Shown piece by piece: positions 1-64,000 of a stretch of DNA of 64,000 nucleotides. Numbering within the stretch: position 1 is the stretch's first letter; the number at the start of each line of letters is the position of its first letter. The position numbers and the translations under genes are program-made. This DNA is from Lacibacter sp. H375 (GTDB lineage: Bacteria; Bacteroidota; Bacteroidia; Chitinophagales; Chitinophagaceae). The notes beneath the pieces were generated by a model that was not told where the DNA came from, did not search any database, and saw only the letters and a program-made list of their open reading frames with translations. The stretch covers positions 2,418,001 through 2,482,000 of the forward strand of contig NZ_JBBKTT010000001.1 in the NCBI RefSeq assembly GCF_037892425.1, given 5' to 3'.

Positions 1-270
1 GTAAAAGTATTAGGTCGCTCTGCTCTTGGGGCTTTGCTTGCAGGTATCAACGGAATGAAAACTGCAGGTTACGCAACAGAACATGATTCTGTTGTTGCAA
101 AGAAACTGGCTTATGTGATGTGCGGTGGTGATTTGAGCGAACCAACTTTGGTAACTGAACAATACTTACTCGATTTAGAAAGAGAAGCATTCTTATCACT
201 TTGTGGTGAAAAGAAATCGCTGGAACGTATACAGAGTGTGTTGAAGGGTGGGAAGCCGGTGAGGAATTAA
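1..270 (+). CDS. 3-hydroxyacyl-CoA dehydrogenase/enoyl-CoA hydratase, C-terminal end (partial)
   Basis: The gene enters from the left edge; about 89 C-terminal residues are visible in the frame that starts at base 1. The tail contains the stretches KLAYVMCGGDLSEPT and LLDLEREAFLSLCGE and ends near GKPVRN. I recognise these as the end of the FadN-type bifunctional 3-hydroxyacyl-CoA dehydrogenase/enoyl-CoA hydratase of fatty-acid beta-oxidation, which in Bacteroidota usually sits upstream of a thiolase. The catalytic Rossmann domain lies outside the window, so function is inferred from the tail only. A strong hairpin terminator follows directly, so this is the last gene of its transcript and no thiolase gene lies downstream here. 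Confidence 0.72.
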   Translation, partial: VKVLGRSALGALLAGINGMKTAGYATEHDSVVAKKLAYVMCGGDLSEPTLVTEQYLLDLEREAFLSLCGEKKSLERIQSVLKGGKPVRN

Positions 271-290
271 ATAATTATTCATTCGAAATA

Positions 291-325
291 AAAAGCGTTG
301 GTTAATTTTAATCAACGCTTTTTTT
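291..325 (+). terminator. Rho-independent terminator after the FadN-like gene
   Basis: Inverted repeat with left arm 291-305 and right arm 308-322 (core AAAAGCGTTG against CAACGCTTTT, one G-T wobble), followed by a T-run to 325. The A-run on the left also allows termination from the other strand. The T-run touches the start codon of the next gene at 326. Confidence 0.85.
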
Positions 326-937
326 ATGCAATACAAAGTCGCTGTTTTTATTTTTAATGAAGTTGAGGTGCTGGATTTTGCCGGACCGTTTGAAGTATTC
401 AGTGTCGCAGGCTTGCGAACATTGCCTGAAGCACCTTTTGATGTATTCACAGTCGCACAGTTTGAAACCATAGAAGCGAGAAATCATTTGACCATCAAGC
501 CAACTTATACGTTTGCAACTTCACCTAAAGCTGATATCATTCTTATTCCTGGTGGCGGCGGACGACACGCAGATGGAACAGCATTCGGTAGTCGGAGAGA
601 AATGAACAACCCCATTGTGCTCAACTGGGTAAAAGAACAAGCGGCCGAAGCGAAGTTGGTATTGAGTGTTTGCACAGGTTCACTTATTTTGGGTAAGGCC
701 GGATTATTAGAAGGCTTGCAAGCAACCACACATTTCAAAGCAATCGATGGATTAAAAGAGATCTCCGATCAAATTCATGTAAAAGAAAATGTGCGGTTTA
801 TTGATAATGGAACTGTTATTACTTCAGCAGGAATTTCTGCCGGCATTGATATGAGTTTGTATACCGTTGGCAAACTGTTTGGTAAAGAAGTAGCAGATGA
901 AACAGCTGCATACATGCAATATGATTATTGGAAATGA
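326..937 (+). CDS. DJ-1/PfpI family protein (GlxA-like glutamine amidotransferase fold)
   Basis: 203 residues, a single cytoplasmic DJ-1/PfpI domain. The N-terminal VAVFIFNEVEVLDFAGPFEV and the nucleophile elbow SVCTGS, with Cys116 as the predicted reactive cysteine, match the branch that includes isonitrile hydratases and the amidotransferase-like domain of AraC-type GlxA regulators. The DNA-binding domain of GlxA is absent. Members of this branch are hydrolases, hydratases or stress proteins; the substrate cannot be told from sequence. The ATG at 326 follows directly after a terminator T-run and no Shine-Dalgarno sequence is visible, yet no later start would keep the first beta strand. Its stop overlaps the next gene in an ATGA arrangement (934-937), suggesting translational coupling. 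Confidence 0.82.
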   Translation: MQYKVAVFIFNEVEVLDFAGPFEVFSVAGLRTLPEAPFDVFTVAQFETIEARNHLTIKPTYTFATSPKADIILIPGGGGRHADGTAFGSRREMNNPIVLNWVKEQAAEAKLVLSVCTGSLILGKAGLLEGLQATTHFKAIDGLKEISDQIHVKENVRFIDNGTVITSAGISAGIDMSLYTVGKLFGKEVADETAAYMQYDYWK

Positions 938-1617
938 TTCTGTCAAATTACTTTCCTATGGCACTTGCTCAACTTATACAATCCTCCAATCAACTTACCA
1001 TCCATTCGCATTTCTATATATATGGGGATGCGGCTACTGAACTTTTAGCAAAACAGATCAGCAATGATATTTCGCAGCACTGGAATGAACCGCAGGCAAG
1101 TGTTCACTACCAACATAATTGGTATAAATTGATCTTTGATATAAAAGCTGTGTATGAACCGTTATTAAAACCGGAAGATGTATGGTACAACACCGATCCT
1201 AAACTGTTCTTCTTCCGCATCGAAGAATATTCGCCATTAGATATTTCATTTGTAGATGGAGTTGGCAGCAACACAGGGTACTTCAAACTTGCTAATCTCT
1301 TGCAAACATCAACTACTGCGGCACATGAATACGGGCACATGATCGGTTTGCACCATCCCAAAGAATTGGATGTTCGTGGGCATGCAGCACCGGGGATCAT
1401 GTATCCACGTGGTACGTTATGCGATCCGCATTTTCAATACGATCCTGCAGCAGAGCCGGGACAAAAAGGCGGCACCTTAGATCCAAAGCATCGGAAAGTA
1501 TTAGCAGAAGATATTCAACAACTCAAGCTCCACAAACTTGATTTTGATGAAGCCGGCTTTGCCGTTCTTGGAGATTTTACCAGTATTTATCACGCACATT
1601 ACCTGCCAAAAGAATAA
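934..1617 (+). CDS. Small metzincin-type zinc metalloprotease-like protein without signal peptide
   Basis: About 227 residues from ATG 934, which overlaps the upstream stop; ATG 958 is an alternative start. A complete metzincin zinc motif HExxHxxGxxH is present as HEYGHMIGLHH (His131, Glu132, His135, His141), followed by a plausible Met-turn at Met156 in PGIMYPRG. This combination defines matrixin/reprolysin-like peptidases. Unusually, no signal peptide or propeptide is seen, so the protein looks cytoplasmic or is exported by another route. The 120 residues before the motif have mixed hydrophobic and polar character and are not recognised. It is probably co-translated with the DJ-1-like gene; whether the two proteins act together is unknown. 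Confidence 0.75.
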   Translation: MILSNYFPMALAQLIQSSNQLTIHSHFYIYGDAATELLAKQISNDISQHWNEPQASVHYQHNWYKLIFDIKAVYEPLLKPEDVWYNTDPKLFFFRIEEYSPLDISFVDGVGSNTGYFKLANLLQTSTTAAHEYGHMIGLHHPKELDVRGHAAPGIMYPRGTLCDPHFQYDPAAEPGQKGGTLDPKHRKVLAEDIQQLKLHKLDFDEAGFAVLGDFTSIYHAHYLPKE

Positions 1618-1658
1618 TCAATTACATTTAGCTTTCTTTTATCATCACAAACAAATCT

Positions 1659-2552
1659 ATGAGCGTATTACAGGTTCAGGATCTCAAAAAAACTTACGGA
1701 AAAATTCAGGCATTGAAAGGCGTTTCTTTTGAAATACCACAAGGTGCAGTGTTTGGTATTCTCGGCCCCAACGGAAGTGGCAAAACAACCATGCTTAGTA
1801 TCATCCTCGATGTGCTGAATGCAGACAGTGGTACTTATTCCTGGTTTGGTAAACCCGCTTCACCTGATTTGCGGAAACACATTGGTTCGTTACTTGAAAC
1901 GCCGAATTTTTATCATTACTTATCGGCTGTAAATAATTTAAAGATTACCAACAGTATAAGTGGCCGTGGTGATTCGGCTGCAATTGATGCGGTGTTGCAG
2001 AAAGTGAAATTGTATGAACGTCGCAACAGCAAATTCAGCAGTTATAGCTTGGGAATGAAACAACGGTTAGCCATAGCCGCAGCATTACTGGGCGACCCAA
2101 AAATATTGGTACTCGACGAACCAACTAACGGACTTGATCCTGTTGGTATCATGGAAATTCGTGAACTGATCATTGAACTAAGTAAGAAAGGTCATACCAT
2201 CATTATGGCAAGTCATCTTCTTGATGAAGTGGAAAAAGTTTGCACGCATGTTGCTATTTTAAAAACAGGTACATTGATTACATCCGGTTCAGTGGATGAT
2301 GTATTGGTTGATGAGGATGTGGTGGAGGTGGGTGCAGCAGATATGGAGCAATTGAAAACGGTGCTCAGCAATTATCCCGGTAAAACATCAACCACAGTTA
2401 ACGCACAAACCATGCAATTGCATTTTCCAAAGGGTACAGCCAGTGCTGAAGAAGTGAATCGTTATTGTTTCAACCATGGTATTGCATTGCAATATCTTTC
2501 CATCAAGAAAAAGCGGTTAGAAGAAAGATTTTTTGAGCTTACTAATAACTAA
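1659..2552 (+). CDS. ABC transporter ATP-binding protein (ABC-2 type exporter)
   Basis: 297 residues with a complete nucleotide-binding domain: Walker A GPNGSGKT at 36-43, signature YSLGMKQR, Walker B ILVLDEPTNGLDP, and the switch histidine in MASHLLDEVEKV. The C-terminal 70 residues form the accessory region usual in DrrA/CcmA-like ATPases that energise ABC-2 permeases. The next gene encodes the matching membrane subunit with only a short gap, so the two form an exporter or membrane-remodelling pair. The substrate cannot be inferred. A second, unrelated ABC-2 pair lies at 20851-23114 on the other strand. Confidence 0.9.
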   Translation: MSVLQVQDLKKTYGKIQALKGVSFEIPQGAVFGILGPNGSGKTTMLSIILDVLNADSGTYSWFGKPASPDLRKHIGSLLETPNFYHYLSAVNNLKITNSISGRGDSAAIDAVLQKVKLYERRNSKFSSYSLGMKQRLAIAAALLGDPKILVLDEPTNGLDPVGIMEIRELIIELSKKGHTIIMASHLLDEVEKVCTHVAILKTGTLITSGSVDDVLVDEDVVEVGAADMEQLKTVLSNYPGKTSTTVNAQTMQLHFPKGTASAEEVNRYCFNHGIALQYLSIKKKRLEERFFELTNN

Positions 2553-2574
2553 CCTTATCAATTTAATTATCTGT

Positions 2575-3393
2575 ATGTCTAATTTATTAAGAACAGAATG
2601 GCTTAAACTAAAGAACTATCCCGGTTTTTGGTGGCTCATGGGGATGACTGTTTTATCGTACCCTGGCATCAATGGTATGTTTTATTTTGTCTACAAAGAT
2701 CAAACAGCGAATGCTAAACAGGCCGCACAAATGTTGAAAATGCTGTTGGGCAATCCCTTTGCATTTCCTGAAGTGTTCAGAACTGCGGCATTTTTATCTT
2801 CATGTTTTGTTACGGTTCCTGCTCTCCTGGTGATCATGCTTATTACCAATGAATATACCTACAAAACAAACCGCCAGAATGTGATTGATGGCTGGAGCAG
2901 GAATGAATTTCTTCTTGCCAAGTTTTTTAATGTAGTTATTATTTCTCTGATAGTAGTAACGCTTTACAGCATTGTAGCATTAACCATCGGGTTTATTAAT
3001 ACAGGAGCCGATGTGAAAGATAAATTCCAACTGATAAATTATATTGGCTTGTTTGCTTTGCAGACTTTTGCTCAGCTGTCATTTGCATTTCTATTAGGTC
3101 TACTTATAAAAAGAGCATTCATTGCGTTGGGCGTTTTTATTTTTTATAAAATTCCTGTCGAAAATATTTCGGCGGAGTTGCTGAAAAAATATGTGCACCC
3201 GGAAGCTGGTCGTTTCTTGCCCACAGAATCATCTGATTTGTTAACACCAGTGCCCGCTTTTCTCGGCAGGCTCGATCCGAAAGTATACGATCATTCGCTT
3301 AGTATTATCAATCAGCAGGTATTTATTACAATTGGCTACTTGTTAATTTTTTGGGGAATGGTTTTCTGGATCTATAAAAAGCGTGACCTTTAA
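2575..3393 (+). CDS. ABC-2 type transporter permease subunit
   Basis: 272 residues from ATG 2575; an earlier in-frame start at 2533 would overlap the ATPase gene and adds residues unlike the family. The protein begins with LLRTEWLKLKNYPGFWW, the cytoplasmic N-terminal helix typical of ABC-2 permeases, then has about six hydrophobic segments with loops rich in aromatic residues, and ends in a short basic tail (YKKRDL). It is the membrane partner of the ATPase encoded just upstream. Its stop overlaps the ATG of the next frame by one base (TAATG at 3391-3395), suggesting coupling with the small exported protein downstream. Confidence 0.87.
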   Translation: MSNLLRTEWLKLKNYPGFWWLMGMTVLSYPGINGMFYFVYKDQTANAKQAAQMLKMLLGNPFAFPEVFRTAAFLSSCFVTVPALLVIMLITNEYTYKTNRQNVIDGWSRNEFLLAKFFNVVIISLIVVTLYSIVALTIGFINTGADVKDKFQLINYIGLFALQTFAQLSFAFLLGLLIKRAFIALGVFIFYKIPVENISAELLKKYVHPEAGRFLPTESSDLLTPVPAFLGRLDPKVYDHSLSIINQQVFITIGYLLIFWGMVFWIYKKRDL

Positions 3394-3398
3394 TGCAG

Positions 3399-3929
3399 AT
3401 GAAAAAAATTACAACCATATTTGTCGTATTACTTATTTGTGCTGCATCAGTTCGGGCCCAGAATGTGAGCACTGTTATTAAAACGGAAGCATTGAAAATG
3501 GCAAAAGCGCTTGGTTCCCTGGATATGGAAACCTATGCTACGTTTATGTATCCTACACTTGTAGGCGATAATGCTTCAAAGGAAAAAATAAAGCAGGGTA
3601 TAGATTCGGTGAATAAATACCGTGAGCAGTTTGGCCTTAAAGTAAAACAGATATTGATCGGCAACCCATCTGCTGTGCAAACACATAAAGGCATCATGCA
3701 GTGCACTCTGCCGCAAACAACAACTGTTGAAGCATTGATGGGAACGCTGAGTCTTGAAACAACATTGATCGGGTTATCAAACAATGGAACCAAATGGTAC
3801 TTTGTTGATGCAATGATGTACAAGCAAAAAGATTCAAAAGAAAAATTACCTGAGCTGAGTCCTGCCATTGTTATTCCGCCCATGAAGCCACCGGTGATGA
3901 CAGGTGCAGATGGCAAGAAAATTAATTAA
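3399..3929 (+). CDS. Exported protein of unknown function
   Basis: About 176 residues. ATG 3399 is preferred over 3393 because it gives a clean signal peptide, [21 protein letters not shown], with cleavage near Ala-Gln. The mature part is a mixed alpha/beta domain containing [15 protein letters not shown] and a segment [15 protein letters not shown], reminiscent of small NTF2-like or SnoaL-like folds, but I do not recognise a family. It ends in a proline-rich tail ([10 protein letters not shown]). Translational overlap with the ABC permease gene suggests co-expression; a role with the exporter is possible but unproven. Its 3' end overlaps the convergent SDR gene by 4 bp. Confidence 0.7.
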
Positions 3930-4837
3930 GCGATCAATTCGTTTAATGCAGAATTGAGCGTTGGATACAGGAATTGAAAACCACTGTTCCTGATCTTTGC
4001 TGCACTTACTGTTGCACTTTTCAATACTTCAATACTCATCTCGCCCAACATTACTTTCAATGCAACAGATGGAACAGGCATTGTAATAAATGCACGGCCT
4101 TTCATTTTTGTTGCAAGTGCCAACGTTAGATCTTTATTTGAAACAGGATTTGGGGATACAGCATTAAATACACCATTCAACTGATCATTCTCCAATGCAT
4201 ATTCATACATGCGTACAAGATCATTGATGTGTATCCAGCTCACAATCTGTTTGCCACTGCCCAGTACTGCAGCTAAACCAAACCGGAGCGGTTTCTTAAA
4301 TTCAACTAATGCACCACCATCATTACTCAATACAATTCCCGTGCGGAGTTTTACTAAACGTTTGCCAAGTTTTTTAACGGGTTCAATGCTTTGTTCCCAT
4401 TCTTCACAGGTAATACCAAGAAAATCCTGATAAGCAGGATCGGTTTCAACAAAAGCATTTTTTTTATCTGGGCCATACCAGCCAATACCCGATGCACTTA
4501 CCACAGCCTTTACCTTATTGGGAATTTCATTCACAGCTTTTACAATGAGGGCGCTGCCATCTACCCGACTTTTCCTTATCTCTTCTTTTCGTTTGGTTGT
4601 CCAGCGTTTATCAGCCACACCTGCACCCGCCAGATGAATGATGTAATCTGTTTCTGAAATAGCTTTTTGATCAATGGTTCCGTTTTCGGGGCTCCATTGC
4701 CGATAGGTGACAGATGGCTGATTACTGTTTTTTGCGGAACGGCTAAGGACAATAATGGCATGACCTTTGGCCGATAAATATTTTGTTAGTGCATTGCCAA
4801 TTAAACCTGTTCCGCCAGTTATACAAATTGTTGCCAT
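3926..4837 (-). CDS. TIGR01777-family NAD(P)-binding epimerase-like protein (SDR)
   Basis: 303 residues. The start [20 protein letters not shown] is the extended-SDR Rossmann motif (GGTGLIG at 8-14). Further family marks are the internal YRQWSPENG and [12 protein letters not shown] segments and a C-terminal DUF1731-like part ending in a helical region with VMLGEMS. These identify the YfcH/SulA-like TIGR01777 family of nucleotide-sugar-epimerase-like proteins, whose reaction is not established; the family is loosely linked to cell division in other bacteria. The gene is monocistronic and convergent with the exported protein gene, with a 4 bp overlap of coding ends and no terminator hairpin between them. 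Confidence 0.88.
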
Positions 4838-4945
4838 GAAAAGTTTATTGTTTTTTGTTAATCGTATGTAATTTAATTTTTAACGGCATCTTTATACGAA
4901 ATGTTCGCTTTCAACGTAATTTTAAGAAGTAATATAATGAGAGAT

Positions 4946-6490
4946 ATGAAGATCTTAAAGACGATAGTACCAGCCATAATACTTTTGCTTGCTGTTTTTT
5001 CTGCAAAAGCGCAACGTATCTATTACTCCGAACCTGATCGTGACGATCTGCGTCAGCTCAAGTTTGAAGTTATGGGTAAATATGGCAGCAATTATCTTGT
5101 TTATAAGAGTATACGCAGCCGCCACTTTATTGCCGTTTATGATGCAGAGATGAAACAGAAGGACAAAGTTGAGCTTGATTTTATTCCAGACAGGGCCATT
5201 AATGTTGATGTTTTTTCGAATCCTGAACATTCGATGGTGATCTATCAATACCAGAAGAAAAACATTGTTTACTGTATGGGTGTGATGATAGATGGTAGCG
5301 GGAAGAAAATTGGTGAACCGCTTGAACTTGACACAACGCAACTGAGCATTTTCAGTGATAACAAGATCTACAGCACTATCATGAGTGATGATAAACAAAA
5401 GCTCATGGTATTTAAAATGAAGAACAGGCAACGGGATGATTTCAGTATTCAAACATTGTTGCTTAGTCATAACCTGATGCCGTTGCGCAAGTCATCATTC
5501 AACTATCATCTTGAAAATTCAAGAGAAGCCATTGCAGATTTTTATCTTGACAACGATGGTAATTTTCTTTTCAGCCATGTTACTCGCCCCGCTTCGAGAG
5601 ATTATATCAATGAAGCAAAGCTGGTGGTATTGCCTGTGTATGCCGATTCAATTAAATCATTTAAACTCACACTAGATAAAGTATTGCTTGATGAGTTAAG
5701 AATTAAAGTTGATAACCTGAATGGCCGCTATATACTTACGTCACTTTATTCAAAATCAAAGCGAGGAAATATTGATGGCTTATTCACCGCCATCATCAAT
5801 AAAGATCTTTCAGGAACTGATATTGAAAGGACAGTTGAGTTCAGTGATGAGTTCCGTGCATTGGCGAAGGGTGACAATTCAGCAAAACTTGCCTTTAATG
5901 ACTATTTCCTGAAACATCTTGTGGTGAAAAAAGATGGCGGTTTACTCATCACGGGTGAAAATACATATGGTAATGCAAGAGGCGGAGGGTTTAACCGTTG
6001 GGATAATCCTTGGATGTGGGGCAACAGTTTTTATCCCGGCAATTATTGGGGTTGGAACCCCTACAACAACTGGGGCTGGGGTGGTTATGGCGGTTGGAAT
6101 TCTCCTTATGGTTGGAATAACAGTCAGCAAACGAGGTATTATGCCGATAATATCATGGTGATCTCTCTTGATAAAGATGCCAATATGCAATGGAACAACG
6201 TGATCGCTAAATCGCAATTTGATGATAATACAGATAATATGATCAGCTACCAAGTGATGAACAGTGGTGCCGAGTTATTGTTTCTGTATAATGAGTGGAG
6301 CAGGCGTTCTCCGCTGCTTAATGCACAATCACTCGATCCTAACGGAAGGGTAAATAAAGAACCGCCATTAAAAAGTCTTGACAAAGGGTATGAATTTATG
6401 ATCCGCTTCGGTAAACAGGTTAGCGCAAGAGAAATGATCGTTCCTTGTCTGTATCGTAACTCATTCAGCTTTGCCCGTATTGAATTTTAA
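4946..6490 (+). CDS. Large exported protein with a Gly/Trp/Asn-rich segment, function unknown
   Basis: About 514 residues from ATG 4946; 4937 and 4901 are alternative starts. The chosen start gives the signal peptide MKILKTIVPAIILLLAVFSA followed by KAQ. The mature region is rich in beta strands with repeated patterns such as NKDLSGTDIERTVEFSDEF and VISLDKDANMQWNNVIAKS, suggesting a propeller-like or other beta-repeat fold. Near the C-terminal third (nt 5973-6132) lies an unusual segment of about 50 residues rich in Gly, Trp, Asn, Pro and Tyr (for example WGWNPYNNWGWGGYGGWN), which looks like a flexible, sticky surface loop. The end (YRNSFSFARIEF) is reminiscent of outer-membrane-associated proteins. 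Related proteins of unknown function are common in Bacteroidota. It is followed by its own terminator. Confidence 0.72.
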   Translation: MKILKTIVPAIILLLAVFSAKAQRIYYSEPDRDDLRQLKFEVMGKYGSNYLVYKSIRSRHFIAVYDAEMKQKDKVELDFIPDRAINVDVFSNPEHSMVIYQYQKKNIVYCMGVMIDGSGKKIGEPLELDTTQLSIFSDNKIYSTIMSDDKQKLMVFKMKNRQRDDFSIQTLLLSHNLMPLRKSSFNYHLENSREAIADFYLDNDGNFLFSHVTRPASRDYINEAKLVVLPVYADSIKSFKLTLDKVLLDELRIKVDNLNGRYILTSLYSKSKRGNIDGLFTAIINKDLSGTDIERTVEFSDEFRALAKGDNSAKLAFNDYFLKHLVVKKDGGLLITGENTYGNARGGGFNRWDNPWMWGNSFYPGNYWGWNPYNNWGWGGYGGWNSPYGWNNSQQTRYYADNIMVISLDKDANMQWNNVIAKSQFDDNTDNMISYQVMNSGAELLFLYNEWSRRSPLLNAQSLDPNGRVNKEPPLKSLDKGYEFMIRFGKQVSAREMIVPCLYRNSFSFARIEF

Positions 6491-6511
6491 GCTTTGATTT
6501 TTCTAAAAGAG

Positions 6512-6543
6512 TACCGTAAGTAACTGCTTGCGGTATTTTTTTT
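6512..6543 (+). terminator. Rho-independent terminator
   Basis: Stem TACCGTAAG (6512-6520) with CTTGCGGTA (6527-6535), a 6-base loop, one G-T wobble, and a run of 8 T bases. It ends the transcript of the large exported protein. Confidence 0.85.
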
Positions 6544-6593
6544 GGTGATATGAATTTCTTTCGGAATGTTTGTGCCGCAAATCAATTAGCACT

Positions 6594-7583
6594 GTGATTC
6601 GTTTTTTCTCCGGCAATAATCCGCTGAATGTTATTATTCTGTTTTTCTTAGGGCTTCTTATTAAGTTGCCTTACTTCATTACGCCGGTTATTCCAAAGCC
6701 GCAAGTAACGGATGGCTTTCTCTATATTGAATTACTGAAAACATTACAGCAAAGTGGTGCGGTGTTTCCTGTGCTCTACAGCATCATTGCATTTGTGTTG
6801 TTGTTTACTCAAGCTATTACATTCAATGGTTTAGTAAACGATCAGAAATTGTTTGCAACACCCAACTACCTGCTGGCACTATCCTATCTCGTCATTACCA
6901 GTGTAGTGCCTGAGTGGAATGTATTATCACCGGCACTCATCATCAATACTATTCTTGTTTGGGCATGGCCACGAATGGTGGGGTTGTATAATCATCCCAA
7001 ACCAAAAACCGTATTGTTCAACATTGGGTTTGGTTTTGGTCTTTGTTCGTTCTTTTATTTCCCTTCAGCTTACCTGTTGCTGCTCTTGATTGTGGCGCTC
7101 ATTCTTTTCCGTCCGTTTTATTTAACTGAGTGGTTGATTGCCATTCTCGGCATTCTTACCCCATTTTATTTTTTACTCGTTTACTTTTTTGTGTGGGATA
7201 AGTGGGAAATGGTGAAAGGAGTAGTGCCCGCTCAATACCTGCGTTTACCCGATGTGTCATTTAACTGGGAGTTTTGGGTGAAATTCTGTCTCGTGGTATT
7301 TCCACTGGTGGTAGGCTTGTTGATGAGCCGTACTTATTCCACCCGCTTGTTGGTGCAAACCCGCAAGAGCTGGAATTTCATGATCTTTTACCTCATTATT
7401 TCCCTGTTCATTCCGTTTGTGAATAGTTTCCAGGGGCTTACCCATTGGGTGCTGGCAGTAGTACCCATCAGCCTTTTTCATGCGGCTTTTTATTTCTACC
7501 CCAAAAAGAAAACTTTTCCAGAGCTTGTTTTTTGGCTTAGTCTTGTTTGGATCATAGCAAATTATGCAATCCTGAACAGCTAA
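6594..7583 (+). CDS. DUF6427-like polytopic membrane protein
   Basis: About 329 residues from the GTG at 6594 (IRFFSGNNPLNVIILFF), chosen because this family starts just before an FF-x-x-NNPLN motif. A TTG at 6570 would add an unlikely leader. Roughly nine hydrophobic segments cover almost the whole length, with short polar loops and a C-terminus of KKKTFPELVFWLSLVWII. This is a conserved Bacteroidota inner-membrane protein often found near purine or cell-envelope genes; no biochemical role is known to me. It lies 40 bp upstream of purQ, but a promoter-like box sits in that gap, so purQ need not depend on it. Confidence 0.75.
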   Translation: MIRFFSGNNPLNVIILFFLGLLIKLPYFITPVIPKPQVTDGFLYIELLKTLQQSGAVFPVLYSIIAFVLLFTQAITFNGLVNDQKLFATPNYLLALSYLVITSVVPEWNVLSPALIINTILVWAWPRMVGLYNHPKPKTVLFNIGFGFGLCSFFYFPSAYLLLLLIVALILFRPFYLTEWLIAILGILTPFYFLLVYFFVWDKWEMVKGVVPAQYLRLPDVSFNWEFWVKFCLVVFPLVVGLLMSRTYSTRLLVQTRKSWNFMIFYLIISLFIPFVNSFQGLTHWVLAVVPISLFHAAFYFYPKKKTFPELVFWLSLVWIIANYAILNS

Positions 7584-7598
7584 ATCGGCCTCAATCCT

Positions 7599-7606
7599 TA
7601 CCTTTG
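7599..7606 (+). promoter_or_regulatory. Candidate Bacteroidota -7 box upstream of purQ
   Basis: TACCTTTG matches the TAnnTTTG consensus used by the Bacteroidota primary sigma factor and lies 17 bases before the purQ ATG, which would leave a very short leader. No TTG is seen at the usual -33 distance, so this rests on the -7 element only. Confidence 0.5.
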
Positions 7607-7622
7607 CGTTTTCCTTTTAATT

Positions 7623-8297
7623 ATGAAATTTGGTATCGTAGTTTTCCCCGGCAGTAATTGCGACAGAGACATGCAGGACTCCCTGCAAAATGATATGAAC
7701 CAGGAAGTGGTGATGCTCTGGCATAAAGACAAAGACCTCAGCATGTTTTCAACCGACGACTGTATTGTATTGCCCGGCGGATTTTCCTACGGCGATTACC
7801 TACGGTGTGGCGCCATTGCACGTTTCAGCCCCATGATGGAAAGTGTGATTGCTTTTGCCAACAAAGGCGGAAAGGTGCTGGGTGTTTGTAACGGTTTCCA
7901 GATCTTGTGCGAAAGCCATTTGCTCCCTGGTGCTTTATTGCGCAATGCCAATCAGAAATTTATTTGTAAGAATATTTATTTAACAGGCGAAGGTGGTTCG
8001 GGTTTAAAAATTCCGATCGCACATGGCGAGGGCCGCTATTTTGCCGACGAAAAAACGCTGGATGAATTAGAAGCTAACGACCAGGTGATCTATCGATATT
8101 GCGATGAGAGCGGACTTATCACAGCTGAGGCCAATCCAAACGGTGCTATTCGCAATATTGCGGGTATTTCCAATAAAGAAGGGAATGTGTTTGGTATGAT
8201 GCCTCACCCTGAACGTGCTACAAGCGCTATTTTGGGCAATACCGATGGACGTAAAATTCTCAATGCTTTGTTAATCAATGCTGCAGTTGCAATCTGA
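7623..8297 (+). CDS. purQ: Phosphoribosylformylglycinamidine synthase subunit PurQ (glutaminase)
   Basis: 224 residues, the normal length for the small PurQ subunit. It has the class I glutamine amidotransferase triad: the nucleophile elbow [10 protein letters not shown] with Cys89, and the His/Glu pair in MMPHPERA near the C-terminus. The opening [15 protein letters not shown] and the [11 protein letters not shown] oxyanion region are characteristic of PurQ. The enzyme supplies ammonia to PurL, which converts FGAR to FGAM in purine synthesis; PurS is the third partner. Neither purL nor purS is in this window, so the gene is separated from its partners here. Confidence 0.96.
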
Positions 8298-8311
8298 TAG
8301 AACGGTTAAAT

Positions 8312-8373
8312 CGTAAATGATTTGGTAAAGTTTTTATTTGTGACAAAGCTGACATTTCCGTAAACGATTTGGT
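8312..8373 (+). repeat. Direct repeat upstream of the DsbD system, candidate operator
   Basis: CGTAAATGATTTGGT (8312-8326) recurs as CGTAAACGATTTGGT (8359-8373), 14 of 15 identical, with starts 47 bp apart. The second copy ends 36 bases before the ATG at 8409 and just before a CATCTTTG box (8376-8383) that resembles a -7 element. This placement suggests a regulator binding site, but no regulator is identified. Confidence 0.45.
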
Positions 8374-8408
8374 GGCATCTTTGTAATTGAAACAGAAAGT
8401 ACAGATCC

Positions 8409-8867
8409 ATGGAAAAATTTATTACAACTATTGGTTTACTATTCATTTCAGTTGCTTTGTTTGCGCAAAGCGGCAGCAAGGTGAAATGGGACTACACCGT
8501 AAAGAAACTGGCGGATAAGAAATACGAGGTGCGTATGGTGGCGAACATTCAGCCAGGCTGGCACTTATACAGTCAAACACAAGGAACTGATGCTATTGCA
8601 TTACCAACCACAATTACATTCGCTAAGAATCCACTCCTTGTGGTGAGCGGAAAACCAAAAGAAGTGGGTAAAGTAACTGATGCATTCGATAAAGCCACAC
8701 AATCACGTTCACGTTTTTATTCTAATAAAGTAGAATTTGTTCAGGTTGTTATTGTGAAATCAAATGTAAAAACTTCGCTTACAGGCGATGTAGAATTTAT
8801 GGTTTGTGATGATAAGCAATGCCTGCCTCCAGATAAATCAAAATTCAGCGTTAAGTTAGAAGGATAA
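8409..8867 (+). CDS. Stand-alone DsbD N-terminal (nDsbD-like) domain protein, periplasmic
   Basis: 152 residues with signal peptide MEKFITTIGLLFISVALFAQ. The mature part is one immunoglobulin-like nDsbD domain. It begins KVKWDYTVKKLADKKYEVRMVA, includes IQPGWHLYSQTQG, and ends with the redox motif VCDDKQCLPPD (Cys133 and Cys138), the counterpart of the cysteine pair by which DsbD passes electrons to periplasmic thiol proteins. It lies directly upstream of a full-length DsbD-like protein whose own N-terminal domain lacks both cysteines, so this protein probably provides the terminal thiol-transfer step. A terminator lies between the two genes. Confidence 0.85.
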   Translation: MEKFITTIGLLFISVALFAQSGSKVKWDYTVKKLADKKYEVRMVANIQPGWHLYSQTQGTDAIALPTTITFAKNPLLVVSGKPKEVGKVTDAFDKATQSRSRFYSNKVEFVQVVIVKSNVKTSLTGDVEFMVCDDKQCLPPDKSKFSVKLEG

Positions 8868-8873
8868 AAATTG

Positions 8874-8901
8874 ATCCCGTCTTATACAAGACGGGATTTT
8901 T
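8874..8901 (+). terminator. Hairpin terminator between the nDsbD-like gene and dsbD
   Basis: Stem ATCCCGTCTT (8874-8883) with AAGACGGGAT (8888-8897), loop ATAC, followed by T bases. It may reduce read-through into the membrane reductase, so that the small periplasmic protein is made in excess. Confidence 0.8.
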
Positions 8902-8915
8902 AAACTCTGTTTGTC

Positions 8916-10871
8916 ATGAGGTTATTTTTACGCACTGCTTACTTTGTAATCATTTCTTTATTGTACAGCAACTTATCAACTGCACAGGATTCAAGTTTCG
9001 TGCAGTGGGAGGTAAGCAGTAAAAAACTAAGCGATACTGAATACGAATTAGTGTTCAAGGGTAAAGTAAAGCCCGGTAAATTTTTATACCTGTTTACAAA
9101 AGATGCTGAAGGACTAGATTCAATTGCAGTTAAGTTTACTGATAGTGCAATTTTGAATAATGGCTCCATGCAACTGCTGCAAGGCGGCAGTTCATTTACT
9201 GATCCTGTTTTTGATAACAAGAATGTGCTGATTGCAAAACAGGAAGTAACACTTTCACAAAAAATAAGAATTGATGGTACAGTTCCGGCATTATTAAAAG
9301 GAACGCTTGTTTATGCAACAGGTGCTGTGGAAGAATTTTTGCCGGCACAGGAATTTGCATTTGATGTAAAGCTGGAAGGAGGTGTTGCTCAAACTGCACG
9401 TATCAAGATCAATTCAATTGATTTAAATAACACCGCCAGTGATTGTGGCGATGAAGGAACAGAAGGTAAAAGTTTGTGGGGCATTTTTCTGTTGGGTTTA
9501 GTGGGAGGTTTCATCGCATTACTTACACCCTGTGTGTTCCCATTAATTCCATTAACTGTATCCTTCTTTACGAAACGTAGTGGAAGCAGGGCAAAGGGTA
9601 TTCGTAATGCATTGCTGTACGGCTTCTTTATTTTCATTATTTATATTTTATTAAGTCTGCCGTTTCATTTGCTCGATCAAACAGATCCGGAGATACTGAA
9701 TAATATTTCAACCAACGTTTGGCTCAACATCATCTTCTTTGTCATTTTTGTAGTGTTTGCCATTTCGTTCTTTGGTTATTTTGAAATTACATTGCCAGGC
9801 AATTTTGCCAATAAAGCTGATTCAAAAGCCAGTGTTGGAAGTACTTTCGGGATCTTCTTCATGGCATTAACGCTGGCCATTGTGTCGTTCTCCTGTACAG
9901 GCCCAATACTTGGTTCGTTGTTGGCAGGAGCGTTAACAAAAGATGGCGGGGCCATTCAATTAAGTTTTGGAATGGGCGGATTTGGGTTAGGATTGGCTTT
10001 ACCATTCGCTTTGTTTGCGATGTTCCCTAACTGGTTACAATCATTACCAAAGAGCGGAGGTTGGTTAAATACCGTGAAAGTAGTGTTGGGCTTTTTAGAA
10101 CTGGCGATGGCGGTGAAATTCCTGAGCAACGCTGATTTGGTAAAACAATGGCACCTCTTACCACGTGAAGTGTTCATTGGTATTTGGGTGATCATTGGTA
10201 TTTTACTGGTGATGTATCTGTTGGGACTTATCCGCTTTCCGCATGATGATAAGAAGATCAAGATTGGCGGTATCCGCTGGACGCTCATTGCTTTGTTTGC
10301 AGCTGCAACTATTTACTTGATTCCTGGTGTTACGAATACAAAATGGGCAAACCTGAAACTGATCAGTGGATTTCCTCCACCATTATGTTACAGTGTGTAT
10401 TCGCACCCGGTGAATTGTGAAACTTCGTTGGAACCATTGCGTGATTATGAAGAAGCATTAGCCCTGGCCAAACAGCAGAACAAACCATTGCTCATTGATT
10501 TTACCGGCTGGGCATGTGTGAACTGCAGGCGGATGGAAGAAAATGTATGGACGAATCCTGATGTGCTGGAGCTGATGAAGAATAAGTTTGTGGTAGTGTC
10601 ATTGTATGTTGATGAACGTAAAGTGTTGCCTGCTGCGCAACAGCAAACCTTTACCACAAAAACAGGAGGAAAGAAAGAAATTGTAACAGTGGGCGATAAG
10701 TGGGCAACTTTCCAGAGTGAAAACTTTAATGCAGTAGCTCAACCTCAATATGCAATTATCGGTTTAGATGAAACAGCGCTGACAAGGACAAAAGCTTATA
10801 CACCAAGTGCGGAAGAGTTTAAGTTGTGGTTGGAATGTGGGTTGGAAGCATTTGCTAAAAAGGCTAAATAG
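8916..10871 (+). CDS. Protein-disulfide reductase DsbD family (transmembrane electron carrier with thioredoxin domain)
   Basis: 651 residues. There is a signal peptide, then an nDsbD-like domain at about 25-155, then a CcdA-like membrane domain at about 187-480 with eight or nine hydrophobic segments. The paired membrane cysteines are Cys206 in LTPCVFPLIP and Cys327 in SFSCTGP. The C-terminal thioredoxin domain has the motif ACVNCRRMEE (CVNC at 534-537). This arrangement carries electrons from cytoplasmic thioredoxin to periplasmic thiol proteins, used in cytochrome c maturation and disulfide repair. The position where nDsbD should have its cysteine pair reads ATGAVEEFLPA here, without cysteine, so terminal transfer probably relies on the separate nDsbD-like protein encoded upstream. 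Confidence 0.92.
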   Translation: MRLFLRTAYFVIISLLYSNLSTAQDSSFVQWEVSSKKLSDTEYELVFKGKVKPGKFLYLFTKDAEGLDSIAVKFTDSAILNNGSMQLLQGGSSFTDPVFDNKNVLIAKQEVTLSQKIRIDGTVPALLKGTLVYATGAVEEFLPAQEFAFDVKLEGGVAQTARIKINSIDLNNTASDCGDEGTEGKSLWGIFLLGLVGGFIALLTPCVFPLIPLTVSFFTKRSGSRAKGIRNALLYGFFIFIIYILLSLPFHLLDQTDPEILNNISTNVWLNIIFFVIFVVFAISFFGYFEITLPGNFANKADSKASVGSTFGIFFMALTLAIVSFSCTGPILGSLLAGALTKDGGAIQLSFGMGGFGLGLALPFALFAMFPNWLQSLPKSGGWLNTVKVVLGFLELAMAVKFLSNADLVKQWHLLPREVFIGIWVIIGILLVMYLLGLIRFPHDDKKIKIGGIRWTLIALFAAATIYLIPGVTNTKWANLKLISGFPPPLCYSVYSHPVNCETSLEPLRDYEEALALAKQQNKPLLIDFTGWACVNCRRMEENVWTNPDVLELMKNKFVVVSLYVDERKVLPAAQQQTFTTKTGGKKEIVTVGDKWATFQSENFNAVAQPQYAIIGLDETALTRTKAYTPSAEEFKLWLECGLEAFAKKAK

Positions 10872-10901
10872 TTTTCCGAACGATGAAAGGATTATAAAAA
10901 T

Positions 10902-10928
10902 AAAACCCTCCGCATAACGGAGGGTTTT
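10902..10928. terminator. Bidirectional terminator between dsbD and the sigma factor gene
   Basis: Perfect stem AAAACCCTCCG (10902-10912) with CGGAGGGTTTT (10918-10928), loop CATAA. The A and T runs on both sides let it serve both convergent genes. Confidence 0.9.
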
Positions 10929-10963
10929 CTGGTTTTGTCAGGTTCTCTTAAAGGAAATGATTT

Positions 10964-11545
10964 TTACAGAGCGATTTGTTTTTCTGTCATCATCTTACGC
11001 ATATTGATGAGCCCGTAACGCATACGACCTAATGCAGTGTTGATGCTGCAGTTGGTGAGCGAAGCAATTTCTTTAAAGCTCAGATCAGCGTAGTGACGTA
11101 GAATGATCACTTCACGTTGTTCTTCAGGTAACAGATCCAGCATCCGGCGGATACGGTCATAACTCTGGTTTTTCATCATCTTTTCCTCAGCATTTTCATT
11201 ACTGAAATTGAGTACTTCGAAAATATCATGGTTATCACTTGTCTTAATTGTTGGTGTTCGCTTTACCCTGCGGAAATGATCCACGCAAAGATTGTGTGCA
11301 ATTCGCATGGCCCATGGAAGGAATTTTCCTTCTTCGGTATACCGGTTGCCACGTATGGTATCAATTACTTTAATGAACATATCCTGGAAAAGATCTTCGG
11401 CCAGGTATTTGTCCTTCACAAGTAAGAATATGGAAGTGTAGAGCTTGTCTTTATGACGCAGCACTAATGTTTCCATGGCTTCAGCCTCACCGTCTTTAAA
11501 CAGGTGGACGAGTTGTTGATCGGTAAATTGTTGATACAGATGCAT
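10964..11545 (-). CDS. ECF-type RNA polymerase sigma factor
   Basis: 193 residues. Region 2 is present (LVLRHKDKLYTSIFLLVKD, then LFQDMFIKVIDTI) and region 4 carries the helix-turn-helix segment SFKEIASLTNCSINTALGRM after LLPEEQREVIILRHYADL. A linker of about 30 residues separates them, as in extracytoplasmic-function sigma factors. No FecR-like or zinc-binding anti-sigma gene is adjacent, so regulation is not of the usual paired type. Conserved solo ECF factors of this kind are widespread in Chitinophagaceae; target genes cannot be read from the sequence. It is convergent with dsbD and divergent from uvrA. Confidence 0.92.
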   Translation of the reverse strand: MHLYQQFTDQQLVHLFKDGEAEAMETLVLRHKDKLYTSIFLLVKDKYLAEDLFQDMFIKVIDTIRGNRYTEEGKFLPWAMRIAHNLCVDHFRRVKRTPTIKTSDNHDIFEVLNFSNENAEEKMMKNQSYDRIRRMLDLLPEEQREVIILRHYADLSFKEIASLTNCSINTALGRMRYGLINMRKMMTEKQIAL

Positions 11546-11868
11546 ACACTTCTACGGTTGATGGTTTTCAATAAAGGGTTTCAGCTAATAAGCAATACTG
11601 AAATAATTGTGTAGAAGTTTGATGCTATAGGCGAAGAAATTTGGGTTTCTGATTTGAATATTGAATTTCAGAATAAAAATAACAGAAATACTTCAACTTT
11701 CCAACATTCAGAATTATTTAACGTATTACCCCGCAGCGTGCTAATAGTATTTTTCCGAAGCTGTCAAAGAATCTCGGACAGCCTTTTTCAAGAATGTGCA
11801 GAACCTTTTCCGTTTCTGTACTACATCTTTTAGTTTTCAAATTGTTAATCAGCTAAATTTGTTTCTCT
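11546..11868. other. Divergent intergenic region, sigma factor / uvrA
   Basis: 323 bases, AT-rich, with no credible coding frame. A short inverted repeat, ACTTCTAC near 11549 and GTAGAAGT near 11612, lies upstream of the sigma factor gene and could be an operator or chance. The uvrA-proximal end holds a promoter-like box. I see no LexA-like SOS box that I can defend. Confidence 0.5.
11854..11861 (+). promoter_or_regulatory. Candidate -7 box of uvrA
   Basis: TAAATTTG fits the TAnnTTTG consensus and lies 7 bases before the uvrA ATG. That would imply a nearly leaderless transcript, so it may be fortuitous. No -33 TTG is seen at the usual distance. Confidence 0.35.
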
Positions 11869-14727
11869 ATGGGTACAGCGGTAAAAAAGAAACAGATCGA
11901 TCTTTCGGGTCCAATAAAGAAAGATGATATTTATATAAAGGGCGCAAGGGTACATAACCTTCGGAACGTATCGGTACATATTCCTCGTAACAAGCTTATT
12001 GTGGTAACAGGAGTATCGGGCAGCGGCAAATCTTCCCTAACTATTGATACGCTATATGCTGAAGGTCAGCGACGTTATGCCGAAAGCTTAAGTGCTTATG
12101 CCCGTCAATTTCTCAACCGGATGAACAAACCTGATGTGGATTACATCAAAGGATTGTGCCCTGCCATTGCCATTGAACAAAAAGTGATCACCCGCACTCC
12201 AAGAAGTACGGTGGGGAGCATGACGGAGATCTATGATTATCTCCGCCTGTTGTTTGCAAGGGCTGGTAAAACAATTTCACCTGTAAGTGGCAGAGAGGTA
12301 AAGAAAGATGATGTTGCTGATGTGGTAAAGGCTGTTCAGAATTGTAAAGAAGGTGCAAAGATCCTGCTACTGGTAAAATTTCCCATGCATGCAAAACGAA
12401 GCATAAAGGAAGAATTGAACATTCTCCTGCAAAAAGGCTTTACCCGAGTATATAAGAAAAACGAAACAGGTAAAGCTAAATCTGAAACAGGCGAAACGCT
12501 AAGCATTGAAGATCTGCTGGAGCAATCGGAAAAAGATTTGAATGCACAATTTGTAACAACAAAGGCCAAGACTGTTATTTATGTTTTGGTTGATCGTTTG
12601 ATTGCAAAAGAGTTTGATGAAGATGAAATACATCGTATTGGTGACAGTGCCAATACTGCTTTTTTTGAAGGCGAAGGAGAAGTGTATGTTGAAATAGATG
12701 GAAAAGAGTTGTTGCATTTTTCAAACAGGTTTGAATTGGATGGGATCAAGTTTGAAGAACCTGTTCCGAATTTATTCTCCTTTAACAATCCATACGGTGC
12801 CTGTCCGGTGTGCGAAGGTTTCAGCCAGGTGTTGGGTATTGATGAAGACCTTGTGATACCTGATAAGAGTTTAAGTGTGTACGAAGGTGCCATTGCTCCT
12901 TGGAAAGGAGAGAAGCTGGGTTGGTGGAGAGAGCAGTTCATTAAAGCCACAGCTAAAACAGGATTCCCTGTTCATAAACCAATTATAGACTTAACAAAAC
13001 AGCAATACGATCAACTCTGGAAAGGTGTTGGTACTGCATTGGGTATTGACGATTTCTTTAAAGAAGTTGAACAGAATTTATACAAGGTACAATACCGTGT
13101 ATTGTTGAGTCGCTATCGTGGACGAACACAATGCACTGATTGCGGTGGCTACCGTTTACGCAAAGAAGCATTGTATATTAAAGTAGGGGGAAAACATATT
13201 GGTGAGTTGTGCGAAATGCCAACAAAAGAATTGAAAGTTTGGTTTGATGAATTGCAGTTAAGTGAGTATGATCAAAGCGTTGCAAAGCGAATTCTTATTG
13301 AAGTCAAAAATCGAATACAAACCTTATTGCAGGTTGGACTTGGTTATCTTACATTAAATCGTTTAGCAAACAGTTTAAGTGGTGGCGAAAGTCAACGTAT
13401 TCAATTGACCCGATCATTAGGAAGTAACCTCACTGATTCTTTATACATTCTCGACGAACCATCTATTGGATTGCATCCAAGAGATACTGCTAAGCTTATT
13501 ACGGTATTAAAAGAGTTACGCAACTTAGGTAATACTGTTGTAGTGGTGGAGCATGATGAAATGATGATGCGTGAAGCAGATCATATTATTGATATGGGTC
13601 CGTTTGCAAGTCATTTAGGTGGCGAAGTAATTGCGGAAGGCGATTATGATGCTGTCATCAGCAATAAAAAAAGCTTAACAGGTAAATACCTGAGCGGTGC
13701 ATTGGAAATTCAGGATTTTGGTAAGCCACGCAAATGGAACCGCAGCATTAAAGTGGAAGGTGCACGGCAACACAATTTAAAAAATATTACTGTTGAATTT
13801 CCATTGAATGTTTTGTGTGTTGTAAGTGGTGTAAGTGGTAGTGGTAAAACAACGTTAGTGAAAAATATTCTCTATCCTGCATTGAGTAAACTGAAAGGTG
13901 AATTTGGCGACAGACCGGGTATGCACAAACAATTGAGCGGTGACATTGATTCTATTGCACAGATTGAAATGGTTGATCAGAACCCGATTGGTAAAAGCAG
14001 CCGTAGTAATCCTGTTACGTACATAAAAGCATATGATGAAATAAGAGACTTGTATTCAAGTCAGCCTTTGAGTAAGATCCGTGGGTTTCAGCCAAAGCAT
14101 TTCTCGTTTAACGTTGATGGTGGGCGATGCGATGCCTGTAAAGGTGAAGGCGAACAGGTTGTTGAAATGCAATTCCTGGCCGATGTGCATCTAACCTGTG
14201 AAGTATGCGGCGGCAAACGTTTTAAAGATGAAGTGCTTGATGTAAAGTATAACGACAAAAGTATTTATGATGTATTAGAGATGAGTGTGGATGAAGCCAT
14301 TGATTTCTTCCGTGCAGAAAAAGACCTGGTAAGAAAATTAATGCCGTTGAGTGATGTGGGATTGGGTTATGTAAAGCTCGGCCAGAGTAGTGATACATTG
14401 AGTGGCGGTGAAGCGCAACGTGTAAAACTTGCTTCGTTCTTAGGTCGTGGTAACGGGCAGGGAAATATTCTTTTCATCTTTGATGAGCCAACTACAGGTT
14501 TGCATTTTCATGATATCAATAAACTACTGAAGAGTTTTCATGCATTGATCGAGAAAGGACATTCGGTACTGGTGATCGAACACAATACCGATGTGATCAA
14601 ACGTGCAGATTGGGTAATTGATCTTGGTCCAGAAGCAGGCGATGGTGGCGGCGAAGTAGTTTACACCGGTTTGCCATCAGGAATGAGCAAAGCAAAAAAC
14701 AGCAGAACAGCAAAGTATATTGCTTAG
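11869..14727 (+). CDS. uvrA: Excinuclease ABC subunit A
   Basis: 952 residues, full length for UvrA. Two ABC-type ATPase halves are present: a first Walker A GVSGSGKSS near residue 46 and a second GVSGSGKTT in the C-terminal half. Each half has an LSGGE signature (NSLSGGESQRIQL and DTLSGGEAQRVKL) and a Walker B (YILDEPSIGLHP and FIFDEPTTGLHF). Zinc-binding CxxC pairs appear as CPVCEG with CTDCGG, and CDACKG with CEVCGG. The protein recognises bulky DNA lesions and loads UvrB in nucleotide excision repair. Its stop overlaps the convergent gene downstream by 4 bp. Confidence 0.97.
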   Translation: MGTAVKKKQIDLSGPIKKDDIYIKGARVHNLRNVSVHIPRNKLIVVTGVSGSGKSSLTIDTLYAEGQRRYAESLSAYARQFLNRMNKPDVDYIKGLCPAIAIEQKVITRTPRSTVGSMTEIYDYLRLLFARAGKTISPVSGREVKKDDVADVVKAVQNCKEGAKILLLVKFPMHAKRSIKEELNILLQKGFTRVYKKNETGKAKSETGETLSIEDLLEQSEKDLNAQFVTTKAKTVIYVLVDRLIAKEFDEDEIHRIGDSANTAFFEGEGEVYVEIDGKELLHFSNRFELDGIKFEEPVPNLFSFNNPYGACPVCEGFSQVLGIDEDLVIPDKSLSVYEGAIAPWKGEKLGWWREQFIKATAKTGFPVHKPIIDLTKQQYDQLWKGVGTALGIDDFFKEVEQNLYKVQYRVLLSRYRGRTQCTDCGGYRLRKEALYIKVGGKHIGELCEMPTKELKVWFDELQLSEYDQSVAKRILIEVKNRIQTLLQVGLGYLTLNRLANSLSGGESQRIQLTRSLGSNLTDSLYILDEPSIGLHPRDTAKLITVLKELRNLGNTVVVVEHDEMMMREADHIIDMGPFASHLGGEVIAEGDYDAVISNKKSLTGKYLSGALEIQDFGKPRKWNRSIKVEGARQHNLKNITVEFPLNVLCVVSGVSGSGKTTLVKNILYPALSKLKGEFGDRPGMHKQLSGDIDSIAQIEMVDQNPIGKSSRSNPVTYIKAYDEIRDLYSSQPLSKIRGFQPKHFSFNVDGGRCDACKGEGEQVVEMQFLADVHLTCEVCGGKRFKDEVLDVKYNDKSIYDVLEMSVDEAIDFFRAEKDLVRKLMPLSDVGLGYVKLGQSSDTLSGGEAQRVKLASFLGRGNGQGNILFIFDEPTTGLHFHDINKLLKSFHALIEKGHSVLVIEHNTDVIKRADWVIDLGPEAGDGGGEVVYTGLPSGMSKAKNSRTAKYIA

Positions 14728-15722
14728 TAAATAATCACTGTTTGATCTTGTCTTGTTCCTTTTTCATCTGTAAGTACAACCCTGTATGTTCCTTTTGCTA
14801 GGTGACTGATATTCATTTCAAGATTACCTGATGAGGTTTTTTCAAAATGAAATTGCTCAGAGCGGATTGCATTTGAATTGTATAAAGTCACTGTAACAGC
14901 TCTGTGCATTTGGGTTGGGTCTACCTGCAAACGCAATTGGGAAGAAACAGGGTTGGGATAAATCGTAAATCCTTTTGTTGAATGGTCTTCAATCTTTTCA
15001 GTATTCGAGTAGAAGAGTTCTCCATTATTACCCTCTGCTTTTACACGATAATATGAAATGCCGTAGGTTAAAAAGCTATCTGTCTCGTAATAAGTATTCA
15101 CCTGCTGTTGGGCAATTGCAGCAGGTTGCTTTCTGACTGCTTTCCAGCTGCGGTTGTCTGTACTTTTCTCTAACGTATATGATGCTATCTGGCTCTCATC
15201 ACTTACAGTCCAGTTGAATCTTGCTTGTTTCTGATTGTTTGTTTTTGCGGTGAATGATTGAAATTTTACCGGCAGAATACTTAAGGAGAATCCGGCTGGT
15301 GATGCTCCTGAATGTCTATCGGAATAAGCAGGACCCACAATTGTTCCATCGGTATTGCCTTTGTACTTCGATACTCCATTTATTTTTATTATTTCAGAGG
15401 GGCCCGAACCCGAAATGGAACCTCCGATGTAGACAATGACTTTTGCCGCAATGCCTAATTCAAGTTTACCACCCGAGTTAAAGTCAAGAGTGCCATAAAT
15501 CTTAATAATAATATCAGGCAGTGAGTTATAGATATTTGTTTTTACTGAAATTGTTACGCCAGCCGGAATAACGACGGTGTCACCATTTTGAGGAACACCT
15601 GTAGGTGACCAGTTGCCGGCAACGTTCCATCCCTGACCGCTGTTGTGAATGGCTGTTTTAGTTGTTGCATTTGCCTGAAGAAGGCATGCAAAAAACAGAA
15701 GAGTTATGAAAATGGGTTTCAT
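14724..15722 (-). CDS. Secreted protein with T9SS C-terminal sorting domain
   Basis: About 332 residues from the ATG ending at 15722, which gives the signal peptide MKPIFITLLFFACLLQANA. The N-terminal part reads like a G8/parallel-beta domain: GNWSPTGVPQNGDTVVIPAG, followed by short strands with IKIYGTLDFNSGGKLELG. After a linker (SILPVKFQSFTAK) comes a fibronectin-like domain, and the last 80 residues are a type A T9SS sorting signal with YPNPVSSQLRLQV and a final TDEKGTRQDQTVIIY. The protein should be exported by Sec, then moved across the outer membrane by the type IX system and attached or released. Binding target unknown. Confidence 0.82.
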   Translation of the reverse strand: MKPIFITLLFFACLLQANATTKTAIHNSGQGWNVAGNWSPTGVPQNGDTVVIPAGVTISVKTNIYNSLPDIIIKIYGTLDFNSGGKLELGIAAKVIVYIGGSISGSGPSEIIKINGVSKYKGNTDGTIVGPAYSDRHSGASPAGFSLSILPVKFQSFTAKTNNQKQARFNWTVSDESQIASYTLEKSTDNRSWKAVRKQPAAIAQQQVNTYYETDSFLTYGISYYRVKAEGNNGELFYSNTEKIEDHSTKGFTIYPNPVSSQLRLQVDPTQMHRAVTVTLYNSNAIRSEQFHFEKTSSGNLEMNISHLAKGTYRVVLTDEKGTRQDQTVIIY

Positions 15723-15859
15723 AAGGATGTGGATTTGAAGAATCAAAATTAAGGGTAAGCACTTATTTAAACAACAGGATATACCCTCTGTTTTAATTAA
15801 GGGTAATAGTGCTTTTTAATTAGTATAAATACGGTTTTTTTAGAGGAATAGGCACTAAA

Positions 15860-15889
15860 AAAGGCCAACGTACTAAACGATTGGCCTTT
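15860..15889 (-). terminator. Terminator downstream of the glyA/DUF4293 pair
   Basis: Stem AAAGGCCAA (15860-15868) with TTGGCCTTT (15881-15889). On the minus strand it follows the DUF4293 stop and ends in a T-run. Confidence 0.75.
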
Positions 15890-15913
15890 CTTTATAAATA
15901 AGAAGTTGTTATC

Positions 15914-16321
15914 CTACCGTAGCCGATCCATACTCTTTATAAGCTTTTCGTCTTTACGAATACCTAGCAACGCAAGAATGAAAAATAAAGGTATTATAAA
16001 ACTGAGGGCTGATGTTAAGGTGAAACTACCCTGTACGTAAGTTTTGGTTTGCTGAAAATAAACTGCTAGTACTACCAGTTGCAATGTAACCCCAAGAAGA
16101 CTTAATCTTATTTGGAGTTTACGATTTTTATACAGGAAAATAGTGATCAATGCCAGTAAACCTACAGCTACACTCATGATCAGCAGCAAGAAGTGTGAAC
16201 TGCCCGTTAACTCTTCAAAAAGATTATTGTCTTTATTACCGCTGTAAAACGAAAGTTTCAATGTTGCAAACGATGCTGCTGCTGCAAGTAATAACCAGAT
16301 TGTTTGTATGCGTTGTATCAT
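15914..16321 (-). CDS. DUF4293 family membrane protein
   Basis: 135 residues with four predicted membrane helices. The opening MIQRIQTIWLLLAAAASF is the hallmark of the DUF4293 family, a small Bacteroidota inner-membrane protein of unknown function. The C-terminus is basic (LGIRKDEKLIKSMDRLR), placing it in the cytoplasm. The gene starts 23 bp after the glyA stop on the same strand and is followed by a terminator, so the two are probably co-transcribed. Confidence 0.88.
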   Translation of the reverse strand: MIQRIQTIWLLLAAAASFATLKLSFYSGNKDNNLFEELTGSSHFLLLIMSVAVGLLALITIFLYKNRKLQIRLSLLGVTLQLVVLAVYFQQTKTYVQGSFTLTSALSFIIPLFFILALLGIRKDEKLIKSMDRLR

Positions 16322-16344
16322 AGCAACTGTTTCAATTGTTTAAA

Positions 16345-17625
16345 TTAGCCCAATTCAGGATATAACGGGAATTGTTCCATAAATGCATTGACTTCTTTAC
16401 GGATGTCGGCAAGTATTGCTTCGTCGTCTGCATTCATCAAGCTACGATCAATTACATCAACCACAAAATCCATGTGTTCTTCTTTCATACCTCGTGATGT
16501 TATTGCAGCAACACCCGTGCGGATACCGCTTGTTACAAACGCACTCTTATCATCAAACGGAACCATGTTTTTGTTAGTTGTGATCTCAGCTTTACCTAAA
16601 ACAGCTTCTGCCTTTTTACCGCTGATATTTTTATTACGCAGATCGATCAACATTAAATGGTTATCTGTGCCATTTGAGATCAATTGGTATTCTCTTTTCA
16701 CAAACGATGCAGCCATCGCTTGTGCATTTACCTGCACCTGCTTTGCATATACTGTAAACTCATCGCTTAAAATTTCACCGAAGGCAACTGCTTTTGCAGC
16801 GATCACATGTTCCAATGGTCCGCCTTGCTGACCAGGGAATACGGCCATATCAAGCAGGTTACTCATCATGCGCACATTACCTTTCACATCCTTCATTCCA
16901 AATGGATTTTCAAAATCCTTGTGCATGAGAATGATACCACCACGGGGACCACGTAATGTTTTATGAGTAGTGGAAGTTACAAAGTGACAATGTTCAAACG
17001 GCGAGCTCAACAATCCTTTGGCGATTAAACCGGCAGGGTGTGCCATATCGCACAGAACAAATGCGCCAACTTCATCGGCTACTTTGCGGATGCGTGCATA
17101 ATCCCAATCACGGCTGTAAGCACTGGCGCCGCAATAAATTAATTTTGGTTTGAGGGTGCGTGCTTTTTGTTCGAGTGTTTCATAATCAACCAAACCTGTT
17201 TCTTTCACTACACCATAAGAATGTGCTTCGTATAATTTACCGCTGTAGTTTACAGGTGAACCGTGGGTAAGGTGTCCGCCCATGCTTAGATCAAGCCCTA
17301 GCGTAATATCGCCGGGTTTTAAAATTGCACTTGTAACAGCAGCGTTTGCCTGTGCACCACTATGCGGTTGCACGTTGGCATATTCGCAATTGAAAATTTC
17401 TTTTAAACGATCGATGGCTAATTGCTCTGTTTGATCTACAATTTCACAACCACCATAGTAACGGCGGCCAGGGTAACCTTCTGCATATTTATTGGTGAGC
17501 ACGCTACCCATGGCCTGCATTACCTGTAAAGAGGTAAAGTTTTCGGAAGCAATAAGTTCGATACCGTGACGCTGACGTTGTAATTCCTGGTTGATGAGAT
17601 TGAAGATGGTTGTGTCCCTTTGCAT
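16345..17625 (-). CDS. glyA: Serine hydroxymethyltransferase
   Basis: 426 residues, full length. The PLP-binding lysine lies in the conserved [13 protein letters not shown], and the active-site segments [26 protein letters not shown] and [12 protein letters not shown] are intact. The enzyme interconverts serine and glycine with transfer of a one-carbon unit to tetrahydrofolate, feeding purine, thymidylate and methionine synthesis. It is a cytoplasmic homodimer or tetramer. The 5' leader is unusually long if the TATTTTTG box at 17757-17764 (minus strand) is its promoter. Confidence 0.97.
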
Positions 17626-17953
17626 GAGTCGTTTTGTTCGTTTTATTGAAGGATTGCTGCTACATGAACAGAACGTAGAAGCGAGCGTGGCAACAAATGC
17701 TGCAAAAAGTTACAGTTGCCGGTAACATAACACTCAACTAGTTCTGTTTGGCGGGGCAAAAATAAGCCCGTTGTAGTTGTATAAAGAACTTTACCATTGT
17801 TTTTTATGAACAGAATTTAAAGATGAGCTGGCAACGATTAATTCAAAATGTGCTACTTTAGCCGCTTCGATTTGAGACCAGGCTTACGACAGTTTGCTTT
17901 CTCCAATTAGAAATGCAGACTTACTTGGCAAATGAGACAATAGAAACGAACAA
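17626..17953. other. Divergent intergenic region, glyA / nucleotidyltransferase
   Basis: 328 bases with no credible gene. On the minus strand there is a TATTTTTG box (17757-17764) that could be the glyA -7 element, leaving a leader of about 125 bases that contains a small hairpin built on GTTAC and GTAAC. I compared the leader by eye with folate, SAM and glycine riboswitch patterns and saw no match. Confidence 0.4.
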
Positions 17954-18946
17954 ATGAAAGCAATTATTCCGGTGGCAGGTGCAGGTACAAAGCTGCGGCC
18001 ACATACATATACGCAACCCAAAGCGCTCATACCCATTGCCGGCAAAACCGTTTTGAGCATTATTGTGGAGCAATTACAGGACGCTGGGGTAAACGAATTC
18101 ATTTTTATTACCGGCTATCTTGGTGAAAAGATCCAGGATTATGTAAAAGAAACTTTTCCAACTATCAGCAGCACATTTGTAAATCAAAGCGAAAGGCAGG
18201 GCCTCGGTCATGCTATTATGCTCACAAAAGAAGCAGTGCAAAATGATGAGGTCATCATTGTTTTGGGCGATACGATCTGCGAATACAATATTAAAGATGT
18301 GTTGAGCAGCGACCGATCAATGCTGGCGGTGAAGAAAGTGGATGATCCCCGCAATTTTGGTGTGGCAGAGGTTGACGAAGAAGCTAAGATCATGAAAGTG
18401 GTAGAAAAACCGCAGATACCCAAAAGTAATATGGCGCTGGTTGGAATTTACAAGATCAGCAACTCAGCGATGATGTATGATTGCCTTGAAGTAAACTTTC
18501 GTGAAGGTGTGAAGAACAGGGATGAATATAGTTTAACTGATGCATTGCAATGCATGATTGAAAAAGGAGAGCCTTTTCAATCGTTCAAAGTATTGAACTG
18601 GTTCGATTGTGGTAATAAAGATTCATTACTTGAGTCGAACGCTACGTTGCTGAAGAAATTCGGCACATCTATTTCACCCGATCATCGTTTTGAAAATGTG
18701 ATCCTGGTAGAACCGGTGAGCATTGGTAAAAACTGTGAAGTGCGCAATTCTATTATTGGTCCAAATGTTTCTGTTGGCGATAATACAACCATCAACTATT
18801 CCATTATCAAAGAATCGATCATTGGTTCTTATGCCGACTTGTTTGATATTGTGCTGGAAGAAAGCCTCATTGGCAGCGATACAGAAGTGAAAGGCGAAAC
18901 AAGAAGTTTAAATATTGGTGATAATACAGAGATCGATCTGGGATAA
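17954..18946 (+). CDS. Sugar-phosphate nucleotidyltransferase with left-handed beta-helix tail
   Basis: 330 residues. The N-terminal Rossmann-like domain opens with MKAIIPVAGAGTKLRPHTYTQPKALIPI, the nucleotide-binding signature of RmlA/GalU/GlmU-type enzymes. The usual GxGTRLRP arginine is a lysine here, a conservative change. VIIVLGDTI carries the metal-binding aspartate. The C-terminal 80 residues contain hexapeptide-like repeats (IGKNCEVRNSIIGPNVSVGDNTTIN) that form a short left-handed beta-helix, as in trimeric or dimeric sugar nucleotidyltransferases. It should couple a sugar-1-phosphate to an NTP for cell-wall or exopolysaccharide synthesis. Which sugar is not clear, and no glycosyltransferase genes are adjacent. 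Confidence 0.88.
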   Translation: MKAIIPVAGAGTKLRPHTYTQPKALIPIAGKTVLSIIVEQLQDAGVNEFIFITGYLGEKIQDYVKETFPTISSTFVNQSERQGLGHAIMLTKEAVQNDEVIIVLGDTICEYNIKDVLSSDRSMLAVKKVDDPRNFGVAEVDEEAKIMKVVEKPQIPKSNMALVGIYKISNSAMMYDCLEVNFREGVKNRDEYSLTDALQCMIEKGEPFQSFKVLNWFDCGNKDSLLESNATLLKKFGTSISPDHRFENVILVEPVSIGKNCEVRNSIIGPNVSVGDNTTINYSIIKESIIGSYADLFDIVLEESLIGSDTEVKGETRSLNIGDNTEIDLG

Positions 18947-18986
18947 ATGCAATTAGCTGACTGGCTAATGTGCAAATTTTCTGATT

Positions 18987-19934
18987 ATGTTTTCCAACCG
19001 CATCACACAACTCTTCAATATTGAAAAGCCAATCATACAAGCAGGTATGATCTGGGCAAGCGGCTGGCGTTTAGCCAGTGCAGTAAGTAATGCCGGCGGT
19101 TTGGGTATTATTGGCAGCGGCAGTATGTATCCTGATGTATTGCGTGAACATATTCAAAAATGCAAAGCAGCAACAGAAAAACCTTTTGCAGTAAATGTGC
19201 CTTTGCTTTATCCCGATATTGATCAACTCATCAATATTATAATTGAAGAAGGCGTAAAGATCGTTTTCACAAGTGCAGGTAATCCTAAATCCTGGACATC
19301 AATGTTAAAAGAAAAAGGAATTACAGTTGTACATGTGGTGAGCAGCAGCAAGTTTGCATTAAAAGCACAGGAGGCAGGATGTGATGCTGTGGTAGCTGAA
19401 GGTTTTGAAGCAGGCGGACATAACGGTCGTGAAGAAACAACAAGCATGGTGTTGATACCTGCAGTGAAGAAAGCTGTGCATATTCCGGTTATTGCTGCAG
19501 GTGGTATTGCAACTGGCCGGCAAATGCTGGCGGCAATGGTGCTTGGAGCCGAAGCGGTGCAGATTGGCAGTCGTTTTGTGGCGAGTGAAGAAGCTAGCAG
19601 TCATCTCAATTTTAAACAAGCGGTTATTAATAGCAATGAAGGCGATACCGTTCTCACATTGAAACAACTGGCACCTGTTCGACTGATCAAAAATGATTTT
19701 TACAAACAAGTACAGGAAGCAGAGCAAAGAGGCGCATCAAAAGAAGAACTCATTCAACTGCTTGGCCGTGCAAGAGCGAAGCGAGGCATGTTTGAAGGTA
19801 ACCTTAATGAAGGCGAGCTTGAGATTGGACAGGTGAGTGCTTTGCTTGATGATATTTTGCCTGCCGCTGTAATTACCGAAAACATCTGGAAGGAATTCAA
19901 CGAAGCGTTGGCCAATCCATTGGGTTCAGCTTAA
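18987..19934 (+). CDS. Nitronate monooxygenase / FabK-like flavin oxidoreductase
   Basis: 315 residues, a TIM-barrel FMN enzyme. Characteristic segments are NIEKPIIQAGMIWASGWRLASAVSNAGGLGIIGSG, cut here to its ends NIEKPIIQAGM and NAGGLGIIG, the loop GCDAVVAEGFEAGGHNGR with the catalytic histidine in AGGHNG, and VIAAGGIATGRQMLAAMVLGAEAVQIGSRF for phosphate binding. The family includes nitronate monooxygenases, which detoxify propionate 3-nitronate, and the enoyl-ACP reductase FabK. The sequence alone does not decide between them. Its coding end overlaps the convergent small gene by 4 bp. Confidence 0.85.
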   Translation: MFSNRITQLFNIEKPIIQAGMIWASGWRLASAVSNAGGLGIIGSGSMYPDVLREHIQKCKAATEKPFAVNVPLLYPDIDQLINIIIEEGVKIVFTSAGNPKSWTSMLKEKGITVVHVVSSSKFALKAQEAGCDAVVAEGFEAGGHNGREETTSMVLIPAVKKAVHIPVIAAGGIATGRQMLAAMVLGAEAVQIGSRFVASEEASSHLNFKQAVINSNEGDTVLTLKQLAPVRLIKNDFYKQVQEAEQRGASKEELIQLLGRARAKRGMFEGNLNEGELEIGQVSALLDDILPAAVITENIWKEFNEALANPLGSA

Positions 19935-20233
19935 TCTATCTTGATCCTGTCTGTTTTTTCCTGCAATTCTTTCATTATCTTTTTCCGTAGTTCAAGATGT
20001 TGCTCCATCAATTCCTGCTGTTGCGGTAAGAGCAATTCTTCTTCCTGAAGAAAATCAGGAATCTCCGGAACCTCTGGTATCATTGGCAATGGACCAAATT
20101 CAACCATAGCATCAGCGTTTGTGAAATTTGATGACCATGAATGTAACAGTAAGTCTTTTTTCGCCCAGAAAAAACAAGCGCCAAGGAAAAGCACAAGTGC
20201 AAATTTTTTGAAAGTGGAATGATGATAAGGCAT
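19931..20233 (-). CDS. Small membrane-anchored protein, hypothetical
   Basis: 100 residues. An N-terminal hydrophobic helix (FALVLFLGACFFW) is followed by a proline- and glutamate-rich segment (PLPMIPEVPEIPDFLQEEE) and a C-terminal charged helix likely to form a coiled coil (LMEQHLELRKKIMKELQEK). I do not recognise a family. It is probably a real gene because the helix and coil are coherent and the ATG is well placed, but it lacks neighbours that would suggest a role. The coding end overlaps the upstream oxidoreductase gene by 4 bp. Confidence 0.55.
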   Translation of the reverse strand: MPYHHSTFKKFALVLFLGACFFWAKKDLLLHSWSSNFTNADAMVEFGPLPMIPEVPEIPDFLQEEELLLPQQQELMEQHLELRKKIMKELQEKTDRIKID

Positions 20234-20389
20234 AAGAAATATTTTTAGCTAAATTACGATTGAATTCGTAGATTTGAAATTGAAGGAAGATTTTCAGAAC
20301 AATTTAACAGACCTGATTGTCATAAAATAGATAAAAGAAATGTTATAAGTTCTGTAACTTTAAACTCTTATCATCGTAAAACTATTGTT

Positions 20390-20785
20390 ATGAAGAAACT
20401 ACTCCTCGCATCTATTCTCATGACAGGCGTTTCAATTAGTGCACAAGCAGCTGAAGATAAAGGAAATGAAACCGGCTCTGTACAAGGTGTTGTAATCGAT
20501 GCCGAAACTAAAAAACCAGTAGCGAATGCTTCGTTTACTGCTTCCATTCGTAAAGCTTCTTTCCAGAAAGAAGTTACAACAGATGCAAACGGCAAGTTTA
20601 ATTTAAATAATGTACCTGTTGGTGAGCATACCATTGTCATTGATAAGGTTGGCTATCGTGCTACCAAGAAAGAAACAATTCTTGTGAAGGAGGGATTGTT
20701 ATTGAAAATTGAATTTGAAGTGATACCGGCAGAAGAAGAAATACATCAGCCATTCATGGCACCCATTACCATTCATTCTTTGTAA
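20390..20785 (+). CDS. Exported carboxypeptidase-regulatory-like domain protein
   Basis: 131 residues with signal peptide MKKLLLASILMTGVSISAQA. The mature part is one CarboxypepD_reg-like beta-sandwich: GSVQGVVIDAETKKPVANASFTAS, then TTDANGKFNLNNVPVGEHTIVI and the final strand LLKIEFEVIP. In SusC-type receptors this domain is an N-terminal extension, but here it is a free-standing small protein. The role is unknown; such proteins may bind other envelope proteins. A terminator follows. Confidence 0.82.
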   Translation: MKKLLLASILMTGVSISAQAAEDKGNETGSVQGVVIDAETKKPVANASFTASIRKASFQKEVTTDANGKFNLNNVPVGEHTIVIDKVGYRATKKETILVKEGLLLKIEFEVIPAEEEIHQPFMAPITIHSL

Positions 20786-20800
20786 GTTTAAATAAAAAAA

Positions 20801-20827
20801 TCCCCCGATAAACATCGGGGGATTTTT
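20801..20827. terminator. Bidirectional terminator
   Basis: Perfect stem TCCCCCGAT (20801-20809) with ATCGGGGGA (20814-20822), loop AAAC, flanked by an A-run and a T-run. It serves both the small exported protein and the convergent ABC permease gene. Confidence 0.92.
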
Positions 20828-20850
20828 ATGTCCTGTCGTTTCTGATTTTA

Positions 20851-22167
20851 TTAAGCTTTGCGGAAAGCCCACTTGGCCATTTCTTTCAGTGTTACTTTCT
20901 TTCCATACAACAAGATACCTGTACGATAGATTTTTGCACTTAACCATGTTGTGAATAAAAAGCCGAGTATAAGCGAACCCATTGATATAGCCAATTGCCA
21001 CCACGGAACTCCAAATGGAATACGTGCCATCATTACAATTGGCGAAGTAAATGGAATTATGCTTCCCCATACTGCAAGTGAGCCGGAAGGATTCTGAATG
21101 GCATTTACCATGATAAAGATGCCCAGCACAATAGGCAACGTAATAGGCAACATCAACGATTGTGCTTCCTGAGGATCTTCATTCACCACACTACCAACCG
21201 CAGCAAACAATGAAGCATAGAACAAATAACCAAACAGGAAAAAGAAGATAAAGCAAGGAATGATGAGAGCCCAGTTAGCGCTTAGTACTGTTGTTTTAGC
21301 TTCCAGTATTTTTAATGCCATGGTATTATTCTGCGCCATGGATGGCATTGATTCATTCATCTGCTTTGCCTGATCTAACACTTCAGGTGAAATAAACAAA
21401 CTGCTGAGCGATGAGAGGACAAAGACAAGGATGATCCAAAGGAATAACTGTGTTAAACCAACCGCTGCAATACCTATTATCTTTCCAAGCATTAATTGAA
21501 ATGGTTTTACGCTGCTCACCATTACCTCTGCAATACGGTTTGTTTTCTCCTCCATTACGCCACGCATAACAGCTGTACCATAAATAAACAATACAATATA
21601 AATGATGAAACCGCTTGCATAACCAATAGCAAGTGCAAGCATTTTGTTATCTTCTTTTATTTCTTCGCCTTTTACCTGGTAGGAGCGATAGTTGAGTGAC
21701 GATGCGCTTTCACTTTGTTGTTTAATAGAATCGAGAATGCTGCGTGTTACACCACGCTCCATCAACATCCTGTTCTCATTTATTTTCTGCAGCTGATTCT
21801 TGATGGCTTCATCAGTTGCAAGCCCCAATTGTTTTTCTGTATACAAACGAACAGAATCAGCTTTTTGCGGAGTTGATGAATAAACGATCAGCAAACCTTC
21901 ATAGCCTTTGTCTTGGTAATTGCTTTTTGTAACGTCAGCAGGATAGCCGTATGAAGCTGCGGAGCCATCTTTAAAATTATTCTTATATATGCCGCTTTGG
22001 TCGTCCACAGCTATTTTACGTTGTTCAGTGCTGTTTGCACCAATAAAAGCACCACCGAAGATAAGTGCAAACATCAGCAAGGGAAACAGGAAAGTAGAGA
22101 GCAGGAATGTTTTGTTACGTACCCTTGTAATGTACTCACGTTTTATAATGATCCAGATCTTATTCAT
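20851..22167 (-). CDS. ABC-2 family transporter permease (NatB-like)
   Basis: 438 residues. It begins with IWIIIKREYITRVRNKTFLLSTFLFP, the N-terminal helix of NatB/ABC-2 permeases. A large extracytoplasmic domain (about residues 45-170) follows, then six hydrophobic segments between about 175 and 420. In the NatAB model this protein exports Na+ or another cation, but relatives also act in envelope maintenance, so the substrate is open. It forms a two-gene unit with the ATPase encoded 11 bp upstream on the same strand. Confidence 0.87.
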   Translation of the reverse strand: MNKIWIIIKREYITRVRNKTFLLSTFLFPLLMFALIFGGAFIGANSTEQRKIAVDDQSGIYKNNFKDGSAASYGYPADVTKSNYQDKGYEGLLIVYSSTPQKADSVRLYTEKQLGLATDEAIKNQLQKINENRMLMERGVTRSILDSIKQQSESASSLNYRSYQVKGEEIKEDNKMLALAIGYASGFIIYIVLFIYGTAVMRGVMEEKTNRIAEVMVSSVKPFQLMLGKIIGIAAVGLTQLFLWIILVFVLSSLSSLFISPEVLDQAKQMNESMPSMAQNNTMALKILEAKTTVLSANWALIIPCFIFFFLFGYLFYASLFAAVGSVVNEDPQEAQSLMLPITLPIVLGIFIMVNAIQNPSGSLAVWGSIIPFTSPIVMMARIPFGVPWWQLAISMGSLILGFLFTTWLSAKIYRTGILLYGKKVTLKEMAKWAFRKA

Positions 22168-22178
22168 ATAATAGTTTA

Positions 22179-23114
22179 TTAAGCAGTAACAGTTTCAAAT
22201 TGTCTTGCAGTTGGCGTGCCTTCAATCAGCCTGATGAAAATTTCATTCAGTGAAGGAAGTATTTCATGATAAGCGACGATCATACTTTTCTGATTAATGA
22301 AATGGAGCAGAATGTCGTTTGCCTGGTAACCCTCATTGATTTTGAGCGTAAGATTATTCCCATTCTGTTTCACAATGCTGAATGATGGATGTTGCAATGT
22401 TGCAGGCAACTGATCAACTTCTGTATTAAAGATGTGTTGTTTGAACTGTTGTTTAATTTGCTTTACACTTCCATCAAGAATTTTTTGCCCTTTATTCACC
22501 AGCACAATATGATCGCAGATCTCTTCTACCTGTTCCATTCGGTGTGTACTGAAGATGATGGTTGTTCCTTTTTTTGCAAGGTTAAAGATCTCGTCTTTAA
22601 TAAGGTTGCTGTTTACAGGATCCAAACCACTGAACGGTTCATCAAGGATCACCAGTTTCGGTTCGTGAAGAACTGTGGTAACAAATTGCAATTTTTGGCC
22701 CATCCCTTTTGAAAGGTCTTCCACTTTTTTATTCCACCAGCTTTCCATTTCAAACTTTTCAAACCATTGTTTAACGTTTGCAAACGCCTCCTGCTTACTC
22801 ATACCTTTCAGTTGTGCGAGGTACATGGCTTGTTCGCCCACTTTCATTTTCTTATAGAGACCTCGCTCCTCGGGCATGTAGCCAATATTGATCACATCAT
22901 TAACGGGATCAAATTTTTTACCGTTGAGCAGGATGTTGCCGGCGTCAGGATAAAAAATTCCTGTGATCATGCGGATAAGCGTTGTTTTACCGGCGCCGTT
23001 TGGTCCGAGCAAACCAAAAATTGATCCTTGACTGATGGTGAAGCTGATATCGTCCACCGCCTTTTGAGAAGAAAAGTATTTCTTCAGGTTTTGAACTTCT
23101 AAGATGGTACTCAT
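22179..23114 (-). CDS. ABC transporter ATP-binding protein (NatA-like)
   Basis: 311 residues. The nucleotide-binding domain has Walker A LLGPNGAGKTT near residue 35, signature DLSKGMGQKLQF, Walker B LVILDEPFSGLDP and switch histidine FSTHRMEQVE. The 80-residue C-terminal part (DUF4162-like, ending SLNEIFIRLIEG) is typical of ATPases paired with NatB-like permeases. It powers the ABC-2 exporter encoded immediately downstream. Confidence 0.9.
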   Translation of the reverse strand: MSTILEVQNLKKYFSSQKAVDDISFTISQGSIFGLLGPNGAGKTTLIRMITGIFYPDAGNILLNGKKFDPVNDVINIGYMPEERGLYKKMKVGEQAMYLAQLKGMSKQEAFANVKQWFEKFEMESWWNKKVEDLSKGMGQKLQFVTTVLHEPKLVILDEPFSGLDPVNSNLIKDEIFNLAKKGTTIIFSTHRMEQVEEICDHIVLVNKGQKILDGSVKQIKQQFKQHIFNTEVDQLPATLQHPSFSIVKQNGNNLTLKINEGYQANDILLHFINQKSMIVAYHEILPSLNEIFIRLIEGTPTARQFETVTA

Positions 23115-23181
23115 ATTGCAGTATTAGAGTGCAGGTTGCACAATTTGTTACAAGGTAGTATAGAAAATTTGCAGAAACTTC

Positions 23182-24789
23182 TTAATAAGATAAGTGGTTA
23201 ACCTGCAAAGCGATCATATTAGCAATACGCTCACCATCCATGGCCGCACTCACAATTCCGCCTGCATAACCAGCTCCTTCACCACAGGGATAAAGTCCTT
23301 TTATTTGCGGATGTTGTAATGTTTCATTGTCTCTTGGAATACGAACGGGTGAAGATGTTCTCGATTCAGTAGCTACTACCACAGCTTCGTTGGTAAAATA
23401 ACCACGCATTTTCTGACCGAAAGCTTTAAAGCCAAGACGGAGATCATCAAAAACAAAAGGAGGAAGAACCTGACGAAGATCAGTACTATTCAAACCGGGT
23501 AAATAAGAACAGTCGGGGAGTGAAGAGGAAGTTTTCTGATCAAACATATCAGCCATGCGCTGTGCAGGTGCCACAAACTTACCGCCACCTGCAACAAATG
23601 CTTTTTGTTCGATGGCATGTTGAAATTTCATCAGCAACAACGGATCATCCTCACTTATCTGGATTTTGTTTTTTGTTTTTTGGGTTTTGAAGTATTCCAC
23701 AGCATCTTTCACTTCAATTGTTACAACCATGCCGCTGTTGGCAAATGCATTGTTTCGTTTTGACGGGCTCCATCCATTCACCACCAATTCGCCGGCCGAA
23801 GTTGCTGCCGGTGCAATAATACCACCGGGGCACATGCAAAAACTAAAAACGCCTTTCCCCTGCACCTGTTCAACCAAACTGTAAGAAGCTGGTGGAAGAA
23901 ATTCATCACGAACAGGACAACGGTATTGAATAGAATCGATCAATGATTGCGGATGTTCTACCCGTACACCAAGTGCAAATGGTTTCGCTTCAATAAGAAT
24001 GTTGTTTTGGTGTAAAAGTTCGAAAATATCTCTTGCACTGTGACCTGTGGCAAGGATCACTGCGTCTGCATGTATGGTTGAGCTATGGTTGATCTCAACA
24101 CCTCTTATCGCATCACGTTCAAGTATAAAATTGGTAAGCTTGGTTTCAAAATGAATTTCACCACCACAACTCAGAATGAATTCCCGCATGGCCGTAATAA
24201 TATGCGGCAGTTTATTGGTACCAATATGTGGGTGGCTTTGGTAGAGAATTTTTTCTTCGGCGCCAAAGCGAACAAATAGTTGAAGAATACGATCAATACT
24301 ACCACGTTTGCTGCTTCGGGTGTAAAGCTTACCATCGCTGTAAGTGCCTGCACCACCTTCACCAAAGCAATAATTGCTTTCGGGGTTTACTTCTCCTTGC
24401 TTATTTAAAGCAGCAAGATCTCTTCTTCTTGCTCTAACATCTTTCCCTCTTTCAATTACAATCGGTCTAATACCCAGCTCAATTAAACGTAATGCAGCGA
24501 ATAAACCCGCAGGTCCTGCTCCAACAACAATTACCTGTTTGGCTGAATTTTGTACATCCTTGAAATTAAATTCAAAAACGTCTCTCTGCTGCACAGGTTC
24601 ATTCACAAAAGCCTTGACTGTGAGATTTACCCATGCTTGTTTACTTCTTGCATCGATTGATTGTTTGAGAATATAAAATCCATTTACGGAAGCCATTGGA
24701 ACATTTGCAGAAAGCGCAATTTGTTCTTTTATAGAAGAAATATCAGCAGCCTGTGAAGGCAGTAAACGAAGCGAAATTTGTTGTTGCAT
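23182..24789 (-). CDS. NAD(P)/FAD-dependent oxidoreductase
   Basis: 535 residues. A 70-residue N-terminal extension precedes the dinucleotide-binding motif VIVVGAGPAGLFAAL (GAGPAG at 90-95). Then come VIERGKDVRARRRDLA and CFGEGGAGTYSDGKLYTR, the second FAD contact ADAVILATGHSARD, and the C-terminal GLYPCGEGAGYAGGIVSAAMDG. This is the widespread but uncharacterised family annotated as FAD-dependent protein, distantly related to the BaiN/HI0933 flavoproteins. It is cytoplasmic and monocistronic; the substrate is unknown. Confidence 0.88.
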   Translation of the reverse strand: MQQQISLRLLPSQAADISSIKEQIALSANVPMASVNGFYILKQSIDARSKQAWVNLTVKAFVNEPVQQRDVFEFNFKDVQNSAKQVIVVGAGPAGLFAALRLIELGIRPIVIERGKDVRARRRDLAALNKQGEVNPESNYCFGEGGAGTYSDGKLYTRSSKRGSIDRILQLFVRFGAEEKILYQSHPHIGTNKLPHIITAMREFILSCGGEIHFETKLTNFILERDAIRGVEINHSSTIHADAVILATGHSARDIFELLHQNNILIEAKPFALGVRVEHPQSLIDSIQYRCPVRDEFLPPASYSLVEQVQGKGVFSFCMCPGGIIAPAATSAGELVVNGWSPSKRNNAFANSGMVVTIEVKDAVEYFKTQKTKNKIQISEDDPLLLMKFQHAIEQKAFVAGGGKFVAPAQRMADMFDQKTSSSLPDCSYLPGLNSTDLRQVLPPFVFDDLRLGFKAFGQKMRGYFTNEAVVVATESRTSSPVRIPRDNETLQHPQIKGLYPCGEGAGYAGGIVSAAMDGERIANMIALQVNHLSY

Positions 24790-24933
24790 GTGTGTCAGGC
24801 AGTTAACCTAAAAACAATAATTACCGCAAAGATAGTTGTATTTACAAAGCGTATAAATTATGCATTTCATCAATAAAAAACATTTTTTTTGTGGCTTTAA
24901 AAACAGTTATCTTTCATTAGTTACAGCAAGTAC

Positions 24934-25680
24934 ATGAGAAAGCTTACCACCCATTATATTCTTATTGTCTTATTGATTATTTCTTACTCCTGCAACCCGG
25001 TTTACAGGGCATCTTCTGTTCAGTATAAAGATTACCCAGTACAGAATCAACGGAAAGATTCTTCAGTACAAAAATTTCTTCAACCTTACGCTGATAGTGT
25101 GAACAGCAGTATGAATTTGATCATTGGTCAATTGGCTGTAGATCTTGATAAGAGACAACCGGAAGGTACTCTTGGAAATTTTATGGCCGATGCTATGAAA
25201 GTGATGGCTGAAAAATATTATAAAACAAATGTTGATGGTGCTTTCATTAATTACGGAGGTATCCGTTTAACTGGTATAAAGGCCGGAGCAATTACAAGAG
25301 GCAAGATTTTTGAATTGATGCCGTTTGATAATATTATTATACTGCAAAAATTAAAAGGAACAGTATTGCAGGAATTTCTTGATCATATTGTTGGCAGAGG
25401 AGGGTGGCCCGTAGCCGGCATAACAATGCAAATGAAAGATAAGAAGGCAGTAAATGTGATAGTTGGAGGAAAACCCCTTGATCCAAGCATGATTTACACA
25501 ATAGCAAACTCTGATTATGTGGCAAATGGCGGTGATAATTGTGAAATGCTTAAAGGTATACCACAGATCAATAACGGATCACTTTTGAGAGATGGTTTGA
25601 TTGAGTATGTTCAATCGCTTACGCAAAAAGGGCAAGCTGTTACTGCAACTATTCAAAACAGAGTTACCAATGCTCAGTAG
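24934..25680 (+). CDS. 5'-nucleotidase C-terminal domain lipoprotein
   Basis: 248 residues. The signal ends in a lipobox-like LIISYSCNPVY, so Cys20 is probably lipidated. The remainder is the 5'-nucleotidase C-terminal (substrate-binding) domain: PEGTLGNFMADAMK, DGAFINYGGIRLTGIKAGAIT, IFELMPFDNIIILQKLKG, and YTIANSDYVANGGDNCEML. In normal UshA-type enzymes this domain follows the metallophosphatase domain in one chain. Here it stands alone and is encoded before the gene for the N-terminal domain, which overlaps its last 11 bases. The two proteins probably assemble into a periplasmic nucleotidase. Confidence 0.88.
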   Translation: MRKLTTHYILIVLLIISYSCNPVYRASSVQYKDYPVQNQRKDSSVQKFLQPYADSVNSSMNLIIGQLAVDLDKRQPEGTLGNFMADAMKVMAEKYYKTNVDGAFINYGGIRLTGIKAGAITRGKIFELMPFDNIIILQKLKGTVLQEFLDHIVGRGGWPVAGITMQMKDKKAVNVIVGGKPLDPSMIYTIANSDYVANGGDNCEMLKGIPQINNGSLLRDGLIEYVQSLTQKGQAVTATIQNRVTNAQ

Positions 25681-26602
25681 AAGAAAATTTATACAACAAA
25701 CATCCTTTACCACGGCTGCGTTGCTGGCAGGCAAGTTTGCAGGTGCCGAAGAAGTTACTTCACAGCGCCTGGTTATTCTTCACACAAACGATGTGCACAG
25801 CAGACTTGATCCTTTTCCTATGGATGGCAGTCGTAACGAAGGCTTGGGTGGTGTAGCAGCTAGGGCAAACCTGATCAATGAGATCAGGGCAAAAGAAGAA
25901 CATGTGCTGTTGCTTGACGCAGGTGATATTTTTCAAGGCACACCTTATTTCAATTTATACAAAGGCGAACCTGAAATAATAGCTATGCAGAAGATGGGTT
26001 ATGATGCCTGCACAATGGGTAATCACGATTTTGATGCAGGGCTCGAAAATTTTGCATTGCAACTTCAGCATGCAAAATTTCCTGTTTTGTTATGCAACTA
26101 TGATTTTACTGCAACGCCCATGGAAAATAAATCGCTACCTTATAAAATATTTAAGAAAGGCAAATTGAAAATCGGCGTTACTGGCGTGGGAATTGAAATG
26201 AAAGGGTTGGTTCCGGATAATTTGATCGGCAACACAAAGTATCTCGATCCTGTGCAAAAGTTAAATGAAACAGCATCCATGCTCAAGCGTGAGAAAGATT
26301 GTGATATGGTGATCTGTTTGTCGCATTTAGGATATCAGTACCGTGAAAATGCAAACAAGATCTGTGATATGATTCTTGCAAAAGAAACTGAACATGTTGA
26401 TCTCATCATTGGTGGTCATACACATACGTTCTTAAATGAACCTGTGTTAGTAAAGAATAAAAAAGCAGAAGATGTTTTGGTGAACCAGGTAGGTTGGGCG
26501 GGTATTCAGTTAGGCAGATTAGATTATGAATTTTTAAAATATAAAAAGAAAAATATGACAGCAGCAAAATCATTGTTGATAGGTAAAAAAACAGGTGAAT
26601 AA
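25670..26602 (+). CDS. Metallophosphatase, 5'-nucleotidase N-terminal domain, Tat-type signal
   Basis: About 310 residues from ATG 25670, which overlaps the stop of the upstream gene. The N-terminus SRRKFIQQTSFTTAALLAG is a Tat-like signal with twin arginine. All metal-binding blocks of the calcineurin-like 5'-nucleotidase fold are present: LHTNDVHS, LLDAGDIFQGTP, MGNHDFDAG, CLSHLG and IGGHTHTF. The domain should hydrolyse nucleotide monophosphates, with two metal ions, in the periplasm. It lacks the C-terminal substrate-binding domain, which is supplied by the preceding gene. Tat export would make sense if the metals are loaded in the cytoplasm, while the partner lipoprotein uses Sec. Confidence 0.9.
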   Translation: MLSRRKFIQQTSFTTAALLAGKFAGAEEVTSQRLVILHTNDVHSRLDPFPMDGSRNEGLGGVAARANLINEIRAKEEHVLLLDAGDIFQGTPYFNLYKGEPEIIAMQKMGYDACTMGNHDFDAGLENFALQLQHAKFPVLLCNYDFTATPMENKSLPYKIFKKGKLKIGVTGVGIEMKGLVPDNLIGNTKYLDPVQKLNETASMLKREKDCDMVICLSHLGYQYRENANKICDMILAKETEHVDLIIGGHTHTFLNEPVLVKNKKAEDVLVNQVGWAGIQLGRLDYEFLKYKKKNMTAAKSLLIGKKTGE

Positions 26603-26652
26603 AAAATTTTTTTTTCCACAAAAAGTGTTGATATTCGCCTTCCCCCTCAAGT

Positions 26653-26681
26653 TTTTTCATAATGTATTCCATTATGAAAAA
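26653..26681 (+). terminator. Hairpin between the nucleotidase pair and dnaA
   Basis: Perfect 12 bp stem TTTTTCATAATG (26653-26664) with CATTATGAAAAA (26670-26681), loop TATTC. It follows the metallophosphatase stop by 50 bases and precedes dnaA by 59. The AT-rich stem lacks a following T-run, so it may be a weak terminator or a regulatory structure in the dnaA leader. Confidence 0.5.
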
Positions 26682-26740
26682 TTGCCAAAGAGAATAAACA
26701 GGAACATTATTAACTCATTATATAAACTGCTTTTGGAACA

Positions 26741-28174
26741 ATGACGAAAACGGCTGATCAAGTTTGGAAAAGTTGTTTAACCATTATTAAGGATATAGTA
26801 GAGTGGCAACATTTCAAAACATGGTTTGAACCAATCAAACCGGTTGAATTAAAAAATAAGATCCTTACCATTCAAGTACCCAGCCAGTTCTTTTTTGAAT
26901 ACCTGGAAGAACATTATGTTACTTTACTTGCCAAAACATTGAAACGTGAATTAGGTAAAGATGCTAATCTTGAATATCGCATCATGATGGATAGTGGTAA
27001 TAATAATAACCAACCCATCACAATGGATGTTCCCGGTCATGGTTATAAAACATATACAAATAACGAAATGGATTTTCCGCTAGTGATAAGTAACCCCGTC
27101 AAGAACCCGTTTGTAATACCGGGCTTGAAAAAGGTGCAGATTGATCCGCAGCTAAATCCTAACTATACGTTTGATTCATTTATTGAAGGCGATTGTAACC
27201 GTGTTGCCCGCAGAGCCGGTAAAACAGTTGCAGATAAACCCGGCGCTACTTCATTTAATCCTTTAGTGATTTATGGTGGTGTAGGTTTAGGTAAAACTCA
27301 CCTTGCTCAAGCTGTAGGTAATGAAGTGAAACGTCAGCACCCCAATAAAGTGGTGTTGTATGTAAGCTCGGAGAAATTCATCAACCAGTTTGTTGATCAC
27401 AGCCGCAACAATGCTATTAACGATTTCATCCATTTTTATCAATTGGTTGATGTGTTGATCATTGATGACGTGCAGTTCTTCAACCGTGCAGAAAAATCAC
27501 AGGATGCTTTCTTTGCCATTTTCAATCATCTTCATCAAAGTGGTAAGCAGCTGATCCTGTCATCAGACAAACCACCAAAAGATCTCGAAGGTGTGCAGGA
27601 GCGTTTACTTAGCCGTTTCCGTTGGGGTTTGAGTGCCGATCTTCAAATGCCCGACTACGAAACACGTATCGAGATACTGGAGAAGAAAATGAAGAATGAT
27701 GGATTGGATATGCATAAAGATGTGGTAAAGTATATCGCTTATAACATCAATACCAATATTCGTGAGCTCGAAGGAGCACTTATTTCATTATTGGCACAAT
27801 CCTCGCTGAATAAAAAGGAGATCGATCTTGATCTTGCTAAAAAAGTGCTGAAAAACTTCGTTAAAACATCATCTAAGGAAATTACTATCGACGCCATTCA
27901 GAAAATGGTGTGCGATTACTTTGATGTGCCTTATGAAAAACTGTTACAAAAAACACGCAAGCGTGAAATTGTACAGGCCCGTCAGATTACGATGTACCTG
28001 GCAAAGACATTTACAAAGAATTCTCTTAAAACTATTGGTGAACATTTTGGAGGAAGAGACCATACAACGGTTATCCACTCCTGCCAAACAGTAAAAGACC
28101 TGATGGATACAGACAGTATGTTTAAAGAAAGTGTACTTGAGCTGCAGCAGAAAGTTCAACTGGCTGCGATGTAA
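26741..28174 (+). CDS. dnaA: Chromosomal replication initiator protein DnaA
   Basis: 477 residues, full length. Domain I is at the N-terminus (VWKSCLTIIKDIVEWQHFKTWFEPI), followed by a linker and an AAA+ domain with Walker A YGGVGLGKTHLAQAVG, Walker B LIIDDVQFF and the Box VII-type arginine region ERLLSRFRWGL. Domain IV carries the DnaA signature GGRDHTTVIHSC used to contact the 9-mer box. The protein melts oriC and loads the helicase. The gene is flanked by a nucleotidase gene and a tRNA gene rather than dnaN or rpmH, and I see no cluster of DnaA boxes nearby, so oriC is probably elsewhere. Confidence 0.97.
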   Translation: MTKTADQVWKSCLTIIKDIVEWQHFKTWFEPIKPVELKNKILTIQVPSQFFFEYLEEHYVTLLAKTLKRELGKDANLEYRIMMDSGNNNNQPITMDVPGHGYKTYTNNEMDFPLVISNPVKNPFVIPGLKKVQIDPQLNPNYTFDSFIEGDCNRVARRAGKTVADKPGATSFNPLVIYGGVGLGKTHLAQAVGNEVKRQHPNKVVLYVSSEKFINQFVDHSRNNAINDFIHFYQLVDVLIIDDVQFFNRAEKSQDAFFAIFNHLHQSGKQLILSSDKPPKDLEGVQERLLSRFRWGLSADLQMPDYETRIEILEKKMKNDGLDMHKDVVKYIAYNINTNIRELEGALISLLAQSSLNKKEIDLDLAKKVLKNFVKTSSKEITIDAIQKMVCDYFDVPYEKLLQKTRKREIVQARQITMYLAKTFTKNSLKTIGEHFGGRDHTTVIHSCQTVKDLMDTDSMFKESVLELQQKVQLAAM

Positions 28175-28205
28175 TTAAAACCCAAAACCAAACCCAACTC
28201 ATTTG

Positions 28206-28238
28206 ATCCCGGATTTCTTTAAGAATCCGGGATTTCTT
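28206..28238 (+). terminator. dnaA terminator
   Basis: Stem ATCCCGGATT (28206-28215) with AATCCGGGAT (28224-28233), loop of 8, then a T-run. The end of the T-run is shared with the TTG box of the tRNA promoter. Confidence 0.88.
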
Positions 28239-28269
28239 TTGGCACTTTAGCAGAGGACAACTATTTTTG
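28239..28269 (+). promoter_or_regulatory. Promoter of tRNA-Pro
   Basis: TTG (28239-28241), 20-base spacer, TATTTTTG (28262-28269): a full match to the Bacteroidota sigma consensus TTG-N(17-23)-TAnnTTTG. It lies 37 bases before the mature tRNA start. Confidence 0.75.
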
Positions 28270-28306
28270 CAACCCCTTAGGGGAGTTCATCCTCCGATGA
28301 ACACGG

Positions 28307-28380
28307 CGGGAGGTAGTTCAGCCCGGTAGAATACCTGGTTTGGGACCAGGGGGTCGCAGGTTCGAATCCTGTCCTCCCGA
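28307..28380 (+). tRNA. tRNA-Pro (anticodon TGG)
   Basis: 74 bases forming a full cloverleaf. The acceptor stem CGGGAGG pairs with CCTCCCG, followed by discriminator A. The anticodon arm CCTGG-TTTGGGA-CCAGG places TGG at positions 34-36, and the T-arm loop is TTCGAAT. The terminal CCA is not encoded and must be added by the CCA enzyme. The 5' leader between the promoter and the tRNA contains two short perfect hairpins (28273-28283 and 28285-28302). A terminator follows at once, so this is a single-gene transcript. Confidence 0.97.
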
Positions 28381-28390
28381 CTTAAGAAAA

Positions 28391-28419
28391 AGGCAATCAA
28401 GAAATTGATTGCCTTTTTT
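28391..28419. terminator. Terminator after tRNA-Pro
   Basis: Perfect stem AGGCAATCAA (28391-28400) with TTGATTGCCT (28405-28414), loop GAAA, then Ts to 28419. The upstream A-run lets it also terminate the convergent response-regulator gene. Confidence 0.9.
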
Positions 28420-28428
28420 GTTTACGCC

Positions 28429-29220
28429 TCATTTTGATTTATCGTCACCTTCAGATCCTTTTGGATGCTTATTTTTCTGGTATTCAGTTGGTGTCATTCC
28501 GAATTGCTTTAAAAAGATCCTGCCAAAATTTGTTTGTGAGCCAAACCCAACCATATCAGATACTTCATAGATCTTGTATTCACCAACCGACAGCAGTTCG
28601 GCAGCCTTTTTTAATCTTGTAATATTGATCAGTTCATTTGGTGTAAGATCGGTTACAGACTTGATCTTACGGAACAAACTGGTGCGTCCCATATTCATGA
28701 GCTTCGCAAGTTTGTCAACATCCAAGGCATGATCTTCAATATTGGTTTGAATAAGATGATTGAGTTTTTCAAAAAACAACTCATCAGATTTATTATGCGC
28801 AACTGATTTGAGATGAGCAAACGGAGTATTTACAAAATAGTCTCTTAACTTTTTCCGGTTGTTGAGTAAGCTTGCAACATGCGCCTGCAGATATTCCGTT
28901 TCAAACGGTTTTTCAATATAGGCATCTGCACCCAGGCTCAAGCCTTCTATTTTTGCCTGCAGTGTATTTTTTGCAGTAAGTAAAATAACCGGGATATGAC
29001 TGTACTCAAAGTTTGATTTGATCTCTTTACATAATTCAAATCCATCCATTACCGGCATCATTACATCACTTATCACTAATTGAACTGCTTCAGTTGACAG
29101 AAGTTTTAACGCCTGCACACCATCCGTTGCTTTCAGCACTTCATAATGATCATGTAGTTCTTCAGCAATTACTTCCAGTAGCTCTTTGTTATCTTCCACT
29201 AAAAGAATTCTTGGTTTCAT
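28429..29220 (-). CDS. Response regulator with receiver and AraC-type DNA-binding domains (PUL regulator)
   Basis: 263 residues. Receiver domain at 1-120: acidic pocket VEDN, phospho-acceptor Asp52 in VISDVMMPVMDG, and Lys in YIEKPF. After a linker of about 35 residues, an AraC-type helix-turn-helix domain runs from about 150 to 250 (LAKLMNMGRTSLFRKIKSVT and VGFGSQTNFGRIFLKQFGMTPTEY). In Bacteroides this receiver-AraC unit is normally the C-terminal part of a hybrid two-component sensor; here it is a separate protein, encoded 33 bp downstream of the sensor kinase and in the same transcript. It most likely activates the divergent pectin locus. Confidence 0.92.
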   Translation of the reverse strand: MKPRILLVEDNKELLEVIAEELHDHYEVLKATDGVQALKLLSTEAVQLVISDVMMPVMDGFELCKEIKSNFEYSHIPVILLTAKNTLQAKIEGLSLGADAYIEKPFETEYLQAHVASLLNNRKKLRDYFVNTPFAHLKSVAHNKSDELFFEKLNHLIQTNIEDHALDVDKLAKLMNMGRTSLFRKIKSVTDLTPNELINITRLKKAAELLSVGEYKIYEVSDMVGFGSQTNFGRIFLKQFGMTPTEYQKNKHPKGSEGDDKSK

Positions 29221-29253
29221 TGTTTTTGATTTGGTGATAGATTTATGAACTGT

Positions 29254-32200
29254 TTACGCTGAAATTTCCGAAGAGTTTATTTCATTATTGAGCGGTAATG
29301 TGAGCAAAAAACAATTCATATTCTCTGTTTGTTCATCAAGGATAAGTGAGCCACCATGCAGCTGTGTAAGCGACAGAGCCAAAGCTAAACCTATTCCGGA
29401 ACCTGTTTGTGCTTCTGTTTCACTGATGCGGTAAAAAGGCTCAAATATTTTTTCTTTTAGTTCAACAGGGATCAAATAGCCATCGTTTTTAACCCTGATG
29501 CTGAATGACTGTTCATCCTTATGAAAAGGAAGTAATTCGATCATCACTTTTTTATCTGCAAATTTTAAAGCATTGCCAATAAGATTGTTGATGATCTTAT
29601 TAAACGCATCCACATCAATGTTCGCAAACAATGCTTCTCCTGGTATTTGGGTTGAAAATGAAAGACCGTATTCTTCTGCGAGATCAGAAAAGTCATTACA
29701 GGCATCTTCAACAAGCTGCGTAACATTTGTGTGTACAAAGGAAAGATGGAATTTGTCAATTTCAGTTTGTCTGAAATCCAACAACTGATTAGTGAGTTCA
29801 ATCAATCGATTGGTATTCCGGTTCATTATTTTCAGACTTCTTTCCAGCTCAGGAAGTGCTTCCGCTTTCCGTGTAATTCTTGAAAGGGGTACTTTAATAA
29901 GTGTAAGCGGCGTTTTAATTTCATGCGCCACGTTGGTGAAGAAATCAACTTTTGCGTCGAGCAGTTCTTTGTTCTTTATCAATCTCATTTCTAATACTTC
30001 TCGTTCTTTAGCAACTTCGAGCTTTTCAAATTTCTGTTTGTTCTTTTCTTCCATCCGTTGATGATAATAACGAATGATGAAATAAATAAGTAGCATTAGA
30101 AGAATGAAATAAGCGACGTAAGCGTAGGTACTCAACCACCATGGTGGTAATATGCGGATGATCAGATTTTTTTCAATGGGGCTTGCAATGCCATAGCTGT
30201 TCATTGCTTTTAATCTGAAATGATAGGTTCCCGTAGGTAGTTCAGCAAAATCAACTCTTCTGTTTTTTTTCAGATTCACCCAGTTGTTCGATAATTCTTC
30301 CATCTGGTAAGCATACTGGATCGTTTCTGTTGCTGTATATCCAAGTGCCGCAAAGTCAATACTGAATGTTGATTGATCATGTGTAAGTACGATCGTATCG
30401 GTATAAGTGATAGATGCTTTCAGCGGAGACCCTTTCTTACCAATACCTGTTTCCTGATTTGCAATTTCAAAATTTGTAATATAGACAGGAGGGACGAACG
30501 CCGATTGCCTGAATTCTTTCGGATGAAAACTGATAAGCCCTTTAGTGCTGCCAAAATACATGCGACCATCTTCATCTTTAAATGCAGAACTGTAATTAAA
30601 CTGATCACTGATCAATCCGTTAGCTGTGGTAAAAACATCTGCTTTCCCAAGAGTTGGAACAAAACGCACAAGTCCTTTTGTAGTGCTGATCCAAAGTTCA
30701 CCAGCTGTTGATTCCAGAATGGAAAACATAAAATTGCTGGGAAATCCATTGGCGGTTCCATAGCGTGTGAAATTGTTGCTTTGCTCATTCCATTTGCACA
30801 ACCCCTCTTCTGTTGTAAACCACAAGTTGTTCCGGCTGTCTTTGAACACAGAATTTACACGGTCGCTGCTTAAACTGTTTGGGTCATTTTCATTGTGAAG
30901 AATAGTTCCCCTTTTACCAGTAGCCGGATTGTAAAAATGAATACCTCGTCCAAACGTTGTTGCCCAGATAGTTCCATTATCATCTTTTAGTATTCCGGTG
31001 TACCAATCCCATTCAGGGAATCCTTCAACACGTTCCAGTCGATCATTTTTTCGATCGTATCTGTAAATGCCAAGTGTTGCTCCAATTAAAATATTTTCGT
31101 GATCAATGGCATTAATACAATAAATAAAGTTGCTTGCCAAAACGCTGCCGGTACCAACCTGAAAATGTTTGAAAATTTTCCCTGTTCGCATATCCATTAC
31201 ATCTAAGCCATGCTCAAATGTGCCTATCCATACTTCGTTGCGTGAAACTTCCAGTCCATGCAAATTAAAAAATGAAAGACTGCCCGGTTTGCCTGTTGCT
31301 TCATAATGTGTAAACGTTCCAGTGGTAGGATTGTATTTGTTGAGTCCAGCATCTTCAGTACCTATCCAGAAGTTACCAGCACTATCTTTTTTTATTTCTC
31401 TTACAACATTTCCGCTGAGCGAATTTTCATTCTTTGCAGGGATGAATTTTGTAAAAGCTGTAACCTGTTTCGGAAAATAATTGACACCGCCAAAATAAGT
31501 TCCCACCCAAATACCCCCTTCATTATCGCTGCACATTGTTTCAACGGCATTATCAGAAAGTGAGAAGGGGTTACTGTAGTTTTTTTCTAACTGAGTACCT
31601 TTGCCTGTTTGCAGGTTGTAAACAAAAATGCCGGCTGCAGTACCAAGCCAGAATTCATTTGGTGAAACCTGCAGGATCCGTTTTACATAAAAATTAGTTT
31701 CACGTTTTAGGGTTAGTGGTAGGTCAACGTACGTTTCTTTTATCGGATCAATTAATTTAACATCAGCATTGTTCGTACCTGCCAATAATTGTCCGGTATT
31801 TGTTTGCACGATGGTTTCAATGTATTTGTATTTGGTATCGTCAGTATTTTTAAATAGTGGAATGCTGGTAAATGAACGGTTGGCGGCCTGGTATTTTTTT
31901 AATTCACCTGTAGCAGTACCAACCCATACGTTTCCATCAGCTGTAGTACATAATGCGCTTGCAATAAAGAAAGTTGGATGATCGAAATAATCAAGTGTTT
32001 TATTTGCCAATGAATACTTGCAAGCCGCAAAACCTGAGATAAACCACAAGTTACCTTTTGTATCACCGGTAAGTTTAAAAATGCTGTGTTCTTTCGTTGA
32101 GGGTAAAAGTCTGAACTCTTCTGTTTTATCAATGTATTGATACAAACCTTTGTCAGTACCTACATACATCCTTCCTTGTTTATCCTCGTATAATGATTGA

Positions 32201-32457
32201 ATAAAGTTGTTGCCAATGCTGGTACTGTCTGCAGCATCTTTTCTGAATGTTTTAAACGAATAACCATCGAATCGGTTTAAACCATCTTTTGTTCCAAACC
32301 ACATAAAGCCTCTCTTATCCTGCATGGCACAGATCACACTATTGTGCGAAAGGCCATTTTCAACCTGATAGCGTCTGAAATAATAGGATTGTCCTAGTAA
32401 AGAACAATGAAGCATTAACAGCACGCTTAAAACGCATATGGCTCTTGAAAAACGCAA
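29254..32457 (-). CDS. Sensor histidine kinase with periplasmic Reg_prop beta-propellers and Y_Y_Y domain
   Basis: 1067 residues starting at a TTG, the only start that preserves the full signal sequence (RFSRAICVLSVLLMLHCSLLGQ). Residues 25-660 hold about fourteen Reg_prop-like repeats (motifs such as FMWFGTKDGLNRF and GIWVGTYFGGVNYF). The Y_Y_Y domain lies at about 695-768 and one membrane helix at about 778-797. HisKA has phospho-acceptor His845 in FFTNVAHEIKTPL, and the ATPase has the N-box IINNLIGNALKFAD and G-box GSGIGLALA. The chain ends right after the ATPase, so the receiver and AraC domains of a typical hybrid sensor are missing and are supplied by the next gene. It should sense a pectin oligosaccharide in the periplasm. 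Confidence 0.93.
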   Translation of the reverse strand: MRFSRAICVLSVLLMLHCSLLGQSYYFRRYQVENGLSHNSVICAMQDKRGFMWFGTKDGLNRFDGYSFKTFRKDAADSTSIGNNFIQSLYEDKQGRMYVGTDKGLYQYIDKTEEFRLLPSTKEHSIFKLTGDTKGNLWFISGFAACKYSLANKTLDYFDHPTFFIASALCTTADGNVWVGTATGELKKYQAANRSFTSIPLFKNTDDTKYKYIETIVQTNTGQLLAGTNNADVKLIDPIKETYVDLPLTLKRETNFYVKRILQVSPNEFWLGTAAGIFVYNLQTGKGTQLEKNYSNPFSLSDNAVETMCSDNEGGIWVGTYFGGVNYFPKQVTAFTKFIPAKNENSLSGNVVREIKKDSAGNFWIGTEDAGLNKYNPTTGTFTHYEATGKPGSLSFFNLHGLEVSRNEVWIGTFEHGLDVMDMRTGKIFKHFQVGTGSVLASNFIYCINAIDHENILIGATLGIYRYDRKNDRLERVEGFPEWDWYTGILKDDNGTIWATTFGRGIHFYNPATGKRGTILHNENDPNSLSSDRVNSVFKDSRNNLWFTTEEGLCKWNEQSNNFTRYGTANGFPSNFMFSILESTAGELWISTTKGLVRFVPTLGKADVFTTANGLISDQFNYSSAFKDEDGRMYFGSTKGLISFHPKEFRQSAFVPPVYITNFEIANQETGIGKKGSPLKASITYTDTIVLTHDQSTFSIDFAALGYTATETIQYAYQMEELSNNWVNLKKNRRVDFAELPTGTYHFRLKAMNSYGIASPIEKNLIIRILPPWWLSTYAYVAYFILLMLLIYFIIRYYHQRMEEKNKQKFEKLEVAKEREVLEMRLIKNKELLDAKVDFFTNVAHEIKTPLTLIKVPLSRITRKAEALPELERSLKIMNRNTNRLIELTNQLLDFRQTEIDKFHLSFVHTNVTQLVEDACNDFSDLAEEYGLSFSTQIPGEALFANIDVDAFNKIINNLIGNALKFADKKVMIELLPFHKDEQSFSIRVKNDGYLIPVELKEKIFEPFYRISETEAQTGSGIGLALALSLTQLHGGSLILDEQTENMNCFLLTLPLNNEINSSEISA

Positions 32458-32904
32458 TTGTTTGGTTTGTTGAATGTTATCGTTGTATCAATCTGGCACC
32501 AGAGGGCCTGTGTGAAAATTGGTACTTTTTGTTGAAATATCGGAATTTTTAGTCGAACTGAATAAATTAATATTTGTCAAATTTACACTTATTATTTCTT
32601 AACGACTAAAACGACTTGCTATGACCCCTACTAATCTCTCTTTTATTTCAAGCTGATGTTCTGAACTGCATGTATTATTTCCTTCTGAAAAGTTTGCAAG
32701 AATGACATTTTCTGAATCAGCTTCTTTTCGTTGAACTAATACTTCGTTCAAAGCTTCCTGTAACAATCTGTATGCTGCACAAAAACATGTGAAGTAACCG
32801 GATTATTGTCTAACTGTGGTCATACATGTGATGTGATACACCTGCTTATTAACCAAAACGTACAAGGTTCATTTATTTTTTAATTAAACAAGTATTGATT
32901 GCTT
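32458..32904. promoter_or_regulatory. Divergent regulatory region between the sensor kinase gene and susC
   Basis: 447 bases without a gene. It must contain the promoters of the regulator pair and of the locus. The clearest internal feature is a direct repeat at 32785-32836. A weaker pair of sites with TTTTT followed by GAA at 32526-32536 and 32546-32557 has about one 20 bp period. On the minus strand TAAATTTG (32578-32585) could be the kinase -7 box. I see no clear TAnnTTTG box just before susC. Confidence 0.55.
32785..32836 (+). repeat. ACATGTGA direct repeat upstream of susC, candidate regulator site
   Basis: ACATGTGAAGTAA (32785-32797) and ACATGTGATGTGA (32824-32836), 11 of 13 identical and 39 bp apart (about four helical turns), 69-120 bp upstream of the susC start. 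This position and spacing suit an AraC-type activator, but binding is untested. Confidence 0.4.
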
Positions 32905-35900
32905 ATGAAAGAATTAGTAACCATTAAAGCCGGCAAGAGAGCCATCGCTTTATTAGCAATGTTGCTCTGCCTTTCTGTTACACTCTTTGCGCAGGATAAT
33001 GAGATTACTGTAAAAGGTAATGTAAGTTCAGATTCTGCGGTGCTGCAAGGTGTAACTGTTCAGCTAAAAGCTGATGTCAAAAGAGCTACACAAACAGATG
33101 AGAAAGGAAATTTCTCCATCCGTGTTCCTGCAAAAGGAACCCTCGTTATTTCAAGTGTTGGTTTTGAAACGCAGGAAATTGCGATCAACGGTAAAACAAC
33201 AATTAATGTAGTGTTGAAAAATGCAAGTGGCAATCTTGGCGATGTGGTCATTATTGGTTTTGGTGGTACACAGAAAAAAGCAAGTATGGTTAGTTCCATT
33301 ACAACTGTGGATGTGAAAACATTAAAAGGACCAACAGGTAATCTTACCAATACACTTGCTGGCCGTATTCCGGGTGTTATCTCTTTTCAGCGAAGTGGTG
33401 AACCTGGCTTAGGTACTGATAACTCTGCATTTTACATCAGGGGGCTTTCAACATTCGGTACAGGTAAACAAGATCCACTCATCTTAATTGATGGTGTTGA
33501 ATCTTCGCCTACCGATCTTGCACGTTTACAGCCCGATGATATTTCTGATTTCTCTGTGTTGAAAGATGCGGCTGCTGCTTCTGTATATGGGGCACGTGGT
33601 GCAAACGGCGTAGTGTTGGTTAACACACGCACAGGTAAGGAAGGTGTTGCAAAGTTTTCATTCCGTGCAGAAAATCGTGTGTCATCCAACACAAAGAATT
33701 TTAACATGGCTGATAATATTACGTATATGCAATTGGCAAACGAAGCAGCGCTTACACGTTCACCACTTGCGGTTCAGCCATATTCACAAAACAAAATTGA
33801 GCATACAAAAGCCGGAGATGATCCTTATCTCTATCCCAACAATAACTGGATCGAACAACTGATCAAAAAATATACAGTTAACCAAAGTTATAATCTCAAC
33901 GTAAGTGGTGGAACCAACAGAACACGTTACTATGTTGCCGGCACTTACAATCAAGATAACGGCTTATTGAAACTTGACCCTATCAATAATTTCAACAGTA
34001 ACATTAAACTGAAAAACTATTCGATCCGTTCAAATATCAATCTCAATCTTTCTGCAAATACGGAGTTAATCATTCGCATGTATGGCCAGTTTGATGATTA
34101 TAACGGACCGATCGGTGGTGGTTCTGCCACATTCAACAATGCACTCTGGTCGAACCAGGTGATGTTTCCTGCAGTGTATCCGCAATCGAAACTACCATAC
34201 ATCACGCATCCATTATTTGGTTCTGCAAGAACAGTTGATGCAAATGGATTGACGTCTACATTATATGTAAATCCATATGCACAAATGGTGCGTGGGTATT
34301 CGGTTTATAAAACATCGAATCTGCAACCGCAGGTTGAGTTGAAACAAGATCTTGGTTTTGTTACACCAGGGTTAAGCTTCCGTACAATGGGTTATCTGAG
34401 AAGATATTCTTTTTATTCTGTTGACAGAAGTTATAATCCTTTCTATTATTCAGCGATTGTTGACCCAACAACGCAAGACTATAATCTTACAGTGTTAAAC
34501 GATGGTAGTGCAACTTCTATCGGAACTGTTGGTACAGAATACTTAGGCTATGCAGAAGGTAATAAAGTAGTGGACTCACGTTTTTGGCTTGAAGGATCAG
34601 TTACATACAACCGTACATTTAAGAAGCATACAGTTGGCGGTAATGTAATTGCCGTGATCTCCAACTACGAAACCGGTAATGCAGGTAGTGTTACTGCATC
34701 GTTGCCGCAACGTAACCAAACACTTTCAGGACGTTTTACTTATGGATTTGATAACCGTTATCTTGCCGAATTCAACTTTGGTTATAATGGTTCTGAACGT
34801 TTTGCAAAGAACAATCGTTTTGGTTTCTTCCCGTCTGCAGGTGTTGCTTACCGTATTTCAAATGAGAAGTTTTTTAACCCACTGAAAAAGGTAATTACTG
34901 ATCTTAAATTCCGTGCCACATATGGACTGGTGGGTAACGATCAGATTGGCAATATCAACGATCGTTTCTTTTACTTATCTAATGTAAACCTTAACGATGG
35001 AGGCTTTGGCGCATCATTTGGTCGTAACGATGGTGCAGGAACATACGGCCGTCCCGGTGTTTCTATTTCAAGATATGCCAATGAAGGAATCACCTGGGAA
35101 CAATCACGTTCCATGAATCTTGGTATGGACATGAAGTTGTTTTATGATCTCACACTTACTGTTGATGTGTACAAACAATGGCGTTCACAGATCTTACAAG
35201 CGAAATCTACTGTAGAATCTGCTGCAGGTTTCTCTGCTATTCCTTCTTCTAACTATGGTAAAGCCGAAACACAGGGTATTGATGTTGCATTAAACTATCA
35301 ACGTTCCTTGAATAAAAATATGTGGATCAATGTTAGAGGTACGTTTACTTATGCAACAAGCAAAGTGAAAGTAACAGATGAAATTGTTTTCCCATCTAAT
35401 ATAGCTTACCTCTCAAGAGCAAATCATTCTATCAGTCAAACATGGGGTTTGATTGCTGAGCGCTTGTTCATCGATCAGAAAGAAGTAGCCAACTCACCTG
35501 TTCAGTATGGTGATATTGGTTTACTGGCGGGTGATATTAAATACAAAGATGTAAATGGTGATGGCGTTATTAATAATGATGACATGGTGCCTATCGGTTT
35601 CCCGCAACAACCGGAAATTATTTATGGCTTTGGCGCATCGTTTGGTTATAAGCGTTTCGACTTTAGTTTTTATTTCCAGGGTGCAGCACGCAGTTCATTC
35701 TTTATTAATCCATGGAACATCCAGCCGTTCTATTTGAATGGTGGTTATCAAAACAACCTGTTGAAAGTAATTGCAGATAATCATTGGTCAGAAGACAATC
35801 AGAATCCTTACGCATTCTGGCCACGTCTCAGCACATGGAGAGTGAATTCAAATAATCAAACTTCTACATGGTGGTTACGTAATGGTGCTTTCTTACGCTT

Positions 35901-36093
35901 AAAAAGTGTAGACATGGGCTATACGTTACCTGATTTCAAAGCTTTGAGATTAAAAGGCACACGTGTTTATTTCTCTGCAACCAATCTCTTTATCCTCAGC
36001 GGCTTTAAGCTATGGGATGTGGAAATGGGTGGCAACGGATTAAATTATCCAATTCAATCTGTTTACAGCATGGGTGTGCAGCTGAACTTTTAA
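32905..36093 (+). CDS. SusC/RagA-family TonB-linked outer membrane transporter
   Basis: 1062 residues from ATG 32905. The signal peptide ends near LFAQ. A carboxypeptidase-regulatory-like domain follows (about 33-110, GNVSSDSAVLQGVTVQL and FSIRVPAKGTLVISSVGFE), then the plug domain with the SusC hallmark SVLKDAAAASVYGARGANG, and a 22-strand barrel ending in the aromatic C-terminus GVQLNF. The protein imports oligosaccharides across the outer membrane with TonB energy, with the SusD lipoprotein encoded next acting as its lid. It is the first gene of the forward run and is followed by susD after 26 bp. Confidence 0.96.
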   Translation: MKELVTIKAGKRAIALLAMLLCLSVTLFAQDNEITVKGNVSSDSAVLQGVTVQLKADVKRATQTDEKGNFSIRVPAKGTLVISSVGFETQEIAINGKTTINVVLKNASGNLGDVVIIGFGGTQKKASMVSSITTVDVKTLKGPTGNLTNTLAGRIPGVISFQRSGEPGLGTDNSAFYIRGLSTFGTGKQDPLILIDGVESSPTDLARLQPDDISDFSVLKDAAAASVYGARGANGVVLVNTRTGKEGVAKFSFRAENRVSSNTKNFNMADNITYMQLANEAALTRSPLAVQPYSQNKIEHTKAGDDPYLYPNNNWIEQLIKKYTVNQSYNLNVSGGTNRTRYYVAGTYNQDNGLLKLDPINNFNSNIKLKNYSIRSNINLNLSANTELIIRMYGQFDDYNGPIGGGSATFNNALWSNQVMFPAVYPQSKLPYITHPLFGSARTVDANGLTSTLYVNPYAQMVRGYSVYKTSNLQPQVELKQDLGFVTPGLSFRTMGYLRRYSFYSVDRSYNPFYYSAIVDPTTQDYNLTVLNDGSATSIGTVGTEYLGYAEGNKVVDSRFWLEGSVTYNRTFKKHTVGGNVIAVISNYETGNAGSVTASLPQRNQTLSGRFTYGFDNRYLAEFNFGYNGSERFAKNNRFGFFPSAGVAYRISNEKFFNPLKKVITDLKFRATYGLVGNDQIGNINDRFFYLSNVNLNDGGFGASFGRNDGAGTYGRPGVSISRYANEGITWEQSRSMNLGMDMKLFYDLTLTVDVYKQWRSQILQAKSTVESAAGFSAIPSSNYGKAETQGIDVALNYQRSLNKNMWINVRGTFTYATSKVKVTDEIVFPSNIAYLSRANHSISQTWGLIAERLFIDQKEVANSPVQYGDIGLLAGDIKYKDVNGDGVINNDDMVPIGFPQQPEIIYGFGASFGYKRFDFSFYFQGAARSSFFINPWNIQPFYLNGGYQNNLLKVIADNHWSEDNQNPYAFWPRLSTWRVNSNNQTSTWWLRNGAFLRLKSVDMGYTLPDFKALRLKGTRVYFSATNLFILSGFKLWDVEMGGNGLNYPIQSVYSMGVQLNF

Positions 36094-36119
36094 TTTAAAA
36101 CATTCAACAGTTTTTAAAC

Positions 36120-38096
36120 ATGAATACAAGAATCAATTATAAAGTTGCAAACAAAAGCCTGCTCTTTGCAGTAGTGCTCTTCGTGTTTACAACTACGTTA
36201 AATTCCTGCCGCAAGTATCTTGATGTGGTGCCGGATAATATTTCTACCATCGACAATGCATTTAAACTGCGTGTTGAAGCAGAGAAATTTTTGTTCACCT
36301 GTTATTCTTATTTGCCAAAGAATGGCGATGGCTGGTACAATGCGGCAATGGCCTCGGCTGATGAGATATGGTTACCGCAGGATGATCAAACACATTGGCA
36401 TGCCGCTTTCCGTATTGCGCAGGGCCAGCAAAATGCGGCTGATCCTTATTTTAATGAATGGGCAGGATGGAGAAAAGGTGGTACCGGCAATACACGTTAC
36501 GATCACCAGAAAATATGGAACGGCATCCGTAACTGTAACATCTTTTTAGAGAATATGGCAGATATGACGAAGGTGCCTGATATTAATCCGGCAGAACGTT
36601 CACGCTGGATCGGTGAAGTATTGTTTTTGAAAGCGTACTATCACTATTACATGTTACGCATGTATGGTCCTATTCCACTCATTAAAGAAAATGTTGCAGT
36701 AGAAGCAGATCCTGCAAGTTCTTATGTAAAACGTGCACCTGTTGATGAGTGTGTAGAGACAATTGCTTCATGGCTCGACAGTTCAATTACATTATTACCT
36801 GAACGTATTCAAAATGAGAATACCGAGTTAGGAAGAATTACACAACCTATTGCATTAGCAGTAAAAGCAAAGTTGTTGGTAATGGCTGCAAGTCCGCTGT
36901 TTAATGGCAATCCTGATTTTGCAAATTTCAAAGACAAGGATGGAGTTGCTTTGTTCAATCCAACTCCTGATCCTGATAAATGGGAAGCAGCAAGAGATGC
37001 AGCAAAGGAGGCTATTGATGCGGCCGAAGCAAACGGGTTTACACTTTACTATTATAAGAATGATATTCATAATCTTAGTACAGCAACAAAGACACAATTA
37101 AACATCCGCAATGCAGTTACAGAGCGGTGGGGGCCTGAAACAGTGTGGGGCAATTCGCTGATGTATTTCCCGAATGAAGCATTATGTATGCCACCCATGA
37201 CAAGGGGAAGCAATACAAACAGGTTTCAATTGCAGGGTGTATGGGCACCGCCAATAAAAATTGCAAAAATGTTTTACACGTCTAATGGTGTAACTATTGA
37301 AGAAGATAAAACATTCAACTTTGCAAACTATGATCAATTGCGTACAGCAACGGCTGCAGAGAAATATTACATTGAACCTGGTTTTGCTACTGCCCGGTTG
37401 AACTTCGACAGAGAACCACGTTTCTATGCCAACTTAGGTTTTGATGGTGGTATCTGGTATATGAAAGATGGAAATGCAACAGGAAGTGATAACGGTACTT
37501 ATTATGTAAAAGCAAAAAATGTTGAAAGCGCAGGCTTCGGTCATTTTACGAACTGGAGTGAAACAGGTTACTTCGTTAAGAAACTTGTTAGCTGGCAATC
37601 TACAACAGCAGGTACTGCAGCACCGGTATGGCGTTCATATCCCTGGCCTGAAATAAGACTTGCTGATCTGTACCTCCTTTATGCAGAGGCAGAAAATGAA
37701 GTTAATCCGGGATCGGCTACAGCAATTTTATATGTTGATAAAATACGTGAACGTGCCGGATTGAAAGGTGTTGTTGAATCATGGACGAACTTCTCAAGTA
37801 CACCAAACAAATATGCCTCACAAGCAGGTTTGCGTTCCATCATTCATCGTGAACGTACTTTAGAATTGATGTTTGAAGGTCAACGTTTCTGGGATCTGCG
37901 TCGTTGGAAAGAAGCGCCTGATGAATTGAACAAAGACATTACCGGCTGGAGCGTGCAGGGTAAAACAGACGGTACTTACTACAAAGAGAAATTTATTTTC
38001 AGTCAACGTTTTGTTGCACCACGTGATTATTTCTGGCCTATCGGAAATTATGATACACGTCGTAACCCATACCTGGTAGAAAACCCGGGCTGGTAA
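36120..38096 (+). CDS. SusD/RagB-family surface glycan-binding lipoprotein
   Basis: 658 residues, rather long for the family. The signal ends with a lipobox around NSCRKYLDV, so the protein is lipidated and surface-exposed. TPR-like helices run through the middle (WIGEVLFLKAYYHYYMLRMYGPIPLI is the family signature, here cited as FLKAYYHYYMLRMYGPIPL). The C-terminal part has the RERTLELMFEGQRFWDLRRW motif and the final NPYLVENPGW. It captures glycan chains and closes over the SusC pore. Binding residues cannot be assigned from sequence. Confidence 0.95.
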   Translation: MNTRINYKVANKSLLFAVVLFVFTTTLNSCRKYLDVVPDNISTIDNAFKLRVEAEKFLFTCYSYLPKNGDGWYNAAMASADEIWLPQDDQTHWHAAFRIAQGQQNAADPYFNEWAGWRKGGTGNTRYDHQKIWNGIRNCNIFLENMADMTKVPDINPAERSRWIGEVLFLKAYYHYYMLRMYGPIPLIKENVAVEADPASSYVKRAPVDECVETIASWLDSSITLLPERIQNENTELGRITQPIALAVKAKLLVMAASPLFNGNPDFANFKDKDGVALFNPTPDPDKWEAARDAAKEAIDAAEANGFTLYYYKNDIHNLSTATKTQLNIRNAVTERWGPETVWGNSLMYFPNEALCMPPMTRGSNTNRFQLQGVWAPPIKIAKMFYTSNGVTIEEDKTFNFANYDQLRTATAAEKYYIEPGFATARLNFDREPRFYANLGFDGGIWYMKDGNATGSDNGTYYVKAKNVESAGFGHFTNWSETGYFVKKLVSWQSTTAGTAAPVWRSYPWPEIRLADLYLLYAEAENEVNPGSATAILYVDKIRERAGLKGVVESWTNFSSTPNKYASQAGLRSIIHRERTLELMFEGQRFWDLRRWKEAPDELNKDITGWSVQGKTDGTYYKEKFIFSQRFVAPRDYFWPIGNYDTRRNPYLVENPGW

Positions 38097-38127
38097 TCTG
38101 ATTCTAAAAATTCTGAAAAAATTTAAA

Positions 38128-39330
38128 ATGAAACTGATTAAAATAATAGTTCCTTCTTTGCTTCTCACAGCATTCATAGTTGCATCGTGCAGCAAAGAAT
38201 TGGAAACACACACGCCAATAAGTAACGACCCAACCGTACCTGCACAGATCACTGGTGTGACTGTTTTGAACGGCGCCGGTAAGGCAACGATCTCTTATAA
38301 GTTACCAAACGATCCTAATCTGCTTTATGTGAAAGCAGTATATACTATCACAACGGGAAAGCAATACGAAACAACAGCATCGTATTACAACAATTCATTG
38401 GTGGTGGAAGGTTTTGCAGATACACTTGAACATGAAGTAAAGTTGTATTCAGTAAGCCGTTCTGAAGTACAATCACCGGCTGTGACTGTAAAAATAAAAC
38501 CGCTGACTGCGCCTATTTGGGATGTATTCCGCAGCCTGAAAATTGAAGATGCATTTGGTGGTTACAACCTTACAGGTGTAAATGCATCAAAAGCGAATAT
38601 CTCTATTATTGTTACCAAGCCAAACGTATTCAAGGAATATGAAATTGATAACAATAAAACTGTGTACACAAATGTAGACAGTATACTATCAAAAATTCGT
38701 GGGCTGGATACAGGCAATTATCGTTTTGGATTTTTAGTTGTTGACAGATGGGGCAATAAAACCGATACAATGTACAAGATTGTCAACCCGATTTTTGAAA
38801 CCCAACTCGATCCATCTAAATTCTCAAGTCTTGTATTACCCGGCGATGCCCCACAGGTTACTAATGGTGCCGCATTGCAATATGCATGGGATGGGAAGCT
38901 GGGATGGCCGTTCACAAGTTTTACCAACCAGGTGCCCGGTGGAAGTGGTCCGCACATGATCACGTTTAATACGGGTGCATTGGCTAAGCTCAGCCGTATC
39001 TGGATTCGTCCTTTTCCGGAGGGAACACGCTTCTATTATCTCACCACCATGAAACGTTTTGAAATATATGGTTCAGATAATCCGAATCTTAATGGTGCGT
39101 TAGATAATTCATGGAAATTACTGGGTTCCTATACAGTTAAAAAACCTTCGGGTTTACCCTATGGTACAGATGATGCCAACGATCAAACCACTGCAGCTGC
39201 CGGGTTTAGTTGGGAAATTGATCTGTCTGCACCGAAAGTAAAATACATCCGTATCCGCTGCCTTGAAAATTTCGCAGGTGGTACGGCACAAAGTATTAAT
39301 GAACTGAAGGTATATGGAGATCCCAGATAA
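38128..39330 (+). CDS. Surface lipoprotein, DUF4959/DUF5126/DUF5000-type glycan-binding protein
   Basis: 400 residues. A lipobox (FIVASCSKELE) precedes three regions: an N-terminal fibronectin-like domain (ITGVTVLNGAGKATISYKLP), a middle domain with SKANISIIVTKPN, and a C-terminal discoidin-like (F5/8 type C, DUF5000) domain with IWIRPFPEGTRFYYLTTMKR and FAGGTAQSINELKVYGD. Such proteins follow SusD in many pectin and host-glycan loci and are thought to be auxiliary surface glycan-binding proteins. Position and architecture support that role here. Confidence 0.85.
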   Translation: MKLIKIIVPSLLLTAFIVASCSKELETHTPISNDPTVPAQITGVTVLNGAGKATISYKLPNDPNLLYVKAVYTITTGKQYETTASYYNNSLVVEGFADTLEHEVKLYSVSRSEVQSPAVTVKIKPLTAPIWDVFRSLKIEDAFGGYNLTGVNASKANISIIVTKPNVFKEYEIDNNKTVYTNVDSILSKIRGLDTGNYRFGFLVVDRWGNKTDTMYKIVNPIFETQLDPSKFSSLVLPGDAPQVTNGAALQYAWDGKLGWPFTSFTNQVPGGSGPHMITFNTGALAKLSRIWIRPFPEGTRFYYLTTMKRFEIYGSDNPNLNGALDNSWKLLGSYTVKKPSGLPYGTDDANDQTTAAAGFSWEIDLSAPKVKYIRIRCLENFAGGTAQSINELKVYGDPR

Positions 39331-39403
39331 TAACTAAAGGTAATGTTTGATCAAAGCCACGCTTGCATTAAAAAAAGATGAAGTGCGGATAAAACTTAAA
39401 CAA

Positions 39404-40600
39404 ATGAAAAAAAATACAACTAAACTTTCGTTGATCATCATGCTGATGTTTGTATTGGCAGCCTGCTCTAAGTGGGATGATTACAAAAAATATACAGAGG
39501 CCGGAGAAACAATCTATAGCGGCAGAATAGATTCCGTAAAGACATATCCCGGCAATCAACGTATAAAAATAACAGGCTTGTTGCCCGCTGATCCGAAAAT
39601 TGCAAAAGCTAAAATTACCTGGAACGATGGAAAGGATTCCATTATTTATGCAATTACAAAAGGACCGGGCATTGATAGCTTTAGCAGAATTGTTTCTGTG
39701 CCCGAAGGCATTTACAATTTCACCATTCAAACATTTGATGCTGTTGGTAACAGTTCCATGAAAGTAAATGTTTCCGGTACTGCTTACGGACCTAAATATG
39801 AAAGTGGTTTAACTAACAGGGCAATTAACCGTGCAGAGTTAATGACCACAGGCAAAGCAGAATTGGCTTGGGATAACCTCGATGCTGCTTCTGGTGCATT
39901 AGGTACATGGGTTCGCTACACAAAAGTGGGTGATGCTGTTGACTCGGTTTTTGTTCCTCTTACACAAAGTTTAACATCACTCGATAATTTCAAACCGGGA
40001 ACATCAGTAAAACTTCGTACACAATATCTGCCGAAACCAAATTCGATTGATACATTCAGCAGTGCATCGCAAACTGTTGGTGTAATGTATGATGTTACAG
40101 CACAGTATATTTTAAATGCGGGCATCAACTTTGCCAACTCCGATGGTGGCACAGGCAGATGGCAAACACCTGCACAATGGATCACTACTGCAGATGTAAG
40201 AAATGGCGGTGGCGATGTTGGAGGTTTAGACAATGGAGGATGGTTGCCATCGAAAGCACTTTCTCTTGAAGCATGGTGGGGTATGCCGGAAATACCAAAC
40301 GGTAAGATCTATCAAAGCTTTACTTTACCTGCAGGTAAGTACACATTGGTAGTAACAGCCGGCGATTGTTCAGATGGTGGCACAAAATACATTACCGTTG
40401 CAGCAGGTACTACATTACCTGATATTGGTAATGTGCAAACCAGTTCAATTGTGTTCAAGAACATTACAAAGTGGGCCGATAATAAACTCAACTTCACACT
40501 TGCAAGTGCTACACAGGTGGCATTAGGCTTACAGGCAGGTATGAAAGCTGAAGGAAACTTTATGAAAGTGTTTAAAGTGAGATTGTATCTCACTCCATAG
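39404..40600 (+). CDS. DUF4998-type surface lipoprotein
   Basis: About 398 residues from ATG 39404; an upstream TTG at 39347 would add a leader that breaks the signal peptide. The lipobox is VLAACSKWDDY. The N-terminal half matches the DUF4998 pattern (WDDYKKYTEAGETIYSGRID and LPADPKIAKAKITWNDG), with two Ig-like domains. The C-terminal part (about 245-398) is a jelly-roll with SFTLPAGKYTLVVTAGDCSDG, resembling the DUF5013 region. It is probably a second surface glycan-binding protein of the locus. A hairpin follows in the gap to the GH43 gene. Confidence 0.83.
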   Translation: MKKNTTKLSLIIMLMFVLAACSKWDDYKKYTEAGETIYSGRIDSVKTYPGNQRIKITGLLPADPKIAKAKITWNDGKDSIIYAITKGPGIDSFSRIVSVPEGIYNFTIQTFDAVGNSSMKVNVSGTAYGPKYESGLTNRAINRAELMTTGKAELAWDNLDAASGALGTWVRYTKVGDAVDSVFVPLTQSLTSLDNFKPGTSVKLRTQYLPKPNSIDTFSSASQTVGVMYDVTAQYILNAGINFANSDGGTGRWQTPAQWITTADVRNGGGDVGGLDNGGWLPSKALSLEAWWGMPEIPNGKIYQSFTLPAGKYTLVVTAGDCSDGGTKYITVAAGTTLPDIGNVQTSSIVFKNITKWADNKLNFTLASATQVALGLQAGMKAEGNFMKVFKVRLYLTP

Positions 40601-40678
40601 TTGTATTTCTTATTTGAACAAAAATGGGATAAATAAAAAATGCACCCGTTAACTATTGTTAGGGTCATAATCGACAGA

Positions 40679-40707
40679 AAGGCTCCGTTGTTTCCACAAG
40701 GGGCCTT
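40679..40707 (+). terminator. Hairpin between the sus genes and the enzyme genes
   Basis: Stem AAGGCTCC (40679-40686) with GGGGCCTT (40700-40707), one wobble pair, continued by TTGT/ACAA, with a CTTTATT tail. It probably reduces transcription of the downstream enzyme genes relative to susCD. Confidence 0.65.
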
Positions 40708-40759
40708 CTTTATTCAAAACAAAAACGAATTAACAAAAAGCTGAAGTAAATCAAAAAGA

Positions 40760-41749
40760 ATGAAGTTGAAGAAAGTATATTGTTTGGTAGTGGCAACAAT
40801 TCTTGCCAATGTTATGAGTGAAGATGTGCTTGCTCAACACATAAAAGCGCAACACAGCGATTCTCTTCCCTTCAATCCAATCATACGTGATAAGTTTACA
40901 GCTGATCCTGCGGCATTGGTGCATAACGAAACGGTATACTTGTACACTGGTCGTGATGAAGCACCAAAAGGACAAGCACGCTATGTAATGAATGAATGGC
41001 TTTGTTATTCTTCAACTGATATGCTGAATTGGAAAGAACATCCATCACCGCTCAATGTAAAATCATTTGAATGGGCAAAGGCAGATGCCTGGGCCTCGCA
41101 GGTCATTCATCGTAACGGAAAATTTTATTGGTATGTAGCAGTTGAACATAAGACGATCGGCGGCAAAGCAATTGGCATTGCTGTATCAGATAAACCAACC
41201 GGACCGTTTAGTGATGCTTTAGGTAAAGCACTAGTAACAAACGATATGACCAAAGCAACAGGTATATCGTGGGATGATATTGATCCATCGGTGATCATTG
41301 ATGACGATGGACAAGCCTACTTATTTTGGGGGAACACCAAATGCTACTATGCCAAGCTGAAAGAAAATATGATTGAATTCGATGGTCCTATCCAGGTTGT
41401 AGAGGGGTTGCAGAAATTTACAGAAGCACCGTGGGTACATAAACGAAAGGATTGGTATTACCTTTCGTATGCTTACCAGTTTCCGGAGAAGATCGCTTAT
41501 GCTATGAGTAAAAGCATCAACGGCCCCTGGCAATACAAAGGCATTTTAAATGAAGTTGCCGGTAATAGTAACACCAATCACCAGGCTATTATTGAGTTTA
41601 AAGGCAAGTGGTATTTTATTTATCACACTGGTGTGTTGGCCGATCATGGCGGATTTCATCGTTCTGTTTGCATTGATCGTTTGTATTACAACAAAGATGG
41701 AACGATGAAAAGAATTGTGATGACGAGTGAAGGTTTGCTGAATAAGTAA
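40760..41749 (+). CDS. Glycoside hydrolase family 43 enzyme, exported
   Basis: 329 residues with an N-terminal signal (KKVYCLVVATILANVMS). A five-bladed propeller GH43 catalytic core fills the protein, with all three acidic residues: catalytic base Asp49 in FTADPAAL, pKa modulator Asp175 in WDDIDPSVI, and general acid Glu222 in FTEAPWVH. The family cleaves arabinose, xylose or galactose residues by inversion. Closest in style are alpha-L-arabinofuranosidases, beta-xylosidases and exo-beta-1,3-galactanases; a pectic arabinan or arabinogalactan side chain is the likely substrate in this locus. Confidence 0.9.
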   Translation: MKLKKVYCLVVATILANVMSEDVLAQHIKAQHSDSLPFNPIIRDKFTADPAALVHNETVYLYTGRDEAPKGQARYVMNEWLCYSSTDMLNWKEHPSPLNVKSFEWAKADAWASQVIHRNGKFYWYVAVEHKTIGGKAIGIAVSDKPTGPFSDALGKALVTNDMTKATGISWDDIDPSVIIDDDGQAYLFWGNTKCYYAKLKENMIEFDGPIQVVEGLQKFTEAPWVHKRKDWYYLSYAYQFPEKIAYAMSKSINGPWQYKGILNEVAGNSNTNHQAIIEFKGKWYFIYHTGVLADHGGFHRSVCIDRLYYNKDGTMKRIVMTSEGLLNK

Positions 41750-41830
41750 TTACTTTCAATTATCTTATTTGTATGCTGATAAGTTGATGGTTATCCAGCA
41801 TTTTCACCACTTAAATTTTAGAGTAGAAAA

Positions 41831-43390
41831 ATGCGGTTTCGATTTGCTACTATATTTTTTATTTTGATAGCAATTGTCTTTTTTGCACAAAGTCAAACTA
41901 TCACGTTTACCATTGATCTGAAACGCAAAGCACAAACAATTGAGAATATTGGCGCATCAGGTGCGTGGTATACCGAAGGAATCGGCAAGTATTGGCCTGC
42001 AGAAAAGAAAGAACGAATGGCAGAATTGTTATTCAGCAAATCATTCGATTCATCTGGTAATCCGTTGGGCATTGGTCTTTCTGCATGGCGTTTTAATATC
42101 GGCGGAGGAACATTTGAACAAGGCGACAGCAGCGGTATCCGCAATGCTTTTCGAAGAGTGGAAAGTTTTCTTTCACCTGATGGCACATACGATTGGACGA
42201 AACAACAAGGTTATCTATGGTTTACAAAGAAAGCTGTTTTGTATGGCGTAAAAGATCTCATCGCTTTTTCTAACACAGCACCGATTCAATTCAATAAAAA
42301 CGGATTGGGATTTAAAACAGCGAAAGATTTTGTTACCAATTTAAGAGACGATAAGTACAGCGACTATGCCGGTTTCTTAGCAACAGTAATCAAGCATTTT
42401 GATGAAGAAGGAATTCATTTCAACTACATCAGCCCGGTAAATGAACCGCAGTGGGATTGGTCGGCGAAGTTTGGCAGTATGAACCAGGAAGGCTCGCCCT
42501 GGCATAATAAAGACATTTACAACATTGCTGTAAAACTCGATAGTGCATTAACAGCTCAACGACTCAACACAAAAATTCTTGTTACAGAAGCTGGTGATCT
42601 TACATACCTGTACAGCCGTAATAATCATGCATCAAAACAACTCCAACAGTTTTATGCAAAAGACAGTAAGTCCTATCTCGGTAATCTGTCGCATTTGCAT
42701 AAAGTAATAGAGGGGCACAGTTACTTTACTGATCATGGCGACAGCATGATCATCAATGTGCGAAAGAGATTGAATGATACTGCAACGAAATACAATGTTC
42801 CTTTCTGGCAATCGGAGTACAGTATGCTGGGCGATGGTTACAAAGAAGGGTCGAAGGAACGACGGTCAACAATGGATTGTGCCTTGTTTCTTGCAAAAAT
42901 GATCCATCACGATTTTACAGTAGCCAATGCAACTGCCTGGCATTTCTGGAACGCATGGGAGCCGGGTCGTGCTGATGCCGAAACACGCTACAACCTTATT
43001 GCCTTAAGAAATATTGCAGATCCCCGCAACGCTGATTATACTGTTACAAAAAATTTGTGGGCACTTGGGCATTACACCAGGTTTGTGCAGCCCGGTATGC
43101 AACGCATCATAACAGAGCGGAACGATGGATCAAGCTTGATGCAACAGGCGCAGGATGTGATGCTGTCTGCATTTGCAAGCGAAAGTAAATTGACAGTGGT
43201 GATCATCAACTATACTAACGCAGTAACAACAATTGGTTTGAATATTCCGGGTGTTAAGAATATAAAGCCGGCAAAACGATATAATACCTCTGCTGAAAAG
43301 GGAGAGGATATGAAACCTTCTTCAATCAACTCGATCAATAAAATTGTTTTGTTGCCCCGCTCAATCACTACGCTGGTAATTGATCTTTAA
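41831..43390 (+). CDS. Glycoside hydrolase family 30 enzyme, secreted
   Basis: 519 residues with signal peptide ending near FFAQSQ. The TIM-barrel core starts with QTIENIGASGAWYTEGIG, the GH30 opening that places a conserved glycine-rich loop near the active site. The acid/base Glu205 lies in ISPVNEPQWDW and the nucleophile Glu329 in PFWQSEYSML. A beta-sandwich side domain occupies the C-terminal 120 residues. GH30 includes endo-beta-1,6-galactanases, beta-xylanases and beta-fucosidases. In this context an endo-beta-1,6-galactanase acting on arabinogalactan side chains is plausible; family placement is firmer than specificity. Confidence 0.88.
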   Translation: MRFRFATIFFILIAIVFFAQSQTITFTIDLKRKAQTIENIGASGAWYTEGIGKYWPAEKKERMAELLFSKSFDSSGNPLGIGLSAWRFNIGGGTFEQGDSSGIRNAFRRVESFLSPDGTYDWTKQQGYLWFTKKAVLYGVKDLIAFSNTAPIQFNKNGLGFKTAKDFVTNLRDDKYSDYAGFLATVIKHFDEEGIHFNYISPVNEPQWDWSAKFGSMNQEGSPWHNKDIYNIAVKLDSALTAQRLNTKILVTEAGDLTYLYSRNNHASKQLQQFYAKDSKSYLGNLSHLHKVIEGHSYFTDHGDSMIINVRKRLNDTATKYNVPFWQSEYSMLGDGYKEGSKERRSTMDCALFLAKMIHHDFTVANATAWHFWNAWEPGRADAETRYNLIALRNIADPRNADYTVTKNLWALGHYTRFVQPGMQRIITERNDGSSLMQQAQDVMLSAFASESKLTVVIINYTNAVTTIGLNIPGVKNIKPAKRYNTSAEKGEDMKPSSINSINKIVLLPRSITTLVIDL

Positions 43391-43562
43391 CGATCAACGC
43401 AAAGAGGCTCATTTCCCGGCCGGTGGGAAAATAATCCATCAAATCAGTAAAACCTTCCATTGAACGCCCCGACAGGCTGTTATACCTTGAACTTCAGTTT
43501 GAACAGGTTGTTTTGGCTCTAAAAGAACTCCTGTTCTGCGTAAAAACTGATTGCAGCCAGCT
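43391..43562 (+). promoter_or_regulatory. Gap before the metabolic cassette with hairpin and inverted repeat
   Basis: 172 bases. A hairpin TTTCCC/GGGAAA around a GGCCGGT loop (43412-43430) may weakly end the GH30 transcript. Further on, a perfect inverted repeat AGAAC-TCCT-GTTCT (43524-43537) lies 26 bases before the MaoC start, and GAACAGG/CCTGTTC (43501-43507 and 43530-43536) could form an alternative stem. This is a likely internal control point of the cassette. Confidence 0.45.
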
Positions 43563-44006
43563 ATGTTTATACAGAAGTATTTCGAGGAATTTAAACTCAA
43601 TGATATTCGCCAAACAAAAGGCAGAACTATCACCGAAACGGACATTGTGATCCATGCCGGTCAGTCAGGCGATTTTTTCCCCCATCATATGGACGAAGAG
43701 TGGTGCAAAAGCCAGCCGTTTAAAAAACGCATTGCACATGGTACACTCATCTTTACCGTGGCCATTGGCCTCACTGCCGATTTTGTAAACGAAGTAAGCA
43801 TGACATATGGTTATGAACGTCTCCGTTTTATTAAACCGGTATTTATTAACGATACGATCAAAGTAACAGTAACCATAAAAGAGTTGAAAGATCATAGGAA
43901 ACCCGAATACGGTTTAGTAACTGAATTGGTAGAATGTTTCAACCAGCAAAACGAATTGGTGATGCTGTGCGAACATATTCTCATGGTTAAAAAAGCAAAC
44001 AGTTAA
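43563..44006 (+). CDS. MaoC-like acyl-CoA dehydratase/hydratase
   Basis: About 147 residues from ATG 43563; a TTG at 43551 would add four residues. A single hot-dog domain. The R-hydratase signature is [14 protein letters not shown] followed by RIAHGTL: Asp37 and His42 match the catalytic pair of MaoC/PhaJ hydratases, and Asp44 the conserved follower. The family adds or removes water on a CoA-linked enoyl/3-hydroxyacyl group. No fatty-acid genes are near. It opens the cytoplasmic cassette and is followed after 2 bp by the solute-binding-like gene, then by two CoA-transferase genes that could supply its CoA ester. Confidence 0.88.
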
Positions 44007-44008
44007 GC

Positions 44009-45160
44009 ATGCAAAAGATTGTATTGAATGGTGTAACGTGGGGGCATAGCCGTGGCATAACTCCTTTGCTTGCAGTTTCACAACGTTATTCTGAATTACA
44101 TCCCGATGTGGAAATCCGTTGGAAGAAAAGAACACTCCAGGAGTTTGCTGATTTTCCTATTGAAGAACTAACAAAAGAATATGATCTGCTCATCATCGAT
44201 CATCCGTGGGTGGGTTGTGCAGATGCAACCAATTGTGTGTTGCCATTGAACGAATATTTATCTGCTGATTATTTAAGGGATCAGCAAACCAACTCGGTTG
44301 GGCTTTCGCATATCAGCTATAACTATAACAACAAACAATGGGCGTTGGCGATTGATGCGGCAACACCTGCAGCCAGCTATCGTAAAGATTTACTCAGCAA
44401 CGTGCCGCAAACATGGAACGATGTATTGGATCTTGCAAAAGAGGGAAAAGTTGCCGTGCCTGCTATTCCTATTGATCTGTTGATGAACTTTTATACATTC
44501 TGTATTGCAAATGGTGTTGAGCCTTTTCAAAGCGAGGAAGAAGTAATTGACGAAGCAACAGGCATCAAAGCAATTGAAACCATGAAGCAGTTGTATAGTG
44601 TGGTTGATAAAAAAATGTTCAGCCGTAATCCTATTGCCGTAGCAGAGTTAATGAGTACAACAAACGATTATCTCTATTGCCCGTTTGCATATGGTTATTC
44701 AAACTATGCACGCAAAGGATATGCACAGCATTTATTACACTATACCGATGTGGTTTCTTTCAACGGAAAGAAATTAAGAACAACCATTGGCGGAACAGGA
44801 ATTTCTGTTTCTGCTTTCAGCAAACATAAAGAAGTGGCAGTTGATTTTGCAGCATGGATTACATCAGCTGAATGTCAGAGTACCATGTATGTACAACACG
44901 GTGGACAACCCGGTCATCGAAGTGCGTGGACCGATACTTCAGCCAATCATTTAACCAATTACTTTTTTACGCAGGTTTTACCGGTAATGGAGAATGGATA
45001 TATGCGTCCACGTTACAATGGTTATCTGCATTTCCAGGATCATGCTGGCGATCCGTTGCAGGACTGTCTTAAAAATGATGGTGATCCTTCAAAAGCATTA
45101 CGTGAAATGAACAAACTATATCAGCAGAGTATTTCAAAACAAATTGCGGTTACAGCATGA
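44009..45160 (+). CDS. Solute-binding-protein homologue without signal peptide or ABC partner
   Basis: 383 residues with the fold features of ABC sugar-binding proteins (bacterial extracellular SBP family 1): a first strand and helix VLNGVTWGHSRGITPLL, the conserved LLIIDHPWVGCADAT, hinge-region SYRKDLLSNVPQTWNDVLDLAKEG, and a helical C-terminal part with KHKEVAVDFAAWITSAECQ. The start at 44009 follows the MaoC stop by 2 bp and no upstream in-frame start exists, and the N-terminus has no hydrophobic signal, so the protein must stay in the cytoplasm. No ABC permease or ATPase gene for it is in the locus. Role unknown: a sensor, an enzyme or a metabolite-handling protein. Confidence 0.85.
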   Translation: MQKIVLNGVTWGHSRGITPLLAVSQRYSELHPDVEIRWKKRTLQEFADFPIEELTKEYDLLIIDHPWVGCADATNCVLPLNEYLSADYLRDQQTNSVGLSHISYNYNNKQWALAIDAATPAASYRKDLLSNVPQTWNDVLDLAKEGKVAVPAIPIDLLMNFYTFCIANGVEPFQSEEEVIDEATGIKAIETMKQLYSVVDKKMFSRNPIAVAELMSTTNDYLYCPFAYGYSNYARKGYAQHLLHYTDVVSFNGKKLRTTIGGTGISVSAFSKHKEVAVDFAAWITSAECQSTMYVQHGGQPGHRSAWTDTSANHLTNYFFTQVLPVMENGYMRPRYNGYLHFQDHAGDPLQDCLKNDGDPSKALREMNKLYQQSISKQIAVTA

Positions 45161-46302
45161 GTGCATTGCCATTAAATGGAGTTGTGGTGCTGGAGTTCAG
45201 CCAGTATTTGTCCGGCCCGTCGGCGGCATTGCGTTTGGCCGATCTTGGGGCAAGGGTGATAAAAATTGAACGACCAAAAACGGGCGATGCAGGACGTAAG
45301 CTTGCTATTAAAGATCTGTGGGTTGATGATAACTCGTTGTTGTTTCATACCATCAACCGCAACAAAGAAAGTTTTACCGCTGATCTGAAGAACCCCGAAG
45401 ATATAGCGATCATTAAACAACTCATTGCAAAGAGCGATGTGTTGATCCATAATTTTCGTCCCGATGTAATGGGTAAGAACGGACTTGATTACAACACAGT
45501 ACAACAGATCAATCCACGATTGATCTATGCAGAAATTTCAGGTTACGGAAAGAAGGGTCCATGGAAAAATAAACCCGGACAAGATCTGTTATTGCAATCC
45601 ATAACAGGCTTGGCATATACCACAGGTAACGGAACAAACGGTCCTGTACCTTTTGGAATTTCGATTGCTGATATTCTTGCAGGCTCTCAATTGGTACAAG
45701 GAATATTAGGTGGATTGATCCGTCGTTCAAAAACCGGAAAAGGAGCATTGATCGAAGTGAGTTTGATGGAATCACTACTCGATTTTCAATTTGAATTACT
45801 CACTACCTATTTTACAAATAAAGAACAACCGCAACGGAGCAAGGTTGCAAACGGTCAACCGTTGTTGAGTGCGCCGTATGGAATTTATCAAACAAAAGAC
45901 AGTTATATCGCTTTAGCGATGATCGATATTCATGTGCTGGCCGATACGATTCATTGCGGTGCATTGATGCATTTTTCGAAAGAAGATGCTTTTGTATTAC
46001 GTGATGAAATAAAAACTGTGTTGGTTGAACATCTGCAAACGCAAACAACTGCTTACTGGTTGACTGCTTTGCAGGAAGCCGGGCTGTGGGCAATGGAAGT
46101 ATTGAATTGGGACGAGATGACAGACCATCCTGCATACAATGCATTGCAGATGGAACAAAGCATTCATGTAGCTGATAAAACAATTGTTACTACGAGATGC
46201 CCCATCCGCATCAACGGCAAACGATTAACGGCTGATAAACCCGCGCCGCAGTTGGGTGAGCAGAATGAGAAGATAAGAAAAGAGTTACAAGTTATAAGTT
46301 AA
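45157..46302 (+). CDS. Family III CoA-transferase (CaiB/BaiF), first copy
   Basis: 381 residues. The start overlaps the upstream stop (ATGA at 45157-45160). Family III features: VLEFSQYLSGPSAALRLADLGARVIKIERP at the N-terminus (cited by its ends EFSQYLSGP and VIKIERP), HNFRPDVMGKNGLDY, and the catalytic aspartate Asp143 in PGQDLLLQSITGL. The family moves CoA between carboxylic acids, as in oxalate, carnitine, succinate or mesaconate metabolism, through an aspartyl-CoA intermediate. A close paralogue is encoded next. The two may form a heteromer or act on different acids. The acid is unknown; a sugar acid is suggested by the neighbours. Confidence 0.92.
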   Translation: MSALPLNGVVVLEFSQYLSGPSAALRLADLGARVIKIERPKTGDAGRKLAIKDLWVDDNSLLFHTINRNKESFTADLKNPEDIAIIKQLIAKSDVLIHNFRPDVMGKNGLDYNTVQQINPRLIYAEISGYGKKGPWKNKPGQDLLLQSITGLAYTTGNGTNGPVPFGISIADILAGSQLVQGILGGLIRRSKTGKGALIEVSLMESLLDFQFELLTTYFTNKEQPQRSKVANGQPLLSAPYGIYQTKDSYIALAMIDIHVLADTIHCGALMHFSKEDAFVLRDEIKTVLVEHLQTQTTAYWLTALQEAGLWAMEVLNWDEMTDHPAYNALQMEQSIHVADKTIVTTRCPIRINGKRLTADKPAPQLGEQNEKIRKELQVIS

Positions 46303-46366
46303 GTGTTATGTGTTACGGGTGACATTAGGATTCACCATTGACCATTCACTATTCACAATTGACCAA
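46303..46366 (+). repeat. Low-complexity intergenic repeat between the CoA-transferase genes
   Basis: 64 bases with tandem, degenerate units of the form CATTGACCATTCAC and CACAATTGACC. Such sequence occurs in gaps of many bacterial genomes and looks like a mobile or slippage-derived intergenic element rather than a regulator site. Confidence 0.5.
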
Positions 46367-47536
46367 ATGAAACTTTTAGAAGACATATTAGTGATCGATT
46401 TCAGCCAGTTTTTGTCGGGGCCATCTGCGGCTTTGCGATTGGCAGATATGGGTGCACAGGTGATCAAGATCGAACGACCGGGCAGCGGCGATATTTGCCG
46501 TGAGCTCTATGTAAGTGATGTGATGATCGAAGGTGAGTCAACGATCTTTCATGCCATCAACCGCAACAAACAAAGCTATGCGGCCGATTTAAAGAACCCC
46601 AACGATCTCGAAAAAGTAAAACAACTCATTGCAAAGGCCGATGTGGTGATGCATAATTTCCGCCCTGGGGTAATGGAACGAATTGGTTTAGATTATGAAG
46701 CGGTAAAGCAGATCAAACCCGATGTGGTGTATGCAGAGATCAGTGGTTATGGTGTAGAAGGTCCGTGGAAAGATTTGCCGGGACAAGATCTTTTGCTGCA
46801 ATCCGTTTCAGGGTTAACATGGCTCAGCAATAATATTGATGAAAGTCCAACACCGATGGGTGTTGCTGTGGTGGATATCATGGCGGGCACACATATTGCA
46901 CAAGGAATATTGGCGGCACTTTATCAAAAAGCAGTAACAGGCGAAGGTTCGCTGGTGCAGGTGAGTATGCTGGAAAGTATTCTTGATTTTCAGTTTGAGG
47001 TATTGACCTGTTATTACAACGACGGGAGACAATTGCCGGTGCGTGGAGCAGTGAACAGTGCACATGCATACATTGCTGCGCCGTATGGTATTTATAAAAC
47101 AAATGATGATTACATTGCATTAGCAATGACCAATATTCCAACCCTGGCAACGCTGCTGGAATGTGAGCCGTTGAAAGATTTCATTAACAGCAACGATTGG
47201 TTTGCAAAACGTGATGAAATAAAATTGATACTGGCGGGTCATTTAACAACAAGACCATCAGCAGAGTGGCTCAGTATTTTGGAGAAGGCAGATATCTGGT
47301 GTGCACCGGTAATGGATTATGATGGTTTGGTGAAACAGGAAGGTTACCGTTCACTCGAAATGGAAGTAACGGTGAAAACAAGTAACGGACTATCGGTAAC
47401 CACTACACGCTGTCCAATAAAAGTGGATGGTGAAATACTGGGAGCAGGCAAAGGTGCACCATTGTTGGGTGAGCACAATAAGGAAATTGACTATCGATTC
47501 GGCATAACAGAACAATTGCAGACCGTTATTAAATGA
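46367..47536 (+). CDS. Family III CoA-transferase (CaiB/BaiF), second copy
   Basis: About 389 residues from ATG 46367; the earlier start at 46310 would translate the intergenic repeat. It is a clear paralogue of the preceding protein: LVIDFSQFLSGPSAALRLAD, HNFRPGVMERIGLDY and catalytic Asp141 in PGQDLLLQSVSGL are shared, and most blocks align without gaps. Differences cluster after the catalytic site (NNIDESPTPMG) and in the C-terminal domain. The divergence suggests two subunits or two substrates rather than a recent copy. It is followed after 13 bp by the lactonase gene. Confidence 0.92.
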   Translation: MKLLEDILVIDFSQFLSGPSAALRLADMGAQVIKIERPGSGDICRELYVSDVMIEGESTIFHAINRNKQSYAADLKNPNDLEKVKQLIAKADVVMHNFRPGVMERIGLDYEAVKQIKPDVVYAEISGYGVEGPWKDLPGQDLLLQSVSGLTWLSNNIDESPTPMGVAVVDIMAGTHIAQGILAALYQKAVTGEGSLVQVSMLESILDFQFEVLTCYYNDGRQLPVRGAVNSAHAYIAAPYGIYKTNDDYIALAMTNIPTLATLLECEPLKDFINSNDWFAKRDEIKLILAGHLTTRPSAEWLSILEKADIWCAPVMDYDGLVKQEGYRSLEMEVTVKTSNGLSVTTTRCPIKVDGEILGAGKGAPLLGEHNKEIDYRFGITEQLQTVIK

Positions 47537-47549
47537 TCATTTGAAAAGA

Positions 47550-48398
47550 ATGAGGCTTGCTGATACACATGTACATATCTGGGATTTTAACCGTGCAGAA
47601 TACGCATGGTTAGAAGGGAACACATCCATACTCAATCGTACGTATAGCATTGAAGAACTGGAAACCGAGCGGTTTGAAATAGGTATTAAGAAAGGTATTC
47701 TCGTACAGGCTGCTAATAATTTTGAAGATACAGATTGGATGTTGCATGTGGCGGTAAACACAGATTGGATCGCCGGTATTGTTGGATGGTTACCCTTGAT
47801 CAATCCTGATGCAACAGTAAAAGCACTGCAAAAGAAATACGGCAAAGAAAATTATTTCAAAGGTGTTCGTCATTTGATACATGATGAGCGTGATCCGGAG
47901 TGGTTGTTGCAACCGGAAGTGATCAACAGCCTGCAGATATTGGCCGATCACAATATTCCCTACGATGTAGTAGGTGTTTTACCCGAACATATTGAAACTG
48001 CATTACAGGTGGCAGCAAAAGTTCCGGAGTTAAGAATGGTGTTCGATCATTTGAATCAACCGCCAATTGCTACGAAAGAAAAATTCGGCAGATGGGGTAA
48101 GTTGATGAAAGAAGCCGCACAGCATAAAAATTTTTATGCAAAAATTTCAGGACTTGGATTAACTGCACAAAAAAATGATCAATGGACAGCCGATGATATT
48201 AAACCTTATGTTGGCTTTGCAATAGAACAGTTTGGAACCGACCGTTGTTTCATGGGCGGCGATTGGCCCGTTTCATTATTGGCCGGTTCTTACAGCAACA
48301 CCTGGAAAAACTTCAAAGAAGTAATTCACGATTTGGTTGATGATAAAGCAGCAGATAAAATATTTTATTCCAACGCTGCAAACTTTTATTCCTTTTAA
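47550..48398 (+). CDS. Amidohydrolase family 2 protein, COG3618-type sugar lactonase
   Basis: About 282 residues from ATG 47550. Features of the COG3618 lactonase group: N-terminal metal motif DTHVHIWD, internal FKGVRHLIHDERD with a conserved His, MVFDHLNQPP, and the C-terminal MGGDWPVSLLAGSY with the catalytic aspartate. Studied members hydrolyse L-fucono-1,5-lactone, L-rhamnono-lactone, galactaro-lactone or 2-pyrone-4,6-dicarboxylate. Next to a RhaT-like transporter and an oxidoreductase, a deoxy-sugar lactone is the best guess. This would give an aldonate as the acid for the CoA-transferases. Confidence 0.88.
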   Translation: MRLADTHVHIWDFNRAEYAWLEGNTSILNRTYSIEELETERFEIGIKKGILVQAANNFEDTDWMLHVAVNTDWIAGIVGWLPLINPDATVKALQKKYGKENYFKGVRHLIHDERDPEWLLQPEVINSLQILADHNIPYDVVGVLPEHIETALQVAAKVPELRMVFDHLNQPPIATKEKFGRWGKLMKEAAQHKNFYAKISGLGLTAQKNDQWTADDIKPYVGFAIEQFGTDRCFMGGDWPVSLLAGSYSNTWKNFKEVIHDLVDDKAADKIFYSNAANFYSF

Positions 48399-48415
48399 CC
48401 CATCTGCAAAAGAAT

Positions 48416-49453
48416 ATGGAAGTAATTAACGGAGTTTTATTTCATGCTGTCGGCGCTTCAAGCGCATCGCTCTGTTATACACCACAGCGAAAAGTGAAAG
48501 GATGGAGCTGGCAAACGTATTGGCTGGCACAGGCAGCAGTATGTTGGTTGCTATTACCCTTGCTCGTTGCATACATTACCATTCCTGAAATTGTTACCGT
48601 ATTAAAAGAAGCACCTGCTTCTGCCATGCAACGTTCGTTCCTGTTGGGCATTGCTTATGGTGTTGGTGGAACTGCATTTGGTATTGCCATCCGTTATGTT
48701 GGTTTTTCATTGACCTATGCAATTTCTGTTGGTATCAGTTGTGTGTTGGGTACGTTGTTACCACCATTGGTAGCCGGAACATTAGGGACTATACTTTCAG
48801 GAACAGGTGCAGGTTATCTCATTAGTGGAGTTAGCATGGGTGCAATTGGTATTGCAGTGTGTGGTTTGGCAGGGAGAAGTAAAGAAAAAGACATTGAAAA
48901 GCAGTTGAAGACAGAATCTGCTTTCTCCTTAGCGAAAGGATTACCACTTTGTTTATTGGCGGGTGTGTTATCTGCATTGTATGGTTTCTCGTTAAATCAG
49001 GGTCAACCCATTGCAGATGTGGCTGCTAAATATGGAGCAGGGAATTTCCAGGGAAATGTGATCTATATTTTTTCTAATTCAGGTGCATTCATCAGTACCT
49101 TGTTATATTGTTTGTATCTGCATCGAAAAGAAAAAACATTTGGCGAGTATAAAACAACAGGCGAGAGTGGATTGGGAATGAATTATCTCATGTCGATCTT
49201 AACAGGCATGCTATGGTACGGACAATTTTTCTTTTATGGACTTGGTCATGTACGCATGGGCAAATATGAGTTCAGTAGTTGGGCCATTCATATGATCTTA
49301 CTGGTGTTGTTAAGTGCAGTTACAGGCTTGATGTTGAAAGAATGGAAAAGCAGTAGCGGCAAAACAATTCGTTTATTGGTAATAGCCATTGTTATATTGA
49401 TTGTTGCCGTTTTATTATTAACACAAGGAAACAAACTGGGAGCAGTCGAGTAA
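48416..49453 (+). CDS. RhaT-like L-rhamnose/proton symporter family protein
   Basis: 345 residues with ten predicted membrane helices. Family traits are the opening GVLFHAVGASSASLCYTPQRKVKGWSW, here cited by its ends GVLFHAVGAS and KGWSW, the GFSLNQGQPIADVAAKYGAG segment, and LWYGQFFFYGLGHVRMG in the second half. RhaT imports L-rhamnose, and related proteins import L-fucose-like deoxy sugars. Here it should bring a sugar released by the periplasmic enzymes across the inner membrane. Spacing of 16-17 bp on both sides puts it firmly in the cassette. Confidence 0.9.
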   Translation: MEVINGVLFHAVGASSASLCYTPQRKVKGWSWQTYWLAQAAVCWLLLPLLVAYITIPEIVTVLKEAPASAMQRSFLLGIAYGVGGTAFGIAIRYVGFSLTYAISVGISCVLGTLLPPLVAGTLGTILSGTGAGYLISGVSMGAIGIAVCGLAGRSKEKDIEKQLKTESAFSLAKGLPLCLLAGVLSALYGFSLNQGQPIADVAAKYGAGNFQGNVIYIFSNSGAFISTLLYCLYLHRKEKTFGEYKTTGESGLGMNYLMSILTGMLWYGQFFFYGLGHVRMGKYEFSSWAIHMILLVLLSAVTGLMLKEWKSSSGKTIRLLVIAIVILIVAVLLLTQGNKLGAVE

Positions 49454-49469
49454 AAATTGAGAAGTTGAA

Positions 49470-50540
49470 ATGACGAATCATCAAAGAGATATCGCTTCTG
49501 CACAATTACCAATTTATATTATTGGTGCAGGCGGCATTGTCAATACGGCACACCTGCCTGCTTATATGCTGGGTGGTTTTCATGTGCAGGGTATTTGTGA
49601 TATTGATCCGGATAAAGCAAAAACAACCGCTGAACGTTTTGGTATAAAAGAAGTATTTGAAAGTCCGGAAGAGTTGTTGAAGCAATTACCGGCAAATGCG
49701 ATCATTGATATTGCAGTGCCCGGTCCTGCATTGATTCCTTTGTTGGAACAAATACCGAATGGCTCTGCTGTATTGTTGCAAAAGCCGATGGGTGAAGATC
49801 TGGATGCAGCGAAGAAAATTTTAGCGATCTGCAAGGAGAAGAAGTTGAATGCGGCTGTTAATTTTCAATTACGTTACGCACCGTACATTCTTGAAGTGAA
49901 ACAAATGATCAGTGATGGGTTGCTTGGTGAGATCAACGATATTGAAGTAAACGTCAACGTTTACACACCATGGCATTTGTGGGATTTCTTAATGACATCA
50001 CCAAGAGTAGAGATTCTCTATCACAGTATTCATTACATTGATCTTGTTCGTCATATACTTGGTAATCCGGTATCCGTGTACGCCAAATCAACAAAGCATC
50101 CGAGTATGCCTGCGCTTGCATCGGTACGCAGCAATATCATTATGGATTATGGTGATATGACAAGAGCAAATATTCTCACCAATCATTGTCATAATTACGG
50201 TACACCCAAACAACAATCCTATATCAAATTCGAAGGAACGAAAGGTGCAGTGCTCATCAACTTTGGTGCACTCATCAATTATCCACGTGGCGAAGCAGAT
50301 AATTTTGAATATGTGTTTTTAGAGGAAGGCAAAGAACCACAATGGCAGGAAAAGAAAATTGAAGGCAGTTGGTTTCCACATGCATTTATTGGCAGTATGG
50401 AACAGTTAATGCTGGCGGCTGCAGGAAAAATTGAAAAACCTGATAATGCTGTGGAAGATTGCATTCATACCATGGCATGTACGGAAGCAGCATATATCAG
50501 TTGTGAAAAAGGTGGCATCAAGCCAAATGAATTGCTTTAA
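49470..50540 (+). CDS. Gfo/Idh/MocA-family NAD(P)-dependent oxidoreductase
   Basis: 356 residues. The Rossmann motif is IIGAGGIVNTAHLPAYML, followed by VQGICDIDPDKAKTTAERFG. The usual EKP signature reads LQKPMGEDLDAAK, so the glutamate is Gln and the catalytic lysine is kept. The C-terminal alpha/beta domain contains YHSIHYIDLVRHILG. The family oxidises sugars, inositols or sugar lactone precursors at one hydroxyl. In this cassette it is the best candidate for oxidising the imported sugar to the lactone. Confidence 0.88.
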   Translation: MTNHQRDIASAQLPIYIIGAGGIVNTAHLPAYMLGGFHVQGICDIDPDKAKTTAERFGIKEVFESPEELLKQLPANAIIDIAVPGPALIPLLEQIPNGSAVLLQKPMGEDLDAAKKILAICKEKKLNAAVNFQLRYAPYILEVKQMISDGLLGEINDIEVNVNVYTPWHLWDFLMTSPRVEILYHSIHYIDLVRHILGNPVSVYAKSTKHPSMPALASVRSNIIMDYGDMTRANILTNHCHNYGTPKQQSYIKFEGTKGAVLINFGALINYPRGEADNFEYVFLEEGKEPQWQEKKIEGSWFPHAFIGSMEQLMLAAAGKIEKPDNAVEDCIHTMACTEAAYISCEKGGIKPNELL

Positions 50541-50560
50541 TTTTTTAAGAACGAATCGTG

Positions 50561-51952
50561 ATGAAGAAACAATCAGTGATCATAATTGCATGTTTATTTT
50601 TTGCTCAATATGTAGTGTCGCAGCAAATAGCTTTTCCCGGTGCAGAAGGTTTCGGCAAATATGCAACAGGTGGAAGAGGAGGAAAAGTTGTTGCAGTAAC
50701 CAATCTCAACGATAGTGGCGAAGGAAGTTTCCGCTGGGCATTGGAACAATTTCCCGGCGAAGCATTAACGGTGATCTTCCGTGTATCCGGTATTATCGAA
50801 CTGAAATCGAAGATCCAGATCAAACGTTCCAATTTAACCATTGCCGGACAAACAGCTCCCGGTGATGGTATCTGTTTAAAAAATCAGTCACTCATTTTAA
50901 ATGGTGCTTCTTCAAAAGGCAATCATGGTAATATCATTATCCGTTATATCCGTTCACGCCCAGGTGGTACATTGAAAACAGGATTGTATGGCTTTGATAT
51001 GGAGAACTGTCATGATGTAATTGTTGATCATTGTAGTTTCAGTTGGGCCAACGAAGAATGTGCAGCTATGTACGATACAAAAAATGTTACTGTACAATGG
51101 TGTATCGTAAGTGAAGGTTTGTATGAAGCAGGTCATCAGAAAGGGCATCGTTCATATGGTGGTGTGTGGGGCGGACAATACGCAAGCTATCATCATAATT
51201 TATTGGCGCATCTCAACAGTCGTGCAGTACGGTTCAATGGTGCACGGGCACATGATACAGTTGCATTGATCGATTACCGCAACAATGTTATTTACAATTG
51301 GGGCAATGCCAATGCTGCTTATGGCGGCGAAGTAAATATTGCAGGTGGCGTATCACAAGTGAACATTGTGAACAATTATTACAAGCCAGGTCCGGCAACT
51401 GCTGCTGAATTGAAATTTGTCAATGCTTCTTATCAGAAAGAAGTCAGCAAAGGAACAGGGCAGTGGTTTGTTGATGGCAACATCATGGAAGGCGATAAAG
51501 CATTGACCAAAAAGAATAAGAACGGTGTTGATCTGCAAGCACAAGGCTATCCTTCAGGTGCAATTTCTGAAAAAGCATTTCCAGTTTCTGTTGCACTACC
51601 TGTTGAAACAGCAAAAGAATCATACGAGAAGGTTTTGAAATATGCAGGCGCCATTTTTCCAAAACGTGATGCAACTGATGAACGTGTATTGAACGAAACA
51701 AGAACAGGTACAGCAACCGGCAAAGGAGTATTTGGTAAGCCGGGAATTATTGATAGTCCGTTTGCAGTTGGTGGTTGGGCCGAATATAAATCTGCTTCTG
51801 CACCTATTGATACAGATAATGATGGTATGCCTGATGCATGGGAAACAAAAAAAGGATTGAACCCAAATGATGCGAACGACTGCAACAAAGTAGATGCAAG
51901 TGGTTATACCATGCTGGAAATTTATTTAAACGAATTAGTGCAAGTGAATTAA
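50561..51952 (+). CDS. Secreted pectate lyase-like enzyme (PL1 fold)
   Basis: About 463 residues; ATG 50561 is preferred over GTG 50558. The signal peptide ends near VVSQQ. The parallel beta-helix starts with FPGAEGFGKYATGGRGG and VTNLNDSGEGSFRWAL, the standard opening of Bacteroidota PL1 lyases, and contains the ladder strands IIIRYIRSRPGG, VDHCSFSWANEE, and VRFNGARAHD. The C-terminus carries a calcium-binding repeat DTDNDGMPDAWE followed by GLNPNDANDCNK. It should cleave homogalacturonan by beta-elimination in the periplasm or at the surface. The next gene starts 1 bp later. Confidence 0.88.
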   Translation: MKKQSVIIIACLFFAQYVVSQQIAFPGAEGFGKYATGGRGGKVVAVTNLNDSGEGSFRWALEQFPGEALTVIFRVSGIIELKSKIQIKRSNLTIAGQTAPGDGICLKNQSLILNGASSKGNHGNIIIRYIRSRPGGTLKTGLYGFDMENCHDVIVDHCSFSWANEECAAMYDTKNVTVQWCIVSEGLYEAGHQKGHRSYGGVWGGQYASYHHNLLAHLNSRAVRFNGARAHDTVALIDYRNNVIYNWGNANAAYGGEVNIAGGVSQVNIVNNYYKPGPATAAELKFVNASYQKEVSKGTGQWFVDGNIMEGDKALTKKNKNGVDLQAQGYPSGAISEKAFPVSVALPVETAKESYEKVLKYAGAIFPKRDATDERVLNETRTGTATGKGVFGKPGIIDSPFAVGGWAEYKSASAPIDTDNDGMPDAWETKKGLNPNDANDCNKVDASGYTMLEIYLNELVQVN

Positions 51953-51953
51953 C

Positions 51954-54602
51954 ATGAAGCAGATTTTAGCGATACTATTTATATTATGTTGTACGACATT
52001 GTCGGCACAGATTGGTTGGGGTGATCGGGTAAAAACTCCCCGTGAACTTTTTGCCACACAAAAGATTTGGGATGCAGAAAAAGTACTGGGATTGAAACGG
52101 GGCAATCATCGTTTTTCATTTGGATATAAACAAGGCCCTAAAGAAGGTTTTACTATCACTACAAAAAATAATCAAACACGAATTGAAGGGAGCGATGAGA
52201 CAGGCTTGCTGTACGGCTGTTTGGAATTCGTTTCGCAATTAAAGAAGTTAAAAGCTTATCCTAAAAATCTGAACATAACCGATGCACCTGAAATGGTACT
52301 ACGTGGCGCATGCATCGGTGTACAGAAACCGTACTATCTGCCCGGCAGGAATGTGTATGAGTATCCTTACACACCTGAAACCTTTCCCTGGTTCTACGAT
52401 AAAAAATTATGGATACAGTATCTCGATTCGATGGTGGCAAACCGTATGAATTCGTTGTATCTCTGGAATGGTCATCCGTTTGCTTCATTGGTGAAGCTGA
52501 AAGATTATCCGTATGCAGTTGAAGTGGATGATGCAACATTTAAAAAGAACGAAGATATCTATCGCTTCTTAACTACTGAAGCTGATAAACGTGGCATCTG
52601 GGTGATACAGATGTTTTATAATATCATCGTCTCCAAACCATTTGCTGAACATCACAAGATCAAAACACAGGAACGTGAACGACCGATCATTCCGCTCATC
52701 GCTGATTATACACGTAAATCCATTGCAGCCTTTGTTGAAAAATATCCCAACGTTGGTTTAATGGTTTGTCTCGGTGAAGCAATGGAAGGTGTTGGTAAGG
52801 ATGATATTGAATGGTTCACACAAACAATTATTCCCGGTGTGAAAGATGGTTTGAAAGCACTGAACAAGACAGAAGAGCCGCCGATTGTTTTGCGTGCACA
52901 TGATACTGATGCACCCGGAGTAATGAGGGCAGCATTGCGACTCTACAAAAATTTATATACCGAAGCAAAGTTCAACGGTGAAGCATTAACCTATGCACGA
53001 CCAAGAGGAAGCTGGGCTGAGTTACATCAAACATTAAGCAAACTCGGTAGTGTGCAGATTGAGAACGTACATATTCTTGCCAACCTCGAACCATTCCGTT
53101 ATGGCTCACCCGATTTTATACAGCAAAGTGTAATTGGTATGCACGAAGTAATGGGTGGCAACGGTTTGCATTTATATCCGCAGGCTTCTTATTGGGACTG
53201 GCCTTACAGTGCAGACAGTGTAAAAGGAAAACGTTTATTACAAATTGAGCGTGACTGGATATGGTATAGTGCATGGAGTCGCTATGCATGGAAAGCAAAA
53301 CGCAACCGGAATGAAGAGATCGTTTACTGGAGTAAACAATTGGCGGCGAAGTTTGGTTGCAGTGAAGCAGATGGAAGAAGAATATTAACAGCGTATGAAG
53401 AAAGCGGAGAGATAGCTCCGAAACTGTTGAGACGTTTTGGTATTACAGATGGTAACCGACAGACATTAACATTGGGCATGCTGATGACACAACTCATCAA
53501 CCCCTTCCGTTATGGTTTGTTTACACTGCTGTACGATGCTGAAGCGCCTGAAGGTGAAATGATCCTTGACTATGCCGATAAGCAACAGAAGAGAATTAAG
53601 CATATTGGCGAAACACCACCACAGGTTGCATCAGAAGTGGTGTCGCATGGAAATAAAGCGGTGGTTGCAATAATGGAAGTGTCAAGAAGAGTGACTAAGA
53701 ACAAAGACGAATTCAACCGTATCGTAAATGATATGTATTGCTATAAAGCAATGGCTGATCATTTCAGCAGTAAAGTGATGGCAGCAGTACAATTACTAAA
53801 ATACAAGTACAGTGGCAATATTGCTGATCTTGAACTGGCAGTGCCAATGTTGGAGAAAAGTGTAAGTGATTACAAAGAGCTGGCAGCTTTCACAGCAGAT
53901 ACTTATCTCTACGCTAACAGTATGCAAACACAGCAACGCAAAATTCCGATGCGTGGTGTAAATGCAACTTATAAACATTGGGTAGAGATGGTGCCTGTGT
54001 TTGAAACAGAACTAAAAACCTTTAAGTATAAAATCGATTCACTCAAAAACAATTCTAACTCAAAGGCGCAGGAGCGTAAGCCTTTTCTACAGGTAGATGT
54101 AAAGTTGAATCATGTTCCTGTTGTGTTGAATGAAGACGCATTACTCTTTAGTGATACAAGCATCCGCATCAAACAGCTGGCGCCAGAGTTAAAAGTATTA
54201 AAAGCTGTTCAACTTCCTTTTCAGCAACAATTGCGTCAAGCAACAGAGATCAATTTCTATACCGATAAACCTGTTAAAATATTAGTGGGCTATTTCAAAA
54301 CACAACGTGCTGCCTTTACCACAGATACAGTTTTTGCAAAAGCACCCGAACTGGAAACTAATGCAAGTGCTGATGACTACGGCCAGGCAGAAATAAAAAT
54401 TTCCAATGCTATCGCTATTGAAGGTATGCCGCCGGTGAACATTCACAGTTATACATTCAAAGCAGGAGCACATACATTGAAACTGCCGAAAGGTGTTTGT
54501 TTAGTGTTGGGTTTTGTTGATGGAACACAGATTATTCCTGTATACGATGCGATGTTGATGAGTGATGCGAAAAATAAAAATATTGATTGGTTATTTGAAT
54601 AG
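51954..54602 (+). CDS. Large secreted alpha-glucuronidase-like protein, family not assigned
   Basis: 882 residues with signal peptide MKQILAILFILCCTTLSAQ. Residues 45-115 (FGYKQGPKEGFTITTK, GSDETGLLYGCLEFVSQL) resemble the non-catalytic beta/alpha domain that precedes the barrel in GH67, GH115 and GH20 enzymes. A TIM-barrel-like core follows, with LRGACIGVQKPYYLPGR, MNSLYLWNGHPF, VGLMVCLGEAMEG and YPQASYWDWPYS. The last 300 residues are helical, then beta-rich. I cannot assign a CAZy family. Position between a pectate lyase and a GH28 suggests exo-uronidase or another pectin-side-chain activity. Candidate acidic residues are in LGEAMEG. Confidence 0.72.
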   Translation: MKQILAILFILCCTTLSAQIGWGDRVKTPRELFATQKIWDAEKVLGLKRGNHRFSFGYKQGPKEGFTITTKNNQTRIEGSDETGLLYGCLEFVSQLKKLKAYPKNLNITDAPEMVLRGACIGVQKPYYLPGRNVYEYPYTPETFPWFYDKKLWIQYLDSMVANRMNSLYLWNGHPFASLVKLKDYPYAVEVDDATFKKNEDIYRFLTTEADKRGIWVIQMFYNIIVSKPFAEHHKIKTQERERPIIPLIADYTRKSIAAFVEKYPNVGLMVCLGEAMEGVGKDDIEWFTQTIIPGVKDGLKALNKTEEPPIVLRAHDTDAPGVMRAALRLYKNLYTEAKFNGEALTYARPRGSWAELHQTLSKLGSVQIENVHILANLEPFRYGSPDFIQQSVIGMHEVMGGNGLHLYPQASYWDWPYSADSVKGKRLLQIERDWIWYSAWSRYAWKAKRNRNEEIVYWSKQLAAKFGCSEADGRRILTAYEESGEIAPKLLRRFGITDGNRQTLTLGMLMTQLINPFRYGLFTLLYDAEAPEGEMILDYADKQQKRIKHIGETPPQVASEVVSHGNKAVVAIMEVSRRVTKNKDEFNRIVNDMYCYKAMADHFSSKVMAAVQLLKYKYSGNIADLELAVPMLEKSVSDYKELAAFTADTYLYANSMQTQQRKIPMRGVNATYKHWVEMVPVFETELKTFKYKIDSLKNNSNSKAQERKPFLQVDVKLNHVPVVLNEDALLFSDTSIRIKQLAPELKVLKAVQLPFQQQLRQATEINFYTDKPVKILVGYFKTQRAAFTTDTVFAKAPELETNASADDYGQAEIKISNAIAIEGMPPVNIHSYTFKAGAHTLKLPKGVCLVLGFVDGTQIIPVYDAMLMSDAKNKNIDWLFE

Positions 54603-54677
54603 CCTCTCACAGATTTCGCAGATTAACACAGAAAAATCTGTGAACATCAGTGCCATCTGTGAGCAAAAAATAAATAA
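54603..54677 (+). repeat. Nested inverted repeat in the gap before GH28
   Basis: CTCACAGAT (54606-54614) pairs with ATCTGTGAG (54655-54663), and TCACAGATTT (54607-54616) with AAATCTGTGA (54634-54643). The two possible pairings share the left arm. Similar CACAGAT/ATCTGTG elements are scattered in Bacteroidota intergenic regions. Confidence 0.55.
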
Positions 54678-56225
54678 ATGAAAAAACTGATTCTCTTTGC
54701 TTTTGTTACAGCCGTTTGCTTTACTGCAACGGCTCAGCGCTTTTATGATGTAACTAAATACGGTGCAAAGAACGATAGCAGCAAAATAGCGACAAAACCA
54801 ATTGCTGATGCAATTGCAGCTGCATCAAAAGCAGGAGGTGGTACAGTTTATTTTCCTGCGGGGAAATATTTAACCGGCCCTATTCATCTCAAGAGCAATA
54901 TAACCATCCTCATCGATGCAGGTGCAGAGCTTCACTTCTCAGATAATTTTGATGATTACCTGCCAATGGTGCAAAGCCGTTACGAGGGTGTAGATGTCAT
55001 GAGTTTTTCACCATTGTTCTATGCATACAAAGCAGAGAATATTGCAATCACCGGAAGAGGTACGATCAACGGACATGGACAGAAGTGGTGGAATTATGCA
55101 TTGACGTTTTATAAAAATCAAACTGAACGAAATAAATATCAACTGTTGTTCGACAGCTTGAATAAAGATATTCTGTTGCCCGATGATCCCACACAAATGA
55201 AACGTGGGTTTCTGCGTCCACCATTTATACAGCCGTTGTATTGCAAGAATGTATTGATCGAAGGCATTACCATCACCAACTCACCTTTCTGGACGGTAAC
55301 ACCTGAGTTCTGCGAAAACGTAACCATCAAAGCTGTAACAATTAACAATCCGCCTTCGCCAAACACAGATGGCATCAATCCATCGAGTTGCAGGTATGTA
55401 CATATTTCCGATTGTCATATCAGTGTGGGTGACGATTGCATCACTATCAAATCGGGAAAAGATATTCCGGGCAGAGCAAAAGCGACGCCTGCCGAAAATT
55501 ATACCATCACCAACTGTACAATGTTAAGTGGACATGGCGGCGTGGTGATCGGCAGTGAAATGAGTGGTGATGTAAAGAAGATCACCATCAGCAATTGCGT
55601 GTTTGATGGAACTGATCGTGGTATACGTATTAAGACAGCAAGAGGAAGAGGTGGAGTAGTGGAAGATATTCGTGTAGATAATATCATCATGAAGAATATC
55701 AAAGCACAGGCGATCGTGTTGGATATGGAGTATTCAAAAGTGCCACCTGAACCGGTGAGCGAACGGACTCCACAGTTCAGGAATATCCGCTTTAGCAATA
55801 TAACGGCTTATACGAAGCAGGCCATGTATATTAACGGACTGGATGAAATGCCGGTGAGTGAGATCAGTTTGAATGATTGTGTATTTGAAGCTGAAACAGG
55901 CATCACTATCCGCAATGGAAAAGATATTGAACTACACAATGTACGGGTGAATACAAAAACAGGAGCATCCTTATCAGTTGAGAAAACAGAGCGGTTAACG
56001 GTGAATGGATTTGTAACGGCAAAGCCATTGGAAACAACTGCCGTGATACGCTTAACAAACGTAAAAGATGTATTGCTTCAAAACAACTGGCCTTTCAACG
56101 GAACAAAAACATTTGCTGAGATCAAAGGTGCAAACACAAAAAACATTCTGTTTAAAAATAATACACTTGGCGAAGCAGTGATTGTAGTGGCAGATGATGT
56201 GAAGAAGGAAGAAGTGATTAGGTGA
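54678..56225 (+). CDS. GH28 polygalacturonase-family enzyme, secreted
   Basis: 515 residues with signal peptide MKKLILFAFVTAVCFTATAQ. A right-handed beta-helix with the complete GH28 catalytic set: Asp231 in SPNTDGINPS, Asp252-Asp253 in VGDDCITIKSG, His286 in LSGHGGVVIGSE, and Arg317/Lys319 in GIRIKTA. The enzyme hydrolyses galacturonic-acid linkages by inversion. The opening VTKYGAKNDSS and the long loop at 140-185 are typical of Bacteroidota exo-polygalacturonases and rhamnogalacturonan-active members; the exact linkage is not determined. Confidence 0.93.
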   Translation: MKKLILFAFVTAVCFTATAQRFYDVTKYGAKNDSSKIATKPIADAIAAASKAGGGTVYFPAGKYLTGPIHLKSNITILIDAGAELHFSDNFDDYLPMVQSRYEGVDVMSFSPLFYAYKAENIAITGRGTINGHGQKWWNYALTFYKNQTERNKYQLLFDSLNKDILLPDDPTQMKRGFLRPPFIQPLYCKNVLIEGITITNSPFWTVTPEFCENVTIKAVTINNPPSPNTDGINPSSCRYVHISDCHISVGDDCITIKSGKDIPGRAKATPAENYTITNCTMLSGHGGVVIGSEMSGDVKKITISNCVFDGTDRGIRIKTARGRGGVVEDIRVDNIIMKNIKAQAIVLDMEYSKVPPEPVSERTPQFRNIRFSNITAYTKQAMYINGLDEMPVSEISLNDCVFEAETGITIRNGKDIELHNVRVNTKTGASLSVEKTERLTVNGFVTAKPLETTAVIRLTNVKDVLLQNNWPFNGTKTFAEIKGANTKNILFKNNTLGEAVIVVADDVKKEEVIR

Positions 56226-56265
56226 GTAGTGAGTCTTGAGTAGTGAGTGGTAAGTGAGGCTAACC
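56222..56265 (+). repeat. GTGAGTAGTGAGT tandem repeat after GH28
   Basis: Degenerate units GTGAGTAGTGAGT and TTGAGTAGTGAGTGG are repeated in tandem at the start of a 137 bp gap. The rest of the gap has no recognisable signal. Confidence 0.5.
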
Positions 56266-56362
56266 GTCAGACGTCCTCGTTGGAAGTGGTTAATATAAAG
56301 AAGATGAATAGAATTGTTGTTGTACAAGTGAGTGACACAACAAGCGCTTAATAGAAATTCAA

Positions 56363-59158
56363 ATGATGACTTACAAAAAAATATTTCTCGTTTACGCATT
56401 GCTCTTAACGTGTAATGCATTTGTTCGTGCGCAGGATTTAAAACTATGGTACAAACAACCGGCTGTTAAATGGACAGAAGCATTGCCGGTTGGTAACGGC
56501 CGTATTGGCGCCATGATATTTGGTGGGGTTGAGAACGACCGAATACAGTTCAATGAAGAAACATTGTGGAGCGGTGCGCCAAGAAATTACAGCAGGCCAG
56601 GTGCATACAAATATTTAGATACGATCAGGCAGTTATTGTTTGCAGGCAAACAAAAGGAAGCGGAAGCATTGGCCGAAAAAGAATTCATGGGTTTAAAAAG
56701 TTTTGAAGCAGAACGCAGTGGATGGATAGCAACTGTTACTGCAGATAAAAAATATGCAGCTGCGAATTTCGACGACAGCCAATGGAAAACAATGACGGTT
56801 CCGCATTGGGATGGTTGGGAAACGGTTGGCTTTGAAGCCTTGGATGGTGCTGTGTGGTTACGCACCAGTTTTGTGTTGCCCGACAATTGGAAAGAAGAGG
56901 ATATGGTATTTGATTTCAACCGCATCCGTGATTGGGATTATACATATGTGAACGGGCAATTGGTAGGCACACAACAAAATACGGAAGGAAGAAAATATAT
57001 TGTTGCAAAAAATCTCCTGCATAAAGGCAAGAATACAATTGCAATTCTTGTTTTGAACTTTTCAAATAAAGGTGGTGTGTATGGTTATAAGGATACGGTT
57101 ATTCATACGGGTGTTTATCCTGTGAATAAGGAAACAGAAAAAATATCATTGAATGGTCAATGGAAATATTTAGTGCTGAATGATAATCCCCCGCCTGTTG
57201 GTACTTACCAGGCCGATTATCAACCTTTCGGTGATTTGAATTTGCAGTTTGCCAGTACAACAGGATTTACCAATTATAAACGTGAACTGGATATTGCCAA
57301 TTCTGTTGCTGCAACTTCTTATTCGCTTGGCGGTGTAGATTACAAACGTGAATATTTTGTATCGGCACCGAACCAGACATTGATAACAAGACTAACTGCC
57401 AGTAAAAAAACAAGCATCAGTTTTAGTGCAGTACTCACAAGTCCGCACAGAAGTTATACTGTTGAAAAATTAAATGCCAACACAGTTGTGCTTTCTGTAA
57501 AAGTGAGGGTGGGTGAGTTGAAAGGTAAAAGTTATTTGCAGATAAAAACGGTTGGAGGAGCTGTTTTAATTGTTAACGGGAAATTGATCATTACTAATGC
57601 TGATGAAGCAACGATCTTTTTAACAGCAGGAACTAATTATAAAAACTATAAAGATATTTCGGCTGATCCATCGCAACCATGTGTGGCTGCATTGAAATCG
57701 TTGGAAGGGAAAACCTATCAACAGATCAAGACAGCACATATTGCTGAGTATAAAAAATGGTTCAACACATTTTCGATTGTAATGGGCGATAATAAAAAAG
57801 CTTCATTACCAACCGATGAACGATTAAGCAATTTTGCAAACGGTGATGACCCTTCGTTTGCAGCATTGTACACACAATATGGACGGTATTTATTGATCTC
57901 ATCTTCACGTCCCGGTACAAGACCTGCAAATCTGCAAGGTATTTGGAACGATCTCACGAATCCACCTTGGGGAAGTAAGTACACTACGAACATTAATGCA
58001 GAAATGAATTACTGGCCTGCAGAGTTGCTGAACTTATCCCCCATGCATGAGCCGTTGTTTGATATGATAAGTGAACTGACTGTAACAGGAAAGCAAACAG
58101 CAAAAGATCATTACAACGCACCCGGTTGGGTATTGCATCATAACACCGATCTGTGGCGTGGTACTGCACCGATCAATGCAGCGAATCATGGTATATGGGT
58201 AACAGGTGGTGCATGGTTGTGCCAGCATTTGTGGGAACGTTATCTGTTTACACAGGATAAAAACTTTTTGAAGAACAAAGCATATCCCATTATGAAAGAT
58301 GCGGCGTTGTTCTTTAACAGCTTTCTAATAAAAGATCCGAAGACAGGTTATCTCATCAGCACACCATCCAACTCGCCGGAGCAAGGTGGATTGGTGGCGG
58401 GCCCGACAATGGATCATCAAATTATCAGAACTCTTTTTAAAAATGTAATTGACGCAAGTGAAATTCTAAATGTGGATGCTGCAATACGAATTACGCTAAA
58501 AGAAAAATACAAACAGATCGCACCGAACGTGATCGGTAAACATGGACAGTTGCAGGAGTGGATGCACGATAAAGATGATCCCAACAACAAGCATCGTCAT
58601 ATTTCGCATTTGTGGGGCATGTATCCGGGTAGTGAAATTAATTATGATGAATCACCTGCGTTGATGAATGCAGCAAAACAATCATTATTATTTCGTGGGG
58701 ATGAAGCGACTGGTTGGAGTCTTGGATGGAAGATCAATTGCTGGGCACGTTTTAAAGATGGAGAACATGCATTCACCATGGTGAAGATGTTGCTGAGTCC
58801 GGTGAAAGGCGGCGCAGGTAGTTATCCAAATTTGTTTGATGCACATCCACCATTCCAGATCGATGGAAATTTTGGTGGTGCTGCAGGTATTGGTGAAATG
58901 CTGGTGCAAAGTCATACAAAGTATGTTGACTTGTTGCCTGCTTTACCAACTGCGTTTGCTGATGGTGAAGTAAAAGGTATTTGTGTGAGAGGTGGTTTTG
59001 TGATGGATATGAAATGGAATGCAGGTAAGTTGGTGAAACTGGCAGTGCGATCAAAAACAGGAAATGATCTGCTTCTTCGCTATAATGGGAAGATCGTTAC
59101 AGTAAAAACAAAAGCAAATTCAGTTTATAATTTTGATGGAGCGCTTAAGCAATTATAG
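56363..59158 (+). CDS. GH95 alpha-L-fucosidase/alpha-L-galactosidase-like enzyme with inserted sugar-binding domain
   Basis: 931 residues, about 130-150 longer than usual GH95. The signal peptide ends near VRAQ. The N-terminal GH95 domain begins WTEALPVGNGRIGAMIFGG and breaks off after KEFMGLKS (113); the family sequence resumes at YQPFGDLNLQF (about 286). Residues 114-285 are an inserted beta-sandwich of GH2 sugar-binding type (WKTMTVPHWDGWETVGFEAL, VWLRTSFVLPDNW, YVNGQLVGTQQN). The catalytic part keeps NAEMNYWPAELLNLSPMHEP, the general acid region SNSPEQGGLV and QIDGNFGGAAGIGEML. Likely substrates are alpha-L-fucose or alpha-L-galactose at pectic or xyloglucan side chains. Confidence 0.9.
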   Translation: MMTYKKIFLVYALLLTCNAFVRAQDLKLWYKQPAVKWTEALPVGNGRIGAMIFGGVENDRIQFNEETLWSGAPRNYSRPGAYKYLDTIRQLLFAGKQKEAEALAEKEFMGLKSFEAERSGWIATVTADKKYAAANFDDSQWKTMTVPHWDGWETVGFEALDGAVWLRTSFVLPDNWKEEDMVFDFNRIRDWDYTYVNGQLVGTQQNTEGRKYIVAKNLLHKGKNTIAILVLNFSNKGGVYGYKDTVIHTGVYPVNKETEKISLNGQWKYLVLNDNPPPVGTYQADYQPFGDLNLQFASTTGFTNYKRELDIANSVAATSYSLGGVDYKREYFVSAPNQTLITRLTASKKTSISFSAVLTSPHRSYTVEKLNANTVVLSVKVRVGELKGKSYLQIKTVGGAVLIVNGKLIITNADEATIFLTAGTNYKNYKDISADPSQPCVAALKSLEGKTYQQIKTAHIAEYKKWFNTFSIVMGDNKKASLPTDERLSNFANGDDPSFAALYTQYGRYLLISSSRPGTRPANLQGIWNDLTNPPWGSKYTTNINAEMNYWPAELLNLSPMHEPLFDMISELTVTGKQTAKDHYNAPGWVLHHNTDLWRGTAPINAANHGIWVTGGAWLCQHLWERYLFTQDKNFLKNKAYPIMKDAALFFNSFLIKDPKTGYLISTPSNSPEQGGLVAGPTMDHQIIRTLFKNVIDASEILNVDAAIRITLKEKYKQIAPNVIGKHGQLQEWMHDKDDPNNKHRHISHLWGMYPGSEINYDESPALMNAAKQSLLFRGDEATGWSLGWKINCWARFKDGEHAFTMVKMLLSPVKGGAGSYPNLFDAHPPFQIDGNFGGAAGIGEMLVQSHTKYVDLLPALPTAFADGEVKGICVRGGFVMDMKWNAGKLVKLAVRSKTGNDLLLRYNGKIVTVKTKANSVYNFDGALKQL

Positions 59159-62100
59159 AAGTTTAACCTTTGCGGTTTTGTTGATGGTCATGTCTTTGAG
59201 TTCTTTTTCTCAGCGACAGGATATTTCGCTCAACAATAACTGGCTGACCATTGCTACATCAAATGACCAGGTACTTCCTGCAAATTCTTATCAAACAACC
59301 ATCACCAATAGCTGGAAGAAAGTAAATGTACCGCACAACTGGGATCAGTACGAAGGTTACAGGAGATTATTGCATGGCAACCGTCATGGCGATTCATGGT
59401 ATCGCAAAACATTTATCAGCAAGCAAAGCAAAATAGGCAAACGTTTCTTTTTGTTTTTTGAAGGAGTAGGATCGTATGCCACGGTTTATCTCAACAATAA
59501 AAAAGTTGGTGAGCATATTGGCGGACGAACAACTTTTACATTGGATGTAACAGATGTGATCAAAACAGATGGTAGCGTAAATCAGTTGGCAGTAAGAGCT
59601 TATCATCCATCCAATATTCAAAACCTGCCTTGGGTTTGTGGTGGCTGCAGCGATGAACGTGGCTTTAGTGAAGGTTCACAGCCGATGGGTATTTTTCGAC
59701 CGGTGCATTTGATTGTGACGAATGATGTATGCATTGAACCGTTTGGTGTACATGCATGGGCAGATATTTCAGCAGATGAGATTCAATTGAATATTGCGGC
59801 TACATTGAAAAACTATTCGCAGAAGAAAAGAAATATAATTGTTGAGCACAGATTGGTTGATGCTGGCGGTAAAGAAATTAATAGGATGATAGAAAAAGTT
59901 TCATCAGTTGATAGAGGTGAAGCAGCAGAACATAAATCCGACATCATAAATCCGACATCATCCATCAACCTCTGGTCTGTTGAAAATCCCTATTTGTACA
60001 AGATTATTTCAATCGTTAAAGAAAACAATGTTGTTCTTGATAAAGTTGAAACGGAGTTTGGTTTCCGCACTATCAATTGGGAAAATCCAACCAATCAATT
60101 TTTCCTGAACGGCAAACCTGTTTTCATAAACGGTATTGCAGAGTATGAACATTTGCTTGGGCAAAGTCATGCATTCAGTAAGGAACAAATTGTTTCCCGT
60201 TTCAAATGGATTCAGTCAGCAGGTTTCAATGCTTTTCGTGATGGTCATCAACCGCATCATTTATTATACGGACAGTTGTGCGATGAAAAGGGAATTTTAT
60301 GGTGGACACAGTTGAGTGCACATGTGTGGTATGATTCGCCTGAGTTCAGAAATAATTTCAAACAACTGTTGAAAGAGTGGGTGATCGAACGGCGCAATAG
60401 TCCATCAATTATTTTGTGGGGATTGCAGAACGAAAGTAAACTGCCGGAAGATTTTGCAAGAGAATGTACAGAGCTGATTCGTTCATTAGATCCAACTGCA
60501 TCAACACAGCGTTTGGTAACAACATGCAATGGCGGAACCGGCACTGATTGGGATGTACCGCAAAACTGGACAGGTACGTATGGTGGTAATCCTGCAACAT
60601 ATGGAGATGATGTGAAGAAGCAGGTGTTGATCGGTGAATATGGGGCATGGCGTACAATAGACTTACATACCGAAGGTGGGTTTGTGCAGAACGGGATATT
60701 AAGTGAAGACCGCATGGTGCAGTTGATGGAACAGAAAGTTCGTTTGGCAGAATCAGTAAAAGACAGCAGTGCAGGACAATTCTTTTGGTTATTAACATCG
60801 CATGATAATCCCGGTCGTGTACAGGGTGGTGAAGGTTTGCGTGAACTCGATCGTATTGGTCCGGTGAATTATAAAGGCTTGCTTACACCTTGGGAAGAGC
60901 CAACGGATGCGTATTATATGTTCCGCAGTAATTATGCACCAAAAGAAACTGAACCGATGGTTTACATTGTTTCGCATACATGGCCGAACAGATGGATGAA
61001 GCCTGGCATCAAGGACAGTATTTATGTGTACAGCAATTGTGATGAAGTGGAATTGTTTAATGATATCAATGGTTCATCACTTGGGAGAAAAAAGAAGAAC
61101 GGCATCGGCGCACATTTTCAATGGGATAAGGTAAACATACAATACAATGTGTTGTATGCAGTGGGTTATGTAAATGGCAAAGCAGTTGCTAGAGATACGA
61201 TTGTGTTAAATCATCTGGCACAATCACCCAACTTCAAACAGCTTTATGCAAATGCAAAAGCGTTGACTAAGCCAACAGCAGGTTATCAGTATTTCTATCG
61301 CATCAATTGTGGTGGACCTGATTATACAGATGAGAATGGAAATCTTTGGAAGGGCGATAGGCAACTGGAAAAAGGGGTAAGCGGTCATGGTTCGTTATCG
61401 TGGTCTGATGATTTTGAAGGAATGCCATCTTTTTTCGCAAGTCAGCGAAGAACATTCTCACCAATAAAAAACTCAAAGGATTGGAAGTTGTTTCAAAGCT
61501 TTCGCTATGGAAAAGATAAACTGAAATTTGAATTTGATCTAGAAGACGGTGAATACTTAGTTGAACTGTATTTCATTGAACCGTGGTTAGGAATTGGAGG
61601 CGGCATCAATGCAAAGGATATGCGTTTGTTTGATATAGCCATCAACGGCAAAATAGTATTGACTGATTTGGATATCTGGAGCGAAGTTGGAATCAATGCA
61701 GCCATAAAAAAAACAGTAGAAGCAAAAGTTAGTGGCGGCAAGATGATTATCTCGTTTCCTCAAAGTAAATCTGGTCAGGCGGTTATTTCTGCAATTGCAA
61801 TTGCCAAAAAAGCAGGAGTGAATAGGAGTGAAAGCGGAATGAGGAGAAGTACGAAATACCGATTTAATTCATGGTTGGATATTGGAGACAAGCTTTATGA
61901 GAAAGAGAGTATTGTTTTTCATTCCTTACCGCCTGAGCTTTTCGGTTCTGAATGGCTTCAATTAAAATCAAGTCAGGAGAATAAGCAGTTCAATTATACA
62001 TTTTTTGCCCCAACTGATTTATTTATTGGGACTAAGAATGACTCAGCAGTTAGCGGTTTTGAAAATCTTGGTACACAAATAACAACCGATGAGAACGGTG

Positions 62101-62612
62101 GGGCATCTTACAAAGTTTTCCGAAAAAGATTTAATAGAGGAGACTCTGTTTCGGTTTTAATTGATTCAAGCAAAATTGTTTGCAGGAAACCTGCTAATAA
62201 AATGCAACCAGCTTATGATCTAAAACCTATCACTCCATACCGCACCAATGTTGCGGTCACTGGTGAAGGCGTGGTAAAAGATTCGGTCAACGGAAGATGG
62301 TGTACGGTCATCAAATCAAACACTACAACAACTATTCAATGGCCGGTGCAAACAGGTGTGGGTGATATTTATTCCATCACTGTAAAATATTATTACCCCA
62401 AAGAACAAATAGTAAAAGCGAAATTGCAATTGTTTGATGCAGGTGGCAACAGGATGATGGATGAAGCTGTTCAGTTTACATTTACACGGATAGGCAAATG
62501 GAACCAGTTTACCGTCAATACCGGTTCGCAGATCAATGCTGGAAATTATGTGGTGAAACTGGTAACAGAAAACGGAACTGAACTGGCTATATCAGGTATC
62601 GAAATACAATAG
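59136..62612 (+). CDS. GH2-family beta-glycosidase with malectin-like domain
   Basis: About 1158 residues from ATG 59136, which overlaps the GH95 gene by 23 bp. Domains in order: signal peptide; sugar-binding domain at 28-195 (VNVPHNWDQYEGYRR); Ig-like domain at 198-310; TIM barrel at 312-600 with acid/base Glu433 in LWGLQNESKLP and nucleophile Glu501 in VLIGEYGAW; Ig-like domain; malectin-like domain at about 720-892 (YRINCGGPDYTDENG, FAINGKIV-type strand DIAINGKIVL); and a C-terminal tail of about 260 residues with strand-rich modules. The family includes beta-galactosidases and beta-glucuronidases. The malectin module suggests that it stays near its glycan. Confidence 0.9.
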   Translation: MERLSNYRSLTFAVLLMVMSLSSFSQRQDISLNNNWLTIATSNDQVLPANSYQTTITNSWKKVNVPHNWDQYEGYRRLLHGNRHGDSWYRKTFISKQSKIGKRFFLFFEGVGSYATVYLNNKKVGEHIGGRTTFTLDVTDVIKTDGSVNQLAVRAYHPSNIQNLPWVCGGCSDERGFSEGSQPMGIFRPVHLIVTNDVCIEPFGVHAWADISADEIQLNIAATLKNYSQKKRNIIVEHRLVDAGGKEINRMIEKVSSVDRGEAAEHKSDIINPTSSINLWSVENPYLYKIISIVKENNVVLDKVETEFGFRTINWENPTNQFFLNGKPVFINGIAEYEHLLGQSHAFSKEQIVSRFKWIQSAGFNAFRDGHQPHHLLYGQLCDEKGILWWTQLSAHVWYDSPEFRNNFKQLLKEWVIERRNSPSIILWGLQNESKLPEDFARECTELIRSLDPTASTQRLVTTCNGGTGTDWDVPQNWTGTYGGNPATYGDDVKKQVLIGEYGAWRTIDLHTEGGFVQNGILSEDRMVQLMEQKVRLAESVKDSSAGQFFWLLTSHDNPGRVQGGEGLRELDRIGPVNYKGLLTPWEEPTDAYYMFRSNYAPKETEPMVYIVSHTWPNRWMKPGIKDSIYVYSNCDEVELFNDINGSSLGRKKKNGIGAHFQWDKVNIQYNVLYAVGYVNGKAVARDTIVLNHLAQSPNFKQLYANAKALTKPTAGYQYFYRINCGGPDYTDENGNLWKGDRQLEKGVSGHGSLSWSDDFEGMPSFFASQRRTFSPIKNSKDWKLFQSFRYGKDKLKFEFDLEDGEYLVELYFIEPWLGIGGGINAKDMRLFDIAINGKIVLTDLDIWSEVGINAAIKKTVEAKVSGGKMIISFPQSKSGQAVISAIAIAKKAGVNRSESGMRRSTKYRFNSWLDIGDKLYEKESIVFHSLPPELFGSEWLQLKSSQENKQFNYTFFAPTDLFIGTKNDSAVSGFENLGTQITTDENGGASYKVFRKRFNRGDSVSVLIDSSKIVCRKPANKMQPAYDLKPITPYRTNVAVTGEGVVKDSVNGRWCTVIKSNTTTTIQWPVQTGVGDIYSITVKYYYPKEQIVKAKLQLFDAGGNRMMDEAVQFTFTRIGKWNQFTVNTGSQINAGNYVVKLVTENGTELAISGIEIQ

Positions 62613-62619
62613 ATGAATG

Positions 62620-64000
62620 ATGAAGAAAACGATTCTCATTAATGCTTGCTTTTTGCTTTGTACAATTTTTGTGCACGCTCAGCAATTAACTGTTACCAAT
62701 CTTCATTGCGAAAATCGCAACAATCCATTAGGCGTTGATGTAAAACAGCCCAAACTCAGCTGGCAATTACAATCATCTCAACAAAATATATTACAAACTG
62801 CATTTCGCATTCTTGTTGCAGATGATGAAGCGATATTGAAAAAGAACATCGGGAATGTATGGGATTCGAAACAGATCAAATCTTCAGCTTCAATTCAAGT
62901 TGCTTATTCTGGGAAAGCATTGCTGTCCGCTAAAAAATATTTCTGGAAAATACAAGTATGGGATAATAAAGGAAATTTTTCTGCATGGAGCAGTGCAGCT
63001 TATTGGCAAATGGGTTTATTGCAAACAAAAGATTGGAGTAACGCTAAATGGATCGGTTATGAAGAGATCAACGATACGGCCATTATTGCTCCACATGTGC
63101 ATCAGAGCGGCAAAAAAGCATGGGGTCCACGCAAAGATATTCTGCCTGTTCTACGGAAAGAATTTGCTGTTGCAAAAAAAATAAAACAGGCAACTGTGTT
63201 CATCTGCGGTCTTGGTCATTTTGAAGTAAGCATCAACGGAAAAAAGATCGGCGATCATTTTCTTGCACCCGGCTGGACGAATTACAGCAAACATGCTCAA
63301 TATGTAACCTTTGATGTAACGAAGAGTATACAAGAGGGAAAGAATGCTATTGGTGTAATGCTCGGCAATGGGTTTTATTATATCCCTTCTGAACGTTATC
63401 GTAAAATGACCGGTGCTTATGGTTATCCCAAACTGATTACAAAAACGGTGATCGAGTTTACTGATGGAACGAAACAGCAGATCATCAGCGATGAAAGCTG
63501 GAAGACCGACAAATCGCCCATCATCTACTCAAGCATATTTGGAGGCGAAGATTATGATGCTAATCTTTTTCAACAAGGTTGGAATGAACCGGGCTTTAAT
63601 GATGCGAAGTGGAAAAAAGTGATCATCACCAAAGGCCCTGCATTACTTGAATCGCAAATGAATGAACCTGTGAAAGTGATGCAACATCTGCCCACTAAAA
63701 CAAAACGTGAGTTAAAAACAGGCGTCACGTTGTATGATCTTGGACAAAATTTCTCCGGTGTTCCTTCCATTACAGTAAAAGGAAGCAAAGGTGATACGGT
63801 TAAATTAATTTGTGGTGAATTGATCAATGCAGACGGAACGGCTAATCAAACAGCAACAGGCAGTCCGTCTTTCTTTAGTTATATCTTAAAAGGCGATGGC
63901 GAAGAAAGCTGGCATCCGTTGTTTACATACACCGGCTTCCGTTATGTGGAAGTGCATTGCAAGCCGAAAGAAAATAATCAATTACTTCCGCAAATAATAA
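62620..64000 (+). CDS. GH78 alpha-L-rhamnosidase, N-terminal part (cut by window end)
   Basis: About 460 residues are visible from ATG 62620 (62617 also possible), open to the right edge. The signal peptide is MKKTILINACFLLCTIFVHA. A fibronectin-like domain with NPLGVDVKQPKLSWQLQ follows, then the first part of the rhamnosidase N-domain (WIGYEE), an insertion around residues 150-165 with APHVHQSGKKAWGPRKD, the carbohydrate-binding domain FICGLGHFEVSINGKKIGDHF with APGWTNYSKHAQYVTFDVT, and the start of the concanavalin-like domain (LYDLGQNFSGV). The catalytic (alpha/alpha)6 barrel is outside the window. It should release L-rhamnose from rhamnogalacturonan, which fits the RhaT-like importer upstream. 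Confidence 0.93.
   Translation, partial: MKKTILINACFLLCTIFVHAQQLTVTNLHCENRNNPLGVDVKQPKLSWQLQSSQQNILQTAFRILVADDEAILKKNIGNVWDSKQIKSSASIQVAYSGKALLSAKKYFWKIQVWDNKGNFSAWSSAAYWQMGLLQTKDWSNAKWIGYEEINDTAIIAPHVHQSGKKAWGPRKDILPVLRKEFAVAKKIKQATVFICGLGHFEVSINGKKIGDHFLAPGWTNYSKHAQYVTFDVTKSIQEGKNAIGVMLGNGFYYIPSERYRKMTGAYGYPKLITKTVIEFTDGTKQQIISDESWKTDKSPIIYSSIFGGEDYDANLFQQGWNEPGFNDAKWKKVIITKGPALLESQMNEPVKVMQHLPTKTKRELKTGVTLYDLGQNFSGVPSITVKGSKGDTVKLICGELINADGTANQTATGSPSFFSYILKGDGEESWHPLFTYTGFRYVEVHCKPKENNQLLPQII

Follow-up and report, generated by a model that had tools for sequence, protein, structure and literature searches.

The seven-gene block analysed here contains genes for two family III CoA-transferases, a hydratase and a solute-binding protein (SBP) homologue, and comparison with other genomes supports the conclusion that these genes form one conserved unit. 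The gene set suggests breakdown of an unusual deoxy-sugar via a coenzyme A step, in which both the exact sugar and the reaction are putative. We tentatively regard the block, at somewhat short of an even chance, as a copy of a conserved CoA-dependent module for a fucose-like 6-deoxy-sugar, derived here from pectin of the RG-II type. The module is defined as SBP1 together with CoT1/CoT2 and a MaoC or crotonase hydratase. To our knowledge, aldonates are degraded as free acids or phosphates, and no account of CoA steps in sugar-acid catabolism was found in the open-licence literature. If true, a thioester route for aldonates would be new carbohydrate chemistry and an entry point to the less-studied RG-II sugars. 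It would also explain what many MaoC, CaiB and 'extracellular solute-binding' genes do in soil, rhizosphere and marine bacteria, where they are annotated by family only, and would assign SBP-fold proteins an intracellular role.

The block and its pectin locus

The block lies at 43563-50540 of a 64,000-nucleotide stretch (the window) of the genome of Lacibacter sp. H375, a pectin-degrading soil bacterium. Its seven ORFs are all intact, run in one direction and are tightly packed: neighbours overlap by 4 bp at the closest and are at most 64 bp apart, in line with the original prediction. The families that it had assigned were all matched (Table 1). Its lactonase and RhaT-like symporter stood at the family level and fell short at the level of defined function: AH2 scored 141.5 bits against the L-fucono-1,5-lactonase model (cut-off 400), and the RhaT gene 314 bits against the best RhaT equivalog model (cut-off 468). 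All 94 Gfo relatives, duplicates included, carry the tripeptide QKP (93) or EKP (1); the PDB sequence relatives of Gfo were too distant to guide function.

Table 1. Features of the seven-gene block and of the two genes that follow it
Feature	Coordinates	Strand	Evidence
MaoC-a, MaoC-like hydratase/dehydratase	43563..44006	+	PF01575 83 bits; motif GDFFPHH
SBP1, cytosolic homologue of sugar ABC solute-binding proteins	44009..45160	+	PF01547
CoT1, family III CoA-transferase subunit	45157..46302	+	PF02515 319.7 bits
CoT2, family III CoA-transferase subunit	46367..47536	+	PF02515 325.9 bits
AH2, amidohydrolase_2, probable sugar lactonase	47541..48398 (or ATG 47550)	+	PF04909 133 bits
RhaT-family sugar:proton symporter	48416..49453	+	PF06379 196 bits
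Gfo/Idh/MocA oxidoreductase, probable sugar dehydrogenase	49470..50540	+	PF01408 + C-terminal domains
Pectate-lyase-like protein	50558..51952	+	no Pfam family above cut-off; 3' of Gfo in near relatives
GH138-type enzyme, 882 aa	51954..54602	+	6hzf/6hze BPa0997, E 6e-298

The window and the next 40 kb are a pectin locus of RG-II type, with GH138-type, apiosidase-like, BT_1020-like and GH95 genes. The GH138-type gene had been left unnamed in the original prediction; its match, BPa0997, is a protein which we take to be GH138 and active on RG-II. Twenty other loci have a relative of this gene, two of them (L066 and L124) in one genome. The pectate-lyase-like gene, labelled PL1 in the original prediction, has no Pfam match above cut-off; such a gene stands immediately 3' of Gfo in nine other loci (L051 and L096 being from one genome).

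Conservation of the CoA-transferases, the hydratase and SBP1

Of 90 distinct SBP1 genes (89 loci), 87 have CoT genes within 10 kb, and each of these 87 is accompanied by a MaoC or crotonase hydratase. The gene order is conserved in other genomes, a point that the original prediction had asked to be checked. In six of the CoT-bearing loci, where greedy ORF calling had hidden MaoC, it was detected only by tblastn. SBP1 has no CoT gene within 10 kb in L074, L118 and L125; the L074 gene adjoins genes resembling a rhamnose operon, and L118 and L125 are, with L117, further SBP1 occurrences without CoTs. The module ranges over Bacteroidota, Pseudomonadota and Firmicutes (the named-genome scan covered the best 80 of 550 relatives), and because it is conserved across phyla, the arrangement is far beyond chance. 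Pairwise distances correlated at 0.94 between SBP1 and each CoT and at 0.95 between CoT1 and CoT2 (72 loci), values that climb with shared ancestry. In G306, one strand carries the whole set together with mutarotase, SDR and hydrolase genes, in the order RhaM, MaoC, SBP1, CoT1, CoT2, AH2, RhaT, Gfo, a second MaoC, SDR and FAH, with no aldonate dehydratase in that run.

The Flavobacterium locus of G298 is without SBP1, SBP2, CoT1, CoT2 and MaoC and retains Gfo and FucP; no SBP1 match was reported for this genome, and the absence of CoT and MaoC refers to the locus. Gfo is retained there although it is normally placed between the missing genes.

Both CoT proteins cover PF02515 end to end (1-366 of 366). 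The motif GQD was present in 102/102 CoT1 relatives and G[QLF]D in 105/105 CoT2 relatives, duplicates included. This G-x-D region was aligned with that of YfdE, and its Asp is presumably the active-site residue of family III CoA-transferases. The matches of the structure-database searches included the benzylsuccinate CoA-transferase subunit 9fn0 (with a CoT2 query that probably started two codons too early). One of the 87 linkages is to a single fused CoT gene; as CoT1 and CoT2 are fused in L055, they probably make up one enzyme. For MaoC-a, the motif GD[FY][FY]PHH was found in 86/86 relatives, duplicates included, and we take its Asp/His pair to be the functional residues of the domain. The closest solved chain was 4ffu (E 2.4e-47, with a query begun one codon late), presumably a protein from Sinorhizobium meliloti. 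Nine loci (eight genomes) have a crotonase and an aldehyde dehydrogenase in MaoC's place, both MaoC and Gfo being absent across ~20 kb; the one aldehyde dehydrogenase that was scored is AldA-like (494.7 bits, just below the cut-off of 500).

The AlphaFold model of SBP1 (pLDDT 95.1) has the fold of maltose, trehalose and sulfoquinovosyl-glycerol SBPs (TM ~0.8), and by this comparison the protein has the fold of an ABC solute-binding protein. Its predicted cytoplasmic location agreed with a crude hydropathy test, in which none of the 118 SBP1 sequences, duplicates included, showed a strongly hydrophobic, signal-peptide-like N-terminus. The maximum was 1.38, versus 2.1-2.9 in four presumed exported proteins of the window, the span being 30 residues from 7 before the conserved motif for SBP1 and 40 residues for the exported proteins. 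ABC permease and ATPase genes are absent from the seven genes of the block, which have RhaT instead, and in rhizobial loci a separate ABC importer is encoded that brings an SBP of its own besides SBP1. A probable role for SBP1 is to bind the sugar acid or acyl group that the transferase acts on.

Dehydratases and the lower pathway

The original prediction had noted that the block lacks an enolase-superfamily dehydratase. Indeed, no MR_MLE, IlvD or UxaA gene lies within 43563-50540; the genome has other MR_MLE genes outside the block, one of sugar-acid type. The further idea that the cassette replaces a missing dehydratase, and that aldonate dehydratases would be missing from cassette genomes, was not supported. 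Alphaproteobacterial regions, among them rhizobial fucose regions, contain the cassette genes as well as a gene annotated as L-fuconate dehydratase, so the CoA step there cannot be explained simply as the missing dehydratase. In several relatives, a fucose operon apart from the cassette includes a UxaA-type dehydratase gene (present in G001, G003, G009 and G010; absent in the window genome and G013). There are also cassette-free genomes whose fucose operon has no dehydratase beside it (G298, G210 and G169 among others); G298 has one UxaA gene, and the MR_MLE search there gave nothing beyond two matches of epimerase/MenC score and size. The fucose- and pectin-linked conserved unit is supported, and its role as a stand-in for an absent dehydratase is not.

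Complementarity between the cassette and a dehydratase adjoining FAH was considered and rejected, because such a dehydratase was found in 13/28 cassette-positive and 14/40 cassette-negative FAH loci. The first count leans upward, as genomes with two FAH genes (G306, G314, G404, G262 and G412) were represented by the gene away from the cassette. One locus per genome was used; the 40 negative loci come from a subset of the FAH-positive genomes and include G058 (36% SBP1 variant, L064) and G029 (weak match). An isomerase census (RhaA in 1/37 genomes; Fucose_iso_C in 17/37, 15 of them over the cut-off) says little, since RhaI-type isomerases fall outside its models.

The FAH hydrolase, a 2,4-diketo-3-deoxy-sugar hydrolase, ends the oxidative fucose/rhamnose route. 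It was found in 15/16 carriers versus 19/83 other relatives (p 1e-7) and in 16/19 versus 53/376 (p 1e-10), both p values being uncorrected for phylogeny and genome size; within the window's genus, the counts were 7/7 and 0/7. Carriers were genomes with SBP1 at about 48% identity at least, G058 and G029 counting as non-carriers, and 12 weaker FAH matches were dropped from the phylum set. The hydrolase was not found in the carriers G038, G199 and G246, and the G376 match had 43% identity only. The candidate hydrolase of the window genome (G000:C1:4024359-4025201) is 69% identical to that of G306, which scored 342 against a cut-off of 500. The fucose operon of the window genome (L222) has another lactonase-like gene, AH2b, 56% identical to its Flavobacterium counterpart, of a type that scored 262 (cut-off 400). 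In Flavobacterium, one L-fucose dehydrogenase (L076; 354 versus 300) and one FucP (L078; 354 versus 280.4) exceeded their cut-offs, and the second FucP model was missed (320 versus 427). It is plausible that a CoA-activated elimination feeds the oxidative fucose/rhamnose route.

A candidate CoA route, its alternatives and known systems

The genes, their linkage, motifs, fusion and hydrolase co-occurrence were observed as described above, and we infer every CoA step, the step order and the substrate. As judged from their families, RhaT would bring the sugar into the cell, Gfo would oxidise its C1 and AH2 would open the lactone. The CoT1/CoT2 pair would then move CoA onto the sugar acid, and MaoC would eliminate the group at the beta position, either water or an O-substituent (methoxy, for example), to yield the enol of a 2-keto-3-deoxy-acyl-CoA. 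CoT would then hand the CoA on to a further sugar acid, for which the carnitine CaiB/CaiD cycle is a precedent. The SDR would oxidise the free 2-keto-3-deoxy acid, and the FAH-family hydrolase would cleave the product into pyruvate and L-lactate; candidate genes for both steps are located in the fucose operon of the window genome (C1:4.02 Mb). A 2-oxo-acyl-CoA would be an unusual intermediate, which counts against this mechanism. A wider CoA-thioester elimination of sugar acids in at least three phyla, in which cytosolic proteins of sugar-SBP fold would bind substrate for a two-subunit CoT1/CoT2 enzyme and a MaoC or crotonase lyase and so open rare deoxy- or O-methyl sugars to the fucose lower pathway, is possible, with the balance leaning against it.

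Several other readings of the block were weighed. That the cassette serves a rarer fucose-like sugar (2-O-methyl-L-fucose, another O-methyl-deoxysugar or L-aceric acid) through CoA-assisted elimination and the same lower pathway is rather unlikely, taken by itself. It is favoured by the RG-II-type locus, by the two MaoC types of G306 and rhizobia, and by a window genome that, by resemblance, already has an L-rhamnose isomerase/kinase set besides its fucose genes. PMC12282258 gives 2-O-methyl-fucose as a constituent of RG-II. However, marine and rhizobial carriers are improbable RG-II degraders, and the reaction proposed for a 2-O-methyl acyl-CoA is speculative. The importer, dehydrogenase and lactonase of the cassette, separate from the fucose set beside it, speak for such a sugar and against the form originally predicted, a CoA-dependent substitute for L-fuconate dehydratase in the use of ordinary L-fucose, which we consider unlikely. 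The latter also has to accommodate the annotated fuconate dehydratase of rhizobia, the UxaA-type and cassette sets carried together by G306, the cassette-free operons described above and an additional MR_MLE gene with a Tat-like signal in G117. On its side are the Flavobacterium genomes G431, G117 and G294, in which the cassette adjoins fucose dehydrogenase, lactonase, SDR and FAH genes, and the fucose operon of the window genome, which lacks the UxaA-type gene of several relatives. G431 itself has one IlvD-type gene, one UxaA gene, which lies in an apparent hexuronate operon, and three MR_MLE matches, two resembling the scored MenC/epimerase proteins of G262 and one at enolase level.

It is quite improbable that the CoA genes serve the C3 products lactate and lactaldehyde, or another short acid, instead of a sugar acid. 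The AldA-like enzyme of the crotonase variant, apparent lactate utilisation genes near rhamnose and fucose genes, and the small acids used by family III transferases are consistent with this, as is Roseibium, where an oppositely oriented aromatic-type cluster with a thiolase and an AMP-binding gene adjoins the cassette. Against it, the modelled fold of SBP1 is a sugar-binding one, and annotated records name neither an acyl-CoA dehydrogenase nor a thiolase within the cassette gene runs. MaoC and CaiB proteins belong to widespread, promiscuous families, and a fortuitous neighbourhood, with an unrelated acyl-CoA operon inserted into a pectin locus, might be seen in Sinorhizobium, where a CaiB-SBP pair adjoins conjugation or IS genes, and in Jannaschia, with its TRAP-transporter/crotonase setting. 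These two and Roseibium are exceptions to the mostly fucose-type or pectin company of the module: in Bacteroidota, Alphaproteobacteria and Paenibacillus, its neighbours are genes for fucose, pectin or sugar transport. The conserved gene order already largely refutes a fortuitous neighbourhood, which is hardly credible.

The candidate CoA-dependent module for a fucose-like sugar has partial counterparts among known systems. It shares with the oxidative L-fucose/L-rhamnose pathway the importer, C1 dehydrogenase, amidohydrolase_2 lactonase, SDR and FAH-family hydrolase; unlike that pathway, it adds CoA-transferases, a hydratase and one or two cytosolic SBPs, and its seven window genes include no enolase-type or UxaA-type dehydratase. 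OiaX-like and OiaK-like genes of the D-apiose pathway occur near the cassette in 9/121 loci but as its neighbours, and one protein of each scored 458 and 405 bits, respectively, against a model cut-off of 700. As in the carnitine CaiB/CaiD system, a family III CoA-transferase is combined with a hydratase that would dehydrate a hydroxy acid with catalytic CoA, whereas here there are two transferase genes, MaoC usually replaces crotonase, the locus is a sugar locus and an SBP is the partner. Chloroflexus SmtAB and Aromatoleum BbsEF likewise have two paralogous subunits encoded together; they act on other substrates, and CoT1 and CoT2 have both retained the motif Asp.

Gene content and conservation of the cassette

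The cassette comprises the genes of a MaoC protein, a cytosolic solute-binding protein (SBP1), two family III CoA-transferases (CoT1 and CoT2), an amidohydrolase_2 that is a probable lactonase (AH2), RhaT and Gfo, and the original family names of all seven are backed by Pfam. The ORFs run in one direction and are closely packed: the tightest junction is a 4-bp overlap and the widest gap is 64 bp.

Of 99 relatives, 18 had a match to SBP1 (16 of them at ≥50% identity), and across the phylum there were strong matches in 19 of 395 genomes. From the scan of named genomes, the best 80 of at least 550 confirmed relatives were used. The neighbourhood set covered 90 distinct SBP1 genes at 89 loci with at least 4 kb on each side. 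The CoA-transferases were clustered near 86 of these genes and present as a CoT1–CoT2 fusion near one more, while three had none; a MaoC or crotonase gene was present in all 87 CoT-bearing neighbourhoods, six hidden MaoC genes being recovered by tblastn. The gene-order conservation for which the original prediction had proposed a search was found.

Gene orders of the cassette and positions of the features discussed
Feature	Coordinates	Description
Window	G000:C1:2418001-2482000	part of a 5.08 Mb genome
Cassette in the window	43563-50540, + strand	seven intact ORFs
MaoC protein of the window	43563-44006	presumably NodN-like; nearest solved structure 4ffu, deposited merely as 'oxidase'
Variant A		MaoC-SBP1-CoT1-CoT2-AH2-RhaT-Gfo
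Variant B		SBP1-CoT1-CoT2-SBP2-Gfo-MaoC-FucP or RhaT; second cytosolic SBP (SBP2) where AH2 would be
Variant C		SBP1-CoT1-CoT2-crotonase-aldehyde dehydrogenase; no MaoC or Gfo; 9 loci (8 genomes), several marine
Variant D		Firmicutes: one CoT, MaoC and Gfo; SBP2 in some
Isomerase-like, split transketolase and FGGY kinase genes	L186:2105-6926	within 40 kb to the right of the window
GH141-type protein	L150:4764-7271	C-terminal L-rhamnose mutarotase-like domain

Of 113 loci (L048-L080 and L096-L175, with some genomes counted twice), 47 have AH2 and 40 have SBP2; none has both. In alphaproteobacterial records, CaiB-SBP is accompanied by MaoC and Gfo, and the surrounding regions also encode an ABC importer, a mutarotase, a lactonase, an SDR, the FAH hydrolase and a protein annotated as L-fuconate dehydratase. 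The CaiB-SBP pair of S. medicae lies ~10 kb from an operon region with such a dehydratase, and that of one S. meliloti strain is flanked by conjugation and IS genes. Nine loci in Bacteroidota and Paenibacillus (L132, L138, L144, L147, L152, L155, L157, L168 and L175) carry genes for an OiaX-like RuBisCO-like protein and an OiaK-like kinase near the cassette, eight of them with an Asp/Glu-racemase-like gene.

Evidence for one unit

The pairwise distances of SBP1, CoT1 and CoT2 correlated at 0.94–0.95 with one another and at 0.73–0.83 with those of MaoC or Gfo, and MaoC correlated with Gfo at 0.88 (72 loci). CoT1 and CoT2 are a single fused gene at locus L055. In the cassette-free Flavobacterium G298, the locus L285 lacks SBP1-CoT1-CoT2-SBP2 and also the MaoC gene on the other side of Gfo, and it retains Gfo and FucP beside a fucose operon. 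The catalytic motifs of the cassette proteins are conserved throughout. The predicted structure of SBP1 (pLDDT 95.1) has the fold of sugar-binding SBPs; the protein has numerous invariant polar residues, and a crude test gave no export signal. What the cytosolic SBPs do is less well understood than any other aspect of the cassette, and is of the greatest interest. SBP1 genes without CoTs (L117, L118, L125 and L074), neighboured by MR_MLE-like, UxuA-like or RraA-like genes or an apparent rhamnose operon, may represent a second use of a cytosolic SBP.

A proposed link to the fucose lower pathway and the question of a missing dehydratase

Among the relatives, 15 of 16 cassette genomes vs. 19 of 83 others have the FAH hydrolase that belongs to the diketo-deoxy-sugar route; the phylum sample gave 16 of 19 vs. 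53 of 376 and the genus of the window genome 7 of 7 vs. 0 of 7, by statistics that ignore kinship. In genome G306, mutarotase, MaoC-a, SBP1, CoT1, CoT2, AH2, RhaT, Gfo, MaoC-b, SDR and FAH follow each other on one strand, and no MR_MLE or UxaA gene lies within this run; beyond it, another run of sugar-acid genes contains one resembling galactonate dehydratase (309.6 bits vs. 311). In Flavobacterium, the cassette includes a FucP that exceeds one cut-off (as scored in L078), and the operon it faces encodes an L-fucose dehydrogenase that exceeds its model cut-off (as scored in L076).

The original prediction was that MaoC replaces an absent aldonate dehydratase. The gap is real in places: the fucose operon of the window genome (L222) has neither the AraC-like regulator nor the UxaA-type dehydratase that four relatives (L220, L221, L229 and L243) carry at this position. 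By genome, the UxaA-type gene is present there in G001, G003, G009 and G010 and absent in G013, G004 being unreadable. The sole UxaA gene of the window genome lies in an apparent hexuronate operon, and this genome has other MR_MLE genes, one adjoining an AraD1-type gene. Six Flavobacterium genomes (G314, G404, G262, G121, G412 and G431) have three MR_MLE matches each with similar scores, which in G262 are MenC-like, epimerase-like and enolase-like proteins; five of the six have two UxaA genes, one adjoining an FAH gene. However, an adjacent dehydratase accompanied 14 of 40 cassette-free vs. 13 of 28 cassette-bearing fucose loci, so that it is absent about equally often, and G298 is equally poor in MR_MLE and UxaA genes, the two families compared. 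It therefore does not follow from the gap that the cassette closes it, and this part of the prediction is unsupported.

In the best-supported reading, all of whose chemistry we infer, the cassette would carry out a CoA-activated elimination on a fucose-like sugar acid and join the fucose lower pathway.

The pectin locus and the possible substrate

An 882-aa ORF downstream of the cassette matches BPa0997 (6hzf, E 6e-298), which we take to be a GH138 enzyme of RG-II. It is followed by GH28, GH95 and a GH2/malectin protein, and the 40 kb beyond the window encode GH78, GH2, an apiosidase-like protein, a BT_1020-like propeller protein and DUF6298. The region resembles a pectin locus of the RG-II type, with the cassette enclosed in it. 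An apiose set was considered for the isomerase-like, transketolase and kinase genes in these 40 kb; this idea is weak, since the kinase scores as a glycerol kinase (591 bits, above the 498 required for the subfamily) and the isomerase only weakly as a sulfoquinovose isomerase. Two further genomes of the genus (L050 and L096) have relatives of the transketolase and kinase genes upstream of their cassette, and in G001 the isomerase gene is there as well.

RG-II includes 2-O-methyl-fucose, and GH29, GH95 and GH141 are families of fucosidases (PMC12282258). Given the RG-II setting, the substrate of the cassette may be a methylated or branched deoxy-sugar. The window genome already has a fucose set, and that the cassette brings its own importer, dehydrogenase and lactonase suggests that its substrate there is not plain L-fucose.
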